Shown here: in pieces, positions 1-64,000 of the stretch
Layout of the letters: the number at the start of each line of letters is the position of its first letter
How positions within the stretch are numbered: the first letter of the stretch is position 1
From: Ewingella sp. CoE-038-23
Lineage (GTDB): Bacteria > Pseudomonadota > Gammaproteobacteria > Enterobacterales > Enterobacteriaceae
Length of the DNA: 64,000 bases
Reading direction: 5' to 3'
NCBI RefSeq assembly: GCF_040419245.1
Contig: NZ_JAZHOH010000001.1
Location: 248,001 to 312,000, forward strand
Made by a program: the position numbers and the translations under genes
The notes under the pieces: generated by a model
Told to the model about the DNA's origin: nothing
Database searches by the model: none
Seen by the model: the letters and a program-made list of their open reading frames with translations, nothing else

Positions 1-17
1 CCCAAGAAAGAAGGGAA

Positions 18-1043
18 TTAGCGAACCGGTGGTGCGTACTGGATCCCACCCTGATTCCACAATGCGTTTTGCCCACGTTTGATTTTCAGTTCGCTGCCTT
101 CGCCGACGTTGCGGTCGAAGCTTTCGCCGTAGTTACCGACTTGTTTAACGATTTTAACCACCCAGTCATTAGGCAGTTTCAGGTCTTCGCCGTATTTGCC
201 GGTTTTACCTAACAGGTTGCTCATGTCCGGCGTGGTCGGGTTAGCGGCCAGTTGCTCAACGTTTTTAGAAGTGATGCCCATCTCTTCGGCGTTCAGCATG
301 GCGAACAGCGACCAGCGCACCACTTCCAGCCAGTCTTCGTCACCACGGCGAACCACCGGGCCTAAAGGCTCTTTGGAGATCACTTCTGGCAGCACGATGA
401 AGTCATCTGGCTTGCCGAGCTTGATACGCAGGGCGTAAAGCTGGGATTGGTCAGAGGCCAGCGTATCGCAGCGGCCGGAGTCCAGCGCCTTGGCGCTTTC
501 GTCGGAACGGTCGAAAGTCACCGGGGTGTAGGTCATTTTATTGGCTTTGAAGTAGTCGGCCACGTTCAGCTCAGTGTCAGTACCGGCCTGGATGCAAACG
601 GTTGCGCCATCAAGCTCTTTAGCACTCTTCAAACCGGCTTTCTTATGGGTTAGGAATCCAATGCCGTCGTAGTAGTTAACGCCCGCGAAGATCATGCCCA
701 TACCCGCGTCACGCGATGAGGTCCAGGTGGTGTTACGAGAGAGGATGTCCACTTCGCCAGATTGCAGGGCGGTAAAGCGCTCTTTGGCAGTCAGCGGGGT
801 GTATTTTACTTTTTCCGCATCACCAAAAACGGCGGCGGCGATGGCGCGACAGACGTCGACGTCGATACCGGTGAATTTCCCTTTTGAATCAGCGTAAGAG
901 AAACCCGGTAAGCCGTCGCTTATCCCACATTGAACAAAGCCTTTCTTCTTCACAGCGTCCAGAGTTGTGCCTGCGTGAGCCTGACCTGCCAGCGTCATCA
1001 TGCTGGCAGCAGCAATAAGGGTAGAAAGCAGTATTTTTTTCAT
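18..1043 (-). CDS. yhdW: amino-acid ABC transporter substrate-binding protein YhdW (AapJ/BztA type)
   Basis: Periplasmic receptor of a general polar amino-acid ABC transporter. The 341-residue product has the length of E. coli YhdW and matches it almost throughout, including the early stretch KKGFVQCGISDGLPGFSY and the C-terminus GGIQYAPPVR. Residues 1-24 form a Sec signal peptide ending AHA before GTTLD. The ATG at 1041-1043 follows AGGACGA on the minus strand. The permease and ATPase genes (yhdXYZ in E. coli) would lie downstream, beyond the left edge of the window. Expression is probably nitrogen-controlled, given the sigma54 promoter and NtrC-like sites upstream. Substrate specificity cannot be read from the sequence. 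Confidence 0.95.
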   Translation of the reverse strand: MKKILLSTLIAAASMMTLAGQAHAGTTLDAVKKKGFVQCGISDGLPGFSYADSKGKFTGIDVDVCRAIAAAVFGDAEKVKYTPLTAKERFTALQSGEVDILSRNTTWTSSRDAGMGMIFAGVNYYDGIGFLTHKKAGLKSAKELDGATVCIQAGTDTELNVADYFKANKMTYTPVTFDRSDESAKALDSGRCDTLASDQSQLYALRIKLGKPDDFIVLPEVISKEPLGPVVRRGDEDWLEVVRWSLFAMLNAEEMGITSKNVEQLAANPTTPDMSNLLGKTGKYGEDLKLPNDWVVKIVKQVGNYGESFDRNVGEGSELKIKRGQNALWNQGGIQYAPPVR

Positions 1044-1134
1044 AAGTCGTCCTGTGAGACATAACCAAAATTATTATTGTATGAATGCGCGAGGCACCCT
1101 GTCCGTTGCGGGGCATTGCCCTCTGCAGGGGACA

Positions 1135-1152
1135 TTGCAAAGGCAATGCCAA
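1135..1152 (-). promoter_or_regulatory. sigma54 (-24/-12) promoter of yhdW
   Basis: Read on the minus strand the sequence is TTGGCATTGCCTTTGCAA. The GG (1150-1149) and GC (1138-1137) are separated by exactly 10 bases, as sigma54 promoters require, and flanking bases fit TGGCAY-N5-TTGCW. The predicted start is near 1126, about 80 bases before the yhdW ATG. Confidence 0.85.
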
Positions 1153-1226
1153 CATGCAAAAACACTAATCAATTGGCTTCTGTGATTGTTTCGGCCAGTA
1201 ACATTGATTTGCGTTATAGGATTTAT

Positions 1227-1273
1227 TGCCCCAATCCTGTGCGTGGTCAATATTGCTGCAACAAAGTGGTGCG
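1227..1273 (-). promoter_or_regulatory. pair of NtrC-like enhancer sites upstream of yhdW
   Basis: The plus-strand sequence TGCAACAAAGTGGTGCG at 1257-1273 agrees with the NtrC consensus TGCACCAAAATGGTGCA at 14 of 17 positions. A weaker copy at 1227-1243 agrees at 11 of 17. The two centres are 30 bases apart, about three helical turns. They lie about 139 and 109 bases upstream of the predicted start, close to the spacing of the NtrC sites at glnAp2. Confidence 0.7.
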
Positions 1274-1377
1274 GCTTATTTTACTATTTGGAACTGGATC
1301 TCACTCTGGTTCCGCTCAGTGAGGTCTGGTTCATCTTTAAGCGCTATATGGAAGGTCAAAAACAGAGGGAAGTGGAA

Positions 1378-1408
1378 TTAAAAAACTCTCAGGCGGGCGC
1401 CTGAGAGT
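1378..1408 (-). terminator. intrinsic terminator of the amidotransferase gene
   Basis: A perfect 10-bp stem (1385-1394 with 1399-1408, loop GGGC) is followed on the minus strand by five T residues. It lies just after the stop codon of the leftward gene at 1416-2105. Confidence 0.85.
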
Positions 1409-1415
1409 CAGAAGA

Positions 1416-2105
1416 TTAACGGGCAGCTTGGATCAACGCGCCGACCAGCGGCGGGAGCTGGCCTTTCAGCGCGGCGCGTTCCGGCTGGAACAGGGTGGCG
1501 ACGAAGAACGGGTGGTTTGGCAACTCGATCACGCGGATTTCACCCTGCTGGTCGTGGCCAGTCAGGCGCAGGGGCTGAGACTCCAGCGCGGCCTGAAACT
1601 CAGTGTTAATCCCGTAGCGGCAGTGATAACCCTCTTCAATATCCGACTTACCGTAGGCGCGGCCCGCGATGCTGTCGGCCAGCAGAGTGATACCCGCCTT
1701 CTTCTCCACCATTTCGCAGGTCAGCGCGGCAATCACCAGCCGACCTTCGGTATCGGTTTCGCCATGGCCCGCATCCTGCCAGCCCATCACGTTGCGGGCA
1801 TACTCGATAATCGCATGCTGGAAGCCGCCGCAGGTGCCGAGGAACGGCCTCTGCTGCTCGCGAGCATAGCGAATGGCGCGCAATGCACCTTCGGTAGAAA
1901 GGTAAGGGCTGCCGGGCACGCACCAGAACGCATCGAACTCTTCAAGTGAAAGCTCAGCGTCAATGGTGTCGGTGTTAAGCCAGGTGGTGTGGATATCAAG
2001 GTCGAAAGTTTGTGCTGCGAGGTTTAATGCAAGGGGGATAGCTTGGTGGGCAAGAATGGCGGGGTTGTGGTCGCCGATTAGTGCCAAACGGACTTGCTGA
2101 CTCAT
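1416..2105 (-). CDS. class I glutamine-amidotransferase-like protein related to the CTP synthase C-terminal domain
   Basis: A 229-residue single-domain protein of the class I glutamine amidotransferase fold, closest to the glutaminase half of CTP synthase. The nucleophile elbow GTCGGFQHAI gives Cys92. Where CTP synthase has the catalytic His in FHPE, this protein has FQPE (Gln207, Glu209), so a working Cys-His-Glu triad looks incomplete. No synthase domain is present and the substrate is unknown. The ATG at 2103-2105 is preferred to a GTG three bases upstream because AGGAG then sits 7 bases away. The gene is monocistronic with its own terminator. Family placement is fairly firm; function is not. 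Confidence 0.8.
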   Translation of the reverse strand: MSQQVRLALIGDHNPAILAHQAIPLALNLAAQTFDLDIHTTWLNTDTIDAELSLEEFDAFWCVPGSPYLSTEGALRAIRYAREQQRPFLGTCGGFQHAIIEYARNVMGWQDAGHGETDTEGRLVIAALTCEMVEKKAGITLLADSIAGRAYGKSDIEEGYHCRYGINTEFQAALESQPLRLTGHDQQGEIRVIELPNHPFFVATLFQPERAALKGQLPPLVGALIQAAR

Positions 2106-2180
2106 CACTTCTCTCCTGAGCAGGTAAAAGAGAATGTTATAGAAAAGTTAACTTGGCGTCATGAGAATTATTTTCATCAA

Positions 2181-2212
2181 TAAAAAAAGCCCGACCATTG
2201 CTGGACGGGCTT
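2181..2212 (-). terminator. intrinsic terminator of lpxP
   Basis: Minus-strand stem AAGCCCG / CGGGCTT (2206-2212 with 2187-2193) followed by a run of seven T. It lies 20 bases beyond the lpxP stop codon. Confidence 0.85.
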
Positions 2213-2232
2213 AATGCATGGCGATTCACTGC

Positions 2233-3156
2233 TTAGAGATAGAGTGAAGGCGCTCCCGTTGGGCGGGTTTTAAAGCGGCGATGCAGCCAGAGATACTGGT
2301 CTGGTGCGCGCATAATCTCTTTTTCCACCACGCGATTCATGTAGGCCGCGGCCGCCATTTCATCATCGATTGGGTAATCTTGCAGAGCAGGCTGGATAAC
2401 CAGGTCATAGCCTTTACCCTTGTCTTTGCGCACCAGCACCACGGTGACCAGAGCCGGTTTCGCCAGACGCGCCAGCATGTAGGTGCCGCTGGTGGTGGCT
2501 GCCTGATCGACGGCGAACAGGGGAGCAAATACGCTGCCACGCGGGCCGTAGTCTTGGTCCGGAGCGAACCATACGGCTTCACCTTTCTTCAGCGCATGAA
2601 CCATACCGCGCAGGTCTTTGCGATCCAGCATCGCTTTATTGGAGCGCATGCGTCCCCAAGTCTGCACGAACTCCATCGCTTTATTGTTATGTGGGCGATA
2701 CATCGCCATCATCGGCTGACAAATGCCCATGGCACGGCCACCCAGCTCAAGCGACATGAAATGCACGCCAATCACCAGTACGCCTTTTTTGTTCTGCTGC
2801 GCCATTTTCAGGTGGTTCAGGCCACTGACGTCAAACCAGCGTTTTACACGGGCGTCCGACCAGAACCACGCCATTCCCGTCTCCAGCAGGCCCATGCCCA
2901 GCGATTCGAAATTGCTGAGAATGCGGCGCTCAATTTGAGCTTCGTCAAGATTAGGGAAACAGAGTTCTAAATTGCGGCGAGTGATGGAGACACGGCGTTT
3001 GAGGAAACGCATCGAGGTGCGGCCAAGCCAGTTACCAAGGCGGTAAAGGACCGGATAAGGCAGTTGAACAAGAAGGAACAGGACGCCCAAGCCAAACCAG
3101 GTCAGCCAGTAACGCGGGTGGAGAAACGATTTGCGAAAGCAAGATGGTGAAGTCAT
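2233..3156 (-). CDS. lpxP: lipid A palmitoleoyltransferase LpxP
   Basis: Inner-membrane acyltransferase that transfers palmitoleate from acyl-ACP to Kdo2-lipid IVA, the cold-temperature alternative to LpxL. The 307-residue length fits the family (306 in E. coli). The start FLHPRYWLTWFGLGVL is the N-terminal membrane helix, and the H-X4-E catalytic motif is HFMSLE at 132-137. The surrounding GVHFMSLELGGR and YRPHNN match LpxP better than LpxL. A weak ribosome site precedes the ATG. The long untranslated upstream region (3157-3595) could hold a regulated leader, but no promoter could be named with confidence. Confidence 0.9.
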   Translation of the reverse strand: MTSPSCFRKSFLHPRYWLTWFGLGVLFLLVQLPYPVLYRLGNWLGRTSMRFLKRRVSITRRNLELCFPNLDEAQIERRILSNFESLGMGLLETGMAWFWSDARVKRWFDVSGLNHLKMAQQNKKGVLVIGVHFMSLELGGRAMGICQPMMAMYRPHNNKAMEFVQTWGRMRSNKAMLDRKDLRGMVHALKKGEAVWFAPDQDYGPRGSVFAPLFAVDQAATTSGTYMLARLAKPALVTVVLVRKDKGKGYDLVIQPALQDYPIDDEMAAAAYMNRVVEKEIMRAPDQYLWLHRRFKTRPTGAPSLYL

Positions 3157-3595
3157 ATAAGCTCAATCATCGGCATAATTAAATCTGAGGTACCGCGTTG
3201 GAAGTAGCTCGATCGCGATACAGGGGGTGTGTCAAAGATTGGGACAACGAAAGTGGGCAAATGTTTTAAACAACGCCGAACTTGACGCAATCTTTACACT
3301 AAAAGACGGGATCGCGGGCTAAAAGGCTTTCCGTAGGCGATGAGCGGGGCGAATACGACTTTAGGTGTGAAGTATATCACGCTCTGTTATCAATCCTGAG
3401 TGGGGAATCGTCCGATAACAACACTAATTCGTATCTTATTTTGTCAGGCGTTAAAATAGTCTTAGAATTAATGGTTTGAGCGATTGTAAGCTTTGTAAAT
3501 TATGCAATAGGAGAAGTCTGAAGGTGATTGTGCTGGGCAAACGGCCGCTTCTCTGTAAAATATTTCACATTCTATTCCCACCGCATTAACTCTTT
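3157..3595. other. 439-bp divergent intergenic region, lpxP / yneE
   Basis: Contains the promoters of two divergent genes. I see no ORF with coding character, no terminator hairpin and no clear consensus promoter. The right half (about 3410-3520) is AT-rich and is the likeliest place for the rightward promoter. Confidence 0.5.
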
Positions 3596-4513
3596 ATGAT
3601 CGTTCGTCCCCATCAACACTGGTTCCGCCGCCTGTTTGTCTGGCACGGCGCCGTGCTTTCAAACATTCTTTTCCGCCTCAGCCTGAACTTCGGTATGTCG
3701 ATTGTCGCGGTGTTCAGCGTGCAGATTTACGAAGCATTGGGCATCCGCCTGACGCTGGCCCCGTTTAGCTTACTGGGCATCGCCATCGCCATCTTCCTTG
3801 GTTTTAGAAACAGCGCCAGCTACGCGCGCTTTAACGAAGCCCGGCTGTTATGGGGAAGCTTGCTGATCACACATCGCTCGCTATTTCGGCAGGTAAAGAG
3901 CCTGCTGGCGGACTCGCCGCAGGCCGTCGCCGCCTTCAGCCAGTTGCAGATAGCTTTTAGTTACGCGTTGAAGCACCAGCTGCGTGGGGAGGATGCCGCC
4001 AAGGATATGCAGCGCCTGCTGCCCGCTGAAGTGGCTACTGAGGTGTTGAACAGCCCGACTCCGGCTAATCGTCTTTTGCTACTCATGGGCAAATGGCTTG
4101 CCGAGCAGCGCCAGCAGGGGCGGCTGAGCGATATGCTCTTCCACAGCGTCGACCGCAACCTTAATGAGCTTTCCCACGTGCTGGGCGGCTGCGAGCGCAT
4201 TGCCAACACGCCGATACCTTTCGCCTACAGCCTGATAGTCCATCGCACGGTTTATCTGTTCTGCACCTTGCTGCCGTTCGCACTGGCTCCGGCACTGGGT
4301 TATATGACGATTTTGGTGTCGGTGTTTATCTCCTACACCTTTATCTCAATTGATGCCTTAGCGGAAGAGTTGGAAGACCCGTTCGGCACGGCAGATAACG
4401 ATTTACCGCTGACCGCGATGTGCCGGAATATCGAGATCAATCTGTTAGAAATGAATGACGTGCACCCACTGCCGGAGCACATTAAGCCGGACCAACATTA
4501 CCGGCTGAGCTAA
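3596..4513 (+). CDS. yneE: bestrophin-like membrane channel protein (YneE family)
   Basis: A 305-residue member of the bestrophin/UPF0187 family, which are pentameric anion or cation channels of the inner membrane. The opening RPHQHWFRRLFVWHGAVLSN, the glycine- and arginine-containing segment GFRNSASYARFNEARLLWG, and the later IDALAEELEDPFGTADNDL are typical of the family. Hydrophobic helices lie near residues 20-65 and 210-245. The length equals that of E. coli YneE. The gene is monocistronic, ends at a bidirectional terminator, and is convergent with fis. Ion selectivity cannot be inferred. Confidence 0.85.
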   Translation: MIVRPHQHWFRRLFVWHGAVLSNILFRLSLNFGMSIVAVFSVQIYEALGIRLTLAPFSLLGIAIAIFLGFRNSASYARFNEARLLWGSLLITHRSLFRQVKSLLADSPQAVAAFSQLQIAFSYALKHQLRGEDAAKDMQRLLPAEVATEVLNSPTPANRLLLLMGKWLAEQRQQGRLSDMLFHSVDRNLNELSHVLGGCERIANTPIPFAYSLIVHRTVYLFCTLLPFALAPALGYMTILVSVFISYTFISIDALAEELEDPFGTADNDLPLTAMCRNIEINLLEMNDVHPLPEHIKPDQHYRLS

Positions 4514-4516
4514 AAC

Positions 4517-4551
4517 AAAAAGGCGCTCTCCTTGCGGAAAAGCGCCTTTTA
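4517..4551. terminator. bidirectional terminator between yneE and fis
   Basis: Stem AAAAGGCGCT (4518-4527) / AGCGCCTTTT (4541-4550) with a 13-base loop. It is flanked by A and T runs, so it can terminate in both directions between the two convergent genes. Confidence 0.85.
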
Positions 4552-4570
4552 TCAACACAACTGATTAGTA

Positions 4571-4867
4571 TCAGTTCATGCCGTATTTTTTCAATTTCTT
4601 ACGCAGCGTACCGCGGTTGATACCCATCATCAGGGCCGCACGAGTCTGGTTGCCACGGGTATATTGCATCACCATGTCTAACAGTGGCTGTTCAACTTCA
4701 GCCAATACCAACTCATACAGGTCATTCACGTCCTGACCATTCAATTGAGCAAAATAGCCCTTAAGTGCTTGTTTTACCGAGTCACGCAGGGGTTTTTGGG
4801 TTACCTGATCCTGAGAATTAACGGTAGAAACGGTCAGTACGTCAGAATTCACGCGTTGTTCGAACAT
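4571..4867 (-). CDS. fis: DNA-binding protein Fis
   Basis: Nucleoid-associated factor for inversion stimulation. It bends DNA and activates rRNA promoters during fast growth. The 98-residue sequence appears essentially identical to E. coli Fis: [19 protein letters not shown] at the N-terminus (the beta-hairpin arm) and the C-terminal helix-turn-helix [20 protein letters not shown]. It is the second gene of the dusB-fis operon, 21 bases after dusB. The upstream promoter region carries a Fis site next to the -35, consistent with autorepression. Confidence 0.99.
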
Positions 4868-4888
4868 AGTTCTGTCAGCTCTTTTTTG

Positions 4889-5854
4889 TTACGCAAGATT
4901 TTCGAAATATGCTTCCAACGCCTCCAGCTGTTCGCTGGCATCCTCTATGGCGTTGAAGGAGCGCCGAAACTGGTCATTCGGGGCATGCTCCTGGAGATAC
5001 CAGGAAACATGCTTACGAGCGATACGGAATCCCTTGCCTTGACCATAAAAGTCGTGCAATTCCCGTACATGCCCTAATAACAAGTGCTGAACCTCCCCAA
5101 GTGGTGGCGGCGGTAACAGTTCCCCTGTGTCCAGATAATGCTGGATTTCCCGGAAGATCCAGGGTCTCCCCTGAGCGGCACGTCCAATCATCAGAGCATC
5201 AGCTCCGGTGTAGTCGAGTACCGCCCTGGCTTTATGCGGGTCAGTTATGTCGCCATTCGCGATAATCGGAATGGAAACACTCTGCTTAACTGTCCGAATG
5301 CTGTCGTACTCTGCCTCTCCATTGAAGAGACAAGCACGGGTTCGGCCATGAATCGTCAGGGCCTGAATTCCACAGTCTTCAGCCAATTGTGCAATTTGTA
5401 CACAGTTACGGTGTTCCGGTGCCCAACCAGTACGAATTTTCAACGTGACTGGCACATCTACCGCATTCACAACGGCAGAGAGGATCTGTTTGACCAAATC
5501 CGGATACTGCAACAAGGCAGATCCTGCCAGTTTGCGGTTCACTTTCTTGGCCGGGCAACCCATATTGATGTCAATGATCTGCGCACCGCTGTCCACGTTA
5601 ATTCGGGCAGCTGCCGCCATATCTTCGGGATCGCAACCGGCAATTTGCACGGCCCGGATTCCCGGTTCATCGCTATGTACCATACGCAAACGGGATTTAT
5701 CCGTACGCCACACTTCCGGATTGGAAGAGAGCATTTCGGAAACAGCCATCCCAGCACCCATCGCATGACATAAGGCACGAAACGGTCGGTCTGTTATACC
5801 GGCCATTGGGGCCGCAATCAGGCAATTTGTAAGTTGGTGGTGTCCGATGCGCAT
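4889..5854 (-). CDS. dusB: tRNA-dihydrouridine synthase B
   Basis: FMN- and NADPH-dependent enzyme reducing specific uridines (U17 in E. coli) in tRNA to dihydrouridine. The 321 residues equal E. coli DusB. A TIM-barrel start ([12 protein letters not shown], 15-26) carries FMN contacts, and the catalytic cysteine is Cys100 in [11 protein letters not shown]. The C-terminal helical tRNA-binding domain follows from about residue 245. It is the first gene of the operon with fis, and its short, poorly spaced ribosome site fits the usual low translation of dusB relative to fis. Confidence 0.97.
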
Positions 5855-5893
5855 AGACTAGGAATGACCATACTGATGTCCGCAAGGGCGCGT

Positions 5894-5922
5894 ATATTAC
5901 GCATTTTTGAATCCAGATGAAA
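5894..5922 (-). promoter_or_regulatory. dusB-fis promoter with stringent-type discriminator
   Basis: Minus strand: -35 TTTCAT (5922-5917), 17-base spacer, -10 TAATAT (5899-5894), then the GC-rich discriminator ACGCGCC. This fits the growth-rate- and ppGpp-controlled fis promoter of enterics, which starts at a C. The predicted start is near 5886, about 32 bases before the dusB ATG. Confidence 0.75.
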
Positions 5923-5937
5923 GGCCAAACTTTAACC
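5923..5937 (-). promoter_or_regulatory. Fis autoregulatory site
   Basis: Minus-strand GGTTAAAGTTTGGCC fits the Fis consensus GNNYAAANTTTRNNC at every defined position. It abuts the -35 hexamer and is centred near -44, close to where E. coli Fis site II represses the same operon. Confidence 0.75.
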
Positions 5938-6249
5938 AATAACCTAAGAAAATGCTTGCATCAGGCCTCTGAGGTCTGGGTTATGGGTTTTTATTGAGAC
6001 TTAACATAGGGTTAATGAATAAAGGCTAAATTGTGCGCTTATGAAAATTCCTTAAAACTCGCTGTATATGCAGGTTAAGCCAGTTGAATCTAAGGCTAAA
6101 TTTGCTGTTTTAAGTAGCAATAACCGCAAAATTTCCGTGACCCACCTCTCGCCGTGGTCAAAAAATGAGTCATTTTTAGTAAGAATCCATAACCCTATGT
6201 TTGAGATAAAAAGCCAAGGCCGGGAGAGTCGAAAAAGCAGGGCGGGGCA
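5938..6249. other. AT-rich upstream region of dusB-fis
   Basis: No gene seen. The stretch is A/T-rich with short A-tracts, which fits an UP-element or curved region and additional nucleoid-protein sites above the fis promoter. A 61-codon open frame at 6068-6253 has no ribosome site and no recognisable sequence, and is not annotated. Confidence 0.4.
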
Positions 6250-6298
6250 ATAAAACAGAAAAGCGCCGCCCGGTGAGCATTTAAGCCTGCGGGCGGCG
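6250..6298 (-). terminator. intrinsic terminator of prmA
   Basis: Minus-strand stem CGCCGCCCG (6298-6290) / CGGGCGGCG (6272-6264) with a 17-base loop, followed by TTTTCTGTTTTA. It lies 6 bases after the prmA stop codon. Confidence 0.85.
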
Positions 6299-6303
6299 GA
6301 GTA

Positions 6304-7188
6304 TTAGGCTTTCTTGACGCCGGTAATGCGGCACCACTCTTCTTTTTCAGCCACTGGGTCTAGCTCGAACAGCGCCTCATAGGCTTCTGCGACGCCCTGC
6401 GCCTGACTTGCCAGCACGCCGGACAGCCCCAGATGGCCGCCTGCTACTGGCAGTACGCTGATAAGGGGCGCCAGCTCGCGCAGTGGGCCTGCAAGGATGT
6501 TAGCGACCACTACATCGGCCGACAGGTTGTCCGGCTGGTCTTTTGGCAGATAGAGCGATAGACGCTCGGAGACGCCGTTACGCTGCGCATTATCACGGCT
6601 GGCCTGAATCGCCTGCGGGTCGATATCAATACCGATAGCCTGCGCAGCACCCAGTTTCAGAGCGGCAATCGCCAGAATGCCGGAGCCACAGCCGAAGTCG
6701 ATCACCGTCTTACCCTGTAAATCTAAACCGTCGAGCCACTCTAGGCACATGGCGGTGGTCGGGTGGGTGCCGGTGCCGAAGGCCAGACCCGGGTCGAGCA
6801 TTACGTTGACGGCGGTTGGGTCCGGCACGTCGCGCCAGCTCGGGCAGATCCACAGACGCTGGCCGAAACGCATTGGGTGGAAGTTATCCATCCACTCGCG
6901 CTCCCAGTCTTTATCTTCCAACTGCTCGATTTTATGCACAAAGCCTTTGCCCAGCAGCGGCTCGTTTTCGAGCATAGCCACCACTTCCGCCATGTCGGTT
7001 TCTGCGTCATACAGACCGATAGCGTCGGTATCGCCCCACAGCAGCGTCTCTCCCGGCAGGGGTTCGAACACCGGATTGTCATGGGTATCCTGGAAAGTCA
7101 CGGATACCGCACCACTCTCGATAAGCGCGTCGCTCAGCGTTTCCGCGTCGTTACCGGTGGTGTTAATTTTCAATTGGATCCAAGGCAT
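6304..7188 (-). CDS. prmA: ribosomal protein L11 methyltransferase
   Basis: SAM-dependent trimethylation of ribosomal protein L11 at several amino groups. The product is 294 residues (293 in E. coli). An N-terminal substrate-recognition domain (1 to about 55) and linker precede the methyltransferase domain, with SAM motif I as DFGCGSGI near 164-171 and the motif IV-like [10 protein letters not shown] later. It lies 42 bases downstream of panF on the same strand, so it may be co-transcribed with yhdT-panF. It has its own terminator. Confidence 0.97.
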
Positions 7189-7230
7189 AGCAATTCTCTT
7201 TTAAGCTTGCAGTAAATAGTTTGCCGCCCC

Positions 7231-8676
7231 TCAGGACGGCTTGAGCGCGGCTTCTGCGCGCGCATCGCCAAATTTATTGCCGATGTAAAACGCCAGCAGA
7301 CTCAGGGTCAGCGACGGCACAATCGGATGCAGACCGGCAAGGTGCAGGTCGAAACTGGCAAGCAGGGTATAACAAACCGCGCCAACAATCATTGAGCTAA
7401 GCGCGCCGGTGGCATTGGCGCGTTCCCAGTACAGCCCCAGCACCAGCGGCCACAGGAACACGGCTTCTAAGCCGCCAAAAGCCAGCAGATTCAGCCAGAT
7501 AATCATTTCCGGTGGGCGCCATGCCGCCAGCAGCACCAGCAGACCAAGCACAAAGGTCGCCCAGCTTGAGAAGCGTTTGAGGCGTTTCTCATTGGTGATT
7601 TCTGCAGGGCGAATGCCAAGATAGAGATCTTTAACAATCGTCGCCGAGGACTGCAACAGCTGGGCATTGATGGTCGACATAATCGCGGCCATGGGTGCAG
7701 CAAGGAAGATCCCGGCGGCATAAGGCGGCAGCACGGTGATCATCAAGGTGGGGATCACCTGATCCGGGATTTTAAGATCAGGCAGGATAGCGCGACCTAA
7801 TGCGCCGGCCAGATGCATACCGAACATCAAAATCGCCACCACCAGCGTGCCGAGCACGATGCCGCGATGCACTGCCTTACTGTCTTTGTAGGAGATACAG
7901 CGCACGGCGGTGTGCGGCAAACCAATTACGCCGAAGCAGACCAGGATCCAGAACGAGGCCATGAACGGCAGCGACAGCACGTCATCCGCGCCGCTGACCG
8001 ACACCAGTTTAGGGTCAATCTGTTGCAATTTATCGACCGCGCTGTGCAAGCCGCCCGCCGCGTGGATCACCGCAATCAGCAGCAAAATGGTGCCGAGCAG
8101 CATCACCAAACCCTGCATGGCGTCATTGAGCACGCTGGCGCGGAAGCCGCCGAAGGCCGTGTAGAGCGCGATGCTGATGCCGAAAATCAGCAGGCCGGTG
8201 TCGTAAGGGATGCCCGCCGCGGTTTCCAGCAAGCGCGCGCCGCCGATGAACTGCACGGTCATGGCGCCGAGGAAGGCAACCAGCAGACTCAGGCTCGCCA
8301 GCCAGACCAGCAGGCGGCTTTTATAGCGGCCGTACAGCATGTCGTTGAGCGTCACCGCGTTATAACGGCGAGCCAAAATAGCGAATTTCTTGCCCAGGAT
8401 GCCGAGAGAAAGCCACACGGCGGGCAGCTGAATCATCGCCAGCAGCACCCAGCCCAGCCCAAATTTGTAGGCCGCGCCCGGCCCGCCAATAAACGAACTG
8501 GCGCTGATATAGGTCGCGGTCAGGGTCATGGCTAAGACAAAGCCGCCCATAGAGCGGTTGCCGAGGAAGTATTCAGTGAGGAAATTACCGGCCTGACGGC
8601 GGGTATAGGCATAAACCGACAGGCCAAAGACCAGCAGCAGATAGGCAATAAGAGGAAGTAAAACTTCAGTCTGCAT
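7231..8676 (-). CDS. panF: sodium/pantothenate symporter
   Basis: Na+-coupled uptake of pantothenate, the precursor of coenzyme A. The product is a sodium:solute symporter (SSS) family protein of 481 residues (483 in E. coli) with about 13 hydrophobic segments. The SSS signature region GFRASVLNDAMQGLVMLLGT and the opening LPLIAYLLLVFGLSVYAYTRR are clear. Its ATG overlaps the last 11 bases of yhdT, implying translational coupling, and AccC/AccB lie just upstream on the same strand. Confidence 0.95.
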   Translation of the reverse strand: MQTEVLLPLIAYLLLVFGLSVYAYTRRQAGNFLTEYFLGNRSMGGFVLAMTLTATYISASSFIGGPGAAYKFGLGWVLLAMIQLPAVWLSLGILGKKFAILARRYNAVTLNDMLYGRYKSRLLVWLASLSLLVAFLGAMTVQFIGGARLLETAAGIPYDTGLLIFGISIALYTAFGGFRASVLNDAMQGLVMLLGTILLLIAVIHAAGGLHSAVDKLQQIDPKLVSVSGADDVLSLPFMASFWILVCFGVIGLPHTAVRCISYKDSKAVHRGIVLGTLVVAILMFGMHLAGALGRAILPDLKIPDQVIPTLMITVLPPYAAGIFLAAPMAAIMSTINAQLLQSSATIVKDLYLGIRPAEITNEKRLKRFSSWATFVLGLLVLLAAWRPPEMIIWLNLLAFGGLEAVFLWPLVLGLYWERANATGALSSMIVGAVCYTLLASFDLHLAGLHPIVPSLTLSLLAFYIGNKFGDARAEAALKPS

Positions 8677-8929
8677 GGGGAGTGTCCTCGAGCGAAATGT
8701 CGCGGTAAATCACCCGCACCATCAGCCAGCTTAGTAACACAAAAATCAGCGGAACCAACAAACAGGCCATTTCGAACCAGTGGGGCAGCCCGGTGATCCC
8801 CTGCTTGTCGTCGGGCAAATAGGCCGCCAGACACCAGGCCAGCAAGTAGGCCAGCGTCAGCCCAAAGGCCCAGCGCGCTTCGCGATTGGCTTGTCGAAAA
8901 CGTGGGTCAGTGTCTTGAGTCTTCATCAT
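8666..8929 (-). CDS. yhdT: YhdT family small inner-membrane protein
   Basis: An 87-residue protein (about 80 in E. coli YhdT) with two hydrophobic helices: WAFGLTLAYLLAWCLAAYL and MACLLVPLIFVLLSWLMVRV. The segment between them, LPDDKQGITGLPHWFE, is conserved in the family. It is always found directly before panF and overlaps it by 11 bases. A role as accessory subunit of the pantothenate symporter is an inference from context; no activity is known. Two adjacent ATG codons (8929 and 8926) are possible starts. Confidence 0.9.
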   Translation of the reverse strand: MMKTQDTDPRFRQANREARWAFGLTLAYLLAWCLAAYLPDDKQGITGLPHWFEMACLLVPLIFVLLSWLMVRVIYRDISLEDTPHAD

Positions 8930-8941
8930 AAAAGTCCCAAA

Positions 8942-8968
8942 TGAAAAAAGGCCGGAATATCCGGCCTT
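8942..8968 (-). terminator. intrinsic terminator of accBC
   Basis: Minus-strand stem AAGGCCGGA / TCCGGCCTT (8968-8960 with 8956-8948) with a 3-base loop and a run of six T. It separates accC from yhdT. Confidence 0.9.
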
Positions 8969-8994
8969 GGTAAGAGAGTACGCAAGGTACGGTC

Positions 8995-10344
8995 TTATTT
9001 TTCCTGCAATCCGAGCTTCTTCTCTAGATAGTGGATGTTGGTTCCACCGTGCTGGAAGTTCTCGTCGCTCATGATGCGCATTTGCAGATCAACGTTGGTT
9101 TTGATGCCGTCGATAATCAGTTCAGCCAATGCGTTTTTCATGCGGGCAATCGCCACGTCACGGTTTTCACCGTAAGTGATCAGTTTGCCGATCATGGAAT
9201 CGTAGTACGGAGGCACGGTATAGCCAGCGTAGATATGCGATTCCCAGCGCACGCCAAAGCCACCAGGAGCGTGGAAGCGGGTAATTTTACCCGGGCTTGG
9301 CAGGAAGGTATTTGGATCTTCAGCATTGATACGACATTCGACCGCGTGGCCCTGAATGCGTACTTCATCCTGTTTGATCGACAGCGGCTGACCGGCAGCG
9401 ATACGCAGCTGCTCTTTGATCAAGTCAACGCCGGTGATCATTTCAGTCACAGGATGCTCAACCTGAATACGGGTGTTCATTTCGATGAAATAGAACTCGC
9501 CGTTTTCATACAGGAACTCAAAGGTACCCGCGCCGCGATAGTTAATGTCTACGCACGCTTTCGCACAACGCTCGCCGATGTAACGACGCAGCTCAGGCGT
9601 GATGCCCGGTGCTGGCGCTTCTTCGACAACTTTCTGGTGACGACGCTGCATGGAGCAGTCACGTTCTGCCAGATAAATCGCGTTGCCCTGACCGTCAGCC
9701 AAAATCTGAATTTCGATGTGGCGTGGGTTTTCCAGATACTTCTCCATGTACACCATGTCGTTGTTGAAAGCCGCTTTGGCTTCCGCACGGGTCATGTTGA
9801 TGGATTGTTCCAGATCTTTGTCGCTGCGTACTACGCGCATACCACGACCACCGCCGCCGCCAGAAGCTTTGATGATGACCGGGTAACCGATGCGTTTTGC
9901 ATAGGCGCGGTTTTGGTCCATATCTTCGCCCAGCGGGCCGTCAGAACCTGGTACGCAAGGAACACCGGCTTTTTTCATCGCGCCGATGGCGGAAACTTTG
10001 TCACCCATCAGGCGGATAGTTTCAGCTTTCGGGCCGATGAAGATGAAGCCAGAGCGTTCAACTTGTTCAGCGAAGTCGGCATTTTCGGACAGGAAACCGT
10101 AGCCAGGGTGGATAGCCACCGCGCCAGTGATTTCAGCTGCAGCAATGATTGCCGGGATGTTCAGATAGCTTTTTACTGAAGGTGCAGGACCGATACAGAC
10201 GGTTTCATCTGCCAGCAGTACGTGCTTCAGGTCGCGGTCGGCAGTTGAGTGCACGGCTACCGTTTTGATGCCCAGCTCTTTACAGGCACGCAAAATACGT
10301 AGCGCGATCTCGCCGCGGTTCGCGATAACAATTTTATCTACCAT
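8995..10344 (-). CDS. accC: acetyl-CoA carboxylase, biotin carboxylase subunit
   Basis: Carboxylates the biotin on AccB using ATP and bicarbonate, the first step of malonyl-CoA and fatty-acid synthesis. The 449 residues equal E. coli AccC. The N-terminal domain ([20 protein letters not shown]), the ATP-grasp glycine loop [11 protein letters not shown] near 159-169, and the catalytic [15 protein letters not shown] are present. It lies 11 bases after accB and is followed by a strong terminator, so aroQ-accB-accC is the likely unit. Confidence 0.99.
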
Positions 10345-10355
10345 GGTACGCCTCG

Positions 10356-10823
10356 TTATTCGATGACGACCAGCGGCTCGTCGAATTCAACCGGTTGGCC
10401 GCTTTCCACCAGAATGGCTTTAACCACGCCAGATTTGTCTGCTTCGATTTGGTTCATCATTTTCATTGCTTCAACGATGCACAGGGTATCACCTGCGTTA
10501 ACTTTCTGGCCGACTTCCACGAAGGCTTTCGCGTCCGGGCTTGGCGTGCGGTAGAAAGTACCCACCATCGGTGAACGAACGATGTGTCCGCTGATCGCAG
10601 CCGGTGCGGCTTCAGCTGGCGCCGCCGCTGGTGCAACTGCAGCAGCCAGACCCGGTTGCTGTTGTGGCGCAGGCATTGCGTACGCTTGTTGCATCATTGG
10701 GTAAGCTTGCGCAGGTGCTGCACGGCTGATGCGTACTGATTCTTCGCCTTCAGAAATTTCCAGTTCAGAAATGCCTGACTCTTCAACCAGTTCGATCAGT
10801 TTCTTAATTTTACGAATATCCAT
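10356..10823 (-). CDS. accB: acetyl-CoA carboxylase, biotin carboxyl carrier protein
   Basis: Biotinylated carrier subunit of acetyl-CoA carboxylase. The product is 155 residues (156 in E. coli): an N-terminal helical domain, an Ala/Pro-rich flexible linker at about 36-78, and the biotinyl domain with the conserved biotinylation motif EAMKMM, modified lysine Lys121. The protruding thumb [18 protein letters not shown] is present. AccB represses its own operon in E. coli; no operator was identified here. It lies 33 bases after aroQ. Confidence 0.99.
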
Positions 10824-10856
10824 GGGTGTGATTCCGTACTCTTTTTGCGAAAAAAA

Positions 10857-11309
10857 TTAATGGGTTTTAGACAAGCGGTTAACCGCTGCCTGTAAAGCAA
10901 AATGGTAGCCATCTGCGCCAAGTCCGCAGATAACGCCCACTGCGATATCAGATAGATAGGAGTGATGCCGGAACGGCTCGCGGGCGTGAACATTCGACAG
11001 GTGGATCTCGATAAACGGGATCTGCACTGCCAGCAACGCATCGCGTAGCGCTACGCTGGTATGGGTAAAGGCTGCGGGATTGATCAAAATAAAATCAGTG
11101 TTTCCGCGTGCCTGATGGATTCTATCAATCAGGAGGTGCTCTGCGTTGGATTGCAGATGGCTAAGCGCGACGTCTGCGGCGGCTGCCTGCTGCTCCAAAC
11201 CTTTAACTATATCGTTGAGCGTAGTGCTGCCGTAGGTTTCAGGCTCACGCGTCCCTAACAAATTCAGGTTAGGACCGTTTAGAAGCAAAATGTCAAACTT
11301 ATGCGCCAT
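10857..11309 (-). CDS. aroQ: 3-dehydroquinate dehydratase, type II
   Basis: Dehydrates 3-dehydroquinate to 3-dehydroshikimate in the shikimate pathway. The product is a 150-residue dodecamer-type enzyme. The N-terminal [17 protein letters not shown] carries the catalytic Tyr and the lid arginine, [10 protein letters not shown] binds substrate, and [14 protein letters not shown] completes the site. It precedes accBC with a 33-base gap, as in many gamma-proteobacteria. E. coli K-12 uses the unrelated type I AroD instead, so this is a non-E. coli trait shared by the Yersinia/Serratia group. Confidence 0.97.
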
Positions 11310-11479
11310 TGTGAGCCTATCTCCGGCAATTAGACAAAGATTGTAGAAAATACCCTGATGTCACCGATTTGTCACCTATTTCGCGGCAAATCTACCCTGC
11401 TCATCAGCATGAGGTCGGGCATTATAATGATATCGTGGCAATTCGCAGCTAAATACTGGTCTTATCAGCGAAGATAATC

Positions 11480-11504
11480 AACCCTCAGAATGCTACTGAG
11501 GGTT
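11480..11504 (-). terminator. hairpin downstream of msrQ
   Basis: Perfect 9-bp stem AACCCTCAG / CTGAGGGTT with a 7-base loop, 47 bases past the msrQ stop. Only a weak T run follows on either strand, so its efficiency as a terminator is uncertain. Confidence 0.45.
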
Positions 11505-11550
11505 TAGACTGTAGGATTATGCGGGGTAGAACACAGAAAAGTTAAGCCCG

Positions 11551-12153
11551 TTAACGCAGCCATTGGCGGAATTTTTTGTAGCGTAATGCTAACAAGATCG
11601 CTGCAATTGCCGCGTAGATGATGGGTTGTGGCGAGATAATTTTCACTGACCACATGTAGTGAATCGGTGCCAAAATGGCGACCACATAAATTAAGTTGTG
11701 CAATGTCTGCCATTTCGCACCCAACTTACGCTGCGACCATAATGTCGACGTGCAGGCCAGCGCCAGCAGGATTATCCAGCTGATAATGCCCAATGTCAGA
11801 TAGGGCCGCGAAATCAATTCACTGCCCAGCAGCGCCAAATTGTTAATGCCCAACTCTAAGAACGAATAGCTGAGAAGATGCAGCGTTCCCCACGCAAAGC
11901 ACCACAAACCCACCAATCTGCGCACGCGCATCAACAGCGGCTGTTTACCATAACGCGCAACGGGGGTAATAAGCAGCGTCGCCAGCAGCAATTTCAGAGT
12001 CATCCTACCGGTGAAATGCTGAATATCTTTAGATGGATCGGCACTGAACCAGCCCTGATTAATCGACAAGATCAGCCAAATAAAGGGCAGGAACGCCGCC
12101 AGATGGATAACCACCTTTAGCCATTTAATTTGTGTCAGGCTTAAACGCCGCAT
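11551..12153 (-). CDS. msrQ: heme-binding subunit MsrQ of the periplasmic methionine sulfoxide reductase
   Basis: Inner-membrane b-type cytochrome (formerly YedZ) that passes electrons from the quinone pool or flavin reductase to MsrP. The 200-residue product has about six hydrophobic helices and heme-ligand-type histidines in [21 protein letters not shown] and [18 protein letters not shown]. The start [11 protein letters not shown] follows GAGGGA on the minus strand; a longer open frame upstream runs into msrP in another frame. It lies 19 bases after msrP, forming a two-gene operon. Confidence 0.93.
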
Positions 12154-12172
12154 CGCATTTCCCTCAAAATCA

Positions 12173-13174
12173 TCAATAGTTCGCGCGCAAATCGAGGCCG
12201 CGGTACAGCGACGCCACCTGATCGCCATAGCCATTAAACAGCAGCGTCGGCTGGCGTTTAACATCCAAAATACCGCCAGAGCCGATGAAACGCTCGGTGG
12301 CCTGTGACCAGCGCGGATGGTCGACGTGCGGGTTCACGTTGGCGTAGAAACCGTACTCATTGGTCGCAATCTGGTTCCATGTCGTCGGCGGCTGGTTCTT
12401 GGTCAGGCTGATATTGACGATAGACTTGATGCCTTTAAAGCCATATTTCCACGGCACGGTCAGGCGAATTGGCGCGCCGTTTTGCGGTGGCAGGGCCTTG
12501 CCGTAGACGCCGACGGTCAGCATGGTGAGCGGGTGCATGGCTTCATCCATCCGCAGCCCTTCAACATAAGGGTAATCCAGCCCGCCGCCGATAAAGCGGT
12601 CTTTCTGGCCCGGCATGTGTTCCGGGTCATATAAGGTTTTAAACGCCACAAAGCGCGCATTGCCGGTCGGCTCGGCTAGCTTGATGATGTTGCTCAGCTG
12701 GAAGCCAATCCACGGCACTACCATTGACCACGCCTCGACGCAGCGCATCCGGTAGATACGCTGCTCCAGCGGGAAGCGTTTCATGATGTCATCCATATCG
12801 AGGGTGATCGGCTTGCCGACTTCGCCATCAATCACGATTTTCCACGGCGAGGTCACCAACTGGCCCGCATTGGCGGCCGGGTCGGCTTTATCCAGACCAA
12901 ACTCGTAGAAGTTGTTGTAGCCGGTGACTTTATCTTCTGGCGTTAACGTCAGGTCATTTTGATAAGCGGCGGGCTTGGTGAAGTCCAAAGGCTTTCCGGC
13001 TGGCGCTTTCGGCCGGTCGTGGCCTTTGAACCAGGATGAAATGTCGGCCTTGGCGGTCTGGGGCAGGGCCAGCGCCGCCGCGCTCAGGCCCAGTGCCTGC
13101 AATACTTTGCGACGATCGTGAAAGATGCTTTCAGGCGTGACGTCTGCCTCAGTCAGTTTGCGGGAATTGTTCAT
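12173..13174 (-). CDS. msrP: periplasmic methionine sulfoxide reductase catalytic subunit MsrP
   Basis: Molybdopterin enzyme (formerly YedY) that repairs oxidised methionine in periplasmic proteins. The product is 333 residues with a twin-arginine signal ([18 protein letters not shown], from about 22), exported folded by Tat. The Mo-ligating cysteine is in [13 protein letters not shown], and the sulfite-oxidase-type fold continues with the cofactor-binding [12 protein letters not shown]. It is followed by msrQ. Unlike E. coli, where hprRS is adjacent, no two-component genes are present next to it here. Confidence 0.95.
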
Positions 13175-13298
13175 GGCGTACTCCAGAATTTCTTAATCAT
13201 TATTGTTACTGAGGATTCTGGTTTAAGAATGGCTGTTAAATCGATTTTTGGCGAGAGGACTGGGGAAAATACGAAATTTCAGAGGAGAAGAGAACCGA

Positions 13299-13326
13299 GC
13301 AGCGCAGGGAGAGTTTTCCTGCGCTG
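13299..13326 (-). terminator. hairpin downstream of acuI
   Basis: Perfect 10-bp stem GCAGCGCAGG / CCTGCGCTGC with a 9-base loop, 17 bases past the acuI stop. No clear T run follows on the minus strand, so it may act as a transcript 3' end rather than a strong intrinsic terminator. Confidence 0.45.
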
Positions 13327-13342
13327 CTGATTGGCTTAGCTG

Positions 13343-14320
13343 TTAGCGCACCTTGACCAGAGTGCGGCCCGTAATGGTGTTCGCCATCATTCCGGCGGCC
13401 GCCGCTGGCGCTTGTTCAAGGCTGATTTCCGTAGCGGCTTGCTCATAAAAAGAAGCAGGAAGAGTCTGGGTCAGGCGCTCCCAGGCGTCCATTCGACGAT
13501 GCAGCGGACACATCACAGAATCTACCCCTTGCAGGCGAACGTTGCGCAGAATAAATGGCATCACCGTGGTGGGAAGCTGGTAACCGCCCGCCAGACCACA
13601 GGCCGCCACCGTACCGCCGTAGACCGTTTGCGACAGCAAGGTTGCCAGCGTGTGGTCGCCGACGGTGTCGATGGCGCCGGCCCACAGCTGTTTATCCAGC
13701 GCCCGGCCTTCTTTGCTGAACTCTTCGCGCGACAGCACGGTTTTCGCGCCGAGCTGCTTGAGATATTCGGTATTGCTGGCGCGCCCGCTGATTGCCACCA
13801 CGTCATAGCCGAGGGTCGACAGTAGGGTGATCGCCGTGCTGCCCACGCCGCCGCTGGCACCGCTGACAATCACTTTGCCGCTGTCGGGCAGCACGCCGCC
13901 TTCCTCCAGAGCCATCACGCAAAGCATGGCGGTGAATCCGGCGGTGCCGATAATCATCGCGTGGCGCGAGTCCAGACCTTCCGGCAGCGGCACCAGCCAG
14001 TCACTTTTTACGCGCGCCTTTTCTGCCAGCCCGCCCCAATGGTTTTCGCCCACGCCCCAGCCAGTGAGGATCACCTGCTGGCCGACGCTAAAGCGTGGGT
14101 CTTCACTGCTACTGACCCGACCGGCGAAATCGATGCCCGGCACCATCGGGAATTGGCGGATAATTTTCCCTGTGCCGATGATTGCCATTGCGTCTTTATA
14201 ATTGAGGCTCGACCAGTCAACATCGACCACAACATTGCCTTCCGGCAAATCATCTATGCTGATATCACCCACGCTGGAAAGGGTCTGGCCTGCGTCTTGC
14301 TGTAATAAAAGTGCGCGCAT
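13343..14320 (-). CDS. acuI: acrylyl-CoA reductase (NADPH) AcuI/YhdH
   Basis: Zinc-free medium-chain dehydrogenase reducing acryloyl-CoA to propionyl-CoA, likely detoxifying acrylyl-CoA. The 325-residue product matches E. coli YhdH in its Rossmann loop VSGASGGVGSTA and the quinone-oxidoreductase core GWGVGENHWGGLAE. The start MRALLLQQ at 14318-14320 has GGAGC six bases upstream. An in-frame ATG 24 bases earlier gives an unlikely N-terminal extension. It is transcribed divergently from csrD across about 258 bases, as in E. coli. Confidence 0.94.
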   Translation of the reverse strand: MRALLLQQDAGQTLSSVGDISIDDLPEGNVVVDVDWSSLNYKDAMAIIGTGKIIRQFPMVPGIDFAGRVSSSEDPRFSVGQQVILTGWGVGENHWGGLAEKARVKSDWLVPLPEGLDSRHAMIIGTAGFTAMLCVMALEEGGVLPDSGKVIVSGASGGVGSTAITLLSTLGYDVVAISGRASNTEYLKQLGAKTVLSREEFSKEGRALDKQLWAGAIDTVGDHTLATLLSQTVYGGTVAACGLAGGYQLPTTVMPFILRNVRLQGVDSVMCPLHRRMDAWERLTQTLPASFYEQAATEISLEQAPAAAAGMMANTITGRTLVKVR

Positions 14321-14578
14321 TTTGAGCTCCATAAGATTTATCAATTGATTGTTTATGCAGTTGCTATGCTATGAATATAACGCAATAGGGGGGATAGGGA
14401 CTGATATGAGACAAAAACGGTGCCACTGAGTGCAAATTTAGGCACAATTTTGCATAAATCTTTACCGGATCTGACATGCTTATGTTTTATGATAGCGGCG
14501 TTTAAACGGCGGCCTGACAATGAAGGAATATTCTCTGGTTTGCCTCCTCCATTTATAGGTTTCAGGTAAGGCACAAGG

Positions 14579-16516
14579 ATGCGATTTACTAACAGACTCA
14601 CCGCGCTTATTTCCATGCTGGTTGCAGTAGCTATGTTGCTGATGCTGCTCGGCGTGACGTTTAGCTTTGTCTATCTCAGCAAGCAAAATACTGAGCAGCA
14701 TTTACGGGCGCTGGCGACCACTTTCGACCAATCTCTTCTGCAACACTCTCCCGACGAAGCCCAGCGCTGGATGCCGACGGCAATGCGCATGCTGGATGTT
14801 TCAAGCATCACCCTGCTGGAAAATAAAAAACCCTTTTTGCAATACCGCGAGTCCGCCGATTTACACGCGGCCTGGGACAGCGGCTACCCCGACTATGCCG
14901 AGACAACCTTGCCGCTGATGCAGCACCCGTCGATGGCGCTGCACGTGGTGTATGTAGACCCCATTACCACTTACACCCATTCGCTGCGCTCGACCATCAC
15001 CATCAGCTTCGCCATTATTTTGATGATTGTAGTGGTGCTGATGAGTTTCCGCTGGCTGCGCAGAGAGACGGCTGGGTTGGAACGACTGGAAGAGCGCGCC
15101 CAGCGCATTCTTCGCGGCGAGCGGGAGAATATTCGCCACGGTGATGTCTCCGAATGGCCGCCTTTTGCCAGTAGCGCCATTGATTTACTGATGGCGGATC
15201 TGGCCGAGGCCCGCGAGCAACGCAGCCGGGTCGACACGCTAATTCGTGCATTTGCCCAGCAAGATGCCCAGACCGGCCTGAGTAATCGGCTGTTTTTCGA
15301 CAATCAATTGGCGACTCAGCTTGAAGAAAAGGGCGCGCACGGCGTGGTTATGCTGCTGCGACTGCCTGACTTCGACACGCTGCGCGAAATCCACGGGCAG
15401 GGGCACGTTGATGAACTGCGTTCCGCGATGGTCAATCTGCTTTCGACCTTCGTCATGCGCTACTCCGATGCCCTGCTGGCGCGCTATTTCCACAGCGACT
15501 GTGCTGTGTTACTGCCTCACCGCACTTTAAAAGAAGCAGAAGTGATGGCGGCCCAACTGGTCAATGCGCTCGGCGCGCTGCCAACCTCTAACAATATCGA
15601 TCGCGATGCCCTTCTATATATAGGTATCAGTGCTTATCGTTTTGGTCAGCAGGCGGAAGAGGTGATGGACCACGCCGAGCAGGCGACGCGCAACGCAGCC
15701 TTCCAGGGAAGTAACAGTTGGCTGGTTTATGACAGCAAAGTGCCTGAAAAAGGGCGCGGCAGCGTTAAATGGCGCACGCTACTGGAAAATACCCTATCGC
15801 GCGGCGGGCCGCGTCTTTATCATAAAGGCAGCTTTACCAAAGACCGCAAGCTGGATCATCGTGAAATTCAGCGCCGTATCTTTGATGGCGAGCAAGAGCT
15901 GCTGGCCGCCGAGTTTATGCCGCTGGTGGTGCAATTTGGCATGTCGCAAAGCTATGATCGCCAAATGCTTTCTCAGATAATTCCGTTACTGGCGCGCTGG
16001 CCGGACGAAACGTTGGCATTTCACCTGACGGTTGATTCATTATTGCAGCGCTCTTTTGTCCGCTGGTTGCGCGATACTTTGCTGCAATGCGAAAAAAGGC
16101 AGCGTAATCGCATTCTGATTGAACTTGCAGAGGCAGATCTCTGTCAACATACCGAGCGATTACGGCCCGTTGTCCGCCTGCTACAAGGAATGGGCTGCCG
16201 TCTTGCTGTTTCTCAAGCCGGGCTTACCGTGGTCAGCACCTCATATTTGAAAACTTTCCCGGTTGAACGGGTGAAACTGCACCCGGGATTGATTCGCGAT
16301 ATCGACAAAAGAATTGAAAATCAGCTGTTCGTACAAAGTCTGATTAGCGCCTGTGAAGGAACACAAGCCAAGGTTTTCGCTTCTGGCGTGCGCAGTAAAG
16401 AAGAGTGGGCAGTACTGTTAGAAAAGGGCATTCATGGCGGGCAGGGTGATTTTTTTGCTATCCCGCAGGCCGTGGAGCCCGTTAGCAAAAAATATTCACA
16501 CAACGGTGATGTTTAA
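14579..16516 (+). CDS. csrD: CsrB/CsrC RNA decay regulator CsrD
   Basis: Membrane protein that targets the regulatory RNAs CsrB and CsrC for RNase E decay, so raising free CsrA. The product is 645 residues (646 in E. coli). Transmembrane helices at about 10-35 and 135-158 flank a periplasmic domain; then a HAMP-like segment, a GGDEF-like domain with the degenerate motif HSDC in place of GGDEF, and an EAL-like domain with EFM in place of EAL. Both domains therefore look inactive as cyclase or phosphodiesterase, as known for CsrD. It diverges from acuI. Confidence 0.95.
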   Translation: MRFTNRLTALISMLVAVAMLLMLLGVTFSFVYLSKQNTEQHLRALATTFDQSLLQHSPDEAQRWMPTAMRMLDVSSITLLENKKPFLQYRESADLHAAWDSGYPDYAETTLPLMQHPSMALHVVYVDPITTYTHSLRSTITISFAIILMIVVVLMSFRWLRRETAGLERLEERAQRILRGERENIRHGDVSEWPPFASSAIDLLMADLAEAREQRSRVDTLIRAFAQQDAQTGLSNRLFFDNQLATQLEEKGAHGVVMLLRLPDFDTLREIHGQGHVDELRSAMVNLLSTFVMRYSDALLARYFHSDCAVLLPHRTLKEAEVMAAQLVNALGALPTSNNIDRDALLYIGISAYRFGQQAEEVMDHAEQATRNAAFQGSNSWLVYDSKVPEKGRGSVKWRTLLENTLSRGGPRLYHKGSFTKDRKLDHREIQRRIFDGEQELLAAEFMPLVVQFGMSQSYDRQMLSQIIPLLARWPDETLAFHLTVDSLLQRSFVRWLRDTLLQCEKRQRNRILIELAEADLCQHTERLRPVVRLLQGMGCRLAVSQAGLTVVSTSYLKTFPVERVKLHPGLIRDIDKRIENQLFVQSLISACEGTQAKVFASGVRSKEEWAVLLEKGIHGGQGDFFAIPQAVEPVSKKYSHNGDV

Positions 16517-17930
<1,414 letters not shown>

Positions 17931-18058
17931 TTTTAGCGACGCACGCTTTTGCTTAAGGCGTGCATAGCAAAGAATAAGTCTTGCCCGCCAAGGTGAATGT
18001 TCGTCTGGTGAAACCTGCTGCGTTAAAGTATGCAGTGTCAAATTGGGGTCGTGCATCG

Positions 18059-18092
18059 AACTACCTGAAGAAATGCGTATTCAGGTAGTTTT
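18059..18092 (+). terminator. attenuating terminator between mreB and mreC
   Basis: Perfect 11-bp stem AACTACCTGAA (18059-18069) / TTCAGGTAGTT (18080-18090) with a 10-base loop, followed by TTTTC. A smaller hairpin (17941-17946 with 17958-17963) lies just after the mreB stop. The position suggests most transcripts end after mreB, giving more MreB than MreC/MreD. Confidence 0.75.
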
Positions 18093-18185
18093 CGCTCGAT
18101 CCGCTTCGCTTGCTACTTTTCCTGCTTAGGCTATCTTTCACTGGATTGGCTGAAACCTTCTGTTGCCGAGGAACTCGCATATTTT

Positions 18186-19193
18186 ATGAAGCCGATTTTT
18201 AGCAGGGGACCTTCCCTGCAACTGCGACTTTTTTTGGCTATTCTCACGGCCATTGTCCTGATTTTTGCCGACAGTAAAGTAGGTACGTTCGTTAAGATTC
18301 GCACCTATATGGACACTGCCGTCAGCCCTTTCTATTTTTTGTCGAATGCTCCACGTGAATTCCTCGATCAGGTTTCCACCACCTTCGCTACCCGCCAGTC
18401 TCTTGAACTTGAAAACCGCGCGCTGCGGCAGGAATTGCTGCTCAAAAACAGCGATTTGATGCTTCTCGGCCAATTCAAGCAAGAGAACGCGCGACTGCGC
18501 GAGCTTCTGGGGTCACCGCTGCGTCAGGATGAGCACAAGATGGTGGCTCAGGTGCTGTCGACCAGCAATGACCCCTATAGCGATCAGGTTGTCGTCGACA
18601 AAGGCAGCAACAATGGCGTCTATGTCGGCCAGCCGGTGATTAGCGATAAAGGCGTGGTGGGTCAGGTGGTCGCCGTGGGTGCCGTCACCAGCCGCGTATT
18701 GCTGATCTGCGACGCCTCCCACGCCTTGCCGATTCAGGTTTTGCGTAACGATATTCGCGTGATTGCCGCCGGTAGCGGCTGTGCTGACGACTTGCAGCTG
18801 GAGCACTTGCCGAGCAATACCGACATCCGCGTCGGTGACGTGCTGGTGACGTCCGGTCTCGGCGGTCGCTTCCCTGAAGGCTATCCGGTTGCCGTAGTTT
18901 CTTCGGTAAAAGTCGATAACCAGCGTGCTTACACCGTGATTCAGGCGCGCCCGACGGCGGGTCTGCAACGCCTGCGTTACCTGCTGCTGCTGTGGGGCTC
19001 TGACCGCAATGGCGATAAGCCATTGCCGCCGGACGAAGTGCATCGCGTCGCCAATGAGCGTCTGATGCAGATGATGCCTCAGGTCCTGCCGCCTCCGGGC
19101 GAAATGGGCCCTCCTGCTCCCATTCCTCAACCTGCTACTGGCACCATTACCACGCCAGTTTCGCCACGGCCTTCTAGCGGGGGCAGTCAATGA
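18186..19193 (+). CDS. mreC: rod-shape-determining protein MreC
   Basis: Bitopic inner-membrane protein whose periplasmic part activates the PBP2-RodA synthase. The product is 335 residues: a short cytoplasmic start, a transmembrane helix at about 13-30 ([18 protein letters not shown]), a coiled coil at about 65-105 (leucine- and glutamate-rich), then the beta-domain with [20 protein letters not shown]. The tail from about 295 is Pro-rich and probably disordered. Its stop overlaps the mreD start by four bases. Confidence 0.97.
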
Positions 19194-19678
19194 ATCGCTA
19201 CCGGAGCCACGGCCGCTGGATAATTTGGCTATCCTTTCTGATAGCCATGTTATTGCAAGTGATGCCGTGGCCGGACGAGATCTACATGTTTCGGCCATCC
19301 TGGTTGATGCTGATCCTGATTTACTGGGTCATGGCGCTGCCGCATCGCGTCAACGTAGGTACCGGATTTATCGTCGGTTTTGTGATGGATTTGATTCTTG
19401 GCTCGACGCTAGGCGTGCGCGCGCTGGCTTTGGCGCTGATTGCCTATCTGGTCGCTTTCAAGTTCCAACTGTTCCGCAACATGGCCCTGTGGCAGCAAGC
19501 GCTGATCGTCATGCTGCTGTCACTGGCTGTCGACGTGGTGGTGTTCTGGGCCGAGTTTTTGGTGGTGAATGTCTCGTTTCGTCCGGAAGTGTTCTGGAGC
19601 AGCGTGGTCGACGGCATTCTCTGGCCATGGTTATTCCTGCTGATGCGCAAAATTCGCCGTCAGTTCGCTGTGCAATGA
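19190..19678 (+). CDS. mreD: rod-shape-determining protein MreD
   Basis: Integral inner-membrane partner of MreC in the elongasome. The product is 162 residues (same as E. coli) with about five to six hydrophobic helices; the motif [21 protein letters not shown] is characteristic. It starts inside the mreC stop (ATGA overlap), so translation is coupled. It is followed after 7 bases by yhdE. Confidence 0.96.
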
Positions 19679-19685
19679 GGAAATG

Positions 19686-20279
19686 ATGACTGAACTTTAT
19701 CTGGCTTCTGGTTCACCGCGCCGCCGCGAATTACTGGCCGTGCTGGAGTTGGCTTTTGAACGTCTGGTGACTGACGTTGCCGAGCAAAAGCAGCCAGATG
19801 AAGCGCCAGCAGACTATGTTCTGCGCCTCGCCTGTGACAAAGCTTTAGCAGGCGTGGCCGTTGCGCCGCAGGACCTCCCGGTGCTGGGTGCTGACACCAT
19901 CGTGGTGCTCGACGGGCAGGTTTTGGAAAAGCCGCGCGATGAAGCTCATGCCGCGCAGATGTTAACCGCATTGTCTGGCCGCCAGCATCAAGTGATGACG
20001 GCCATTGCTCTGGCAGACCGCCAGACGCATCGTAGTACGCTGGTTGTGACTGATGTCACCTTCCGCTCTCTATCCGCGGATGATATTCAGCACTATATTC
20101 TGAGCGGGGAACCCATGGATAAAGCGGGTGCATACGGTATTCAGGGAAAGGGCGGATGTTTCGTCCGTGAAATTCGCGGCAGCTACTACGCAGTGGTCGG
20201 GCTTCCTTTAGTGGAAACTCAAGAACTGTACAGTGAGTTTGCTGCATTACGCGAGCTTAGGAGAAAGCATGACAGCTGA
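19686..20279 (+). CDS. yhdE: Maf-family nucleoside triphosphate pyrophosphatase YhdE (dTTP/UTP-specific type)
   Basis: House-cleaning enzyme hydrolysing dTTP, UTP and modified analogues. The 197-residue product starts [17 protein letters not shown], the Maf nucleotide-binding motif, with the catalytic region [20 protein letters not shown] and the later [13 protein letters not shown]. The ATG at 19686 is preferred to the ATG at 19683, because GAGG at 19677-19680 is then 5 rather than 2 bases away. Its end overlaps the rng start by 11 bases, fixing the mreD-yhdE-rng order of an operon. Confidence 0.95.
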
Positions 20280-21738
20280 ATTACTGGTCAATGTTACGCC
20301 GTCCGAAACGCGCGTGGCTTACATTGACGGTGGCATTTTGCAAGAGATCCATGTTGAGCGTGAAGCCAAGCGCGGCATTGCAGGCAATATTTACAAAGGT
20401 CGCGTCAGCCGAGTTCTGCCGGGTATGCAGGCAGCCTTTGTTGATATTGGTCTAGAGAAAGCGGCTTTTTTACATGCTTCAGACATCATGCCGCACACCG
20501 AGTGCGTGGCTCGTGATGAGCAAAAGAATTTTAACGTTCGTGACATCGTAGAGCTGGTCCATCAGGGGCAAGATCTGATGGTGCAGGTGGTGAAAGACCC
20601 GCTGGGCACCAAAGGCGCGCGCCTGACCACCGACATTACTCTGCCTTCCCGCTATCTGGTCTTCATGCCGGGCGCCTCACACGTGGGTGTCTCACAGCGC
20701 ATTGAGAGCGAAGCCGAGCGCGATCGCCTGAAAAATATCGTTCAGGAATATTGTGACGAGCAGGGTGGCTACATTATCCGCACCGCGGCAGAAGGGATTG
20801 GCGAAGAAGAACTTAAACAAGATGCCGCCTTTCTCAAGCGTTTGTGGACCAAAGTCATGGAGCGCAAGCGCCGCAATAAAACCAAGTGCAAACTCTATGG
20901 CGAGCTGGCGCTGGCGCACCGCGTATTAAGAGACTTTGCTGGCGAAGCGCTGGACAGAATTCGCGTAGATTCGCGCCTGACCTATGAACTGTTGGTGGAA
21001 TTTACCAGCGAATATATTCCCGAAATGACGGCCAAGCTGGAGCACTACGCGGGCAAGCAGCCTATTTTCGATCTCTTTGACGTTGAGAATGAGATCCAGC
21101 GCGCGCTGGAACGCAAAGTCGAACTCAAGTCCGGCGGCTATCTGATTATTGACCAGACCGAAGCCATGACCACTGTGGATATCAACACCGGTGCCTTTGT
21201 CGGCCATCGCAATCTGGAAGAGACGATCTTCAATACCAATACTGAGGCGACCCAAGCCATTGCCCGCCAGCTGCGCCTGCGCAATCTCGGCGGCATCATC
21301 ATTATCGACTTCATCGATATGGCGAATGAGGACCATCGTCGGCGGGTGCTGCACTCTTTGGAGCAGGCGCTGTCAAAAGATCGGGTGAAAACCGGCATTC
21401 ACGGCTTCTCGGCGCTAGGTTTAGTCGAAATGACCCGCAAACGGACGCGCGAAAGCGTCGAGCACGTGCTGTGCAGCGATTGCCCAACCTGTCACGGCCG
21501 GGGCACGGTGAAAACCGTCGAAACCGTCTGTTATGAAATCCTGCGTGAAATTGTTCGCGTGCACCACGCCTATGACGCCGACCGTTTCCTGGTCTATGCT
21601 TCTGCGGCAGTCGGCGAAGCCTTGAAAGGGGAAGAGTCCCACGCGCTGGCCGAAGTGGAGATTTTCGTCGGCAAACAAGTGAAAGTTCAAATCGAGCCGC
21701 TCTACAACCAAGAGCAGTTCGACGTTGTCATGATGTGA
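20269..21738 (+). CDS. rng: ribonuclease G
   Basis: Endoribonuclease of the RNase E/G family that trims the 5' end of 16S rRNA and some mRNAs. The product is 489 residues from [18 protein letters not shown], as in E. coli. An S1-like RNA-binding domain (about 35-120) is followed by the RNase H-like core with the Mg-site motif [12 protein letters not shown] and the Zn-link cysteines CSDCPTC. The start at 20269 follows TTAGGAGAAAGC and overlaps the yhdE end. An in-frame ATG 36 bases earlier gives an unsupported extension. Confidence 0.98.
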
Positions 21739-21866
21739 TTACCCGTCCGGCTTAGCGTCGCGGCGGCATAGGCCGCAACATAAATCATTGATTATGGGTA
21801 AATTTATTAAATTTCCATTGTAGTCCGGGGCCAACATGCCTGCGGAATGGAAACAAGGAGAGAAGT

Positions 21867-24800
21867 TTGAGGCGACTGCCGGGGATACTGTTAACTACCT
21901 GCGCAACAATTATCGTGATTGTTGCGTTGGCAATCAGTGGCTTGCGTCTGGCTTTGCCTCAGCTTCACCGTTTTCAGGATCAGCTGGTCAGCAAAATCGA
22001 GTCTGTGACCGGCGTGCCTATCGAACTGGACCAAATCAGCGGCAGCTGGAAAACCTTTGGCCCGACTCTTGAGTTAAAAAACCTTAGCGTGACCCTACCA
22101 GACACCTCGGTGAAAGCCGAGCGCGTGACTCTGGCGCTGGATGTCTGGCAATCGCTGCTGCATTTCCGCTGGCAGTTCCGCGACCTGACTTTCTACAATC
22201 TTGACCTTGATACCAACGCCACTTTTGGTAATAAAACCAACGACGGTAAAGGTTTCGAGGCTAACCGCATCAGCGACATCTTCCTCAAGCAGGTCGACCA
22301 TTTCGACCTGCGCGACAGCCATATCTCCTTTATGACCCCAGCCGGGCAGCGCGCCGAAATCACCGTGCCGCAGCTGCGCTGGCTGAACAGCCGTAACCGC
22401 CACCGCGCCGAGGGGCTGATCAGCCTGTCGACCTTCAACGGCCAGCATGGCGTGGTGCAGGTGCGCATGGACCTTAACGACAACGACGGTTTGCTCAACA
22501 ACGGAAAAATCTATCTTCAGGCCGACGATATCGACATGAAGCCTTGGTTTAGCCGCTGGCTGCGCAGCAACACCGGGCTGGAAAGTGCTGACTTCAGCCT
22601 CGCCGCCTGGCTGACCGTGCGCGGCGGCGACATCTACGCCGGTGACGCTTGGGTGAAAAACGGCGCGGCGACCTGGAGCAGCGCGGGGCAGGAGCATCGG
22701 TTAGACGTTGAGAACCTGACGCTGCACGGCAGCCGACAGGGCAATGGCTGGCAGGTCGATGCCCAGCAGCTCAACTTGAAAACTGACGGCGTGGCCTGGC
22801 CGAAGGGCCAAATCAGCGCGCTGTATCTGCCGGAAAACAATGAGTTTTTAGGGGCTTCGCAGGGGGATGAACTTCGCCTGAGAGCCACCAAGCTTCAGTT
22901 AGAGCGCCTTGGGCCGATTATCCCAACCTTCTCCTTCCTGACGCCAGAATTGCTCGAGCGTTGGCAGGATATCCAGCCAAAAGGCTTAATCGACCAGCTG
23001 TCGTTAGATATTCCTCTTAAGCAGACCGACCACACGCGCTTTGCCGCCAAATGGCGCGATCTCAGCTGGGATCGCTGGCAGCTACTGCCGGGCGTGAATC
23101 ACTTTAGCGGCCAGCTGAGCGGCAGCGTGCAGCACGGCCAACTGACGGTCAATTTGCAAGACAGCCTACTGCCGTATGGTGAGATGTTCCGCGCGCCGCT
23201 GGAGATCAGCGCGGCGCAGGGCACCGTCGATTGGAGCTATAGCCAAGAGGGCTGGGCGCTGTGGTCGAAGAGCCTGGATGTCAAAGCCAACGGCCTGTGG
23301 GCCAAAGGCGGCTTCCACTATAACCAGCCGGAGCACGGCGAGCCGTGGCTAAAAATTCTCGGCGGCATTCGTCTGTATGATGCAGGGCAGGCGTGGCGCT
23401 ACTTCCCTGAGCCGCTGATGGGCAAACATCTGACGGATTATCTCAGCGAGGCGATTCAGGCCGGGCAGGTGGATAACGCCACGCTGACCTTCAACGGCAA
23501 TCCGCACGACTTCCCGTTTAAAAAGCATGAAGGGCAGTTTGAAGTGTGGGTGCCGCTGCGTAACGCCACCTTCCAGTTCCAGCCTGAGTGGCCAGCCTTG
23601 ACCAATTTGGATATCGACCTCGATTTCCTCAATGACGGCCTGTTCATGAAAGCCGAGCACACCAAATTGGGTAATGCTGACGGCAATAACGTGGTCGCCA
23701 ACATCCCTGATTATCTGAAAGAGAAGCTGTTCATCGACTCCGACATTTCAGGTACCGGCAAAGACATTGGTGACTATTTTAAGGACACGCCGCTGAAGGA
23801 CTCCCTCGGCGCGGCCCTAGATGAGCTGCAGATTGGCGGCAATGTGAGTGGTCGCTTACACCTTGATATCCCGCTGGATGGCGAAGAAGTTCGCGCCACC
23901 GGCGGCGTGACGCTCAATGACAACAGCCTGTTTATCAAACCGCTGGAAAGTACCATTGAGCACCTCAGTGGCCAGTTCACCTACGACAACGGCAACTTGC
24001 AGAGTAGTTTGCTCACCGCCAACTGGTTCGGGCAACCTCTGAACGTGCAGTTTAGCACGCACGAACTTACTGATAATTATCAAATTAATGTCGGTCTTGA
24101 CGGCAACTGGGAACTGGGCAAAATCACCGGGATGCCGGATGCTGTCGCCAGCAAACTCAGCGGCAGCGCACCCTGGAAAGGGACGGTGGATATTTCACTC
24201 CCTCATAAGGGTGAGCCAAATTACAGTATCGGCGTAACTACCGACCTGAAGAGTGTAAGTAGTCACTTACCTAGCCCGCTCGACAAGAAGCCGGGCCGCA
24301 GTCTGCCACTGGCGGTAAATGCCAAAGGCGGGCTGAAGAGTTTTGAAATGAATGGCGTGCTGGGCGGCAAAGACCGTTTCAACAGCCGCTGGCTGCTGGG
24401 CAAGCAGCTACAGCTGGATCGCGCCTCCTGGCAGATGAATGCCCAGAAAACCCCGCCGCTGCCAGCGACCAGCAGCCTGACGTTGCACCTGCCTGAGCTG
24501 GATGGCGAGAGCTGGCTGGAGCTGATGTCGCCAGATAACGCCCCGAAAGCGCCAGTGCAGAAGAGTGCCAAAGGCGCGAAGAAAGCGGCCAATACCGCCG
24601 CTTCTTTTGGCTTCCCACATGAAGTGACGCTGACCACGCCGAAGCTCAAATTAGGCGGTCAGGTCTGGAATGACCTACTGATTAGCTCGACTCAGGCCAG
24701 CAATGGCATGAACATCACGGCGAAAGGCAAAGAGATCGACGGCACGCTGGCGATGAATGACCGTGGTCCGTGGCAAGCCAATATCCGCTACCTCTATTTC

Positions 24801-25724
24801 AACCCGCAGTGGACGGTCGCTGATGCGGCCAGCGGCGGTAAGTCAGGCCAGAATCCTTTTGCCGATGACAAAATTTCCTTCGCCAAATGGCCGGCACTGC
24901 TTCTGCGCTGTGAAGACTGCTGGTTCCTCGGGCAGAGCTTCCGCAAGGTGAATGCTGATATCACGCCGAGTGGCGATCAGCTGGCGCTGCGCAACGGCCT
25001 GATTGATACCGGCTCGGTGCGTTTAGACGTGCAGGGCGACTGGAAGCAGAACGGCAGCGTTGAATCTACCGGCCTGAAAGGCAAACTGTCGGGCAAAGAT
25101 ATTGAAGCCGCGACCTCCTTCTTCGGCGTCACTACCCCACTGCGCGGTGCGCCTTTCAACATCGACTTTGATTTGCACTGGAAATCTATTCCGTGGAAGC
25201 CAGATCTGAAAACCCTGAATGGCACCCTGAAAACTGACCTTGGCAAAGGTGAAATCGTGGATTTAGGCGGCGGCCGCGCCGGGCAATTGCTGCGTCTGGT
25301 CAGCTTCGACGCCCTGCTGCGTAAGCTGCAACTCGATTTCAGTGACACCTTCGGCAAAGGCTTCTACTTTGACTCTATCCGCTCAAACGCCTGGATCAAA
25401 GACGGCACGCTGCATACCGAGGACCTGCTGGTTGACGGGTTGGCGGCGGATATCGCCATGAACGGCAGCGTCGATTTAGTCAATCAGCGGCTAAATATGG
25501 AAGCGGTGATCGCTCCTGAAATCTCTGCCACCGTCGGGGTCGCCACGGCCTTTGCTATCAACCCAATCGTCGGCGCGGCGGTGTTTGCCGCCAGTAAGGT
25601 ATTGGCGCCGCTGTGGAATAAGATTTCGTTAATCCGTTACCATATCGACGGCACCATTGCGGATCCAAAAATTAATGAAGTGCTGCGCCAACCGCGACCT
25701 GCAAAAGAGTCTGCCGCACCTTGA
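21867..25724 (+). CDS. yhdP: AsmA-like phospholipid transport protein YhdP
   Basis: Large envelope-spanning AsmA/VPS13-type protein that helps move phospholipids from inner to outer membrane, acting with TamB and YdbH. The product is 1285 residues (about 1266 in E. coli). An N-terminal membrane anchor (about 5-28) is followed by a very long periplasmic beta-rich groove domain and the conserved AsmA C-terminal block MEAVIAPEISATVGVATAFAI. The start codon is TTG, supported by AGGAGAG six bases upstream and by the MRRLPGILL start shared with E. coli. It lies between rng and tldD. Confidence 0.95.
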   Translation: MRRLPGILLTTCATIIVIVALAISGLRLALPQLHRFQDQLVSKIESVTGVPIELDQISGSWKTFGPTLELKNLSVTLPDTSVKAERVTLALDVWQSLLHFRWQFRDLTFYNLDLDTNATFGNKTNDGKGFEANRISDIFLKQVDHFDLRDSHISFMTPAGQRAEITVPQLRWLNSRNRHRAEGLISLSTFNGQHGVVQVRMDLNDNDGLLNNGKIYLQADDIDMKPWFSRWLRSNTGLESADFSLAAWLTVRGGDIYAGDAWVKNGAATWSSAGQEHRLDVENLTLHGSRQGNGWQVDAQQLNLKTDGVAWPKGQISALYLPENNEFLGASQGDELRLRATKLQLERLGPIIPTFSFLTPELLERWQDIQPKGLIDQLSLDIPLKQTDHTRFAAKWRDLSWDRWQLLPGVNHFSGQLSGSVQHGQLTVNLQDSLLPYGEMFRAPLEISAAQGTVDWSYSQEGWALWSKSLDVKANGLWAKGGFHYNQPEHGEPWLKILGGIRLYDAGQAWRYFPEPLMGKHLTDYLSEAIQAGQVDNATLTFNGNPHDFPFKKHEGQFEVWVPLRNATFQFQPEWPALTNLDIDLDFLNDGLFMKAEHTKLGNADGNNVVANIPDYLKEKLFIDSDISGTGKDIGDYFKDTPLKDSLGAALDELQIGGNVSGRLHLDIPLDGEEVRATGGVTLNDNSLFIKPLESTIEHLSGQFTYDNGNLQSSLLTANWFGQPLNVQFSTHELTDNYQINVGLDGNWELGKITGMPDAVASKLSGSAPWKGTVDISLPHKGEPNYSIGVTTDLKSVSSHLPSPLDKKPGRSLPLAVNAKGGLKSFEMNGVLGGKDRFNSRWLLGKQLQLDRASWQMNAQKTPPLPATSSLTLHLPELDGESWLELMSPDNAPKAPVQKSAKGAKKAANTAASFGFPHEVTLTTPKLKLGGQVWNDLLISSTQASNGMNITAKGKEIDGTLAMNDRGPWQANIRYLYFNPQWTVADAASGGKSGQNPFADDKISFAKWPALLLRCEDCWFLGQSFRKVNADITPSGDQLALRNGLIDTGSVRLDVQGDWKQNGSVESTGLKGKLSGKDIEAATSFFGVTTPLRGAPFNIDFDLHWKSIPWKPDLKTLNGTLKTDLGKGEIVDLGGGRAGQLLRLVSFDALLRKLQLDFSDTFGKGFYFDSIRSNAWIKDGTLHTEDLLVDGLAADIAMNGSVDLVNQRLNMEAVIAPEISATVGVATAFAINPIVGAAVFAASKVLAPLWNKISLIRYHIDGTIADPKINEVLRQPRPAKESAAP

Positions 25725-25839
25725 GTGCTGAACGCGCTGTGTTAGGCTGTTTAAAACCCGTGTTACGATAGAATTGTTTGGCGGCTAACGAATCACAGTT
25801 CATGCCGCGACAATTCATCCCCAAAGAGAGTGAGAATCT

Positions 25840-27285
25840 ATGAGTCTGGCATTAGTCAGTGAGCGGTTACTAACCGCTAACAATCTGAGTCATCAAGACC
25901 TGTTCGCTGTATTAGGTCAACTGTCTGAACGCCGTCTCGATTACGCCGATCTCTTTTTCCAATCCAGTTTCCACGAAGCCTGGGTGATTGAAGACAGCAT
26001 TATCAAAGATGGCTCTTACAACATTGATCAGGGTGTTGGCGTGCGCGCGGTCAGTGGTGAGAAGACCGGCTTTGCCTACGCTGACCAAATTACCCTGAAT
26101 GCCTTGCAGCAGAGTGCCACCGCCGCGCGCAGCATCGTGCGTGAGCAGGGCAATGGCAAAACCCACACGCTGGGTGAAATTGGCTATCAGGCGCTATACC
26201 CGATCCTTGACCCACTTCAGAGCCTGTCTCGCGAAGAAAAAATTGAGTTATTACATCGCGTTGACCGTGTTGCCCGCGCCACAGACAAGCGCGTGCAGGA
26301 AGTCAGCGCCAGCATTACCGGCGTTTACGAAAGCGTATTAGTCGCCGCCACCGACGGCACTCTGGCGGCGGACATTCGCCCGCTGGTGCGCCTGTCGGTC
26401 AGCGTATTGGTTGAAGATGACGGGCGTCGTGAGCGCGGCTCTAGCGGCGGCGGCGGTCGTTTTGGCTATGACTATTTTCTTGAAACCGTGAATGGCGAAG
26501 TGCGCGCCGAAGCCTACGCCCGCGACGCGGTGCGCATGGCCTTGCTGAACCTCAACGCGGTAGCCGCCCCTGCCGGTGGTATGCCGGTAGTGCTTGGCGC
26601 AGGCTGGCCGGGCGTGCTTCTGCACGAAGCCGTAGGCCATGGCTTAGAGGGCGATTTCAACCGTCGCGGCACGTCTATGTTCAGTGGGCAGATGGGCCAA
26701 CTGGTGGCGTCTGAACTCTGTACCGTGGTGGATGACGGCACCATGCCGGGCCGCCGTGGTTCACTGGCGATTGATGACGAAGGCGTGCCGGGCCAATACA
26801 ACGTATTGATCGAAAATGGCGTGCTAAAGGGTTACATGCAGGACAAGCTGAACGCGCGCCTGATGGGCGTTGCGCCGACCGGTAACGGCCGTCGCGAGTC
26901 TTATGCTCACCTGCCGATGCCGCGCATGACCAACACTTATCTGCTGGGCGGCCAGTCTACGCCGGAAGAGATCATCAGTAGCGTGGAGTTCGGCCTGTAT
27001 GCCCCTAACTTTGGCGGCGGCCAGGTGGATATCACCTCGGGCAAATTTGTGTTCTCCACCACCGAAGCTTACCTGATTGAAAAAGGCCGTATCACCAAGC
27101 CGGTGAAAGGCGCGACGCTGATTGGCTCGGGTATTGAAGCGATGCAGCAGATCTCCATGGTCGGCAACGATCTGGCGCTGGATAAAGGCGTCGGCGTCTG
27201 TGGCAAAGAGGGTCAGAGCCTGCCAGTGGGCGTAGGCCAGCCGACTCTGAAACTCGACAACATCACCGTCGGCGGCAGCGCCTAA
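25840..27285 (+). CDS. tldD: metalloprotease TldD
   Basis: Catalytic subunit of the TldD/TldE (PmbA) heterodimer, a zinc protease that trims unfolded peptides such as microcin B17 precursor and CcdA. The product is 481 residues, equal to E. coli. The HExxxH zinc motif is HEAVGH at 262-267, in [16 protein letters not shown]. The glycine-rich substrate-channel region [12 protein letters not shown] and the Cys-containing end are present. Its partner pmbA is encoded separately at 34972-36312. The gene ends at a strong terminator. Confidence 0.98.
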
Positions 27286-27304
27286 GCCTTCGAGATAATA
27301 ATAG

Positions 27305-27332
27305 AAAGGGAACCCGCGGGTTCCCTTTTTTT
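27305..27332. terminator. bidirectional terminator between tldD and aaeR
   Basis: Stem AAAGGGAACCC (27305-27315) / GGGTTCCCTTT (27318-27328) with a 2-base loop that must open to a larger one, followed by T7. It lies between two convergent genes. Confidence 0.85.
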
Positions 27333-27335
27333 ATG

Positions 27336-28268
27336 CTATTTCGGCCCGAGCTTGCCTTGCCGATAGCCCTGATAGACTTTCCCCACCTCTTTGAAGTACT
27401 CGGTCAGGTAGTTGATGCACACCTGCACTTTCAGCGGCATTTTGTCCTTTTCAGTGTACAACGCGTAGACCGGGCGCGGGTCCGACTGATAATTGCCGAA
27501 TAAAATTTCCAGCTCGCCGGAGTTAATCTCATTGATTACCCACATTAGTGGCACATAGGCGATGCCCACCCCGGCTTTCAGCCAGCGCGTTAAGGTTTGC
27601 GAGTCGTTGGTGACGAAGCGCCCCTGTGGGTTGATGCGCGTGGTAATGCCTTCTGGCGCGATCAGCTCAAACTCGCTGTCGGGCCGCACGCTGTATTCAA
27701 TCCATGAGAAATTCACCATGTCTGCCGGTTTTTCTGGCTTACCGTGCTGGCTGAGATAGCTGCGCGCGGCGCAGACGATCATCGGCATGGAGCCAAGCCT
27801 TTTGGAGAACAGGCTCGAATCCTGCAGTTTTCCCACGCGGATCACCACGTCGAGGCCGTCGGCAATCAGATCAGGCGCCGGGATGCCGGTGACCAGATTC
27901 ACTTTCAGGCCAGGGTACTCAATCAGCATCTCGGCAGTCATGGCGGCAAGAACGTTTTGTGCCATTGTCGACGAACTGCCGATGCGCAACGTGCCGGTCG
28001 GCGTGTTGTTAAAGGCATATAATTGCTCGTGTACTTCGCGTACATCCAGCAGCATTTTCATACAGCCTTGATAGTAAATCTTACCGGCTTCGGTGAGGCT
28101 CAGGCTGCGCGTGCTTCTGTTCAACAGTTTGACTTGTAAGTCATTTTCTAGTTTTGAGATCGTCTGGCTGATTGCGGAAACACTCATCTCAAGGCGGCGA
28201 GCGGCGGCAGTAAACGAGCCGCTTTCGACCACTTGAGCATAAACCGACATTCTTTTTAATCGTTCCAT
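27336..28268 (-). CDS. aaeR: LysR-type regulator AaeR of the aromatic-acid efflux operon
   Basis: Activator of aaeXAB in response to aromatic carboxylic acids such as p-hydroxybenzoate. The product is 310 residues (309 in E. coli). The N-terminal winged helix-turn-helix (MERLKRMSVYAQVVESGS, recognition helix MSVSAISQTISKLEN) and the periplasmic-binding-like effector domain from about 90 are typical. The start at 28268 matches E. coli; an in-frame upstream ATG would add 50 implausible residues. It diverges from aaeX across 295 bases that should contain its operator. Confidence 0.95.
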   Translation of the reverse strand: MERLKRMSVYAQVVESGSFTAAARRLEMSVSAISQTISKLENDLQVKLLNRSTRSLSLTEAGKIYYQGCMKMLLDVREVHEQLYAFNNTPTGTLRIGSSSTMAQNVLAAMTAEMLIEYPGLKVNLVTGIPAPDLIADGLDVVIRVGKLQDSSLFSKRLGSMPMIVCAARSYLSQHGKPEKPADMVNFSWIEYSVRPDSEFELIAPEGITTRINPQGRFVTNDSQTLTRWLKAGVGIAYVPLMWVINEINSGELEILFGNYQSDPRPVYALYTEKDKMPLKVQVCINYLTEYFKEVGKVYQGYRQGKLGPK

Positions 28269-28563
28269 TGTTAACTCTGGCTTAAAAGTGATTGTGATCA
28301 CAGAACGTTGATTACTTGATAATAAGCACGCTAATATACTTGCTCGGGTGAATACCTCGGGTTCGGCGCTCGCTGGCAACATAATGCTTACCTTCGCACA
28401 CTTTTCTGGCAAACCCATTGTCTCTTTTTAACTCATTCTGGCTCTCAGAATGCAGTTGTATTGCCTAAAATAATGATAAAGCTCGGGCGTGTTGCGACGG
28501 GGCCTTCTGGTGAGAGTAACGCCACGAGACGAAAGCCCGTGACTATAAACTAAGGATTTTTGA

Positions 28564-28767
28564 ATGAGTTTGCTTCCGGTAATGGTGATTTTCGGATTGT
28601 CGTTTCCTCCGGTGTTCTTCGAAGTACTGTTGGCGTTAGTGCTGTTTTTCCTGCTACGACGCCTATTACAACCCACCGGAATTTATGACTTTGTCTGGCA
28701 TCCGGCGTTATTTAACACAGCGATGTACTGCTGTCTGTTCTACCTGATTTCCTGCTTCTTCATCTGA
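28564..28767 (+). CDS. aaeX: small membrane protein AaeX
   Basis: A 67-residue inner-membrane protein (DUF1656) with two hydrophobic helices (residues about 5-32 and 46-66) joined by [21 protein letters not shown], the conserved family motif. It is the first gene of aaeXAB, 7 bases before aaeA. Its role in the efflux pump is not known; it is conserved in the operon. Confidence 0.95.
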
Positions 28768-28774
28768 GGGTGTC

Positions 28775-29710
28775 GTGAAAAATTTCTCTATAAAAATAAT
28801 ACGTTACTTAATAACGTTAATCCTTGTGGTTCTTGCTGCCATCGCAATTTTCCGGGCATGGGCGTTCTATACTGAATCCCCTTGGACCCGTGACGCCAAA
28901 TTTACCGCCGACGTGGTTTCTATCGCGCCGGACGTCACCGGCTTGGTGACGGATGTTCCCGTGGTGGATAACCAGTTAGTCAAAAAAGGCCAGACGCTGT
29001 TCAAAATAGACCAGCCGCGTTACCAACAGGCGCTGGACGAAGCCAATGCCGACGTTGCCTACTATCAGGCGCTGGTCGCGGAGAAAAAACGCGAAGCAGG
29101 CCGCCGCGTGAAGCTGGGCGTGCAGGCGATGTCGCAAGAAGAGATCGATCAGGCCAATAACGTCCTGCAAACGGTTCAACACCAGTTGGCAAAATCTCAG
29201 GCCGCACGTGACCTCGCGGTGCTTGATTTGCAGCGTACCGTAGTGACGGCTCCGGCTGACGGCTGGGTGACTAACCTCAACGTGCATCCGGGGAACTACA
29301 TTAATCGCGGTTCGACCGCCGTCGCGCTGGTGAAGAAAAACACCTTCTATATTCTGGCTTATCTGGAAGAAACCAAGCTTTCTGGCCTGAAAAAAGGCGA
29401 CCGCGCCGAAATTACCCCGCTGGGCAGCAATCGCATCATGCATGGTTCCGTGGACAGCGTCGCGGCGGCGGTCACTAACAGCTCGTCTTCTGCGGCAGCC
29501 AACGGGCTGGCGACGGTAGACAGTAATTTGGAATGGGTACGTCTTGCACAGCGCGTGCCGGTGAAAATCGTGCTTGATGATGTTGACCAGCAACACCCGT
29601 ACCCGGCAGGGACCACCGCAACGGTGGTGATCACCGGCGATCACGATATCAAACATGAGCACCAGTCGCCATTCTCCAGAATGTTGCACCGTCTGCGTGA
29701 GTTCGGTTAA
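28775..29710 (+). CDS. aaeA: p-hydroxybenzoic acid efflux pump subunit AaeA
   Basis: Membrane-fusion protein of the aromatic carboxylic acid efflux pump. The product is 311 residues, starting with GTG. An N-terminal transmembrane helix (about 11-30) is followed by a lipoyl/barrel-hybrid domain ([21 protein letters not shown]), an alpha-helical hairpin (about 85-145) and the returning beta-barrel. It joins AaeB to an outer-membrane channel. It lies between aaeX and aaeB with gaps of 7 and 6 bases. Confidence 0.95.
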
Positions 29711-29716
29711 TCGGCG

Positions 29717-31672
29717 ATGAATAGCATACTGATCCCGCGTATCAGGTTCGCCTGCAAGCTGACTTTCGCCATTCTCGGCGCGTTGGTTCTCGGCTTCTAT
29801 ATGCAGCTGGAAACCCCGCGCTGGGCTGCGATGACCGCGGCGATCGTCACCTCCGGCCCGGCGATGGCGGCGGGCGGAGAACCCTTCGCCGGTGCCATTC
29901 GCCACCGTGGCTTCCTTCGCGTTATCGGTACCTTTTTCGGCTGTATCGCGGCGTTAGTCATTGTTATCGCCACGGCGCGTGCCCCGGTAGTGATGCTGCT
30001 TTTATGCTGCATCTGGGCTGGGGTCTGTACCTGGTGGTCCTCGCTGGTTCGCGTCGAGAACTCCTATGCGCTCGGGCTGGCGGGATATACGGCGCTAATT
30101 ATCGTAGTGACTTCCGCCGCCACCCCTTTGCAGACGCCGCAGTTTGCCGTCGAGCGCTGTAGTGAAATCGTGATTGGTATTTGCTGCGCCATCGTGGCCG
30201 ACCTGCTGTTTTCCCCGCGCTCGATCAAAACCGACATTGACCGGGCGGTTAGCCAACTGCTGCTAGACCAGTTCGCGCTGATGCGGCTGTGTATTAATCG
30301 TGGTGATAAAGAGGATGTTGACAAGTCGTGGGGCAATCTTATCAAGAGCACTACCGCGCTTAACGGCATGCGTAACAGCCTAATGATGGAGTCTTCGCGC
30401 TGGCAGCGTTGCAACCGGCGGTTGAAAGCGTTGCACAGCACCTCGCTGAGTTTGATTACGCAGGCCTGCGAAACCTATCTTATTTTGCAAAACTCCCCTG
30501 ACCGGGTGACGCCTGAGATCAAAGCGCTGTTTGCCGAACCGGCAGAGACGCCGCTGGAAGTGCGTCGGCGGATGAAACAGCTGCGTTTGGCGGTTTCTTC
30601 CTCCCATAGCAAAGATATTTTGCTCACCGTCACCAGCTGGATTGGAGCCGGGACGCGCGCGCTGCTGCTGATTAAGGGCATTCATACCAATAGCAGCATT
30701 AGCAATCTGGAAGCCGATTTGCTCAATACCGAGGTGGAAGTCAGGCCAGCCTCCGCCGAGCGCCACCACGCGCTGATTAACGGCATTCGCACCTTTGTCG
30801 CCAGCGCGGCGGGCTGCCTGCTGTGGCTATGGACCGGCTGGACCTCGGCGAGTGGTTGCGTAGTGATCATTGCGGTAGTGACCTCATTGGCGATGCGCAC
30901 TCCAAATCCGAAAGGCATGGCGATAGACTTCGTGGTCGGCATGCTGCTGGCAATCCCGGTTGGCTCCATTTACTTCATGCTCATCATGCCCGCCACCCAG
31001 CAGAGCCTGTTCTTGCTCTGCCTTTGTCTGGGGATTTTGACCTTCTTCATTGGGATTGAAGTGCAGAAGCGTCGTCTGGGTATGCTGGGGCTATTGGCGG
31101 GTACTATCAACGTGCTGGTGCTCAGTAACCCAATGAAATTTAACGTAAGCGCATTTCTCGACAATGCAACGGGCCAGGCGATTGGTACCATTATTGCGCT
31201 GGTGGTGCTGCTGCTAATTCGCGATAAATCGCGCGACAAAACCGGGCGCACACTGCTGAACCGATTTATGAGCAGCGCGGTGTCGGCCTTAACCACCAAG
31301 GCGTATCGCCGTCGTGAGAACCACCTTCCGGCGCTTTACCATCAGTTGAATCAGCTGCTGGTAATGTTCCCGAATGACATTGATAAATACCGTCTGGCGC
31401 TGATGCTGATCATCGCGCACCAGCGAATGAAAATGGCGGAGATCCCTGTCAGCGAAGAGCTATCTGCCTTCCACAAGAAAATCCGTAATACCGCCGACCA
31501 CGTGGTGTCGTCGGGCGAAGGCAAGCGAACTTACTACTATCAGCGGCTGTTGTCCGAGCTGAATGAGTATCAGCAAAAGCTAGTGGAACACGACGCGCCG
31601 CTCAAGGTGACAGAGCCGGTCAAACGACTCGCCGATATGCTGCACAAGTACCAGCACGCCTTTCTGGCCTAA
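29717..31672 (+). CDS. aaeB: p-hydroxybenzoic acid efflux pump subunit AaeB
   Basis: Inner-membrane permease of the pump, FUSC (fusaric acid resistance) family, 651 residues (655 in E. coli). It has two bundles of hydrophobic helices (about 10-165 and 360-500) with the repeated FUSC features [15 protein letters not shown] and [20 protein letters not shown], and cytoplasmic domains after each. It acts as a metabolic relief valve for toxic hydroxylated aromatic acids. It is the last gene of the operon and is followed by a terminator. Confidence 0.95.
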
Positions 31673-31694
31673 CGGTCAGACTCGCGTAAATCAT

Positions 31695-31727
31695 GCCGGG
31701 GCCTTTAATGCTCCGGCTTTTTTTTTC
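31695..31727 (+). terminator. intrinsic terminator of aaeXAB
   Basis: Stem GCCGGGGC (31695-31702) / GCTCCGGC (31710-31717), one mismatch, loop of 7 bases, followed by T9. It lies 22 bases past the aaeB stop codon. Confidence 0.85.
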
Positions 31728-31866
31728 CTTATGCCGCATGGACATGATGTGCGGTCTGAAGCCCGCAGTCCGTATTAGCCGCTATACTTAAGCGATTCAA
31801 GACTGAAACTTACATTCTTACGTCGTTGTTTTCGAACGATGTTTATTAGCAGGAGAGACAACCTTT

Positions 31867-33327
31867 ATGTCAGCCAATCAACAGAAACTCACTTCTCACA
31901 AACTGTTTAAAACCGGGTTTTATGTGGGCGGCAAATGGCAAGAAGCCAAAGAAACTTTTGATGTGTTAAACCCAGCCACTGGCGACGTGGTGGCGAAAGT
32001 CGCCAAAGCAGGCAAAGCGGAAACCAACGCGGCCATCAAAGCCGCCAGTGACGCACTGCCGGCATGGCGCAAAAAAACCGGCAAGGCGCGCTCTGAGATT
32101 TTGCACCGCTGGTATGAACTGATGATTGAAAACAAACAGTTCCTCGGCGAGCTGATGGTGGCCGAGCAGGGTAAGCCGCTGAAAGAGGCCTTGGGCGAAG
32201 TGGAGTACGCCGCCAGCTACCTGCAATGGTTTAGCGAAGAGGCCAAGCGCGCCAACGGCGAGATCATCCCGCCAGTGAAAGAGGGTTCACGCATCTTTGC
32301 GACCCGCGAGCCGATTGGCGTGGTCGCGGCCATCACGCCGTGGAACTTCCCGCTGGCGATGCTGACCCGCAAACTCGGCCCCGCGCTGGCCGCGGGCTGT
32401 ACCGGCTTGATTAAACCTGCCAACAACACGCCGCTGTCAGCCTTCGCGCTGCTGGAGTTGGCACACCTGGCGGGCGTTCCCGACGGCGTGATCAACGGCG
32501 TGGCCGGTGATACGCATGCTATCAGCGACGCCATCATGGCCAGCAACGAGGTGCGTAAAATCTCCTTCACCGGCTCGACCGAAGTGGGTAAAACGCTGGT
32601 GCGCAACAGCGCCGACACCATGAAGAAAGTGTCGATGGAGCTGGGCGGAAACGCGCCCTATATCGTGTTTGACGACGCCGACCTTGATGCCGCGGTGAAA
32701 GGCGCGGTGAGCTGCAAATTCCGCAACAGCGGGCAGGTTTGCGTGTGCATTAACCGTATTTACGTGCAGGACGGTGTCTACGACAAGTTCGTCACGGCGC
32801 TGGCGGAAGAAGTGCGCAAGCTGAAAGTCGGTAACGGCATGGACGACGGCGTGATTGTCGGCCCGCTGATTGATATCAAAGGGTTAGAGAAGGTTGAAGA
32901 CCACGTCAAAGACGCGCTGGAGAAGGGCGGTCGTCTGGTGGTCGGTGGTCAGCGCCACGAACTGGGCGGCAACTTCTATCAGCCAACGGTGATTGCCGAC
33001 GCCAACGACGACATGAAAGTGGCGGCAGATGAAACCTTCGGCCCGCTGGCGGCCTGTTTCCGCTTCAAAACCGAAGAAGAGGTTATCGAGCGCGCCAACG
33101 CCACGCCGTTTGGCCTGGCGGCATACTTCTATACTCAAAACTTGCAGCGCGTATTCCGCGTTGCCGAAGCGATTGAAAGTGGCATGATTGGGATTAACGA
33201 ATCTGCGCTTTCTACCGAAGTCGCGCCGTTTGGCGGGGTGAAAGAGTCCGGGCTGGGCCGAGAAGGTTCGGTGTTAGGTCTGGAAGAATATTTACAGGTG
33301 AAAACCTTACATTTAGGTAATTTGTAG
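31867..33327 (+). CDS. gabD: succinate-semialdehyde dehydrogenase-like aldehyde dehydrogenase (GabD family)
   Basis: NAD(P)-dependent aldehyde dehydrogenase of 486 residues, closest to GabD/SSADH, oxidising succinate semialdehyde to succinate. The motifs present are the Rossmann ITPWNFPLAMLTRK, general-base region VSMELGGNAPYIVFD, nucleophile NSGQVCVCINRIYV (first Cys of VCVC, the second being the SSADH redox-switch cysteine), and the end GVKESGLGREGS. It stands alone, without gabT or gabP nearby, behind a good ribosome site (AGGAGAG). The exact aldehyde is inferred from the family; another semialdehyde is possible. Confidence 0.82.
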   Translation: MSANQQKLTSHKLFKTGFYVGGKWQEAKETFDVLNPATGDVVAKVAKAGKAETNAAIKAASDALPAWRKKTGKARSEILHRWYELMIENKQFLGELMVAEQGKPLKEALGEVEYAASYLQWFSEEAKRANGEIIPPVKEGSRIFATREPIGVVAAITPWNFPLAMLTRKLGPALAAGCTGLIKPANNTPLSAFALLELAHLAGVPDGVINGVAGDTHAISDAIMASNEVRKISFTGSTEVGKTLVRNSADTMKKVSMELGGNAPYIVFDDADLDAAVKGAVSCKFRNSGQVCVCINRIYVQDGVYDKFVTALAEEVRKLKVGNGMDDGVIVGPLIDIKGLEKVEDHVKDALEKGGRLVVGGQRHELGGNFYQPTVIADANDDMKVAADETFGPLAACFRFKTEEEVIERANATPFGLAAYFYTQNLQRVFRVAEAIESGMIGINESALSTEVAPFGGVKESGLGREGSVLGLEEYLQVKTLHLGNL

Positions 33328-33380
33328 AGACATACTAAAATGCTGAATCAGTAATCTGAATGAGTATAAACAGGGCAATG

Positions 33381-33824
33381 ATGAATCGATTGAAAGGGCT
33401 GCGTCAGCGCAGCGTTTGGATAAGTTTGTGCCTCGGGCTGTTGGCGGGGCCGTTCTCGTCTGTCGTTTTGGCGAAACAATCCTCTGATACGCTGGCTGGG
33501 TTGACCTCGGAGCAAACCGTGGTGAGCTATTTGCGGCAGAATCATCGGTTGCCCGACTATTACGTGACTAAACGGCAGGCACGTGATGCGGGATGGGACG
33601 CCCGCGCGGGCAATCTGTGTCAGGTCTTACCGGGTAAGGCGATAGGCGGCGACAGGTTCTCAAACCGTGAAGGGCGCCTGCCTAATGCTTATAAACGCGT
33701 GTGGCGCGAGGCGGATATCAACTATCGCTGCGGGCGGCGCGGCGCCGACCGCGTGCTGTTCGCCAGCGATGGCCTGATTTACGTCAGCCGCGATCACTAT
33801 AAACAATTTGTTCGGGTGGAGTGA
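33381..33824 (+). CDS. exported barnase-family guanyl-specific ribonuclease
   Basis: Microbial RNase of the barnase (N1/T1) family preceded by a Sec signal peptide that probably ends VVLA before KQSS. The product is about 147 residues. Aligned to Bacillus barnase, the catalytic set is complete: Lys27 (VTKRQ), Glu73 (WREADINY), Arg83, Arg87 (ADRVLF) and His102 (RDHYKQF), with the shared NREGRLP core. Two cysteines fall at barnase positions 43 and 80 and can form a disulfide after export. The ATG at 33381 is chosen because AGGG is 5 bases upstream; ATGs at 33360 and 33378 are alternatives. It lies 6 bases before the barstar gene, implying an enzyme-inhibitor pair. Confidence 0.92.
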   Translation: MNRLKGLRQRSVWISLCLGLLAGPFSSVVLAKQSSDTLAGLTSEQTVVSYLRQNHRLPDYYVTKRQARDAGWDARAGNLCQVLPGKAIGGDRFSNREGRLPNAYKRVWREADINYRCGRRGADRVLFASDGLIYVSRDHYKQFVRVE

Positions 33825-33829
33825 CATCG

Positions 33830-34132
33830 ATGAATAAAGTGGTCTTCGATTTTAATCATATTCCCGATTTGCCCGCGTTTTATAGCGAGTTTTCCCGACA
33901 ATTTGGTCTGAGCGAGAGCTTTGGTGCCAATCTTGACGCACTCTGGGATGAGGTGACGGGAGGCATTACGCTGCCCGTTGAAATTGATTTTGCCCATCTG
34001 AATGCCAGCCGTAAACGGCGTTTTGGCGCACTGATTCTGCTGTTTGAAGAGGCGGAAGAGGAGCTGGACGGCGAGCTGCGTTTTAACGTGCAAGAGAAAG
34101 CGGCGGCAGCGACGGGTAAAGCTAAAGAGTAA
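33830..34132 (+). CDS. barstar family RNase inhibitor (YhcO-like)
   Basis: Cytoplasmic inhibitor of the preceding barnase-like enzyme, protecting the producer from unexported RNase. It has about 100 residues and no signal peptide. The barstar fold is recognisable in FYSEFSRQFGLSESFGANLD, LDALWDEVTG and the C-terminal RRFGALILLFEEAEEELDG. The ATG at 33830 with GGAG 8 bases upstream is preferred to a GTG nine bases earlier. E. coli keeps an orphan homologue (YhcO). The C-terminus carries a short Ala/Lys-rich extension. Inhibition of this particular RNase is inferred from adjacency. Confidence 0.92.
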   Translation: MNKVVFDFNHIPDLPAFYSEFSRQFGLSESFGANLDALWDEVTGGITLPVEIDFAHLNASRKRRFGALILLFEEAEEELDGELRFNVQEKAAAATGKAKE

Positions 34133-34155
34133 GCGAAAGAGTAGGCGGGAGAGAG

Positions 34156-34195
34156 TGAAAAGTAGCAGCCACCCGGTGACTCGCGGTGGCTACTG
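34156..34195 (-). terminator. terminator of darP
   Basis: Minus-strand arms GTAGCCACC (34193-34185) and GGTGGCTGCTAC (34173-34162) pair with a bulge and are followed by TTTTC. The hairpin lies between the convergent barstar gene and darP and may serve both. Confidence 0.65.
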
Positions 34196-34212
34196 CTGAT
34201 GGCTGAAAAGAC

Positions 34213-34767
34213 TTACAGGTCTTTGGCTTCGGCCAGCTCGCGCAGATATTGGAAAATCTGGCGGTAAGATTTCGGCGGCTTATTGGCTGCCTTTTCTTTT
34301 TGTGCGTTACGGATAAGCGCGCGCAGCTGCTGGCGATCGGCCTCTGGATAAAGCTCCAGCACCGGCGGGATCGCGTCGTCGCCATCTTCCACCAGACGGT
34401 CACGCAGCTGTTCCAGTTTGTGGAACAGGGAAACCTGCTGGTTGTGGCGGTTTTTCAGCTTATCCAGCGCGGTGGTGATAGGATCAACATCGCGGGAACG
34501 CAGCATTTTACCAATCAGCTGTAGCTGACGGCGGCGGCCTTCTTTCTTGATCTTCTGGGCTAAATCGATGGCGGCGCGCAGATCATCATCTAGCGGCAGC
34601 TTGTCCAGCGAGTTCTTGCCTAAATCGACCATCTCTTGACCCAAATCTTTCAGGGCTTCGGCGTCGCGTTTAATTTCACTTTTGCTGACCCAGATGATTT
34701 CATCATCTTCTTCGTTCTCGTTGCTCTCGGGAACGTCATCCAGCCAGTCGTCAATTTTCTTTGTCAT
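34213..34767 (-). CDS. darP: ribosome biogenesis factor DarP (YjgA)
   Basis: Dual-action ribosome maturation protein that promotes 23S peptidyl-transferase centre folding in late 50S assembly. The 184-residue, all-helical product (183 in E. coli) starts [14 protein letters not shown] and contains the conserved [20 protein letters not shown] and [14 protein letters not shown] segments. The start at 34767 has AGGAGGA about 8 bases upstream; an in-frame ATG 33 bases earlier is not supported. It is divergent from pmbA, as in E. coli. Confidence 0.96.
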
Positions 34768-34971
34768 GAGTGCTTCCTCCTTGGGAGGTTTTCCTATCAT
34801 TTTTCATTGTGCTTTATTGCTTGGCGGCATTATGCATGGTTATGGGGTTTACCTCCACGTTCTGTTGCATATTAAGCCGCTTCCTAGCGTGTCGGGTGCG
34901 AAATAATGGGGCGTCTCTGTTAGACTCAAAGACAACGTAACCTCTTTTTTCTCATAAGTGATGGCAGGCTG

Positions 34972-36312
34972 ATGAACGTAGTCAATCAAGTTGCAGAACA
35001 GCGTAAGACACTGGAACAGGCCGTAGCTCAGGCCCTCGAATTAGCGAAAGCCGGTTCAGACGGTGCTGAAGTCGCGGTCAGCAAGACCACCGGCATTGGG
35101 GTAAGCACCCGCTTTGGTGATGTTGAGAACGTCGAATTCAACAGCGACGGCGCGTTAGGCATTACCGTCTATTATCAGAATCGTAAAGGCAGCGCGTCAT
35201 CTACCGATCTCAGCTCAGATGCCATTTCTCGCACCGTGCAGGCCGCGCTGGACATCGCCCGCTTCACGTCTCCTGACCCCTTCGCGGGCGTCGCCGATAA
35301 AGAGATGCTGGCTTTTGATGCGCCGGATTTGGACCTGTTCCACCCAACCGAATTAGACGCCGATCGTGGCATTGAGCTGGCAGCCCGCGCCGAGCAGGCC
35401 GCATTAGCCGCCGATAAGCGCATCACTAATAGCGAAGGCGGCAGCTTCAACAGCCATTACGGCATTCGCGTCTTCGGCAACAGCCACGGCATGTTGCAGA
35501 GCTACTGCTCGACGCGCCACTCGATTTCCGCCTCGGTGATTGCCGAGCACGATGGCGACATGGAGCGCGATTACGCCTATACCATCGCGCGTAAAATGAG
35601 TGATTTGGCGAATCCTGAATGGGTGGGTGCCGAGTGCGCACGCCGCACGCTGTCGCGCCTCTCTCCGCGTAAATTGCCAACGATGAAAGCCCCGGTGCTG
35701 TTCGCCTCTGAAGTAGCGACCGGCCTGTTCGGCCACTTGGTCGGCGCTATCAGCGGCGGCAGCATCTACCGTAAATCCTCTTTCTTGCTCGACAGTCTGG
35801 GCAAGCAGATTCTGCCGGAGTGGCTGACGATTGAAGAGCATCCGCACCTGCTGCAAGGCTTGGCTTCTACGCCGTTCGACAGCGAAGGCGTGCGCACCCA
35901 GCGGCGTGACATCGTCAAAGACGGCGTGCTGCAAAGCTGGCTGATGACCTGCTACTCGGCGCGCAAGCTCGGCCTGCAAACCACCGGCCACGCGGGCGGC
36001 ATCCACAACTGGCGCATTGCCGGGCAGGGCGATGACTTCGCCGCTATGCTGCGCAAAATGGGCAAAGGCTTAGTCGTAACTGAGCTGATGGGCCAGGGCG
36101 TCAGCGGCGTGACCGGCGACTACTCGCGCGGCGCGGCGGGCTTCTGGGTGGAAAACGGTGAAATTCAGTATCCGGTTAGCGAAATAACCATCGCTGGCAA
36201 TCTGAAAGACATGTGGCGCAACATGGTGAGTATTGGCAGCGACATCGAAACGCGCAGCAATATTCAGTGTGGCTCCGTGCTGCTGCCAGAGATGAAAATC
36301 GCCGGCGAATAA
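34972..36312 (+). CDS. pmbA: metalloprotease subunit PmbA (TldE)
   Basis: Non-catalytic partner of TldD in the TldD/E protease. The product is 446 residues (450 in E. coli). It shares the TldD fold, including the glycine-rich [20 protein letters not shown] near the C-terminus, but lacks a HExxxH zinc motif, as expected. It is divergent from darP and followed by a strong terminator. Confidence 0.97.
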
Positions 36313-36333
36313 TCGTTTTCTTCGCGTTATCCG

Positions 36334-36365
36334 CGCAGCGATCGCCCGATCGCTGCGTTTTTTTT
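36334..36365 (+). terminator. intrinsic terminator of pmbA
   Basis: Perfect 11-bp stem CGCAGCGATCG (36334-36344) / CGATCGCTGCG (36347-36357) followed by T8. It lies 21 bases past the pmbA stop. Confidence 0.9.
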
Positions 36366-36509
36366 ATCCTTTTCCGCTCAGACATTACTTATTTACAAAA
36401 AAGCTCTGCCACTTTTTCCTTCGCCCATTTATTTTGTCATTGCTGAATAAGTAATGTCGTTTTTTAACAAAATTATAAATTTCTATTAACCTAGATGGAT
36501 GACCCGAAA

Positions 36510-36896
36510 ATGCGTAAACATTTGATAGCAATGGTTGCCGTTGCCCTACTTGGAAGCAGTTCTATGGTTCTGGCGGCGGATGTCGGCACCAACATGGACA
36601 CTATCGCCGATAACTACGGCAAAGCGCTGAAAGCCAGCAATGCACAGGATTTCGAAGCGAGCCTGGCGAACATGAAAGCCGCCGCGCTGGACGCTAAAAA
36701 CGCAACCCCGCCAAAACTGGAAGGGAAAGCGGCCAACAGCCCAGAGATTCAGGATTACAAAAAAGGCATGGATGATTTAGTGGCCGGTATCGACAAAGCC
36801 TCTGCATTGGCGAAGGCTGGCAAACTGGATGACGCGAAGAAGGAAGCGCAAGGCTTCAAAGCGATTCGTGACGAGAACCATAAGAAGTTCAGATAA
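36510..36896 (+). CDS. cybC: soluble periplasmic cytochrome b562
   Basis: Four-helix-bundle periplasmic cytochrome with one non-covalently bound heme b; physiological partner uncertain. The product is 128 residues, as in E. coli. The signal peptide MRKHLIAMVAVALLGSSS ends at VLA before ADVGTNMD. In the mature chain the heme ligands are Met7 and His102 (RDENHKKFR). The motif ALDAKNATPPKLEGK is characteristic. The ATG at 36510 is chosen over one 15 bases upstream because it gives a normal signal peptide. Position after pmbA is as in E. coli. Confidence 0.93.
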   Translation: MRKHLIAMVAVALLGSSSMVLAADVGTNMDTIADNYGKALKASNAQDFEASLANMKAAALDAKNATPPKLEGKAANSPEIQDYKKGMDDLVAGIDKASALAKAGKLDDAKKEAQGFKAIRDENHKKFR

Positions 36897-36903
36897 GATT
36901 TAT

Positions 36904-36930
36904 ACGCCCTCCCGGTCATCGGGAGGGCGT
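36904..36930. terminator. hairpin between convergent cybC and rnk
   Basis: Perfect 10-bp stem ACGCCCTCCC (36904-36913) / GGGAGGGCGT (36921-36930) with a 7-base loop. T runs on both sides are weak, so it is a probable but not certain bidirectional terminator. Confidence 0.55.
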
Positions 36931-36948
36931 GACGCTGACTAGCGGTAC

Positions 36949-37356
36949 TTAGCGGTACTCTCCGGCTGCTTCCGGCTGATACAGCAACTCTAGCACTTTA
37001 ACCAGGCTCTCTTTGCCATTGGGCATCGTCCACGTGATGCTACTACCCACGCGCAGGCCCAGCAGTGCCGCACCTAGCGGCGCCATCACGGACAGCTGCT
37101 CATCGGTATCTTTTAACGCCGCCGGGAAAACCAGCGTGCGAACATGTTCTTCCCCTTCGTTGCCTTCCGTGAAGCGTACCTTACTGTTCATCGTCACGAC
37201 GTCGGCAGGCATCTCCTGCGGCGGCAGGATTTCAGCGCGATCCAGTTCTTCGTTTAATGCCTCTGCCACCGGGCTGCTTGCGTAAGCAGGCTTCGCCAGT
37301 AAGGAATCTAAACGTTCTGCATCCAGCTCGTTGATGGTCAGGGTCGGTTTGCTCAT
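36949..37356 (-). CDS. rnk: nucleoside diphosphate kinase regulator Rnk
   Basis: GreA/GreB-family protein that binds RNA polymerase; originally found to affect nucleoside diphosphate kinase levels. The 135-residue product starts [18 protein letters not shown] short N-terminal coiled coil (much shorter than in GreA) precedes the FKBP-like C-terminal domain with [19 protein letters not shown]. The start at 37356 matches E. coli; the upstream in-frame extension is not supported. The last codons lie within a 10-base tandem duplication (36940-36959). Confidence 0.94.
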
Positions 37357-37427
37357 AGCATTATTCCTATTTCCTTCTGAGTCGCCATCGCGAGCGATGG
37401 TGTTGGGTGGCATGGTTGCCGATTGTC

Positions 37428-37473
37428 AAAAAGCAACACCCCCGCGCACTAGCGCAGGGGTGTTGGCGTTTTT
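37428..37473. terminator. orphan bidirectional terminator-like hairpin
   Basis: Stem AACACCCC-c-GCGC (37435-37447) / GCGC-a-GGGGTGTT (37452-37464), with five A before it and TTTTT (37469-37473) after it. It can terminate in either direction but lies between divergent genes, where no annotated transcript should end. A short RNA or a premature stop in the rnk leader could explain it. Confidence 0.6.
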
Positions 37474-37646
37474 CGAATTTCTCATCTGATACTAGGCAGA
37501 GATAGCGCAAAATGGAAGGGCTATCCTTTCATTCGTCACTACTAAAACTCCGTTAAGCAGTGAAATACCCTGAACCCTCGCCGTCTGATAGTCGTATCCC
37601 CAGATTAATCCCAGTTTTGAGAATGTGATCCGCTTAGGTCACTGCA

Positions 37647-37666
37647 TTTCCACTTTGAACTGGAAA
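37647..37666. promoter_or_regulatory. candidate operator of the PRD-DUF43xx operon
   Basis: Inverted repeat TTTCCA-N8-TGGAAA, about 100 bases before the first gene. Position and symmetry fit a dimeric regulator such as the PRD protein encoded at 44885-46804, but the link is inference. Confidence 0.4.
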
Positions 37667-37766
37667 AAAACCATCTACACAGGAAATGCCCGCGGGGTTA
37701 GGGTAAAGACAGATGAAATAAACGCGCTTTTTTAGCATTGCACGGCAAGGAGAGGGGTAACCGCGA

Positions 37767-38114
37767 GTGAATAACGGAACCGCATCTGTTAATACGGCAG
37801 GGCAAATTGGTTTGGAAGACGCAGAAGCAACCACAGAGAAAGTGTTAAAAGATATTCAGGTTATGTTGAACGCCGAAAATATCTATACCAATGATGTCCA
37901 GCAGCAGATGTTAGCCTCGCACGTTAAGGCAATGGTATTACGCTCTATTACCGGTGAGCCATTACCCGAGGTGGAAAAAGAGCTGTTTGACGAAATTTCT
38001 GCGGAGTCAATGCGAATGGCGGAGCGGGTTGTCGACCTGTTCGGTAATTTACCTATCGAAGAGGCTTATTTACTCTCGGTACATTTTGAAGTCGCAAAAG
38101 ACAATAATTCTTAA
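37767..38114 (+). CDS. single-PRD-domain protein (EF_0829/AHA_3910 family)
   Basis: A 115-residue protein that is essentially one PTS regulation domain, with no DNA-binding or RNA-binding domain. The two histidines expected to be phosphorylated by PTS proteins are present: His52 (LASHVKAMVLR) and His106 (YLLSVHFEVA). It starts with GTG about 9 bases after AGGGG. It is the first gene of the unknown cluster and is conserved there in both Enterococcus and Aeromonas. It may pass the PTS phosphorylation state to the large PRD regulator or to the transporter; its mechanism is unknown. Confidence 0.8.
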   Translation: MNNGTASVNTAGQIGLEDAEATTEKVLKDIQVMLNAENIYTNDVQQQMLASHVKAMVLRSITGEPLPEVEKELFDEISAESMRMAERVVDLFGNLPIEEAYLLSVHFEVAKDNNS

Positions 38115-38153
38115 CAATTTAAATTTTACTCAATTTATCTGGAGAAAGAACTC

Positions 38154-38519
38154 ATGGGACAAATTACCGTTGTTATCGGCGACCGTTTAGGGAAAGGCCA
38201 GAAAGTTGCAGCGGGCGTAGAAGCCGCAGGTGGCAAGGCTATCGTGGTGCCGGGCGTGGCCGCTGACATGAAATTAGGCGACGTGATGAAAGCAGAAAAT
38301 GCCACCTTCGGCATCTCTTTCTGCGGCAGTGGCGGCGCGGGCGCAATTACTGCGCAAACCAAATACGGATATAAAGCAAAATATGGAATGCGCTCTGTGG
38401 ATGAAGGCGTAACTGCAATTAACGAAGGCTGTAATGTATTAGGTTTCGGATTTATGGATAAAGAAGAGCTGGGTCAACGCCTGGTTGAAGCTTATATCAA
38501 GAAATTCGGCCAGCCGTAA
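38154..38519 (+). CDS. glycine-rich SFCGS family protein (EF_0830 family), function unknown
   Basis: A 121-residue soluble protein of the family named for its SFCGS motif, here GISFCGSGGAGAITAQ with Cys57. It starts ITVVIGDRLGKGQKVAAGV, resembling a Rossmann-like strand-loop-helix. The Cys-Gly-Ser-Gly loop resembles the phosphocysteine loop of PTS EIIB proteins (Cys-X-X-Gly), but it lies mid-chain rather than after the first strand. It overlaps the next gene by one base and belongs to the same operon. No function has been shown for the family, to my knowledge. Confidence 0.85.
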   Translation: MGQITVVIGDRLGKGQKVAAGVEAAGGKAIVVPGVAADMKLGDVMKAENATFGISFCGSGGAGAITAQTKYGYKAKYGMRSVDEGVTAINEGCNVLGFGFMDKEELGQRLVEAYIKKFGQP

Positions 38520-38815
38520 TGAAACAACAATTAACCACCACTGTTCGGGTTGAAGGAAAAGGCGAAAATAAGGCCGCCGCCTTTTCTGCCGCGCTGAGTC
38601 AGGTGCAAAGAACCGTTCTTAAATCTACGAATAATATCTTGCTGCGAATTGAACCGCAGGACGTCAAGGTGATCACCGCAGAAGAGACGGTAAGAAAGGA
38701 AAAGTTCCTGTTCTTTTTTCTGGCCAGAGAAAGGAAGAGTTATTACGTAGTGCTCGATATTACCGTCAATATGACGGCAATAGAGACTGACAAGGTAGTT
38801 TTTGTCACTAAATAA
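38519..38815 (+). CDS. DUF4312 family protein (EF_0831 family), function unknown
   Basis: A 98-residue soluble protein starting MKQQLTTTVRVEGKGENKAA, with alternating strands and the basic aromatic segment KEKFLFFFLARERKSYYVVL. It has no signal peptide and no clear transmembrane helix. Its ATG overlaps the preceding stop (TAATG), so translation is coupled. Constant presence beside two membrane proteins suggests a cytoplasmic subunit of a transporter; this is inference. Confidence 0.85.
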   Translation: MKQQLTTTVRVEGKGENKAAAFSAALSQVQRTVLKSTNNILLRIEPQDVKVITAEETVRKEKFLFFFLARERKSYYVVLDITVNMTAIETDKVVFVTK

Positions 38816-38816
38816 G

Positions 38817-38857
38817 GAGCCATTGAGTCAAGAATATTATTTCTTGGTGCAAGGCTC
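38817..38857 (+). other. intercistronic stem-loop before the DUF4311 gene
   Basis: Nested inverted repeats: GAGCC / GGCTC (38817-38821 with 38853-38857) enclosing CAAGAA / TTCTTG (38829-38834 with 38841-38846). It fills most of the only sizeable gap (77 bases) between the four unknown genes. There is no T run, so it is more likely an mRNA processing or stability element than a terminator. Confidence 0.5.
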
Positions 38858-38892
38858 TAAAAACGTTAGCTATAAATGACAAGGATATACTG

Positions 38893-39669
38893 ATGTTTTT
38901 AATTATTTTATTTAAGTCGCTTATTATCGGCGGATTGGTCGGCGTGGGCGTAGGTGCAGGTGCTGCACGTATGTTTCACGCGCCAAGCGTGCAAGGGATG
39001 GGGGCTTTTCGTACTCTTGGGGAATTAAATTCCTGTGAAGGCGATCCAGCTTCGCATTTCTCTTTCGGTTTAGGCTTCTTCTTCAACGCCTGGGCATCTT
39101 CTGTCGCTGCAGGTTCCTTCACACAAGACGTCGACCACCGCATTATTCCTCACTGGGCAGCCGCCTCGTTGATGGTGAAAAACCGCAACGTGTCTGAAAC
39201 CCTGCACGATCCGCGCAAGATGGCCATCGCCGGTGCTGTTATCGGCATGATTGTCGTCGCGTTCCTTAACACCACCGCCTCCGCCGTACCGGCAGCCTTG
39301 CAGGTTACTGCGGTGAAAGTGCTGGTGCCCGCTGCTAACCTGTTGGTCAACACCGTCATGCCAGTGATCTTCTGGCTGGCTGCGATTGACGCAGGCCGCC
39401 GCTCCGGCTTCTGGGCCACCATCTTCGGTGGTTTGGCGCAGATGATCATGGGTAACGCCGTGCCGGGTCTGGTACTGGGTATCTTGATTGGTAAAGGCGT
39501 CGAAGAGGGCGGCTGGAACCATGTGACTAAGGTGATGATGGCGGCAATTATTGCGCTGTTCGTGCTCAGCGGGTTCTTCCGCGGTTTCGATGTGAAATTG
39601 CTGCAGTCCTTCATGTTGGATGTTCCGGCATGGTTGAACGGCATTCACAACTCTCTTAGCGGCAAGTAA
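38893..39669 (+). CDS. DUF4311 domain membrane protein (EF_0832 family), function unknown
   Basis: A 258-residue integral membrane protein with about six hydrophobic helices, beginning MFLIILFKSLIIGGLVGVGVG. Between helices lies the conserved polar stretch GELNSCEGDPASHFSFGLGFFFNAWASS, with acidic and histidine residues that could line a substrate path. The next gene encodes a second, different membrane protein, so the two probably form a heteromeric permease. I recognise the family from conserved gene clusters but know of no assigned activity. Confidence 0.85.
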   Translation: MFLIILFKSLIIGGLVGVGVGAGAARMFHAPSVQGMGAFRTLGELNSCEGDPASHFSFGLGFFFNAWASSVAAGSFTQDVDHRIIPHWAAASLMVKNRNVSETLHDPRKMAIAGAVIGMIVVAFLNTTASAVPAALQVTAVKVLVPAANLLVNTVMPVIFWLAAIDAGRRSGFWATIFGGLAQMIMGNAVPGLVLGILIGKGVEEGGWNHVTKVMMAAIIALFVLSGFFRGFDVKLLQSFMLDVPAWLNGIHNSLSGK

Positions 39670-39678
39670 CAGGGGATT

Positions 39679-40332
39679 ATGACAATGGAAGAACAAGCCA
39701 AAAGTGGTTTTTGGTACGCCGAGTGGTCGTTCCCGATCTTCGTCGGATTACTCTCCTCCGGGGTATTTGCCGGTACGCACATGTACTACCTGTACGGCAT
39801 CGGTGCTTTTAACGAAGTCGCCTTCGTCTCAATGCTGCGTTCCGGCATGGATACCGGGGTGTATGGCGCAGTAGCGGCCTTCGGCGCGAGCTTCTTGTTC
39901 GCCCGTATTATCGAAGGTTCGCTGGTCGGTATTCTTGATATCGGCGGCGCTATCCAGACGGGTATTGGGCTAGGGGTTCCGGCGATTCTGCTGGGTGCTG
40001 GCATCGTGTTCCCGGTGGCGAACTTCGCGGCGTCTCTGGTGACTGGCCTGATTCTGGGGCTGGCGGTGGGTTACATCATCATTCTGGCGCGTAAATTTAC
40101 CATCAACCAGAGTAACTCGACCTATGGCGCAGACGTCATGATGGGCGCGGGTAACGCCTCAGGCCGCTTCCTCGGCCCGTTGATTATCCTCTCCGCCATG
40201 GCGGCTTCAATCCCCATCGGTCTGGGGTCATTGCTCGGCGCGCTGGTGTTCTATATCTGGCAGAAACCGATCACCGGCGGCGCAATTTTAGGCGCGATGA
40301 TCCTCGGTGCAATTTTCCCAGTATCGCTGTAG
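39679..40332 (+). CDS. DUF4310 family membrane protein (EF_0833 family), function unknown
   Basis: A 217-residue integral membrane protein with about six hydrophobic, glycine-rich helices (for example GALVFYIWQKPITGGAILGA). The start MEEQAKSGFWYAEWSFPIFVG has a short amphipathic N-terminus. ATG codons at 39679 and 39685 are both possible after AGGGG. It lies 9 bases after the DUF4311 gene and is the last of the four unknown subunits. The glycine-rich helices and pairing recall PTS EIIC/EIID or small transporter subunits; that resemblance is weak. Confidence 0.85.
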   Translation: MTMEEQAKSGFWYAEWSFPIFVGLLSSGVFAGTHMYYLYGIGAFNEVAFVSMLRSGMDTGVYGAVAAFGASFLFARIIEGSLVGILDIGGAIQTGIGLGVPAILLGAGIVFPVANFAASLVTGLILGLAVGYIIILARKFTINQSNSTYGADVMMGAGNASGRFLGPLIILSAMAASIPIGLGSLLGALVFYIWQKPITGGAILGAMILGAIFPVSL

Positions 40333-40358
40333 TAGAAAGCAATAAAACGAGTTAAATC

Positions 40359-40386
40359 AGGCGTCGGCGGCTCGCCGCTGACGCCT
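40359..40386 (+). other. strong stem-loop between transporter and enzyme genes
   Basis: Inverted repeat AGGCGTCGGCGGC (40359-40371) / GCCGCTGACGCCT (40374-40386), 12 of 13 positions pairing, with a 2-base core that must open. No T run follows. It divides the operon exactly between the four DUF genes and the three catabolic genes and probably changes their relative mRNA levels. Confidence 0.6.
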
Positions 40387-40449
40387 AAAAGCAGGACAGA
40401 ACGGGGCGGGTGGCCACTGTGACTGCCCTGCGTTTACGGAGAATGGCGT

Positions 40450-41592
40450 ATGTTGTATGACCTGATAATCCGACAGGCAAAAAGCTCAGACGGCAGCTTG
40501 ACGGATATTGCAATTCACGACGGTAAAATCGCCGCCATCGGCCAGCTGGATTCCAGCGTCAGCGCCAAACGGATTCTCGAACTACAGGGCAAGGTTTTCG
40601 CCAGCGCCGGGTGGATCGACTCTCATGTTCACTGTTATAGCAAATCGCCGATTTATCACGACGAGCCGGATTTAGTCGGCGTCGCCAGCGGCGTCACCAC
40701 GGTTATTGATGCAGGCAGCACCGGCGCGAACGACGTCGATGACTTCTACCAGCTGACCCGCCAGGCCAAAACCAACGTCTTTGCTTTCCTCAATATCGCC
40801 CGTACCGGCATCGTGACCCAAAACGAGCTGGCGGACATGGAGCAAATCGACAAAGTGGGCGTGCGCGAATCCATTGCCCGCAACCCCGGCTTCATCATTG
40901 GTATCAAAGCTCGCATGAGCAGCAGCGTAGTGGGCAAAAACGGCATTAAGCCGCTGATCCGCGCCAAAGAAATTCAGCAGGAAAACGACGACCTGCCGCT
41001 GATGGTGCACATTGGCAATAACCCGCCAAATCTGGATGAAATCGCCGATTTACTCACTTCGGGCGACATCATCACCCACTGCTATAACGGCAAACCCAAC
41101 CGCATTTTATCGCCAGAGGGCGTGCTGCGAGATTCGATTAAACGCGCCCTGAGCCGCGGCGTGCGTCTCGACGTCGGCCACGGCAGCGCCAGCTTTAGCT
41201 TTGAAGTGGCCCAGTTGGCCATTCAGCAAGGCATTTTGCCGCACACCATCAGCTCCGATATTTACTGCCGCAACCGCGTCAACGGCCCGGTCCACAGCCT
41301 GGCTGCGGTGATGTCCAAGTTCTTTACCGTCGGCATGACGTTAGAACAGGTGATTGATTGTGTCACCTGTAACGCCGCCGACGCGCTTCGCCTGCCGTCA
41401 AAAGGACGCCTCGAAGTCGGTGCCGACGCTGACCTGACGCTGTTTGAGATCCAACACGCGCCGAAAGTCTTTCTCGACTCCGAAGGCCAGTCAGTGACCG
41501 GCGAACACCATCTGATCCCACTGGCCGCCGTGGTCGCTGGCGTCACCCTATTAACTGATGAAGGGAAATCAAATCATGTCTTCCAATGCTGA
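40450..41592 (+). CDS. amidohydrolase/deacetylase family metallohydrolase (EF_0837/AHA_3915 family)
   Basis: Binuclear-metal amidohydrolase of 380 residues. The metal ligands expected for the superfamily are visible: H59 and H61 (GWIDSHVHC), Lys153 (IIGIKARMS, probably carboxylated), His187 (LMVHIGNN), His210 (ITHCYNG) and Asp270 (ISSDIYC). It could remove an N-acyl group from the amino acid sugar handled by the following DgaE-like enzyme. The end overlaps the next gene by 17 bases, so the two are co-translated. The substrate is not known; a dihydroorotase-like cyclic amide hydrolysis is the main alternative. Confidence 0.85.
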   Translation: MLYDLIIRQAKSSDGSLTDIAIHDGKIAAIGQLDSSVSAKRILELQGKVFASAGWIDSHVHCYSKSPIYHDEPDLVGVASGVTTVIDAGSTGANDVDDFYQLTRQAKTNVFAFLNIARTGIVTQNELADMEQIDKVGVRESIARNPGFIIGIKARMSSSVVGKNGIKPLIRAKEIQQENDDLPLMVHIGNNPPNLDEIADLLTSGDIITHCYNGKPNRILSPEGVLRDSIKRALSRGVRLDVGHGSASFSFEVAQLAIQQGILPHTISSDIYCRNRVNGPVHSLAAVMSKFFTVGMTLEQVIDCVTCNAADALRLPSKGRLEVGADADLTLFEIQHAPKVFLDSEGQSVTGEHHLIPLAAVVAGVTLLTDEGKSNHVFQC

Positions 41593-42703
41593 TCTCTACG
41601 AAAAATATAAGCTAAAACAGGTCATTAATGCTTCAGGTCGTATGACCGCGCTGGGCGTGTCTACCCCGCGCCCGGAAGTGGCTGACGTGGTGAATACTGG
41701 TCTGAATCACTACTTCGAAATGAAGGATTTGGTCAATAAAACCGGGGCTTACATCGCCAAACTGCTGGATGTTGAAAACGCGGTAGTGGTGTCCTGCGCC
41801 TCGGCGGGGATTGCTCAGTCCGTCGCCGCCGTGATTATCAAAGACAATGCCTGGCTGCTGGAAAACCTGCACGCCGCGCCGCTGGACGTGCCGCACGACA
41901 TCGTGCTGCCGAAGGGCCACAATGTAAACTTCGGCGCGCCGGTCGGCACCATGATCACCCTGGGTGGCGGTAAAATTGTTGAAGCCGGTTATGCCAACGA
42001 ATGCTCTGCTGCCCAGCTGGCGGCCTGCATTACGCCGCGCACCGCCGCGATTATGTACATCAAATCGCACCACTCGGTGCAGAAAAGCATTCTCTCCGTG
42101 GAAGAAGCCGCCGCCGTGGCGCAGGAGCACAACCTCCCGCTGATCGTCGATGCCGCCGCTGAAGAAGATCTGACCTGCTACTACAACATGGGCGCAACGC
42201 TGGTGATTTACAGCGGCGCGAAGGCCATCGAAGGCCCAACCAGCGGCTTGGTGCTGGGCAAGCACCAGTACGTCGAGTGGGTGAAGCAGCAGTCCGGCGG
42301 CATTGGCCGCGCGATGAAAGTGGGTAAAGAGGGCATTCTTGGCTTAACGCAGGCGATTGAAAGTTACATCACTCAGCCGAAAACCACCGGGCAGGAGATG
42401 GTGGACAAGATGACGCCATTCATCGACAGCCTGAACCAAATCAACGGTGTGAGTGGCCGCGTGGTGTGGGACAGCGCCGGGCGCGACATTGCGCGCACCG
42501 AAATCACGTTCGACGAAGCCGTGCTGGGTTGGAAAACCAAAGCCATCGTGGAAGCGATGAAAGAGGGCGATATCGCGGTGTACTTCCGTGGCTACCGCGC
42601 CAACGAAGGCAAGATTGAAGTCGACGTGCGCAGCGTGACTCCGCCGCAGTTAGCCATCGTCGCTGAACGTTTCAAACAACTTTTTGATGGAGCAAAAGCA
42701 TGA
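41576..42703 (+). CDS. DgaE-like PLP-dependent ammonia lyase (SelA-related)
   Basis: Fold-type I PLP enzyme of 375 residues related to SelA and to Salmonella DgaE, which converts D-glucosaminate-6-phosphate into 2-keto-3-deoxy-6-phosphogluconate and ammonia. The PLP lysine is expected in VIYSGAKAIEGPTSGLVLG, and the cofactor aspartate in LPLIVDAAAEEDL. The start MSSNADLYEKYKLKQVINAS is chosen over an ATG 18 bases upstream. It overlaps the amidohydrolase by 17 bases and the aldolase by 4. The substrate is inferred to be a 2-amino-2-deoxy aldonate phosphate. Confidence 0.85.
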   Translation: MSSNADLYEKYKLKQVINASGRMTALGVSTPRPEVADVVNTGLNHYFEMKDLVNKTGAYIAKLLDVENAVVVSCASAGIAQSVAAVIIKDNAWLLENLHAAPLDVPHDIVLPKGHNVNFGAPVGTMITLGGGKIVEAGYANECSAAQLAACITPRTAAIMYIKSHHSVQKSILSVEEAAAVAQEHNLPLIVDAAAEEDLTCYYNMGATLVIYSGAKAIEGPTSGLVLGKHQYVEWVKQQSGGIGRAMKVGKEGILGLTQAIESYITQPKTTGQEMVDKMTPFIDSLNQINGVSGRVVWDSAGRDIARTEITFDEAVLGWKTKAIVEAMKEGDIAVYFRGYRANEGKIEVDVRSVTPPQLAIVAERFKQLFDGAKA

Positions 42704-43440
42704 ACCTGACCCCGAACTTCTACCGCGATCGCGTGTGTCTGAACGTGCTGGCAGGCTCCAAAGACAACGCCCGCGACATCTATGACGCGGCGCAGGGCCA
42801 CGTGCTGGTTGGCGTGCTTTCCAAGAACTATGCCGATGTACCTTCTGCCGTGGCGGATATGAAAGAGTACGCGTCGCTGATTGAAAATGCCCTGTCCGTC
42901 GGGCTTGGCGCGGGCGATCCGCGCCAGTCGCTGATGGTCAGCCTGATTTCACAGCACGTCCAGCCGCAGCACGTCAATCAGGTGTTCACCGGCGTGGGCA
43001 CCAGCCGCGCGCTGCTGGGCCAAAACGACAGCGTGGTTAACGGCCTGATCTCCCCAACCGGCAAAGTGGGCTGGGTTAAAATCAACACCGGGCCATTGAG
43101 CGCCTCGCAGCCCGACGCCATCGTGCCGGTCGAAACCGCCATTGCGCTGCTCAAAGACATGGGCGGCAGCTCGGTGAAATACTTCCCGATGGGCGGCCTG
43201 AAGACCCGTGATGAGTTCGCCGCCGTGGCGCGCGCCTGCGCCGAGCACGATTTCTGGCTGGAGCCGACCGGTGGTATCGATCTGGAAAACTTCGAGCCGA
43301 TCATGGAGATCGCCCTCGAAGCCGGGGTGAGCAAAATCATTCCGCACATCTATAGCTCGATTATCGACAGCACCAGCGGCGACACCCGTCCGGCCGATGT
43401 CAGAACCCTGCTGGCGAGCGTCAAAAAGCTCGTAAGCTGA
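42700..43440 (+). CDS. KDGP/KDPG aldolase family protein (DgaF-like, EF_0839 family)
   Basis: Class I type TIM-barrel aldolase of 246 residues, related to DgaF, predicted to cleave 2-keto-3-deoxy-6-phosphogluconate into pyruvate and glyceraldehyde-3-phosphate. The active-site strand segments VGWVKINTGPLS and VKYFPMGGLKTRDEF are present; a lysine on one of them should form the Schiff base. Its ATG overlaps the DgaE-like stop (ATGA). With the two upstream enzymes it forms a complete deacylate-deaminate-cleave route to central metabolism. Confidence 0.85.
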   Translation: MNLTPNFYRDRVCLNVLAGSKDNARDIYDAAQGHVLVGVLSKNYADVPSAVADMKEYASLIENALSVGLGAGDPRQSLMVSLISQHVQPQHVNQVFTGVGTSRALLGQNDSVVNGLISPTGKVGWVKINTGPLSASQPDAIVPVETAIALLKDMGGSSVKYFPMGGLKTRDEFAAVARACAEHDFWLEPTGGIDLENFEPIMEIALEAGVSKIIPHIYSSIIDSTSGDTRPADVRTLLASVKKLVS

Positions 43441-43492
43441 GGTTTATTCTCGTATTCCAATCCGCGCCGTCAGTTCGCTGCGCTGTTAAACA

Positions 43493-43520
43493 CCCTGCGT
43501 CGCCGTTTTATGGCGCAGGG
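43493..43520 (+). other. imperfect hairpin between the aldolase and lactonase genes
   Basis: CCCTGC-GTC-GCC-GTTTTAT-GGC-GCAGGG pairs with a 3-base bulge. No T run follows. It may be a transcript end or attenuator, or merely a stable intercistronic fold. Confidence 0.35.
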
Positions 43521-43562
43521 ATCCCGCGTTTGTCTGGCAATCCCTTTGATTTGAGGAAATGT

Positions 43563-44759
43563 ATGAGAAACTGGTTACTGATTTCAGGTTTAACATCCGC
43601 GATGCTGGCGATGTCTGCCACGCCGCTCTACGCAGCAGAAAAAGCCATGGCCCAAACTTCACACTATGCCTATGTCGGGACTTACAATCCCAATGGCGAA
43701 GGCGTCTATCGTTTTAAATTTGATAGCAAAACCGGCGCGCTGACTGAGCGCGTGCTGGCCAGCCAGTTGCCGAATCAGGCACAGATGGTGCTGAGCCACG
43801 ACGGCAAAACGCTGTTCATTGGCAGCGAAATCGATAACTTCAATGGCGGCAAAAACGGTGCGATTGCGGCATATAAAATCAACCCGCAGGACGGCAGCTT
43901 AACGCTGATCAATCAGGTAGATTCACAGGGCGCAGGTCCGGTGTACCTATCGCTGACGCCAAAAGGCGATCACCTGCTGGTGGCTAACTACATCAGCGGC
44001 GTGGTGGCGACTTTCCCGGTGGATGCCAGTGGCAAACTGGGCGAAGCCAGCGATCATCAACAGGACTCAGGCCCGGCCGGTGCCGCCAAACCTGAAGCTG
44101 CGGCGCCGGGCAGTTTTGCCGCCAGCGACCACAACGGCCCGCATGCGCACATGATCGCCACCGATCCGAGCGGCAAGTTTGTCTTCTCAACCGATCTGGG
44201 TCTGGACAGGATCTATCAGTGGAAGCTGGACAGTGCCAGCGGCAAGCTGGAAGCCAACGATCCTCCGTTTATCAACGCCTCTTCCGCCGGTGCGGGGCCG
44301 CGCCATTTCGTGTTCCACCCGAACGGCAAAGTGGTGTTCCTGATTAACGAAGAAGCTTCGACCCTGACCAGCTATCGCTTCGACAGCGCCAAAGGCACGC
44401 TGACCCAGCTGCACGTGCTCTCTTCATTACCTGCTAACTTTAAAGGCACCAACTTTGCCGCCGGTATCGTGCTGAGCAAGGATGGCCATCACCTTTACGT
44501 GGCGAACCGCCTGCATAACAGCATCGCGCAAATCAACGTGACGGGCGAGGGGGCAATGACCTTCGCGGAAGAAGCCTGGACCCGTGGCGACTACCCGCGC
44601 ACGCTGACCTTGTCGCCGGATGGAAAATACATTTACGCGATGAATCAACGAAGCGATAACATCACTCGATTCAAGATTGCCGCCGAGAGCGGTAAACTGA
44701 CTTTTGTTGATGATTACACGCCAGTGGGCAGCCCGTCGCAGATGGTGATTGTTCCTTAA
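43563..44759 (+). CDS. exported seven-bladed beta-propeller lactonase family protein
   Basis: A 398-residue member of the lactonase (6-phosphogluconolactonase YbhE/Pgl) propeller family with a Sec signal peptide (residues 1-24, ending LYA before AEK), so it acts in the periplasm. Repeats such as LSHDGKTLFIGSE, LTPKGDHLLVANY, FHPNGKVVFLINE and LSPDGKYIYAMNQ mark the blades. The ATG at 43563 follows GAGG by 6 bases and gives a clean signal. It lies 122 bases after the aldolase and before the regulator, so it probably serves the same pathway by opening an aldonolactone before uptake. Substrate inferred only. Confidence 0.82.
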   Translation: MRNWLLISGLTSAMLAMSATPLYAAEKAMAQTSHYAYVGTYNPNGEGVYRFKFDSKTGALTERVLASQLPNQAQMVLSHDGKTLFIGSEIDNFNGGKNGAIAAYKINPQDGSLTLINQVDSQGAGPVYLSLTPKGDHLLVANYISGVVATFPVDASGKLGEASDHQQDSGPAGAAKPEAAAPGSFAASDHNGPHAHMIATDPSGKFVFSTDLGLDRIYQWKLDSASGKLEANDPPFINASSAGAGPRHFVFHPNGKVVFLINEEASTLTSYRFDSAKGTLTQLHVLSSLPANFKGTNFAAGIVLSKDGHHLYVANRLHNSIAQINVTGEGAMTFAEEAWTRGDYPRTLTLSPDGKYIYAMNQRSDNITRFKIAAESGKLTFVDDYTPVGSPSQMVIVP

Positions 44760-44884
44760 GCCGTTTTACCTCGTGAGGTAGGCGGAAAATAACGGGTGCG
44801 GGGTGACGCGGTTGGTCATCCCGCCTTGTCATTTCAAGTGGCAGTAGAATTGATGTTTCACAGCAACAACCGACTGGAAGGATT

Positions 44885-46804
44885 ATGGTGAGATTTCCCT
44901 ATCAACGACTGGCCCATCTGTTTGATGCCCTACAGGCCGAAACGCTGCCTCAGGACGAGCTGGCGAAGCGCCTTGACGTCTCCACTCGCACCGTGCGCGC
45001 TGATATTACCGCGCTGAATGAAATTATGGCCCAGTACGGCGCTTCCTTTGTGCATAACCGCGGTAGCGGCTATCAGCTGAAAATCGACGATCAGACGCTG
45101 TTCTCTGCGTTGCAGGAAACCAATAATCGTCGGGTCAGCCCAACGCCGCGCACCGCGCCGGAGCGGGTGAATTACCTGCTTATACGCTTTTTGACCTCAG
45201 CCTTTTCCCTCAAGCTAGAAGATCTGGCCGATGAATGGTTTGTCAGCCGGGGAACCCTGCAAAATGATATGGCTGAGGTCAGAGAACGTCTGGCACGTTA
45301 CCACCTGAGCATTGAAACCAAGCCGCGTTACGGCATGAAGCTGTTTGGCGCCGAGCTGGCGATTCGCTCCTGCCTGACGGATTTGCTGTTCCAGCTGGAA
45401 AGCGACGAGCAGAGCCATCCGCTGCTGAAAACCGAGAGTCTGGCGCTTGAGGCGCTGGGGCCGTTAACCGATTTTATGCACCAGTCGCTGGCGCAGTCCT
45501 CGATCCAACTGACCGATGAAGGTGAGCAGTACCTGATTCTGTACTGCGCGGTGGCGATTAAGCGCATTAGCGGCGGCTATCCGTTAACGGATTTTGATGC
45601 TGAAGAGGGCGACCCGGCGGTGAAGCAGGTCTCTACGCGCCTGGCGGCCGAGCTTAAGGCGCTAGTCGGTAAGGAGATCCCGGCGGCTGAAGAGGCCTAT
45701 TTGCGGGTGAATATCGCGGCACGGCGGGTGCAGAACATCCTGCCGACGGATATTAATGCCGATGACGATGAGTCGCTGGTGGACTACATTCTGTCCTACA
45801 TCAATGCGCACTATAACTATGATTTACAAGGGGATAAGCAGCTCCGCGCCGACTTGCTCACCCATATCAAAACCATGATAACCCGGGTGAAGTATCAGAT
45901 TAACATCCCCAACCCGCTGCTGAGCAACATCAAACAGCACTACCCAATGGCCTACGACGTCACGCTGGCGGCGGTATCGAGCTGGGGCAAATACACCCCT
46001 TATTCGCTCAGTGAAAACGAAATCGGTTTTCTGGTGCTGCATATCGGCGTCGGGCTGGAGCGCCACTACAACATCGGCTACCAGCGCCATCCGCAGGTGA
46101 TGCTGGTGTGCGATACCGGCAACTCGACCATTCGCATGATTCAGGCGCAGATCAGCCGCAAATACCCGCAGCTGGTGGTGACGCAAGTGGTGACGCTGCG
46201 AGATTACGAGAAGCTGGAGCACATCGACGAAGATTTCATTATCTCCAATGCGCGCATCACCGAGAAGAACAAGCCGGTGGTGGTGCTGTCGCCATTCCCC
46301 ACCGAGTACCAGATGGAGCAGCTCGGCAAGCTGGTGCTGGTGGACCGCACGCGGCCCTATATGCTGGAGAAGTTTTTCGACGAGCGCCATTTCATGATAA
46401 TCAATCAGCCGATGACCCAGGCCGAGCTATTCCACAAGGTGTGCAGCCAGCTGGAAGAAGAGGGCTATGTCGACGCAGAGTTCTATCCGTCAGTGGTCGA
46501 GCGCGAAGAGATTGTGTCGACCATGCTGGGCGAAGGCATTGCGCTGCCGCACTCGCTGGGGCTGCTCGCCAAGAAGACGGTGGTGATCACCCTGCTATCC
46601 CCGCAGGGCATTGAGTGGGGCGATGGCGAAACTGCGCACGTGATTTTCCTGCTGGCGATCAGCAAAGCGGACTATGAAGAGGCGATGGCGATTTACGATT
46701 TGTTCGTGACGTTTGTGCGGGAAAGGTCGATGAGCCGTTTGCTAAGTAGTGAAAGTTTTAATTCTTTTAAAGCGATAGCGATAGATTGTTTGAGTAGAAT
46801 TTAA
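44885..46804 (+). CDS. PTS-controlled PRD transcription regulator (BglG/MtlR type)
   Basis: A 639-residue multidomain regulator. Two N-terminal winged helix-turn-helix domains (recognition helices DVSTRTVRADITALN and FVSRGTLQNDMAEVR) are followed by PRD1 (about 185-290), PRD2 (about 295-395), an EIIB-like domain with Cys409 (VCDTGNST), and an EIIA-like domain with His556 (GIALPHSLG). PRD2 keeps both histidines (His327, His386). PRD1 has Tyr220 where the conserved histidine usually stands. It probably controls the upstream operon according to PTS phosphorylation. There is no AAA+ sigma54 domain, unlike DgaR. Confidence 0.88.
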   Translation: MVRFPYQRLAHLFDALQAETLPQDELAKRLDVSTRTVRADITALNEIMAQYGASFVHNRGSGYQLKIDDQTLFSALQETNNRRVSPTPRTAPERVNYLLIRFLTSAFSLKLEDLADEWFVSRGTLQNDMAEVRERLARYHLSIETKPRYGMKLFGAELAIRSCLTDLLFQLESDEQSHPLLKTESLALEALGPLTDFMHQSLAQSSIQLTDEGEQYLILYCAVAIKRISGGYPLTDFDAEEGDPAVKQVSTRLAAELKALVGKEIPAAEEAYLRVNIAARRVQNILPTDINADDDESLVDYILSYINAHYNYDLQGDKQLRADLLTHIKTMITRVKYQINIPNPLLSNIKQHYPMAYDVTLAAVSSWGKYTPYSLSENEIGFLVLHIGVGLERHYNIGYQRHPQVMLVCDTGNSTIRMIQAQISRKYPQLVVTQVVTLRDYEKLEHIDEDFIISNARITEKNKPVVVLSPFPTEYQMEQLGKLVLVDRTRPYMLEKFFDERHFMIINQPMTQAELFHKVCSQLEEEGYVDAEFYPSVVEREEIVSTMLGEGIALPHSLGLLAKKTVVITLLSPQGIEWGDGETAHVIFLLAISKADYEEAMAIYDLFVTFVRERSMSRLLSSESFNSFKAIAIDCLSRI

Positions 46805-46819
46805 GAAAAATGCTGCTTT

Positions 46820-46874
46820 ACCCAAAATAGTTCGAGGTGCAGCCAACGCGCCTGCACCTTGAAATATGATGGGT
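46820..46874. repeat. REP-like intergenic palindrome
   Basis: A 55-base imperfect palindrome with core AGGTGCAG / CTGCACCT and outer arms ACCCA / TGGGT, around the loop CCAACGCGC. It lies between convergent genes. The form resembles a family of intergenic palindromes I recall in Serratia and Yersinia genomes (TTGCAGGTGCGTTGGCTGCA type); copy number cannot be checked here. Confidence 0.6.
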
Positions 46875-46877
46875 CAA

Positions 46878-47150
46878 TTAGTCTTCGTCGAAGCCGGAAT
46901 TGATAAGATTAATCACGGCTTCCAAAGCTTGAACCTCATCGGAGCCGGTGGCTTCGATTTCAATCTGCTGGCCCTTTGGCGAGTCCAGCATCAGCAGCGC
47001 GATCACGCTGCTGGCCTCGGCTTCAATGCCTGCGTCGTTACGCAGCATCACTTCTGACTCAAAGCTCTGCACCAGTTCAAACAACTTCATTGCCGGACGA
47101 GCGTGCATGCCCAGCCGGTTTTTGATTTCTACCGTTTGTTTAACCGTCAT
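46878..47150 (-). CDS. npr: phosphocarrier protein NPr
   Basis: HPr-like phosphocarrier of the nitrogen PTS, passing phosphate from EI-Ntr to PtsN. The product is 90 residues. The phosphorylated histidine is His16 in [13 protein letters not shown]. It overlaps the rapZ stop by 4 bases, so it is translationally coupled, and it is the last gene of the rpoN operon, as in E. coli. Confidence 0.98.
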
Positions 47151-48001
47151 GATTTGCGTTTTTCCAGCGTGCGATGGCGGGATTGCACATTCTTCCCGCG
47201 AGAACGGAAGTAGTCAGCCAATTGTTCAGCGATGTAAACCGAGCGATGTTTCCCGCCGGTGCAGCCAATGGCGACGGTCAGATAACTGCGATTGTTGGTT
47301 TCCAGCATCGGCAGCCACAGTTCAAGGTAGCTGCGGGTCTGGTAAATGAAGTTATGCACATCGGTATGGCGGTCGAGGAACGCAGCGACGGGTTTATCCA
47401 GACCGGTCATCGGGCGCAGTTTCGGGTCCCAATGCGGGTTCGGCAGGAAGCGCACGTCAAACACGTAGTCGGCATCAATAGGAATGCCGTGCTTGAAGCC
47501 AAAGGACTCAAACACCATGGTCAGTTCGCGCTCGCGCTTGCCCAGCAGGCGAGTACGCAGCATTTCAGCCAGTTCGTGAACTGACATCTCGGAGGTGTCG
47601 ATGATCAGATCTGCGGAAGAGCGCAGCGGCTCTAGCAGGTCAGCTTCTTCATCAATCGCACTTTCGAGCGACAGATTTTTACTGGAAAGCGGATGCAGGC
47701 GACGAGTGTCGCTGTAACGGCGGATCAGCGTGTTGCGATCGGCGTCGAGAAACAGCAGCTGCGGCGAAAAGCTCGCGGGCAGCTGCGTCATTGCATGTTC
47801 GTAAACTTCCGGGGTTTCCGGCATGTTGCGCACGTCGATACTGACCGCGGCGGAGGTATTACGTTCAGCAAGGGTCTGTGCGAGCTGCGGCAGTAAGACC
47901 ACCGGCAGGTTATCGACACAGTAAAAACCCATATCTTCCAGTGCCCGCAAAGCAACCGATTTCCCTGAACCGGAACGGCCGCTGACAATCATCAGCACCA
48001 T
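47147..48001 (-). CDS. rapZ: RNase adapter protein RapZ
   Basis: RNA-binding adaptor that delivers the sRNA GlmZ to RNase E and so controls GlmS and amino-sugar synthesis. The product is 284 residues, as in E. coli. A Walker A P-loop (GRSGSGKS, 8-15) lies in the N-terminal domain, and the C-terminal RNA-binding domain holds [17 protein letters not shown] and the basic tail [18 protein letters not shown] hairpin (48039-48046 with 48053-48060) lies in the 138-base gap after ptsN. The start at 48001 matches the family; an earlier in-frame ATG is not needed. Confidence 0.97.
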
Positions 48002-48139
48002 GTTGTCACTCCCCTGCAATCAGTGTTCTGAATTCACTTTCCCGGAAGACTATCCGGGAACCGTCATTGGCAAAATCGCGCCGGTAAACACTATTATCCG
48101 GCTGAACATTAAAGAGATCTTAAATCTGTATTCTTCTTA

Positions 48140-48622
48140 TTATTCACTTTCGGTCATGATTTGGAACAGTTCTTCGTCACTTTGCGCGCCGCGCAGGCGA
48201 CGGCACACGGCTTTGTCAGCGAGCTTTTTCGCCACTAAAGACAAGGTGTGTAGATGGGTTTTACATTGATCGGCAGGGACCAGCAAGGCAAAAAGCAGGT
48301 CGACAGGTTGATTATCGATAGCGTCGAAAGCGATCGGCTGTTCCAGTTGAATGAACACACCTACGGCGCGCAGCGTATCCTCTTCCAATTTGCCGTGAGG
48401 AATGGCGATACCCGCACCGATACCGGTGCTGCCCATTCTCTCGCGGGTCAAAATGGCGTCAAAAATAACCTGTGGCGCCAGATTGAGCTGCTTGGCGGCG
48501 AGTTCGCTGATGATTTCCAGCGCGCGTTTCTTACTGGCGCAGTGAACGCCGCTTTTGGTGCACTCGGCATTAAGGACCGACGTTAACTGCATGGCTATAT
48601 CGTTAATCATTTCATCATTCAC
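48140..48622 (-). CDS. ptsN: nitrogen-regulatory PTS IIA protein PtsN
   Basis: EIIA-Ntr, the phosphate acceptor of the nitrogen PTS. It regulates potassium transport and KdpDE, among others. The product is 160 residues (163 in E. coli), with phosphohistidine His76 in GIGAGIAIPHGKLEE and the substrate-like LEEDTLRAVGVFIQLEQPI. The C-terminus is a few residues shorter than in E. coli. It lies between hpf and rapZ, as in E. coli. Confidence 0.97.
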   Translation of the reverse strand: MNDEMINDIAMQLTSVLNAECTKSGVHCASKKRALEIISELAAKQLNLAPQVIFDAILTRERMGSTGIGAGIAIPHGKLEEDTLRAVGVFIQLEQPIAFDAIDNQPVDLLFALLVPADQCKTHLHTLSLVAKKLADKAVCRRLRGAQSDEELFQIMTESE

Positions 48623-48735
48623 TTTTTCGCTCTGACACCGGACAGGCTCTTTTACCCTAAATGACAGTTCGGCTCGCTGCCAGAAGGTCGCGAGCCGATA
48701 CTCAAGGTCCGTAGTGCATAGAGACTATGTGGGTG

Positions 48736-49023
48736 CTAGTGCTGTTTCAGTTTATCTTTATGCTTATTGAGCTGGCGAGCCAGCTTATCAATCAGGAGAT
48801 CGACGGCTGCATACATATCCTGATGATCCGAGGTGGCGTGCAACTCGCCTCCATTCACATGCAGCGTGGCTTCCGCCTTTTTCTGCACTTTTTCAACGCT
48901 CAACACCACGTATACCTGATTTATTCGATCAAAATATTGCTCAAGTTTGGCAAATTTTGTCGTAACAAATTCTCTGATAGGTTCCGTGATCTCGATGTGG
49001 TGTCCGGTAATGTTGAGCTGCAT
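48736..49023 (-). CDS. hpf: ribosome hibernation promoting factor HPF
   Basis: Short-form HPF that binds the 30S decoding region and promotes 100S ribosome dimers in stationary phase. The 95-residue product starts MQLNITGHHIEITEPIREFV and contains HVNGGELHATSDHQDMYAAVD. AAGGA lies 7 bases before the ATG at 49023; a longer in-frame open frame is not needed. It lies 23 bases after rpoN. Confidence 0.97.
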   Translation of the reverse strand: MQLNITGHHIEITEPIREFVTTKFAKLEQYFDRINQVYVVLSVEKVQKKAEATLHVNGGELHATSDHQDMYAAVDLLIDKLARQLNKHKDKLKQH

Positions 49024-49046
49024 AATGTCTTCCTTCTCTGTTGAGG

Positions 49047-50480
49047 TCAAACTAACTGTTTACGTTGGTTTGAAGGCGGGATGGACAAAGACTCTCGGTA
49101 TTTCGCTACTGTGCGACGTGCGACCATGATCCCTTGATCAGAGAGCATGGTGGCTAACTTGCTGTCACTTAACGGTTTGACAGGGTTTTCCGCCGCGATT
49201 AATTTCTTCACCAGCGCCCTAATGGCGGTAGATGATGCCTCGCCTCCGCTGTCAGTACTGACATGGCTGGAGAAGAAATATTTTAGTTCGAAGATACCGC
49301 GCGGGCTGTGCAGAAACTTCTGCGTGGTCACGCGCGATATGGTCGATTCGTGCATATCCACGGCGCTGGCGATGTCGGCCAACACCATAGGTTTCATAAA
49401 TTCTTCGCCTGACTCAAAGAACGCCTGCTGCTGCTCGACAATGCAGCGCGTCACTTTTAACAGCGTGTCGTTGCGGCTTTCGAGGCTCTTAATCAGCCAC
49501 TTGGCTTCCTGCAAATTACTGCGAATGAACTGCCCGTCGCTGTCACTGCGCGTTGAGTTGCCCATCGCGGCATACTGCTGGTTAATCTTCAGGCGTGGAA
49601 TGCTGTCTGAATTCAACTCGACGGTCCAGACGTTCGACACTTTACGCACCAGCACATCGGGGATCACATACTCAGATTCGCCGGTGTTGATCGACTGCCC
49701 TGGGCGCGGATCGAGCGACTGAATCAGCTGCATCGCACATTTAAGTGTATCTTCTTTTAAGCGGGTCGAACGCATAAGTGCGCGAAAATCATGATTGGCG
49801 AGCAGATCCAGATGTTCACTGACGATCAATTTAGCTTCGGCCAGAAAAGGCGTTTCCGCCACGTATTGCGATAGCTGGATCAGCAGGCAGTCGCGCAGGT
49901 CGCGTGCGGCAACCCCCACCGGATCAAAGCGTTGAACGCGCTTAAGCACGGCTTCAACCTCATCCATGCTTATCTCTTCATCGCCCATGCTTTCAAGGAT
50001 ATCTTCCAGCGAGACGGTGAGGTAGCCGGTGTCGTCAACGGCGTCGACGATAGAGGTGGCAATGGCGGCATCGGTGTCGGTGAAGGGGGTCAGTTCCACT
50101 TGCCACATGAGGTAATCTTGCAGCGTTTGGGTGGTTTCGCCCTGATAGATTGGCAACTCGTCATCACTGTAGTCATTACCAGTGCCTGACGGCGTTCCTG
50201 CGGTGTAAATCTCATCCCACGTGGCGTCGAGCGGCAGCTCCTCGGGCATATCTTTCTGCTCAAGGGCTTCACGCGTATCTAAGCCTTCACTGGCCGTGGC
50301 TTCGACGGAATCAATTTCATCATGCAGATCGGTTTGCTCCAACAGCGGGTTGCTTTCCAGCGCCAGTTGGATCTCCTGTTGGAGCTCAAGCGTTGATAGC
50401 TGCAACAGGCGAATAGCCTGCTGTAGCTGAGGTGTCATGGCCAATTGCTGGCTAAATCTGAGCTGCAAACCTTGCTTCAT
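49047..50480 (-). CDS. rpoN: RNA polymerase sigma factor sigma54
   Basis: Alternative sigma factor for nitrogen and other stress genes, requiring AAA+ activators such as NtrC. The 477 residues equal E. coli RpoN. The glutamine- and leucine-rich activator-interaction region I is at 1-50 ([20 protein letters not shown]), followed by an acidic region II, the core-binding domain, and the C-terminal RpoN box [10 protein letters not shown] at 454-463, which reads the -24 element. A sigma54 promoter with NtrC-like sites is found in this same window upstream of yhdW. Confidence 0.99.
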
Positions 50481-50552
50481 ATCTTGGCTTTACTTCCTGA
50501 ACTGAACTACCCGCCGTCACTCAACGCGAATGAAAGCGGGCAGAATCGGTGA

Positions 50553-51278
50553 TTACAGACGGAACTCATTGCCGAGATAAACGCGTTTCACTTGTTCATC
50601 TTCCAGAATATCTGTCGGAGTACCATGAGCGATAAGCTTGCCCTGACTGACGATGTAAGCGCGCTCACAGACATCCAGCGTTTCACGAACGTTATGGTCG
50701 GTAATTAATACCCCCAGCCCGCTGTCGCGCAGATGTTCGATAATCTTTTTGATGTCGATAACTGAAATAGGGTCAACGCCGGCAAAGGGTTCATCCAGCA
50801 GGATAAATTTCGGGTTGGCGGCCAGCGCGCGGGCGATTTCAACACGACGGCGCTCACCACCAGACAGGGATTGACCCAAGTTATCGCGCAGATGAGAGAT
50901 ATGGAACTCTTCCATCAGCTCGTTGGCGCGGTCGTTACGCTGCTCTTTGGTCAGGTCGTCGCGAATTTCCAGCACGGCCATCAGGTTGTTGAAAACGCTG
51001 AGGCGGCGGAAAATAGAGGCTTCCTGCGGCAGATAGCCAATACCGCGACGTGCGCGGGTATGCAGCGGCAGCAGACTGATGTCTTCATCATCAACCACAA
51101 TACGACCCGCGTCGCGCTGAACGATGCCCACGACCATGTAGAAGGTGGTGGTTTTACCGGCACCGTTTGGCCCCAGCAACCCAACGATTTCGCCGGAGTT
51201 GACGGTCAGGCTGACGTCCTCGACCACTTTGCGGCCTTTATAAGCCTTAGCCAGATTTTCTGCGATTAACGTTGCCAT
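50553..51278 (-). CDS. lptB: LPS export ABC transporter ATP-binding protein LptB
   Basis: ATPase of the LptB2FGC complex that extracts lipopolysaccharide from the inner membrane. The product is 241 residues. It has Walker [10 protein letters not shown] (36-44), signature [15 protein letters not shown] and Walker [14 protein letters not shown], with switch histidine in [10 protein letters not shown]. It follows lptA by 6 bases and precedes rpoN, as in E. coli. Confidence 0.99.
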
Positions 51279-51284
51279 AAATTA

Positions 51285-51845
51285 TCACTTACTCTTTTTG
51301 GTCGGAGTTGTCGCCGGTTGCTGGCCTTTGTCTTGCAATTGCGTAGGCACCAGCACGGTGGTCACACGGCCGCCTTTATTGTCACTGAAGGCCTGCATCT
51401 GCTGTTTTTGCACCAGATAAGTAATTTTGTCACCTTTCACGTTGCTATCTTGTTGTTCGAGATAAGCATTGCCGGTCAGCGTCACCAGATCGCTCGCCAC
51501 TTCATAGCGCACTTTCGAAGCGTGGCCGCTGATTGGCTTACCGTTATCCTGCATCTGATAGAAGGTCACGGGATTACCATAGCCTTCTACCACTTCTTGC
51601 CCGGAAACGCCGTTAGGGCGGATAACCACGACTTTATCGGCTTTCACCTGAATAGAGCCTTGATTCACCACCACGTTGCCCGTAAAGGTCGCGGTATTGG
51701 TGTTCACATCCAGTGCCTGGTTAGCAGAGTCGATAGTGATCGGCTTTGTGGTGTCATCTTTCAGCGCAAACGCCGGAATGCTGACGGCTAACAGAGAGCT
51801 GGTGATCAGGAGATTACGGATTCTGTTTTTTGTTTTGAATTTCAT
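51285..51845 (-). CDS. lptA: LPS transport periplasmic protein LptA
   Basis: Beta-jellyroll protein that bridges LptC and LptD, forming the periplasmic LPS slide. The product is 186 residues with a signal peptide ending AFA before LKDDTTKP. The repeated beta-strand motif ATFTGNVVVNQGSIQVKADK is typical of the OstA fold. The start overlaps the lptC end by 32 bases, giving tight translational coupling. The C-terminal tail is lysine- and glutamine-rich and probably flexible. Confidence 0.96.
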   Translation of the reverse strand: MKFKTKNRIRNLLITSSLLAVSIPAFALKDDTTKPITIDSANQALDVNTNTATFTGNVVVNQGSIQVKADKVVVIRPNGVSGQEVVEGYGNPVTFYQMQDNGKPISGHASKVRYEVASDLVTLTGNAYLEQQDSNVKGDKITYLVQKQQMQAFSDNKGGRVTTVLVPTQLQDKGQQPATTPTKKSK

Positions 51846-52392
51846 AAGAGGTATTTACCTTATCGATCAGCTCTGCGGTTTTGTTACGCAGATTTCCACG
51901 CATTTTCATGCCGTTAGATGTAAAGCCTGTGCCGTAAAGCGTCACTTCATCATCAGAGGCAACATCTTGCGTTACCAAATTGACAGAAGCGTTGTCGGTT
52001 CTAATACGCTGCAATTGCGAGGTATCAGGCGTCAGACTGTCGACCTGCACATGACCATACAAATAGAGCATCTTGTCATTGGTCATCTTGGCGCGATCTG
52101 AGCGAACCGTCCACACAGGAATTTTGTCTTTGTCATACATGGTCATTACCGGGTTGGTAAACCATGTTAATTGAGTCGTAGTGTAATATTTGACTTCGTC
52201 AGAGACTAGCTTGTAATTCAGGGCGCCCATAGGGTTATAAACGACCGTCACCGTGTGCTGGCTCTGATAAGTCGGGTCCTGATCATTCACTGTGACAGGG
52301 GCAGTGTTGTCTGAATCAGACAGGTTCCAGCCAATCAGGGCTAATACCACGATGGCCAGAACGATAGTTATCCAAAGCTTAGGTTTGTTCAT
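51814..52392 (-). CDS. lptC: LPS export protein LptC
   Basis: Bitopic inner-membrane protein that hands LPS from LptFG to LptA. The product is 192 residues with a single N-terminal transmembrane helix (KLWITIVLAIVVLALIGWNL) and a periplasmic OstA-type jellyroll domain. The start codon overlaps the kdsC stop by four bases, and the 3' end overlaps lptA by 32. Confidence 0.96.
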   Translation of the reverse strand: MNKPKLWITIVLAIVVLALIGWNLSDSDNTAPVTVNDQDPTYQSQHTVTVVYNPMGALNYKLVSDEVKYYTTTQLTWFTNPVMTMYDKDKIPVWTVRSDRAKMTNDKMLYLYGHVQVDSLTPDTSQLQRIRTDNASVNLVTQDVASDDEVTLYGTGFTSNGMKMRGNLRNKTAELIDKVNTSYEIQNKKQNP

Positions 52393-52955
52393 ATTGACAG
52401 CCCTTTGGCGTCCTCCAGCTTGCCCTGTGCCAGCAGAATAAGGTCACATATTTCGCGTACTGCGCCACGCCCACCGGGGATTTGGGTTACATAATGCGCC
52501 TTTGGAAGCAGAATAGGGTGCGCATCTTTTACGGCAACAGACAGACCTACTTCAGCCATCACCGGCCAGTCAATCAGGTCATCACCAATGTAGGCAACTT
52601 CATCAGCCTTTAAGGACAGTGTATCTAACAGTTCGCGGAAGGCCAAAAGCTTATCTGACTGCCCCTGATATAGATGACGAATTCCCAGCGTATTAGCGCG
52701 ATCTTCCAGCAATTTTGCATTTCTACCGGTAATGATCGCCACTTCGACGTCGGACGTCAGCAGGCAGCGAATGCCATAGCCATCGCGTACATTGAAGGTT
52801 TTCAGCTCTTCGCCTTGATTACCCATATAAATCAGGCCATCAGACATCACGCCGTCCACATCACAAATCAGCAGGCGAATGGACTTAGCTCGCTCCAGCA
52901 CATTGGCGCTGACCGGGCCATAACACGTATCCACCGTAGCTGCTTTATTACTCAT
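52389..52955 (-). CDS. kdsC: 3-deoxy-D-manno-octulosonate 8-phosphate phosphatase KdsC
   Basis: Tetrameric HAD phosphatase producing Kdo from Kdo-8-phosphate for the LPS inner core. The product is 188 residues, E. coli-like. The HAD aspartates are Asp32 and Asp34 in LLICDVDGVMSDG, with motif IV AYIGDDLIDWPVM. It lies 16 bases after kdsD and overlaps lptC. Confidence 0.98.
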   Translation of the reverse strand: MSNKAATVDTCYGPVSANVLERAKSIRLLICDVDGVMSDGLIYMGNQGEELKTFNVRDGYGIRCLLTSDVEVAIITGRNAKLLEDRANTLGIRHLYQGQSDKLLAFRELLDTLSLKADEVAYIGDDLIDWPVMAEVGLSVAVKDAHPILLPKAHYVTQIPGGRGAVREICDLILLAQGKLEDAKGLSI

Positions 52956-52971
52956 TCAGGGCATTCCTCAA

Positions 52972-53958
52972 TTAAATGACGCCAGCGCGCAGCATGTCGT
53001 GCATATGTACCACACCCATCAACTGGTCGCCATCGGCAACCATTACGCAGGTAATGTGTCGTTCCTGCATCAAGTTTAGGGCATCAACGGCCAGCAAATT
53101 CGGACGAACGCGGATGCCGCCCGTGGTCATGACATCAGCGATGGAGGCCTCATTGATATTGACGCCCATATCGAAGATGCGCCGTAAGTCACCATCAGTG
53201 AAGATGCCTTCGATTTTCATCAAGTCATCGCAAATGATGGTCATCCCGAGATTTTTGCGAGTGATCTCCAGCAGGGCGTCGCGCAGAGACGCATCGCGGC
53301 TGACGTGGGGGATTTCGCTCCCGGTGTGCATGATATCGCTGACGCGCAGCAGAAGCTTACGGCCAAGTGCTCCGCCGGGATGGGACATGGCGAAGTCTTC
53401 CTCGGTGAAGCCGCGAGCCTGTAACAGCGCCACGGCCAGCGCGTCGCCCATCACCATCACCGCGGTGGTGCTGGTGGTCGGCGCAAGGCCCAGCGGGCAG
53501 GCTTCTTCGGGAACGCGCACGCAGATATGCACATCGCCGGCTCGACCCATGGAGCTTTCCGGGTTGGCCGTCATGCAAATCAAGGGGATTGAAAGACGCT
53601 TCAGCACCGGGATCAGCGCCAAGATTTCGTGCGATTCACCGGAGTTGGAAATCAGGATAACAACGTCTTGTTTAGACACCATGCCCAGGTCGCCATGGCT
53701 GGCCTCGCCCGGGTGGACGAAGAACGCTGGCGTGCCTGTGCTGGCGAAGGTTGCCGCCATTTTGCGCCCGACGTGGCCTGATTTCCCCATCCCCATCACC
53801 ACTATTTTACCGACGCAGGCGAACATCTTTTCACAGGCGCGGGTAAAATCGTCGTTGATGTATTGGTCGAGTTGCTCCAGTCCTTCGCGTTCCGTCTTCA
53901 GCACTGCTTTTCCTGCGGATTGATAATCAAACCCGCGCTCTAGCTCGAAATTTCCCAT
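52972..53958 (-). CDS. kdsD: D-arabinose 5-phosphate isomerase KdsD
   Basis: Isomerises ribulose-5-phosphate to arabinose-5-phosphate, the first step of Kdo synthesis. The 328-residue product has an N-terminal SIS domain (VVMGMGKSGHVGRKMAATFA, with the SNSGES phosphate loop) and two C-terminal CBS domains. The start at 53958 has AGGA 7 bases upstream; the seven preceding in-frame codons are not needed. It lies between yrbG and kdsC. Confidence 0.97.
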   Translation of the reverse strand: MGNFELERGFDYQSAGKAVLKTEREGLEQLDQYINDDFTRACEKMFACVGKIVVMGMGKSGHVGRKMAATFASTGTPAFFVHPGEASHGDLGMVSKQDVVILISNSGESHEILALIPVLKRLSIPLICMTANPESSMGRAGDVHICVRVPEEACPLGLAPTTSTTAVMVMGDALAVALLQARGFTEEDFAMSHPGGALGRKLLLRVSDIMHTGSEIPHVSRDASLRDALLEITRKNLGMTIICDDLMKIEGIFTDGDLRRIFDMGVNINEASIADVMTTGGIRVRPNLLAVDALNLMQERHITCVMVADGDQLMGVVHMHDMLRAGVI

Positions 53959-53975
53959 TTTTTCTTCCTGATGGG

Positions 53976-54953
53976 TCAAAAATCAACGCTGCCCGGCACA
54001 AAGTAGAGCAACGCGAGATAGGCGACAAAGCCGCATAATAACAAGGTTCCTGCCAGATGGCCGATGCGATGTTTGCGCATCAAACACAGGCCAGTTAGCA
54101 CCACGCTGACGGCTAACATGACCCAGTAATCGCGGTGGAACGCCTCAGGGCTAAACGACCCTGGAGCCACCAGCGCGGGCAGGCCCAGCACCAAACAGGT
54201 GTTAAAGATGTTGGCACCGATAATATTACCCAGCGCGATGTCGTCTTCACCTTTCACCGCGCCAGCAATAAAGGTCGCCAGCTCCGGCAGGCTGGTGCCG
54301 ATAGCCACCACCGTCAAACCGATAATCAGTTCGCTGACGCCAAAGTAGCGGGCAATCACCGTCGAGTTATCAACAATCATGCTCGACGCCAGCGGCATGA
54401 TAATGAACCCCAGCGCCAGCCACAGGAAAGCGACCGTATTGCTACTGTCCTGTGGAAGTTCGGCCATCTGTTCATAAGTCAGCGTGTCCAACCCTTGCTT
54501 CTCGGCGGCGCGGGCAATTTTTATCATTAAGATGACAAAAATCGCGGCACTCGCCAGCAGCAGAAGGCCGTCCATTCTGCTCAATTCACCATCGCTAAGC
54601 AGAAAACCACAGAGCACGGTGACCAGTAACAATAAAGGGAGTTCGCGGCGCAAGATATCAGAACCCACGGAAAGTGGATGAATTAGGGCCGCTCCGCCCA
54701 AAATCAGAAGAATATTAATGATATTTGAACCGATGGCGTTACCCACGGCTAAATCCATCTGATCATTAATCGCGGCGGTGGTGGATACCACCAGCTCCGG
54801 CAAGGAGATCCCGATGCCAACCACGGTCATACCTATAATTAACGGCGGGATGCCAATTGAGCGGGCGAGAACGGCGGCTCCGTACACTAATCGATCGGCG
54901 GCATAAACCAGAAGCAGGAGGCCGACAACCATGAGTACGATAGCGAGAAGCAT
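53976..54953 (-). CDS. yrbG: YrbG, calcium/sodium antiporter family inner-membrane protein
   Basis: Member of the CaCA exchanger superfamily, 325 residues with ten hydrophobic helices. The two inverted alpha-repeats are visible as GIGISLPELVVSTTAAIN and AIGTSLPELATFIAGAVK. Substrate not established for YrbG. It heads the yrbG-kdsD-kdsC-lptC-lptA-lptB-rpoN block and diverges from mlaF. Confidence 0.95.
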   Translation of the reverse strand: MLLAIVLMVVGLLLLVYAADRLVYGAAVLARSIGIPPLIIGMTVVGIGISLPELVVSTTAAINDQMDLAVGNAIGSNIINILLILGGAALIHPLSVGSDILRRELPLLLLVTVLCGFLLSDGELSRMDGLLLLASAAIFVILMIKIARAAEKQGLDTLTYEQMAELPQDSSNTVAFLWLALGFIIMPLASSMIVDNSTVIARYFGVSELIIGLTVVAIGTSLPELATFIAGAVKGEDDIALGNIIGANIFNTCLVLGLPALVAPGSFSPEAFHRDYWVMLAVSVVLTGLCLMRKHRIGHLAGTLLLCGFVAYLALLYFVPGSVDF

Positions 54954-55264
54954 GAAAAGTCCTTTAATTAGGTATAATGCGAGGTTCGTAACCCGAACAG
55001 GCGACCAAAATGGTAGTCAAAAATGATCAACAAGCTTCAAACTGTCCTGAATACAGCCAGTCAAAGCTGCTATATGTTAGACGAATTGTTGATTTGTTTT
55101 AATCGTGTTTTCGAAGATTTTGACCCTCTGCCAGAGAAAAGTAAATCAATGGCAACTTTAGTGACGCAAACGCGGTAAGTTTTTGTAAAAATACCGGAGT
55201 TATGCGCTGATCCCTCTAACATCAGGGGTATCGTAAGCTGAAACAGTCCGAAGGGATAAACTGA
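54954..55264. promoter_or_regulatory. 311-bp divergent promoter region, yrbG / mlaF
   Basis: No gene seen. A small palindrome ACCAAAATGGT lies at about 55004-55014, and an inverted repeat CCCT-N8-AGGG at about 55213-55228, just before mlaF. Enterics place the kds/lpt and mla promoters here; no hexamer pair was convincing enough to map. Confidence 0.5.
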
Positions 55265-56068
55265 ATGAGTCAGAGCCAATCGAATCTGGTCGAGATCAAA
55301 GGCATGAGCTTCATGCGCGGCGATCGTCCCATTTTCGAAGAGATAAACATGACGGTGCCACGCGGCAAAGTCACTGCCATCATGGGGCCATCGGGGATCG
55401 GGAAAACCACCTTGTTGCGTCTCATTGGCGGCCAGCTAGCACCAGACAGTGGTGAAATCTGGTTCGACGGGGAAAATATCCCTGCCTTATCACGCAGTAA
55501 GCTCTACGAATCACGTAAAAAAATGAGCATGCTGTTTCAGTCCGGTGCATTGTTCACCGACCTCAATGTGTTTGAAAATGTCGCCTTCCCGCTGCGCGAA
55601 CACAGCAAGCTGCCCGAAGAGCTGCTGCGCAGCACTGTTACCATGAAGCTGGAGGCCGTTGGCCTGCGCGGGGCAGGGGAACTGATGCCGGCGGAGCTGT
55701 CCGGCGGTATGGCGCGTCGCGTCGCCTTGGCTCGCGCCATCGCGCTTGATCCCGAACTCATCATGTTCGACGAACCATTTGTCGGCCAGGACCCTATCAC
55801 CATGGGCGTCTTGGTGAAGCTGATTGATGAGCTTAATCATGCACTTGGTGTTACCTGTATTGTCGTGTCGCACGACGTTCCCGAGGTCCTTAGCATCGCC
55901 GACTATGCTTATATCGTGGCGGCTCAGCATGTTATTGCGGAAGGAACGACGGAGGAATTGCAGAACAATCCTGACCCACGCGTCCGCCAGTTCCTGGACG
56001 GCATTGCGGATGGTCCGGTGCCTTTCCGGTTCCCAGCGGGTGATTATAAAACCGAGCTGCTTGGATGA
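55265..56068 (+). CDS. mlaF: phospholipid ABC transporter ATPase MlaF
   Basis: ATPase of the MlaFEDB complex, which maintains outer-membrane lipid asymmetry. The product is 267 residues. It has Walker A GPSGIGKTT (41-49), signature ELSGGMARRVALARAI and Walker B LIMFDEPFVGQDP. The family-specific C-terminal extension that contacts MlaB is present. It is the first gene of mlaFEDCB. Confidence 0.98.
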   Translation: MSQSQSNLVEIKGMSFMRGDRPIFEEINMTVPRGKVTAIMGPSGIGKTTLLRLIGGQLAPDSGEIWFDGENIPALSRSKLYESRKKMSMLFQSGALFTDLNVFENVAFPLREHSKLPEELLRSTVTMKLEAVGLRGAGELMPAELSGGMARRVALARAIALDPELIMFDEPFVGQDPITMGVLVKLIDELNHALGVTCIVVSHDVPEVLSIADYAYIVAAQHVIAEGTTEELQNNPDPRVRQFLDGIADGPVPFRFPAGDYKTELLG

Positions 56069-56083
56069 TGGAGTTGTATATCA

Positions 56084-56866
56084 ATGTTAATTAAGGCATT
56101 AGCCTCAACGGGCCGCCGTGGCATTCAAACTTGCGCCTCTTTCGGTCGCGCCGGTTTGATGCTGTTCCGCGCTCTGGTCGGTAAGCCGCAGTTTGCCAAG
56201 CAGTGGCCGTTGCTGCTCAAACAGCTGTACAGCGTGGGCGTGCTGTCACTGCTGATCATTTTGGTTTCAGGCCTGTTTATCGGCATGGTGCTGGGGCTGC
56301 AAGGCTACATCGTTCTGACCACCTACAGTGCTGAAGCCAGTCTGGGCATGATGGTGGCACTCTCTTTGCTCCGCGAGTTGGGGCCGGTAGTCACGGCTCT
56401 GCTGTTCGCCGGGCGTGCGGGTTCTGCACTCACTGCGGAAATCGGCTTGATGAAAGCCACCGAGCAGATCTCAAGTCTGGAAATGATGGCAATCGACCCA
56501 CTGCGCCGCGTTGTCGCGCCGCGCTTCTGGGCCGGGATGATCTCCATGCCACTGCTCACCGCCATTTTTGTCGCGGTGGGGATTTGGGGCGGCTCTCTGG
56601 TCGGCGTTAACTGGAAAGGCATCGACAGCGGCTTCTTCTGGTCCGCCATGCAAAGTGCAGTAGAATGGCGTCATGACCTGCTCAACTGTTTGATTAAAAG
56701 CGTAGTTTTCGCTATTACCGTGACCTGGATTGCGCTTTTCAATGGTTATGATGCTATCCCAACTTCGGAAGGGATTAGCCGGGCAACGACTCGTACCGTG
56801 GTGCATTCGTCTTTGGCGGTGCTGGGATTAGATTTTGTGCTGACAGCACTGATGTTTGGGAATTAA
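56084..56866 (+). CDS. mlaE: phospholipid ABC transporter permease MlaE
   Basis: Membrane permease of the Mla complex, 260 residues with an N-terminal interfacial helix and about five transmembrane helices. The conserved MlaE/TGD1 segment [26 protein letters not shown] (coupling helix) is clear around 95-125. It lies 15 bases after mlaF and 3 before mlaD. Confidence 0.98.
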
Positions 56867-56869
56867 TCG

Positions 56870-57418
56870 ATGCAAACGAAAAAGAGTGAAATTTGGGTTG
56901 GCGCATTTTTGATAATCGCCCTGTGCGCCGTGTTATTCCTTTGCCTCAAAGTGGCCGATATTCGTTCGATCGGTTCAGAACCGACTTACCGTATCTCTGC
57001 CACCTTTGACAACATCGGTGGCCTGAAAGCGGGCTCTCCGGTGAAAGTGGGCGGCGTAGTGGTTGGCCGTGTTAGCGCCATCACCCTCGATAAAAACTAC
57101 TCGCCAAAAGTGGAAATGGATATCGAGCAGAAATACAATCAGATCCCGAGCACCAGTACTTTGGCGATTCGTACATCTGGCCTGCTGGGCGAGCAATTCC
57201 TGGCCCTGAACATTGGTTTCGAAGACCCAGAGATGGGAACGACTATCCTTAAAGATGGCGGTTCAATTCAGGACACCAAATCAGCTTTAGTGCTGGAAGA
57301 CCTTATCGGCCAATTCCTGTACAAGAGTGGTAACGATGGTAAAGATGCGAAATCCGGTGACGCACAGGCAGCGCCAGATGCTGTATCAGCCCCACAACCT
57401 GCGGCCCCAAGTCATTAA
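56870..57418 (+). CDS. mlaD: phospholipid ABC transporter substrate-binding protein MlaD
   Basis: MCE-domain protein forming a hexameric ring on MlaE and passing lipids to or from MlaC. The product is 182 residues with an N-terminal transmembrane helix (VGAFLIIALCAVLFLCLKVA) and the MCE core GLKAGSPVKVGGVVVGRVSAI. The C-terminal helix region precedes an Ala/Pro-rich tail. It lies 39 bases before mlaC. Confidence 0.97.
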   Translation: MQTKKSEIWVGAFLIIALCAVLFLCLKVADIRSIGSEPTYRISATFDNIGGLKAGSPVKVGGVVVGRVSAITLDKNYSPKVEMDIEQKYNQIPSTSTLAIRTSGLLGEQFLALNIGFEDPEMGTTILKDGGSIQDTKSALVLEDLIGQFLYKSGNDGKDAKSGDAQAAPDAVSAPQPAAPSH

Positions 57419-57457
57419 GTAGTTTCCATCGCAAAGCTTTATTAAGAGGAGCACGGC

Positions 57458-58090
57458 ATGTTTAAACGTATTATTTTGGCCACTCTGCTGGTGGTAATGG
57501 CACCCCTAGCCAATGCGGCAGTAGACAAGACCAACCCTTATAGCGTGATGAATGAAGCGGCGAAAAATACCTTTACCCGCTTGAAAACCGATCAGCCGAA
57601 AATCAAACAAGATCCAAACTATCTGCGTACCATCGTGCGTGAAGAGCTACTGCCTTTCGTGCAGATCAAATACGCGGGCGCTCTGGTGCTAGGCCGTTAC
57701 TACAAAGATGCGACCCCAGCCCAGCGTGATGCGTACTTCAAAGCGTTCGGCGACTACCTGCAACAGGCTTACGGTCAGGCGCTGGCGTTATACCGCGATC
57801 AGACCTATCAGGTACAGCCTGAGCAGTCTTATGCCGGCCAGCAAATCATCGCTATCCGCGTTACCATCATCGACCAGCACGGCCGTCCGCCGGTTCGTCT
57901 TGATTTCCAATGGCGTAAAAACAGCCAGACTGGCGATTGGCAGGCTTATGACATGATTGCCGAAGGCGTCAGCATGATCTCTACCAAGCAGAACGAGTGG
58001 GCAGACATTTTGCGCCAGAAAGGCATTGATGGTCTGACTGAGCGTCTGAAACAAGCCGCTGCGCAGCCAATCACTCTGGATCAAAAATGA
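57458..58090 (+). CDS. mlaC: periplasmic phospholipid-binding protein MlaC
   Basis: Periplasmic shuttle carrying phospholipid between the OmpC-MlaA complex and MlaFEDB. The product is 210 residues with a signal peptide ending ANA before AVDK. The MlaC core ([20 protein letters not shown] and [18 protein letters not shown]) is recognised readily. Its stop overlaps the mlaB start by 4 bases. Confidence 0.97.
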
Positions 58091-58380
58091 AAGGCCAACT
58101 GAGCTGGGAACATCAACCACCGCGCCTGATTTTGCGCGGTGAGTTGGATCGCGAAACCCTGCTGCCATTATGGAACCAGCGCCTGACTCTGATGGCGGGC
58201 GTTAACACTGTGGATGTTGCTGGCCTTGAGCGCGTTGATTCTGCCGGACTGGCGATGCTGGTTCACCTGCGTGAGCTGGCAGAGCAGGGCGGTGGCTCAC
58301 TCAGCGTGACCGGCATGACCGACCGTTTGAGCACCTTGATCGCACTCTACAATTTGCAGGACATTATTCCTGTTAACTAA
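58087..58380 (+). CDS. mlaB: STAS-domain protein MlaB
   Basis: Cytoplasmic subunit that binds and activates the MlaF ATPase. The product is a 97-residue STAS domain with the helix segment [20 protein letters not shown], whose Asp-Ser-Ala-Gly loop is the usual STAS phosphorylation site. It is translationally coupled to mlaC and followed by the operon terminator. Confidence 0.96.
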
Positions 58381-58464
58381 ATGTGCCTTCCATGCCGGAT
58401 AAAATAAGGCAATAGATACCGTGAGTTAGCCTGAAGTCATGGCTAAAGCGGCGTCCATACCGAC

Positions 58465-58501
58465 AAGCCCCTGTGCGAAACTCTCGAACAGGGGCTTTTT
58501 C
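58465..58501 (+). terminator. intrinsic terminator of mlaFEDCB
   Basis: Perfect 10-bp stem AAGCCCCTGT (58465-58474) / ACAGGGGCTT (58488-58497) with a 13-base loop and a T5 run ending in C. Confidence 0.85.
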
Positions 58502-58572
58502 ATGGTTTAAGAGTTGGCCGGATCTCTATAAGATGTTCGGCTGTTATGATCTCTTCAGAAGAATCGATTGCT

Positions 58573-58827
58573 ATGGACACTAACGAAATTAAAGACGTGC
58601 TGATGAACGCATTGGCATTAGATGAAGCTCACATTACTGGCGACGGTAGCCATTTTCAGGCCATCGTGGTCGGCGCCATGTTCGACGGCATGAGCCGCGT
58701 GAAAAAACAGCAAACCGTGTACGCCCCGCTGATGGAATACATCGCTGATAACCGCATCCACGCCCTTTCTATCAAAGCTTATACCCCTGAAGAATGGCAG
58801 CGCGATCGCAAGCTGAACGGTTTTTAA
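58573..58827 (+). CDS. ibaG: BolA family iron-metabolism protein IbaG
   Basis: BolA-type partner of monothiol glutaredoxin in Fe-S handling and acid resistance. The product is 84 residues starting [20 protein letters not shown]; the BolA helix-turn [17 protein letters not shown] and conserved His ([16 protein letters not shown]) are present. The ATG at 58573 matches the E. coli length; an in-frame ATG at 58546 would add nine residues. It precedes murA, as in E. coli. Confidence 0.93.
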
Positions 58828-58862
58828 GCTGCTGGTTCATCCGGCAGTTCCGCAATATTTGA

Positions 58863-60155
<1,293 letters not shown>

Positions 60156-60194
60156 TTACGCCGTACTGCCCGACATATCCTGTCGGGCCACCCA

Positions 60195-60231
60195 TAAAAA
60201 AGCCGGAAGATTGAATCTTCCGGCTTTTTTT
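60195..60231. terminator. bidirectional terminator between murA and degS
   Basis: Perfect 11-bp stem AGCCGGAAGAT (60201-60211) / ATCTTCCGGCT (60215-60225), flanked by A and T runs. It serves convergent murA and degS. Confidence 0.9.
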
Positions 60232-60255
60232 ATCGCTCTGGTTTTTATCGCCCGA

Positions 60256-61326
60256 TCAATGCGACGGATATTCCTGAATGGTGACCTGTAGAGCAATCTT
60301 CTTGCCGTCGCGCATGATCTCAACCGGGATAACCGTGCCAGGGCGAATCTCTGCGACCTGGTCCATCGTCTCAATGGCTGACACCGCCGGTTTGCCGTTC
60401 ACGCTGACAATCACGTCGCTCACCACGATACCCGCGTTGGCCGCCGGACCGTTTGGTGTCACTTCATTAACGATAATGCCCTGAATTCTATCTAAACCGG
60501 TATTTGGCCCGTGCAGAGGAGAAGCCTCGCGCCCGCCGATACCGATATAACCACGGATCACCCGACCATCGCGGATAAGCTTGCCCATGACTTTGGTGGC
60601 CAATGCGGTAGGGATGGCGAAGCCGATGCCCTCTGGCGTCGCGCCATCATTGCTCTGGTCGAAGGAGAGGGTGTTGATACCCACCAGTTCGCCCAGTGAG
60701 TTCACCAGCGCCCCGCCCGAGTTGCCTTGGTTAATAGAGGCATCGGTTTGCAGGAAGTTTTGGCGACCAGACGGGCTTAAACCAATACGCCCCGTGGCGC
60801 TGATAATCCCCTGCGTCACGGTCTGACCAAGGTTATAAGGGTTGCCAATCGCCATCACGATGTCGCCCACGTGAGGCACCCGCTTGGCGTTAATCGGAAT
60901 GACCGGCAGATTAGTACCTGCATCGATTTTCAGCACGGCCAGATCGGTGAGGGTATCCGAACCGACCAGCAGGGCTTCAAACACGCGCCCATCCTGTAAT
61001 GCGACGATGATTTGGTCAGCATTATTGATAACGTGTTTGTTGGTCAGAATGTAGCCTTTGTCATTCATGATGACGCCCGATCCCAGAGTGCGGATCTGCA
61101 ACTCGCTTTGCGAGTTGGCTCCCATATTACGGTTATAAACGTTAACTACCGCAGGGGCTGCGTGACGCACGCCTTCGTTATAGCTGACCGGCTGTTGGCT
61201 ATTTTCAGTGAAATTATGCTCAAACAGCGGCTGGGCGATATTTTTACGCAGCATAGGCACCGCGGCCAGCAAAATACCGGCAACAATCAGTCCAATAACG
61301 GCGGATCGCAATAACTTAACTAGCAT
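60256..61326 (-). CDS. degS: outer-membrane-stress protease DegS
   Basis: Membrane-anchored trimeric serine protease that cleaves RseA when its PDZ domain binds misfolded porin C-termini, releasing sigmaE. The product is 356 residues (355 in E. coli). A transmembrane anchor (about 3-24) is followed by the protease domain with triad His98, Asp128 and Ser203 (INQGNSGGALV) and one PDZ domain from about 250. The start at 61326 matches E. coli; an upstream in-frame ATG would spoil the short N-terminus. It lies 107 bases after degQ. Confidence 0.97.
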   Translation of the reverse strand: MLVKLLRSAVIGLIVAGILLAAVPMLRKNIAQPLFEHNFTENSQQPVSYNEGVRHAAPAVVNVYNRNMGANSQSELQIRTLGSGVIMNDKGYILTNKHVINNADQIIVALQDGRVFEALLVGSDTLTDLAVLKIDAGTNLPVIPINAKRVPHVGDIVMAIGNPYNLGQTVTQGIISATGRIGLSPSGRQNFLQTDASINQGNSGGALVNSLGELVGINTLSFDQSNDGATPEGIGFAIPTALATKVMGKLIRDGRVIRGYIGIGGREASPLHGPNTGLDRIQGIIVNEVTPNGPAANAGIVVSDVIVSVNGKPAVSAIETMDQVAEIRPGTVIPVEIMRDGKKIALQVTIQEYPSH

Positions 61327-61377
61327 GAGTGTCTGGAATGGTGGTTGAAATATGTCAGAAGGATAGCATGAGTTAAT

Positions 61378-61401
61378 CGGACGCAGCACTGGCTACGTCC
61401 G
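61378..61401 (-). terminator. hairpin downstream of degQ
   Basis: Stem CGGACGCAGC (61378-61387) / GCTACGTCCG (61392-61401), one mismatch, loop ACTG, lying in the degQ-degS gap. T run is weak on the minus strand, so terminator strength is doubtful. Confidence 0.4.
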
Positions 61402-61433
61402 ATTTTCAGAGGTTTACGGCATTAACGACGCTT

Positions 61434-62801
61434 TTACGGCATCAACAAATAGATATTCTGCCCTTTACGTTGCACGCTCAGGGCAATCAAGGCCGGTTTG
61501 GTTTCCAGGATCTTGCGCAGTGCAGCCAGATTGTCGACGGCCTCGCGGTTTACGCCGACGATCACGTCATCTTTCTGCAAGCCGATTTGATCCGCCGGAG
61601 AGCCTTTCTTCACGTCATCGACCCGAATACCTTTAGCGGTTTTAGGATCAAGATCGCTCAAGGTCACGCCCTGCAGCGCCGGGTTTATCTTATCGATGCT
61701 GGTTTCCACCGTCGGGCTTTTATCTAGCGTGACATCCACATTCATCGGCTTGCCTTCGCGCAGCAAACCAATCTGCATGGTGACGCCCGGACCGGCAGTT
61801 CCCACTTTGGCACGCAGTTCGGCAAAGCTGCTTAGCGGTTTGCCTTGCAGGGTGATCAGCACGTCGCCAGCCTTGATACCGGCTTTTGCCGCTGCGGAAT
61901 CCGGCAGAACTTCATTGACGAAGGCACCACGCTGGCTGTCCAGTTTGAAGGCTTTTGCTAGTTCCGGAGTCATTTCGCTGCCGCGAATACCCAGTAGGCC
62001 GCGTTTCACTTCGCCAAACTTAATCAACTGAGCGCTGAGGTTTTTCGCCATGTTCACCGGAATGGCGAAACCAATGCCGATGCTGCCGCCCTGCGAGGAG
62101 AGGATCGCGGTATTGATACCGATAAGCTCGCCTTTCAAGTTAATCAGCGCGCCACCAGAGTTACCCCGGTTAATTGAGGCATCGGTTTGGATAAAGTTTT
62201 CCAACCCTTCCAGATTCAAGCCACTGCGCCCCAGCGCAGAGATAATGCCGGACGTCGCGGTTTGACCCAGACCGAAGGGGTTACCTACGGCAACAGCGAA
62301 GTCGCCCACGCGCAGCGCGTCGGAGTCAGCCATGGCAATTTGGGTCAGGTTTTTGGCGTCAATCAGCTGAATCAGGGCGATATCGGACTGATCGTCTTTG
62401 CCAATCAGCTTCGCATCATATTCACGACCGTCGTTGATCTGCACTTTGATCTTGTCGGCGTTGTTAACCACGTGGTTGTTGGTCAGTACATAGCCTTTGG
62501 CGGCATCAATAATGACGCCAGAACCAAGGCCTTCAAAAGCCTGACCGCCCTGATCTTCCGTTGGCGACTGTGGGCCGAAGAAGAATTTAAATTCAGGGGG
62601 AACGTCGTTGCTGGCAGGCGTGGTGCCAGTGACCTGCACGCTGACCACGGCGGGCAGGACTTTTTCCAGCATTGGCGCCAGACTTGGCAATGCCTGACCG
62701 TCTACGGCGACAGGAATACTGGCGTTCGCAACAGGAACAGAAGCGAAGGTTAATCCGAGACTAATGGCTAATGCACTGAGTAAAAATGACTTTTTCTTCA
62801 T
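61434..62801 (-). CDS. degQ: periplasmic serine endoprotease DegQ
   Basis: DegP-like periplasmic protease and chaperone. The 455-residue product has a signal peptide (cleaved near VANA), a trypsin-like domain with His110, Asp140 and Ser215 (INRGNSGGALI), and two PDZ domains, as in DegQ. The chain lacks the long LA-loop of DegP. The start at 62801 matches E. coli; the 50 upstream in-frame codons are not supported. degP itself is not in this window. Confidence 0.96.
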   Translation of the reverse strand: MKKKSFLLSALAISLGLTFASVPVANASIPVAVDGQALPSLAPMLEKVLPAVVSVQVTGTTPASNDVPPEFKFFFGPQSPTEDQGGQAFEGLGSGVIIDAAKGYVLTNNHVVNNADKIKVQINDGREYDAKLIGKDDQSDIALIQLIDAKNLTQIAMADSDALRVGDFAVAVGNPFGLGQTATSGIISALGRSGLNLEGLENFIQTDASINRGNSGGALINLKGELIGINTAILSSQGGSIGIGFAIPVNMAKNLSAQLIKFGEVKRGLLGIRGSEMTPELAKAFKLDSQRGAFVNEVLPDSAAAKAGIKAGDVLITLQGKPLSSFAELRAKVGTAGPGVTMQIGLLREGKPMNVDVTLDKSPTVETSIDKINPALQGVTLSDLDPKTAKGIRVDDVKKGSPADQIGLQKDDVIVGVNREAVDNLAALRKILETKPALIALSVQRKGQNIYLLMP

Positions 62802-62885
62802 CAGGATAACTCTCTCGCTGTCTGTTAGAGGCTCTAAACGGTAATGAGATTGTTTATATTTATAAAAGAAGACGGGTTTGAAGTT

Positions 62886-62916
62886 GGCGCGGCGACACCG
62901 AAATCGGTGCGCCGCG
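62886..62916. other. hairpin between zapG and degQ
   Basis: CGCGGCG-AC-ACCGA-AA-TCGGT-GC-GCCGCG folds as a long stem with one internal mismatch pair. No T run follows on the minus strand. It lies 45 bases beyond the zapG stop and may be an mRNA 3' end. Confidence 0.4.
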
Positions 62917-62960
62917 AGTTGCCCGCAACGATGAATAGCGTCGCGGAGCAAGGTAGAACC

Positions 62961-63362
62961 TTATTTACGACCAGTACGCTCACCGCGCAGAAGGCCAGAC
63001 GCGCCATCTGAGTAATCGCGTGGCATCTCAACCGGAGCCTGATCGTTATCTGCCTCTGAACCCGTCAAACGGTAGTTGAACGGATTGTCATGGGCCGGCA
63101 TATCTGGCAGTAAATTGTTCGAGCTTTTCGCCATGTGCTGATACAGCTGGCGATAGTCGGTGGCCATGTTATCCAGCAGCTCAGCGCTGCGGGCGAAGTG
63201 GCCAGTGAGTTCCTGACGATACTCTTCGAGTTCTGCTTTGCTTCTCTCCAGCTCGTTTTGCATCACTTGCTGATCGCGTAATTTACGATTGCCAAAGCGC
63301 ATCGCTACCGCACCAACGGCGATACCGACCACTAATCCAATGAGCGCATACTCCCAGGTCAT
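62961..63362 (-). CDS. zapG: Z-ring and envelope-associated protein ZapG (YhcB)
   Basis: Inner-membrane DUF1043 protein that links cell-division and elongation machinery. The product is 133 residues: one N-terminal transmembrane helix (ALIGLVVGIAVGAVAMRFG), a coiled coil (about 25-75), and a disordered tail. The start MTWEYALIG has AGGAGT seven bases upstream at 63362. It is divergent from zapE, as in E. coli. Confidence 0.95.
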   Translation of the reverse strand: MTWEYALIGLVVGIAVGAVAMRFGNRKLRDQQVMQNELERSKAELEEYRQELTGHFARSAELLDNMATDYRQLYQHMAKSSNNLLPDMPAHDNPFNYRLTGSEADNDQAPVEMPRDYSDGASGLLRGERTGRK

Positions 63363-63620
63363 AATGACTCCTATTTTAACTTCGTTGTTCCGTAGGGCTT
63401 TTTCACGCAATGGTTTTAACGTAAATTCAACATACGTTTCGACCCGTATAAGTCCACTATAACCGTTTACCTTGTCTGAGTGGAATCCTAGGCGAACAAT
63501 CACCAAAGGAAAGCGGTTTTTTCACGAGCAGACGGGTGATAAAAGCGGCGAATAGGCATTAAATCTGCGCATAACCTCCGCGAAATACTGAAAAATATTT
63601 TCTCAGGGACGTTGAACCAC

Positions 63621-64000
63621 ATGCAACCCATTACACCACTGACAGTATATAAGAACGCATTATCGGCCGGTGAGTTCCAACCAGATGATGTTCAGCTTGC
63701 CGCCGTCACGCGGTTAGACGCTATTTATCACGCGTTAAATGCTCAAGCGGGTGCTGCGCCAGTTTCACCTTCAGCCCGGCCGGGCTTATTGGGAAGACTG
63801 TTCGGCAAAAGTGCTCAAAAGAGCCCGCAGAGACCAGCCCAGGGATTATATATGTGGGGCGGGGTAGGGCGGGGGAAAACTTGGCTGATGGATCTGTTTT
63901 TTCAGACACTTCCCGGCGATCGCAAGCTGCGTTTACATTTTCATCGCTTCATGTTGCGAGTTCACGAGCAATTAACTGAGCTACAGGGCAAGGAAGATCC
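63621..64000 (+). CDS. zapE: cell division protein ZapE (5' part, cut by window end)
   Basis: AFG1-like ATPase that associates with the Z-ring and affects FtsZ assembly. The first 126 codons are present. The start MQPITPLTVYKNALSAGEFQ and the Walker A loop MWGGVGRGKTWLMD (about 78-91), followed by FHRFMLRVHEQL, fit ZapE closely. The frame runs off the window with no stop, so the Walker B and C-terminal parts are missing. It is divergent from zapG. Confidence 0.93.
   Translation, partial: MQPITPLTVYKNALSAGEFQPDDVQLAAVTRLDAIYHALNAQAGAAPVSPSARPGLLGRLFGKSAQKSPQRPAQGLYMWGGVGRGKTWLMDLFFQTLPGDRKLRLHFHRFMLRVHEQLTELQGKED

Follow-up and report, generated by a model that had tools for sequence, protein, structure and literature searches.

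In Salmonella, the DgaABCDEF system combines mannose-class EII genes and a dgaR-type activator with two enzymes, DgaE and DgaF, that need a 6-phosphate on their substrate. Two papers on E. faecalis name EF0838, the lyase gene (PMC11135667 and PMC7701990), and another names STM4445 (PMC7432712). In E. faecalis, dgaE and dgaF are reported to be duplicated (PMC7396535), and STM4446 is listed as expressed in co-culture (PMC11000858). The final two enzyme families recur in this order, with the same arginine set and with a putative uptake module ahead of them, at positions 37767–43440 (+) of the window, the 64,000-nucleotide stretch of Ewingella sp. CoE-038-23 analyzed here (contig NZ_JAZHOH010000001.1, positions 248,001–312,000). 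In contrast to the Salmonella system, this operon has a cassette of SFCGS, DUF4312, DUF4311, and DUF4310 proteins, an amidohydrolase, and a PRD-EIIA regulator in place of the EII genes and the dgaR-type activator. In it, four functionally uncharacterized proteins, probably an importer, seem to be paired with three enzymes of amino-sugar-acid breakdown, and the cassette operon apparently replaces a well-known sugar importer. No published study of cassette function was found in the literature searched, judged at the level of search listings. The features of the locus are as follows:

37767..38114, + strand: single-PRD protein (TIGR03582, 135 bits against a cut-off of 69)
38154..38519, + strand: SFCGS protein, weakly RpiB/LacAB-like (TIGR03577/PF14272)
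38519..38815, + strand: DUF4312 protein (TIGR03578, 124 bits against a cut-off of 90)
38893..39669, + strand: DUF4311 membrane protein (TIGR03580, 497 bits against a cut-off of 301)
39679..40332, + strand: DUF4310 membrane protein with hydrophobic segments (TIGR03579, 393 bits against a cut-off of 215)
40450..41592, + strand: amidohydrolase/deacetylase (TIGR03583, 559.5 bits against 432.2)
41576..42703, + strand: DgaE-family PLP ammonia lyase (TIGR01437, 580.5 bits against 385.3)
42700..43440, + strand: DgaF, KDGP aldolase (NF047796, PF07071; 383.2 bits against an equivalog cut-off of 300)
43563..44759, + strand: lactonase (PF10282), an optional member, with a leader-like N-terminus by eye
44798..44824, + strand: terminator-like stem, the putative operon end, from a consensus scan only
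44885..46804, + strand: PRD/EIIA regulator with HTH, Mga, PRD, and EIIA_2 domains (Pfam) and an EIIB-like loop by eye

The eight ORFs from 37767 to 43440 all score above the curated cut-offs of NCBIfam/TIGR profiles, in the order TIGR03582, TIGR03577, TIGR03578, TIGR03580, TIGR03579, TIGR03583, TIGR01437, and TIGR03581/NF047796, as the initial annotation had proposed. Its description of genes that overlap or are separated by short gaps is also borne out. SFCGS and DUF4312 overlap by 1 base, the amidohydrolase and DgaE by 17, and DgaE and DgaF by 4 (assuming a DgaE start at 41576; the ORF list has 41558), and the gaps among the eight genes are 39, 77, 9, and 117 bases. This order is not a matter of chance, since all eight genes keep it in 79 of 80 named genome loci, mostly close kin of the window, and the contig of the 80th (L061) ends after DUF4310. 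A stricter reading-frame method gives lower counts, with the PRD gene in 77/80 loci and the regulator in 71/80. The lactonase is present in 36 of the 80 loci, and the scan that located the stem found 13 terminator-like sites against 8.9 expected. The lactonase, the stem, and the regulator were absent from the initial annotation.

Genome comparison gives good support to the earlier proposal that the DUF proteins replace the PTS permease. Among 149 genomes of the family to which the window belongs, the 69 that carry DgaE (over its cut-off) are exactly the 69 that carry DUF4311. This number includes G028 and G760 despite their broken genes; the tool count for DUF4311 was 70, from which G755 was dropped as spurious (a 48-residue match at 26.9 bits). 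DgaE was found at 80 places: 69 have DUF4311 on the same strand no more than 6 kb away, and the other 11 are all in operons with dgaR and mannose-class EIIB/C/D genes that have no amidohydrolase. Both types of operon are carried by 11 genomes. By eye, the association also holds across the order in 375 sampled genomes, some of them shared with the 149: each of the 59 genomes with DUF4311 over its cut-off has DgaE, two others (G830 and G903) fall below the DUF4311 cut-off, and the one DgaE-only genome contains a decayed DUF operon.

The window itself has no mannose-class EII genes, and tblastn searches of 94 DUF loci with EIIB, EIIC, EIID, and DgaR returned a single EIIB-like match, in L081. In relatives without the cassette, its place is taken by a mannose PTS, a lactose-family PTS, a gluconate symporter, or an ABC transporter. 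No relatives were found in viral contigs. An exchange of modules is evident in one genome, G1069, where the DgaE and DgaF of the mannose-PTS operon are 99% and 97% identical to those of its own DUF operon, versus 40–42% and 43–47% identity to the usual mannose-PTS enzymes compared. This DgaE groups inside the DUF-linked clade. The two copies share 1,841 bases at 99.1% identity, and the swap looks like gene conversion because the middle is identical and the differences are at the ends, with misassembly also possible in what is a single assembly. A weaker candidate for a module swap is a Lacticaseibacillus plasmid, on which the DgaE encoded behind a mannose PTS shares 64% identity with the DUF-operon enzyme of E. 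faecalis, 49% with that of the window, and 45% with that of L169.

With moderate confidence, we favor the explanation that the DUF cassette provides PTS-linked uptake of an N-acyl-2-aminoaldonate, which is probably phosphorylated at C6 on delivery and then deacylated and cleaved by the operon enzymes. We infer transport, phosphorylation, substrate, and step order as follows. The SFCGS-DUF4312-DUF4311-DUF4310 set would act in place of a mannose-class PTS permease on a substrate such as N-acetyl-D-glucosaminate, probably delivering it in C6-phosphorylated form with phosphate passed from PEP to EI to HPr. The cytoplasmic amidohydrolase would strip the acyl group, DgaE would remove water and ammonia to give 2-keto-3-deoxy-aldonate-6-phosphate, and DgaF would convert this product into pyruvate and glyceraldehyde-3-phosphate. 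The operon may be switched via PTS phosphorylation of the PRD protein and the PRD-EIIA regulator. The initial annotation was silent on the source of the substrate 6-phosphate.

Histidines of both proposed targets are conserved. Histidines H52 and H106 of the PRD protein are invariant in 86 of 86 sequences, and the regulator retains EIIA His556 in 73/74 and the EIIB-like Cys409 in 71/74 (L027 left out). In Bartonella, two plasmids whose host strains are probably close relatives carry the operon and regulator followed by a ptsP gene, which in HY406 encodes an HPr-EI fusion. What the sequences directly show is the gene content, the exchange of modules, the conservation of active sites, and the link to PTS genes. 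Neither the PTS-linked regulator nor the HPr-EI found elsewhere figured in the initial annotation.

A possible but doubtful alternative is that the cassette forms a non-PTS transporter. The substrate would then enter unphosphorylated, a kinase encoded elsewhere would act on it, and the PTS parts would only regulate the operon, a function that PRD-EIIA regulators commonly serve. The E. faecalis operon, which has a PfkB kinase inside it, is consistent with this possibility, as is a Priestia operon in which the amidohydrolase, DgaE, and DgaF are accompanied by an annotated gluconate symporter and a sugar kinase. Homology to EII proteins was likewise not detected. None of the four DUF cassette proteins of the window has a Pfam EII match, a Pfam scan of 76 DUF4310 relatives gave an EII-family match for just one, at E 1.1, and comparisons of the cassette with mannose EIIC/EIID by hhalign gave probabilities of at most 2.7% with low-diversity alignments. 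The predicted structure of DUF4311 is all-helical (mean pLDDT 75.8, pTM 0.56), and no family stands out when its fold is compared with 319 chains, a result that speaks neither for nor against an EIIC/EIID fold. DUF4311-DUF4310 two-domain proteins (e.g., P0077 and P0102) were left out of the analysis since they are possibly frame errors. However, relatives of three tested kinases occur at only 1 of 94 DUF loci (11 of which are short stretches around DUF4311, with a few others cut by contig ends) and at none of 13 mannose-PTS loci. The Bartonella plasmids carrying their own ptsP also argue against a non-PTS transporter, as does the filling of the same position by a mannose-class PTS, with nearly the same enzymes in G1069.

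It is also possible, though we again think it doubtful, that the substrate is some other compound accepted by lyases of the DgaE type, for instance a different epimer of a 2-amino-aldonate or a distinct N-acyl D-amino acid derivative. The DgaE of the window shares 40% identity with a usual mannose-PTS enzyme and scores 354.5 bits against the 600 required by NF047797, the D-glucosaminate-6-phosphate ammonia-lyase equivalog. It falls outside this equivalog, and in the 11 two-operon genomes the DUF operon may handle another compound. Against this stand the nearly identical DgaE and DgaF shared by both modules in G1069, a DgaF that exceeds its own equivalog cut-off, and a complete arginine set in DgaE. 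All 83 full-length DUF-linked and all 10 mannose-PTS DgaE sequences have Arg301, Arg332, and Arg346 (Salmonella numbering). These residues lie close to the phosphate in a Salmonella DGL model built by manual docking (PMC9529869). An ABC-linked DgaE relative without DgaF has Cys at position 346, and DGL Arg226 is conserved in neither DUF-linked nor mannose-PTS DgaE.

The amidohydrolase bears on the acyl group of the favored substrate. It is related to PDB entries 2ics (E 1e-110), 2ogj, and 8wzy (4e-170), which we take to be cog3964 amidohydrolases, 2ics being EF0837. At its presumed metal site, six residues, placed according to the superfamily, are invariant in 83/83 sequences (five truncated sequences left out). 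Two cog3964 members reportedly act on acetyl-(R)-mandelate and, weakly, on N-acetyl-D-serine. The earlier suggestion that this enzyme removes an N-acyl group first finds partial support: the gene is tied to the DUF cassette and missing from all 13 mannose-PTS loci examined, but it is found together with other transporters as well.

A more far-reaching form of the PTS-linked explanation, which we consider unlikely, is that PRD-SFCGS-DUF4312-DUF4311-DUF4310 constitutes a new class of PEP-dependent PTS permease, sequence-unrelated to known EII superfamilies. Phosphate would move from HPr to a histidine of either PRD or EIIA, to SFCGS Cys57, and to the substrate during passage through DUF4311/DUF4310, and yhfYUT would represent another branch of such systems. 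Cys57 and Asp10 of SFCGS are invariant in 88/88 sequences (L032 left out), and DUF4312 keeps no His or Cys at 90% (88 sequences, L032 again left out). An apparent SFCGS-DUF4312 fusion in L032 was rejected as a frame change.

SFCGS weakly resembles RpiB/LacAB and YhfU in sequence. LacAB_rpiB is matched by 17 of 25 SFCGS members at E ≤ 1 (best 0.0012), DUF1685 is also matched by 13 of the 25 (best 0.0041), and the window protein is under the Pfam gathering score for LacAB_rpiB (15.5 versus 24.7 bits). An RpiB profile from 18 sequences, selected among 29 loci for their cysteine motif, ranks SFCGS first among 128 window ORFs (E 0.013); the hhalign probability is only 18%. In alignment, Cys57 is in register with the active-site cysteine of RpiB, which is catalytic in that enzyme. 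The yhf operon similarly combines a single-PRD protein (YhfY), a small Cys-loop protein (YhfU, DUF2620), and a membrane protein (YhfT). TIGR03582 is the sole NCBIfam match of YhfY from the window genome, below cut-off, and the four best of 71 ORFs searched with the SFCGS profile are four YhfU proteins (E 0.003 to 0.1). In contrast, YhfT has no detected similarity to DUF4311/DUF4310 (hhalign probability 0.1–0.2%), and the other enzymes of the yhf operon differ. A weak E. coli match to PF14188 was rejected as a sign of YhfT kinship, YhfT being dissimilar; in L101 a comparably weak match belongs, by eye, to a DjlA-like protein.

It is very unlikely that the DUF proteins are instead a membrane-bound enzyme or sensor, such as an epimerase or isomerase with a catalytic RpiB-like SFCGS, and that uptake occurs by other means: the weak isomerase likeness of SFCGS with its retained Cys and Asp and an extra EIIC in the E. 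faecalis operon would fit, but known transporters fill the same place without the cassette, and neither the window operon nor those on the Bartonella plasmids showed any further transporter.

The PTS-linked explanation offers a testable job for four conserved families without a function, which are present in 69 of 149 genomes of one large family and also in Enterococcus and Bartonella. If uptake through the cassette is phosphorylating, then PTS permeases exist beyond the known families. A further prediction from the operon is a pathway for the catabolism of N-acylated amino-sugar acids, a class of nutrients seldom named in the literature searched.

The eight genes of the DUF operon (a single-PRD gene, the SFCGS–DUF4312–DUF4311–DUF4310 cassette, and the genes for an amidohydrolase, DgaE and DgaF) are all present where the initial annotation had placed them on the + strand, and each exceeds the curated cut-off of its family. 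According to open reading frame coordinates, SFCGS and DUF4312 overlap by 1 base, the amidohydrolase and DgaE genes by 17 bases, and the DgaE and DgaF genes by 4 bases; the remaining intergenic gaps are 9 to 117 bases. In a public genome set, DUF4311 has its closest relatives in Ewingella americana (one record is 100% identical), Hafnia psychrotolerans and Rahnella. Three features lie downstream of the eight genes:

43563-44759: lactonase (PF10282) with a leader-like N-terminus, as judged by eye
44798-44824: terminator-like stem 3′ of the lactonase gene (consensus match only)
44885-46804: regulator 3′ of the terminator-like stem, with HTH, Mga, PRD and EIIA_2 domains

Of 540 related stretches from named genomes, the best 80 (79 titled Enterobacterales, one Xenophilus) were examined for conservation. 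The PRD gene and the four cassette genes are all present at every one of these 80 loci. The three enzymes follow the cassette in 79 loci, the remaining one stopping at its contig end, and the regulator is downstream in 78, the other two being short contigs. A stricter reading-frame count of the same loci finds the PRD gene in 77 and the regulator in 71. The lactonase, found in 36/80, is an optional member. These loci are close relatives and provide evidence of stability, not of 80 independent events.

In a sample of 149 genomes drawn from the window's family, DgaE exceeds the cut-off in 69 and DUF4311, by raw count, in 70. One DUF4311 genome (G755) was discarded as spurious (a 48-residue match of 26.9 bits). 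The remaining 69 are the identical set to the DgaE genomes, with G028 and G760 counted although their genes are broken. The earlier proposal that the DUF proteins stand in place of a PTS permease is well supported by the distribution of DgaE, which occurs at 80 places in total: 69 are ≤6 kb from DUF4311 on the same strand, and 11 hold DgaF as well and are preceded by a dgaR-like regulator and the mannose-class components EIIB, EIIC and EIID. The amidohydrolase is absent at those 11 places, all of which belong to genomes that also carry the DUF operon. A second, overlapping sample of 375 genomes was drawn at order level; here DUF4311 passes its cut-off in 59 and DgaE in 60, and comparison by eye places all 59 within the 60. 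The sole extra DgaE genome (G826) has a decayed DUF operon and an intact DgaE. The mannose-class PTS takes the place, relative to DgaE and DgaF, that the DUF cassette holds elsewhere.

Genome G1069 carries two DgaE copies, one in a DUF operon (L252) and one in a dgaR–EIIB–EIIC–EIID operon without the amidohydrolase (L251). The enzymes of these loci are 99% (DgaE) and 97% (DgaF) identical. Identity of the L251 enzymes to the usual mannose-PTS enzymes compared is 40-42% for DgaE and 43-47% for DgaF. In a tree, the L251 DgaE sits within the DUF-linked clade, and DNA similarity between the loci is confined to the dgaEF stretch of 1,841 bases. With an almost identical enzyme pair behind both modules, this swap, known from one assembly, argues that the two modules would supply DgaE with the same kind of compound. 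On a Lacticaseibacillus plasmid, a mannose-class PTS is paired with a DgaE that shares 64% identity with the enzyme of the Enterococcus DUF operon, compared with 49% for the window's DgaE and 45% for that of a usual mannose-PTS operon. This pairing resembles the G1069 swap, but is weaker.

In Salmonella, DgaABCD imports D-glucosaminate as the 6-phosphate, and manual docking to the lyase DGL (DgaE) puts the phosphate near Arg301, Arg332 and Arg346 (PMC9529869). All three arginines are kept in 83/83 full-length DUF-operon DgaE proteins and in 10/10 from mannose-PTS loci, a count that took in 10 of 11 such loci. The same set is found in DgaE of a Clostridioides plasmid (adjoining a lactose-family PTS), in that of a Priestia plasmid (adjoining a gluconate symporter) and, by eye, in PDB 8t7j, so the set alone is silent on the phosphate's route. 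The Priestia operon has an annotated non-PTS transporter and includes a sugar kinase. Kinases related to those of Enterococcus, Clostridioides and Priestia occur at 1 of the 94 DUF loci, that of E. faecalis itself, and at 0 of 13 mannose-PTS loci; this count covers loci only, and the 94 include 11 short stretches around DUF4311. From gene content at these loci, we infer that the DUF cassette may behave like a phosphorylating permease. Two deviating lyases were observed: a Bartonella copy has Ala in place of His162, and that of L180 has Cys at 346 and is the only relative examined that is without DgaF and with a peptide-type ABC transporter.

The complete operon together with its regulator is also found on two plasmids of Bartonella strains that are probably close relatives; on both, the next gene is annotated as ptsP. 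The HY406 product is an HPr–EI fusion of 671 residues, with PTS-HPr at 9-86 and EI domains behind. Both PRD histidines of the single-PRD protein are present in 86/86 sequences; in the regulator, the EIIA histidine is found in 73/74 and the EIIB-like cysteine in 71/74. This link to the PTS could reflect phosphorylating transport or merely PTS control of expression. On the Bartonella sp. HY761 plasmid (L189:121-7085), an inverted duplication of a rep/parA/RelE-type toxin block adjoins the DUF operon. Three records labelled as plasmids (NZ_AP026896, NZ_CP143580, NZ_CP129856) resemble chromosomes, or pieces of them, in size or gene content.

The amidohydrolase is a TIGR03583 member close to PDB 8wzy and 2ics, and the six residues at its presumed metal site are invariant (83/83, five truncated sequences left out). 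Two cog3964 relatives are reportedly hydrolases of acetyl-(R)-mandelate with weak activity on N-acetyl-D-serine, a preference that would be compatible with an alpha-acylamino acid in D-type configuration. Because the enzyme accompanies the DUF cassette but is absent from all 13 mannose-PTS loci, its distribution suggests that acylation separates the two substrates. It is also found with a lactose-family PTS and a gluconate symporter, and a distant relative with an ABC transporter. Loci L180 (G004) and L181 (G054) encode an amidohydrolase relative, a DgaE-like lyase (broken in L181) and, by eye, a RidA-like protein, without DgaF and alongside a peptide-type ABC transporter. In E. faecalis (L103) and on a Clostridioides difficile plasmid (L255), amidohydrolase–DgaE–DgaF–kinase genes are accompanied by MupG and by a PTS component of the lactose/cellobiose type, company that may point to cell-wall amino sugars. 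The DgaF reading frame of the E. faecalis record is shortened (L103:15573-16064).

Comparisons of low-diversity alignments, run with no positive control, revealed no sequence kinship between DUF4311 and DUF4310, or of either with mannose-class EIIC/EIID or YhfT. No other Pfam match recurs consistently among DUF4310 relatives. The predicted DUF4311 structure is all helical and of middling confidence (mean pLDDT 75.8, pTM 0.56), and in structural comparison of this model no family exceeds the level of common helical arrangements. A conserved His or Cys was not found in DUF4312. SFCGS has Cys57 and Asp10 in 88/88 sequences. At E≤1, LacAB_rpiB is matched by 17/25 SFCGS members (best 0.0012) and DUF2620 (YhfU) by 8/25 (best 0.0062); DUF1685 is matched by 13/25 (best 0.0041), covering only residues 92-112 in the window's protein. 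SFCGS ranks first when the RpiB profile is compared with 128 window ORFs (E 0.013, cysteine in register), a similarity that is weak (hhalign 18%). The top three of 15 hhalign pairs are SFCGS–RpiB, YhfU–RpiB and SFCGS–YhfU. The yhf operon of this genome (L183, C1:3843000-3858000) encodes a single-PRD protein, DUF2620 and YhfT; its combination of single-PRD, Cys-loop and membrane proteins is a layout like that of the DUF cassette. For the PRD protein of this yhf operon, TIGR03582 is the sole NCBIfam hit, with a score below the cut-off.

In the proposed pathway, the lactonase, where present, would open an N-acyl-aldonolactone outside the cytoplasm, and the DUF cassette would take up the acid and probably phosphorylate it at C6. 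Judging from family and context, the amidohydrolase would then deacylate it. By homology, DgaE would form the 2-keto-3-deoxy acid phosphate and DgaF would split it, steps known for the Salmonella enzymes (PMC9529869). The conserved histidines are consistent with PRD proteins that read out the PTS phosphorylation state. A search of mostly non-subscription literature under the DUF, EF_/AHA_, STM and yhf names found no study of cassette function, and the mentions found merely name single genes. The operon would work like the Dga pathway, but the window's DgaE scores below the equivalog cut-off and genes for a mannose-class EII are missing. It is best described as a variant of the Dga pathway whose uptake module appears to be unrelated.
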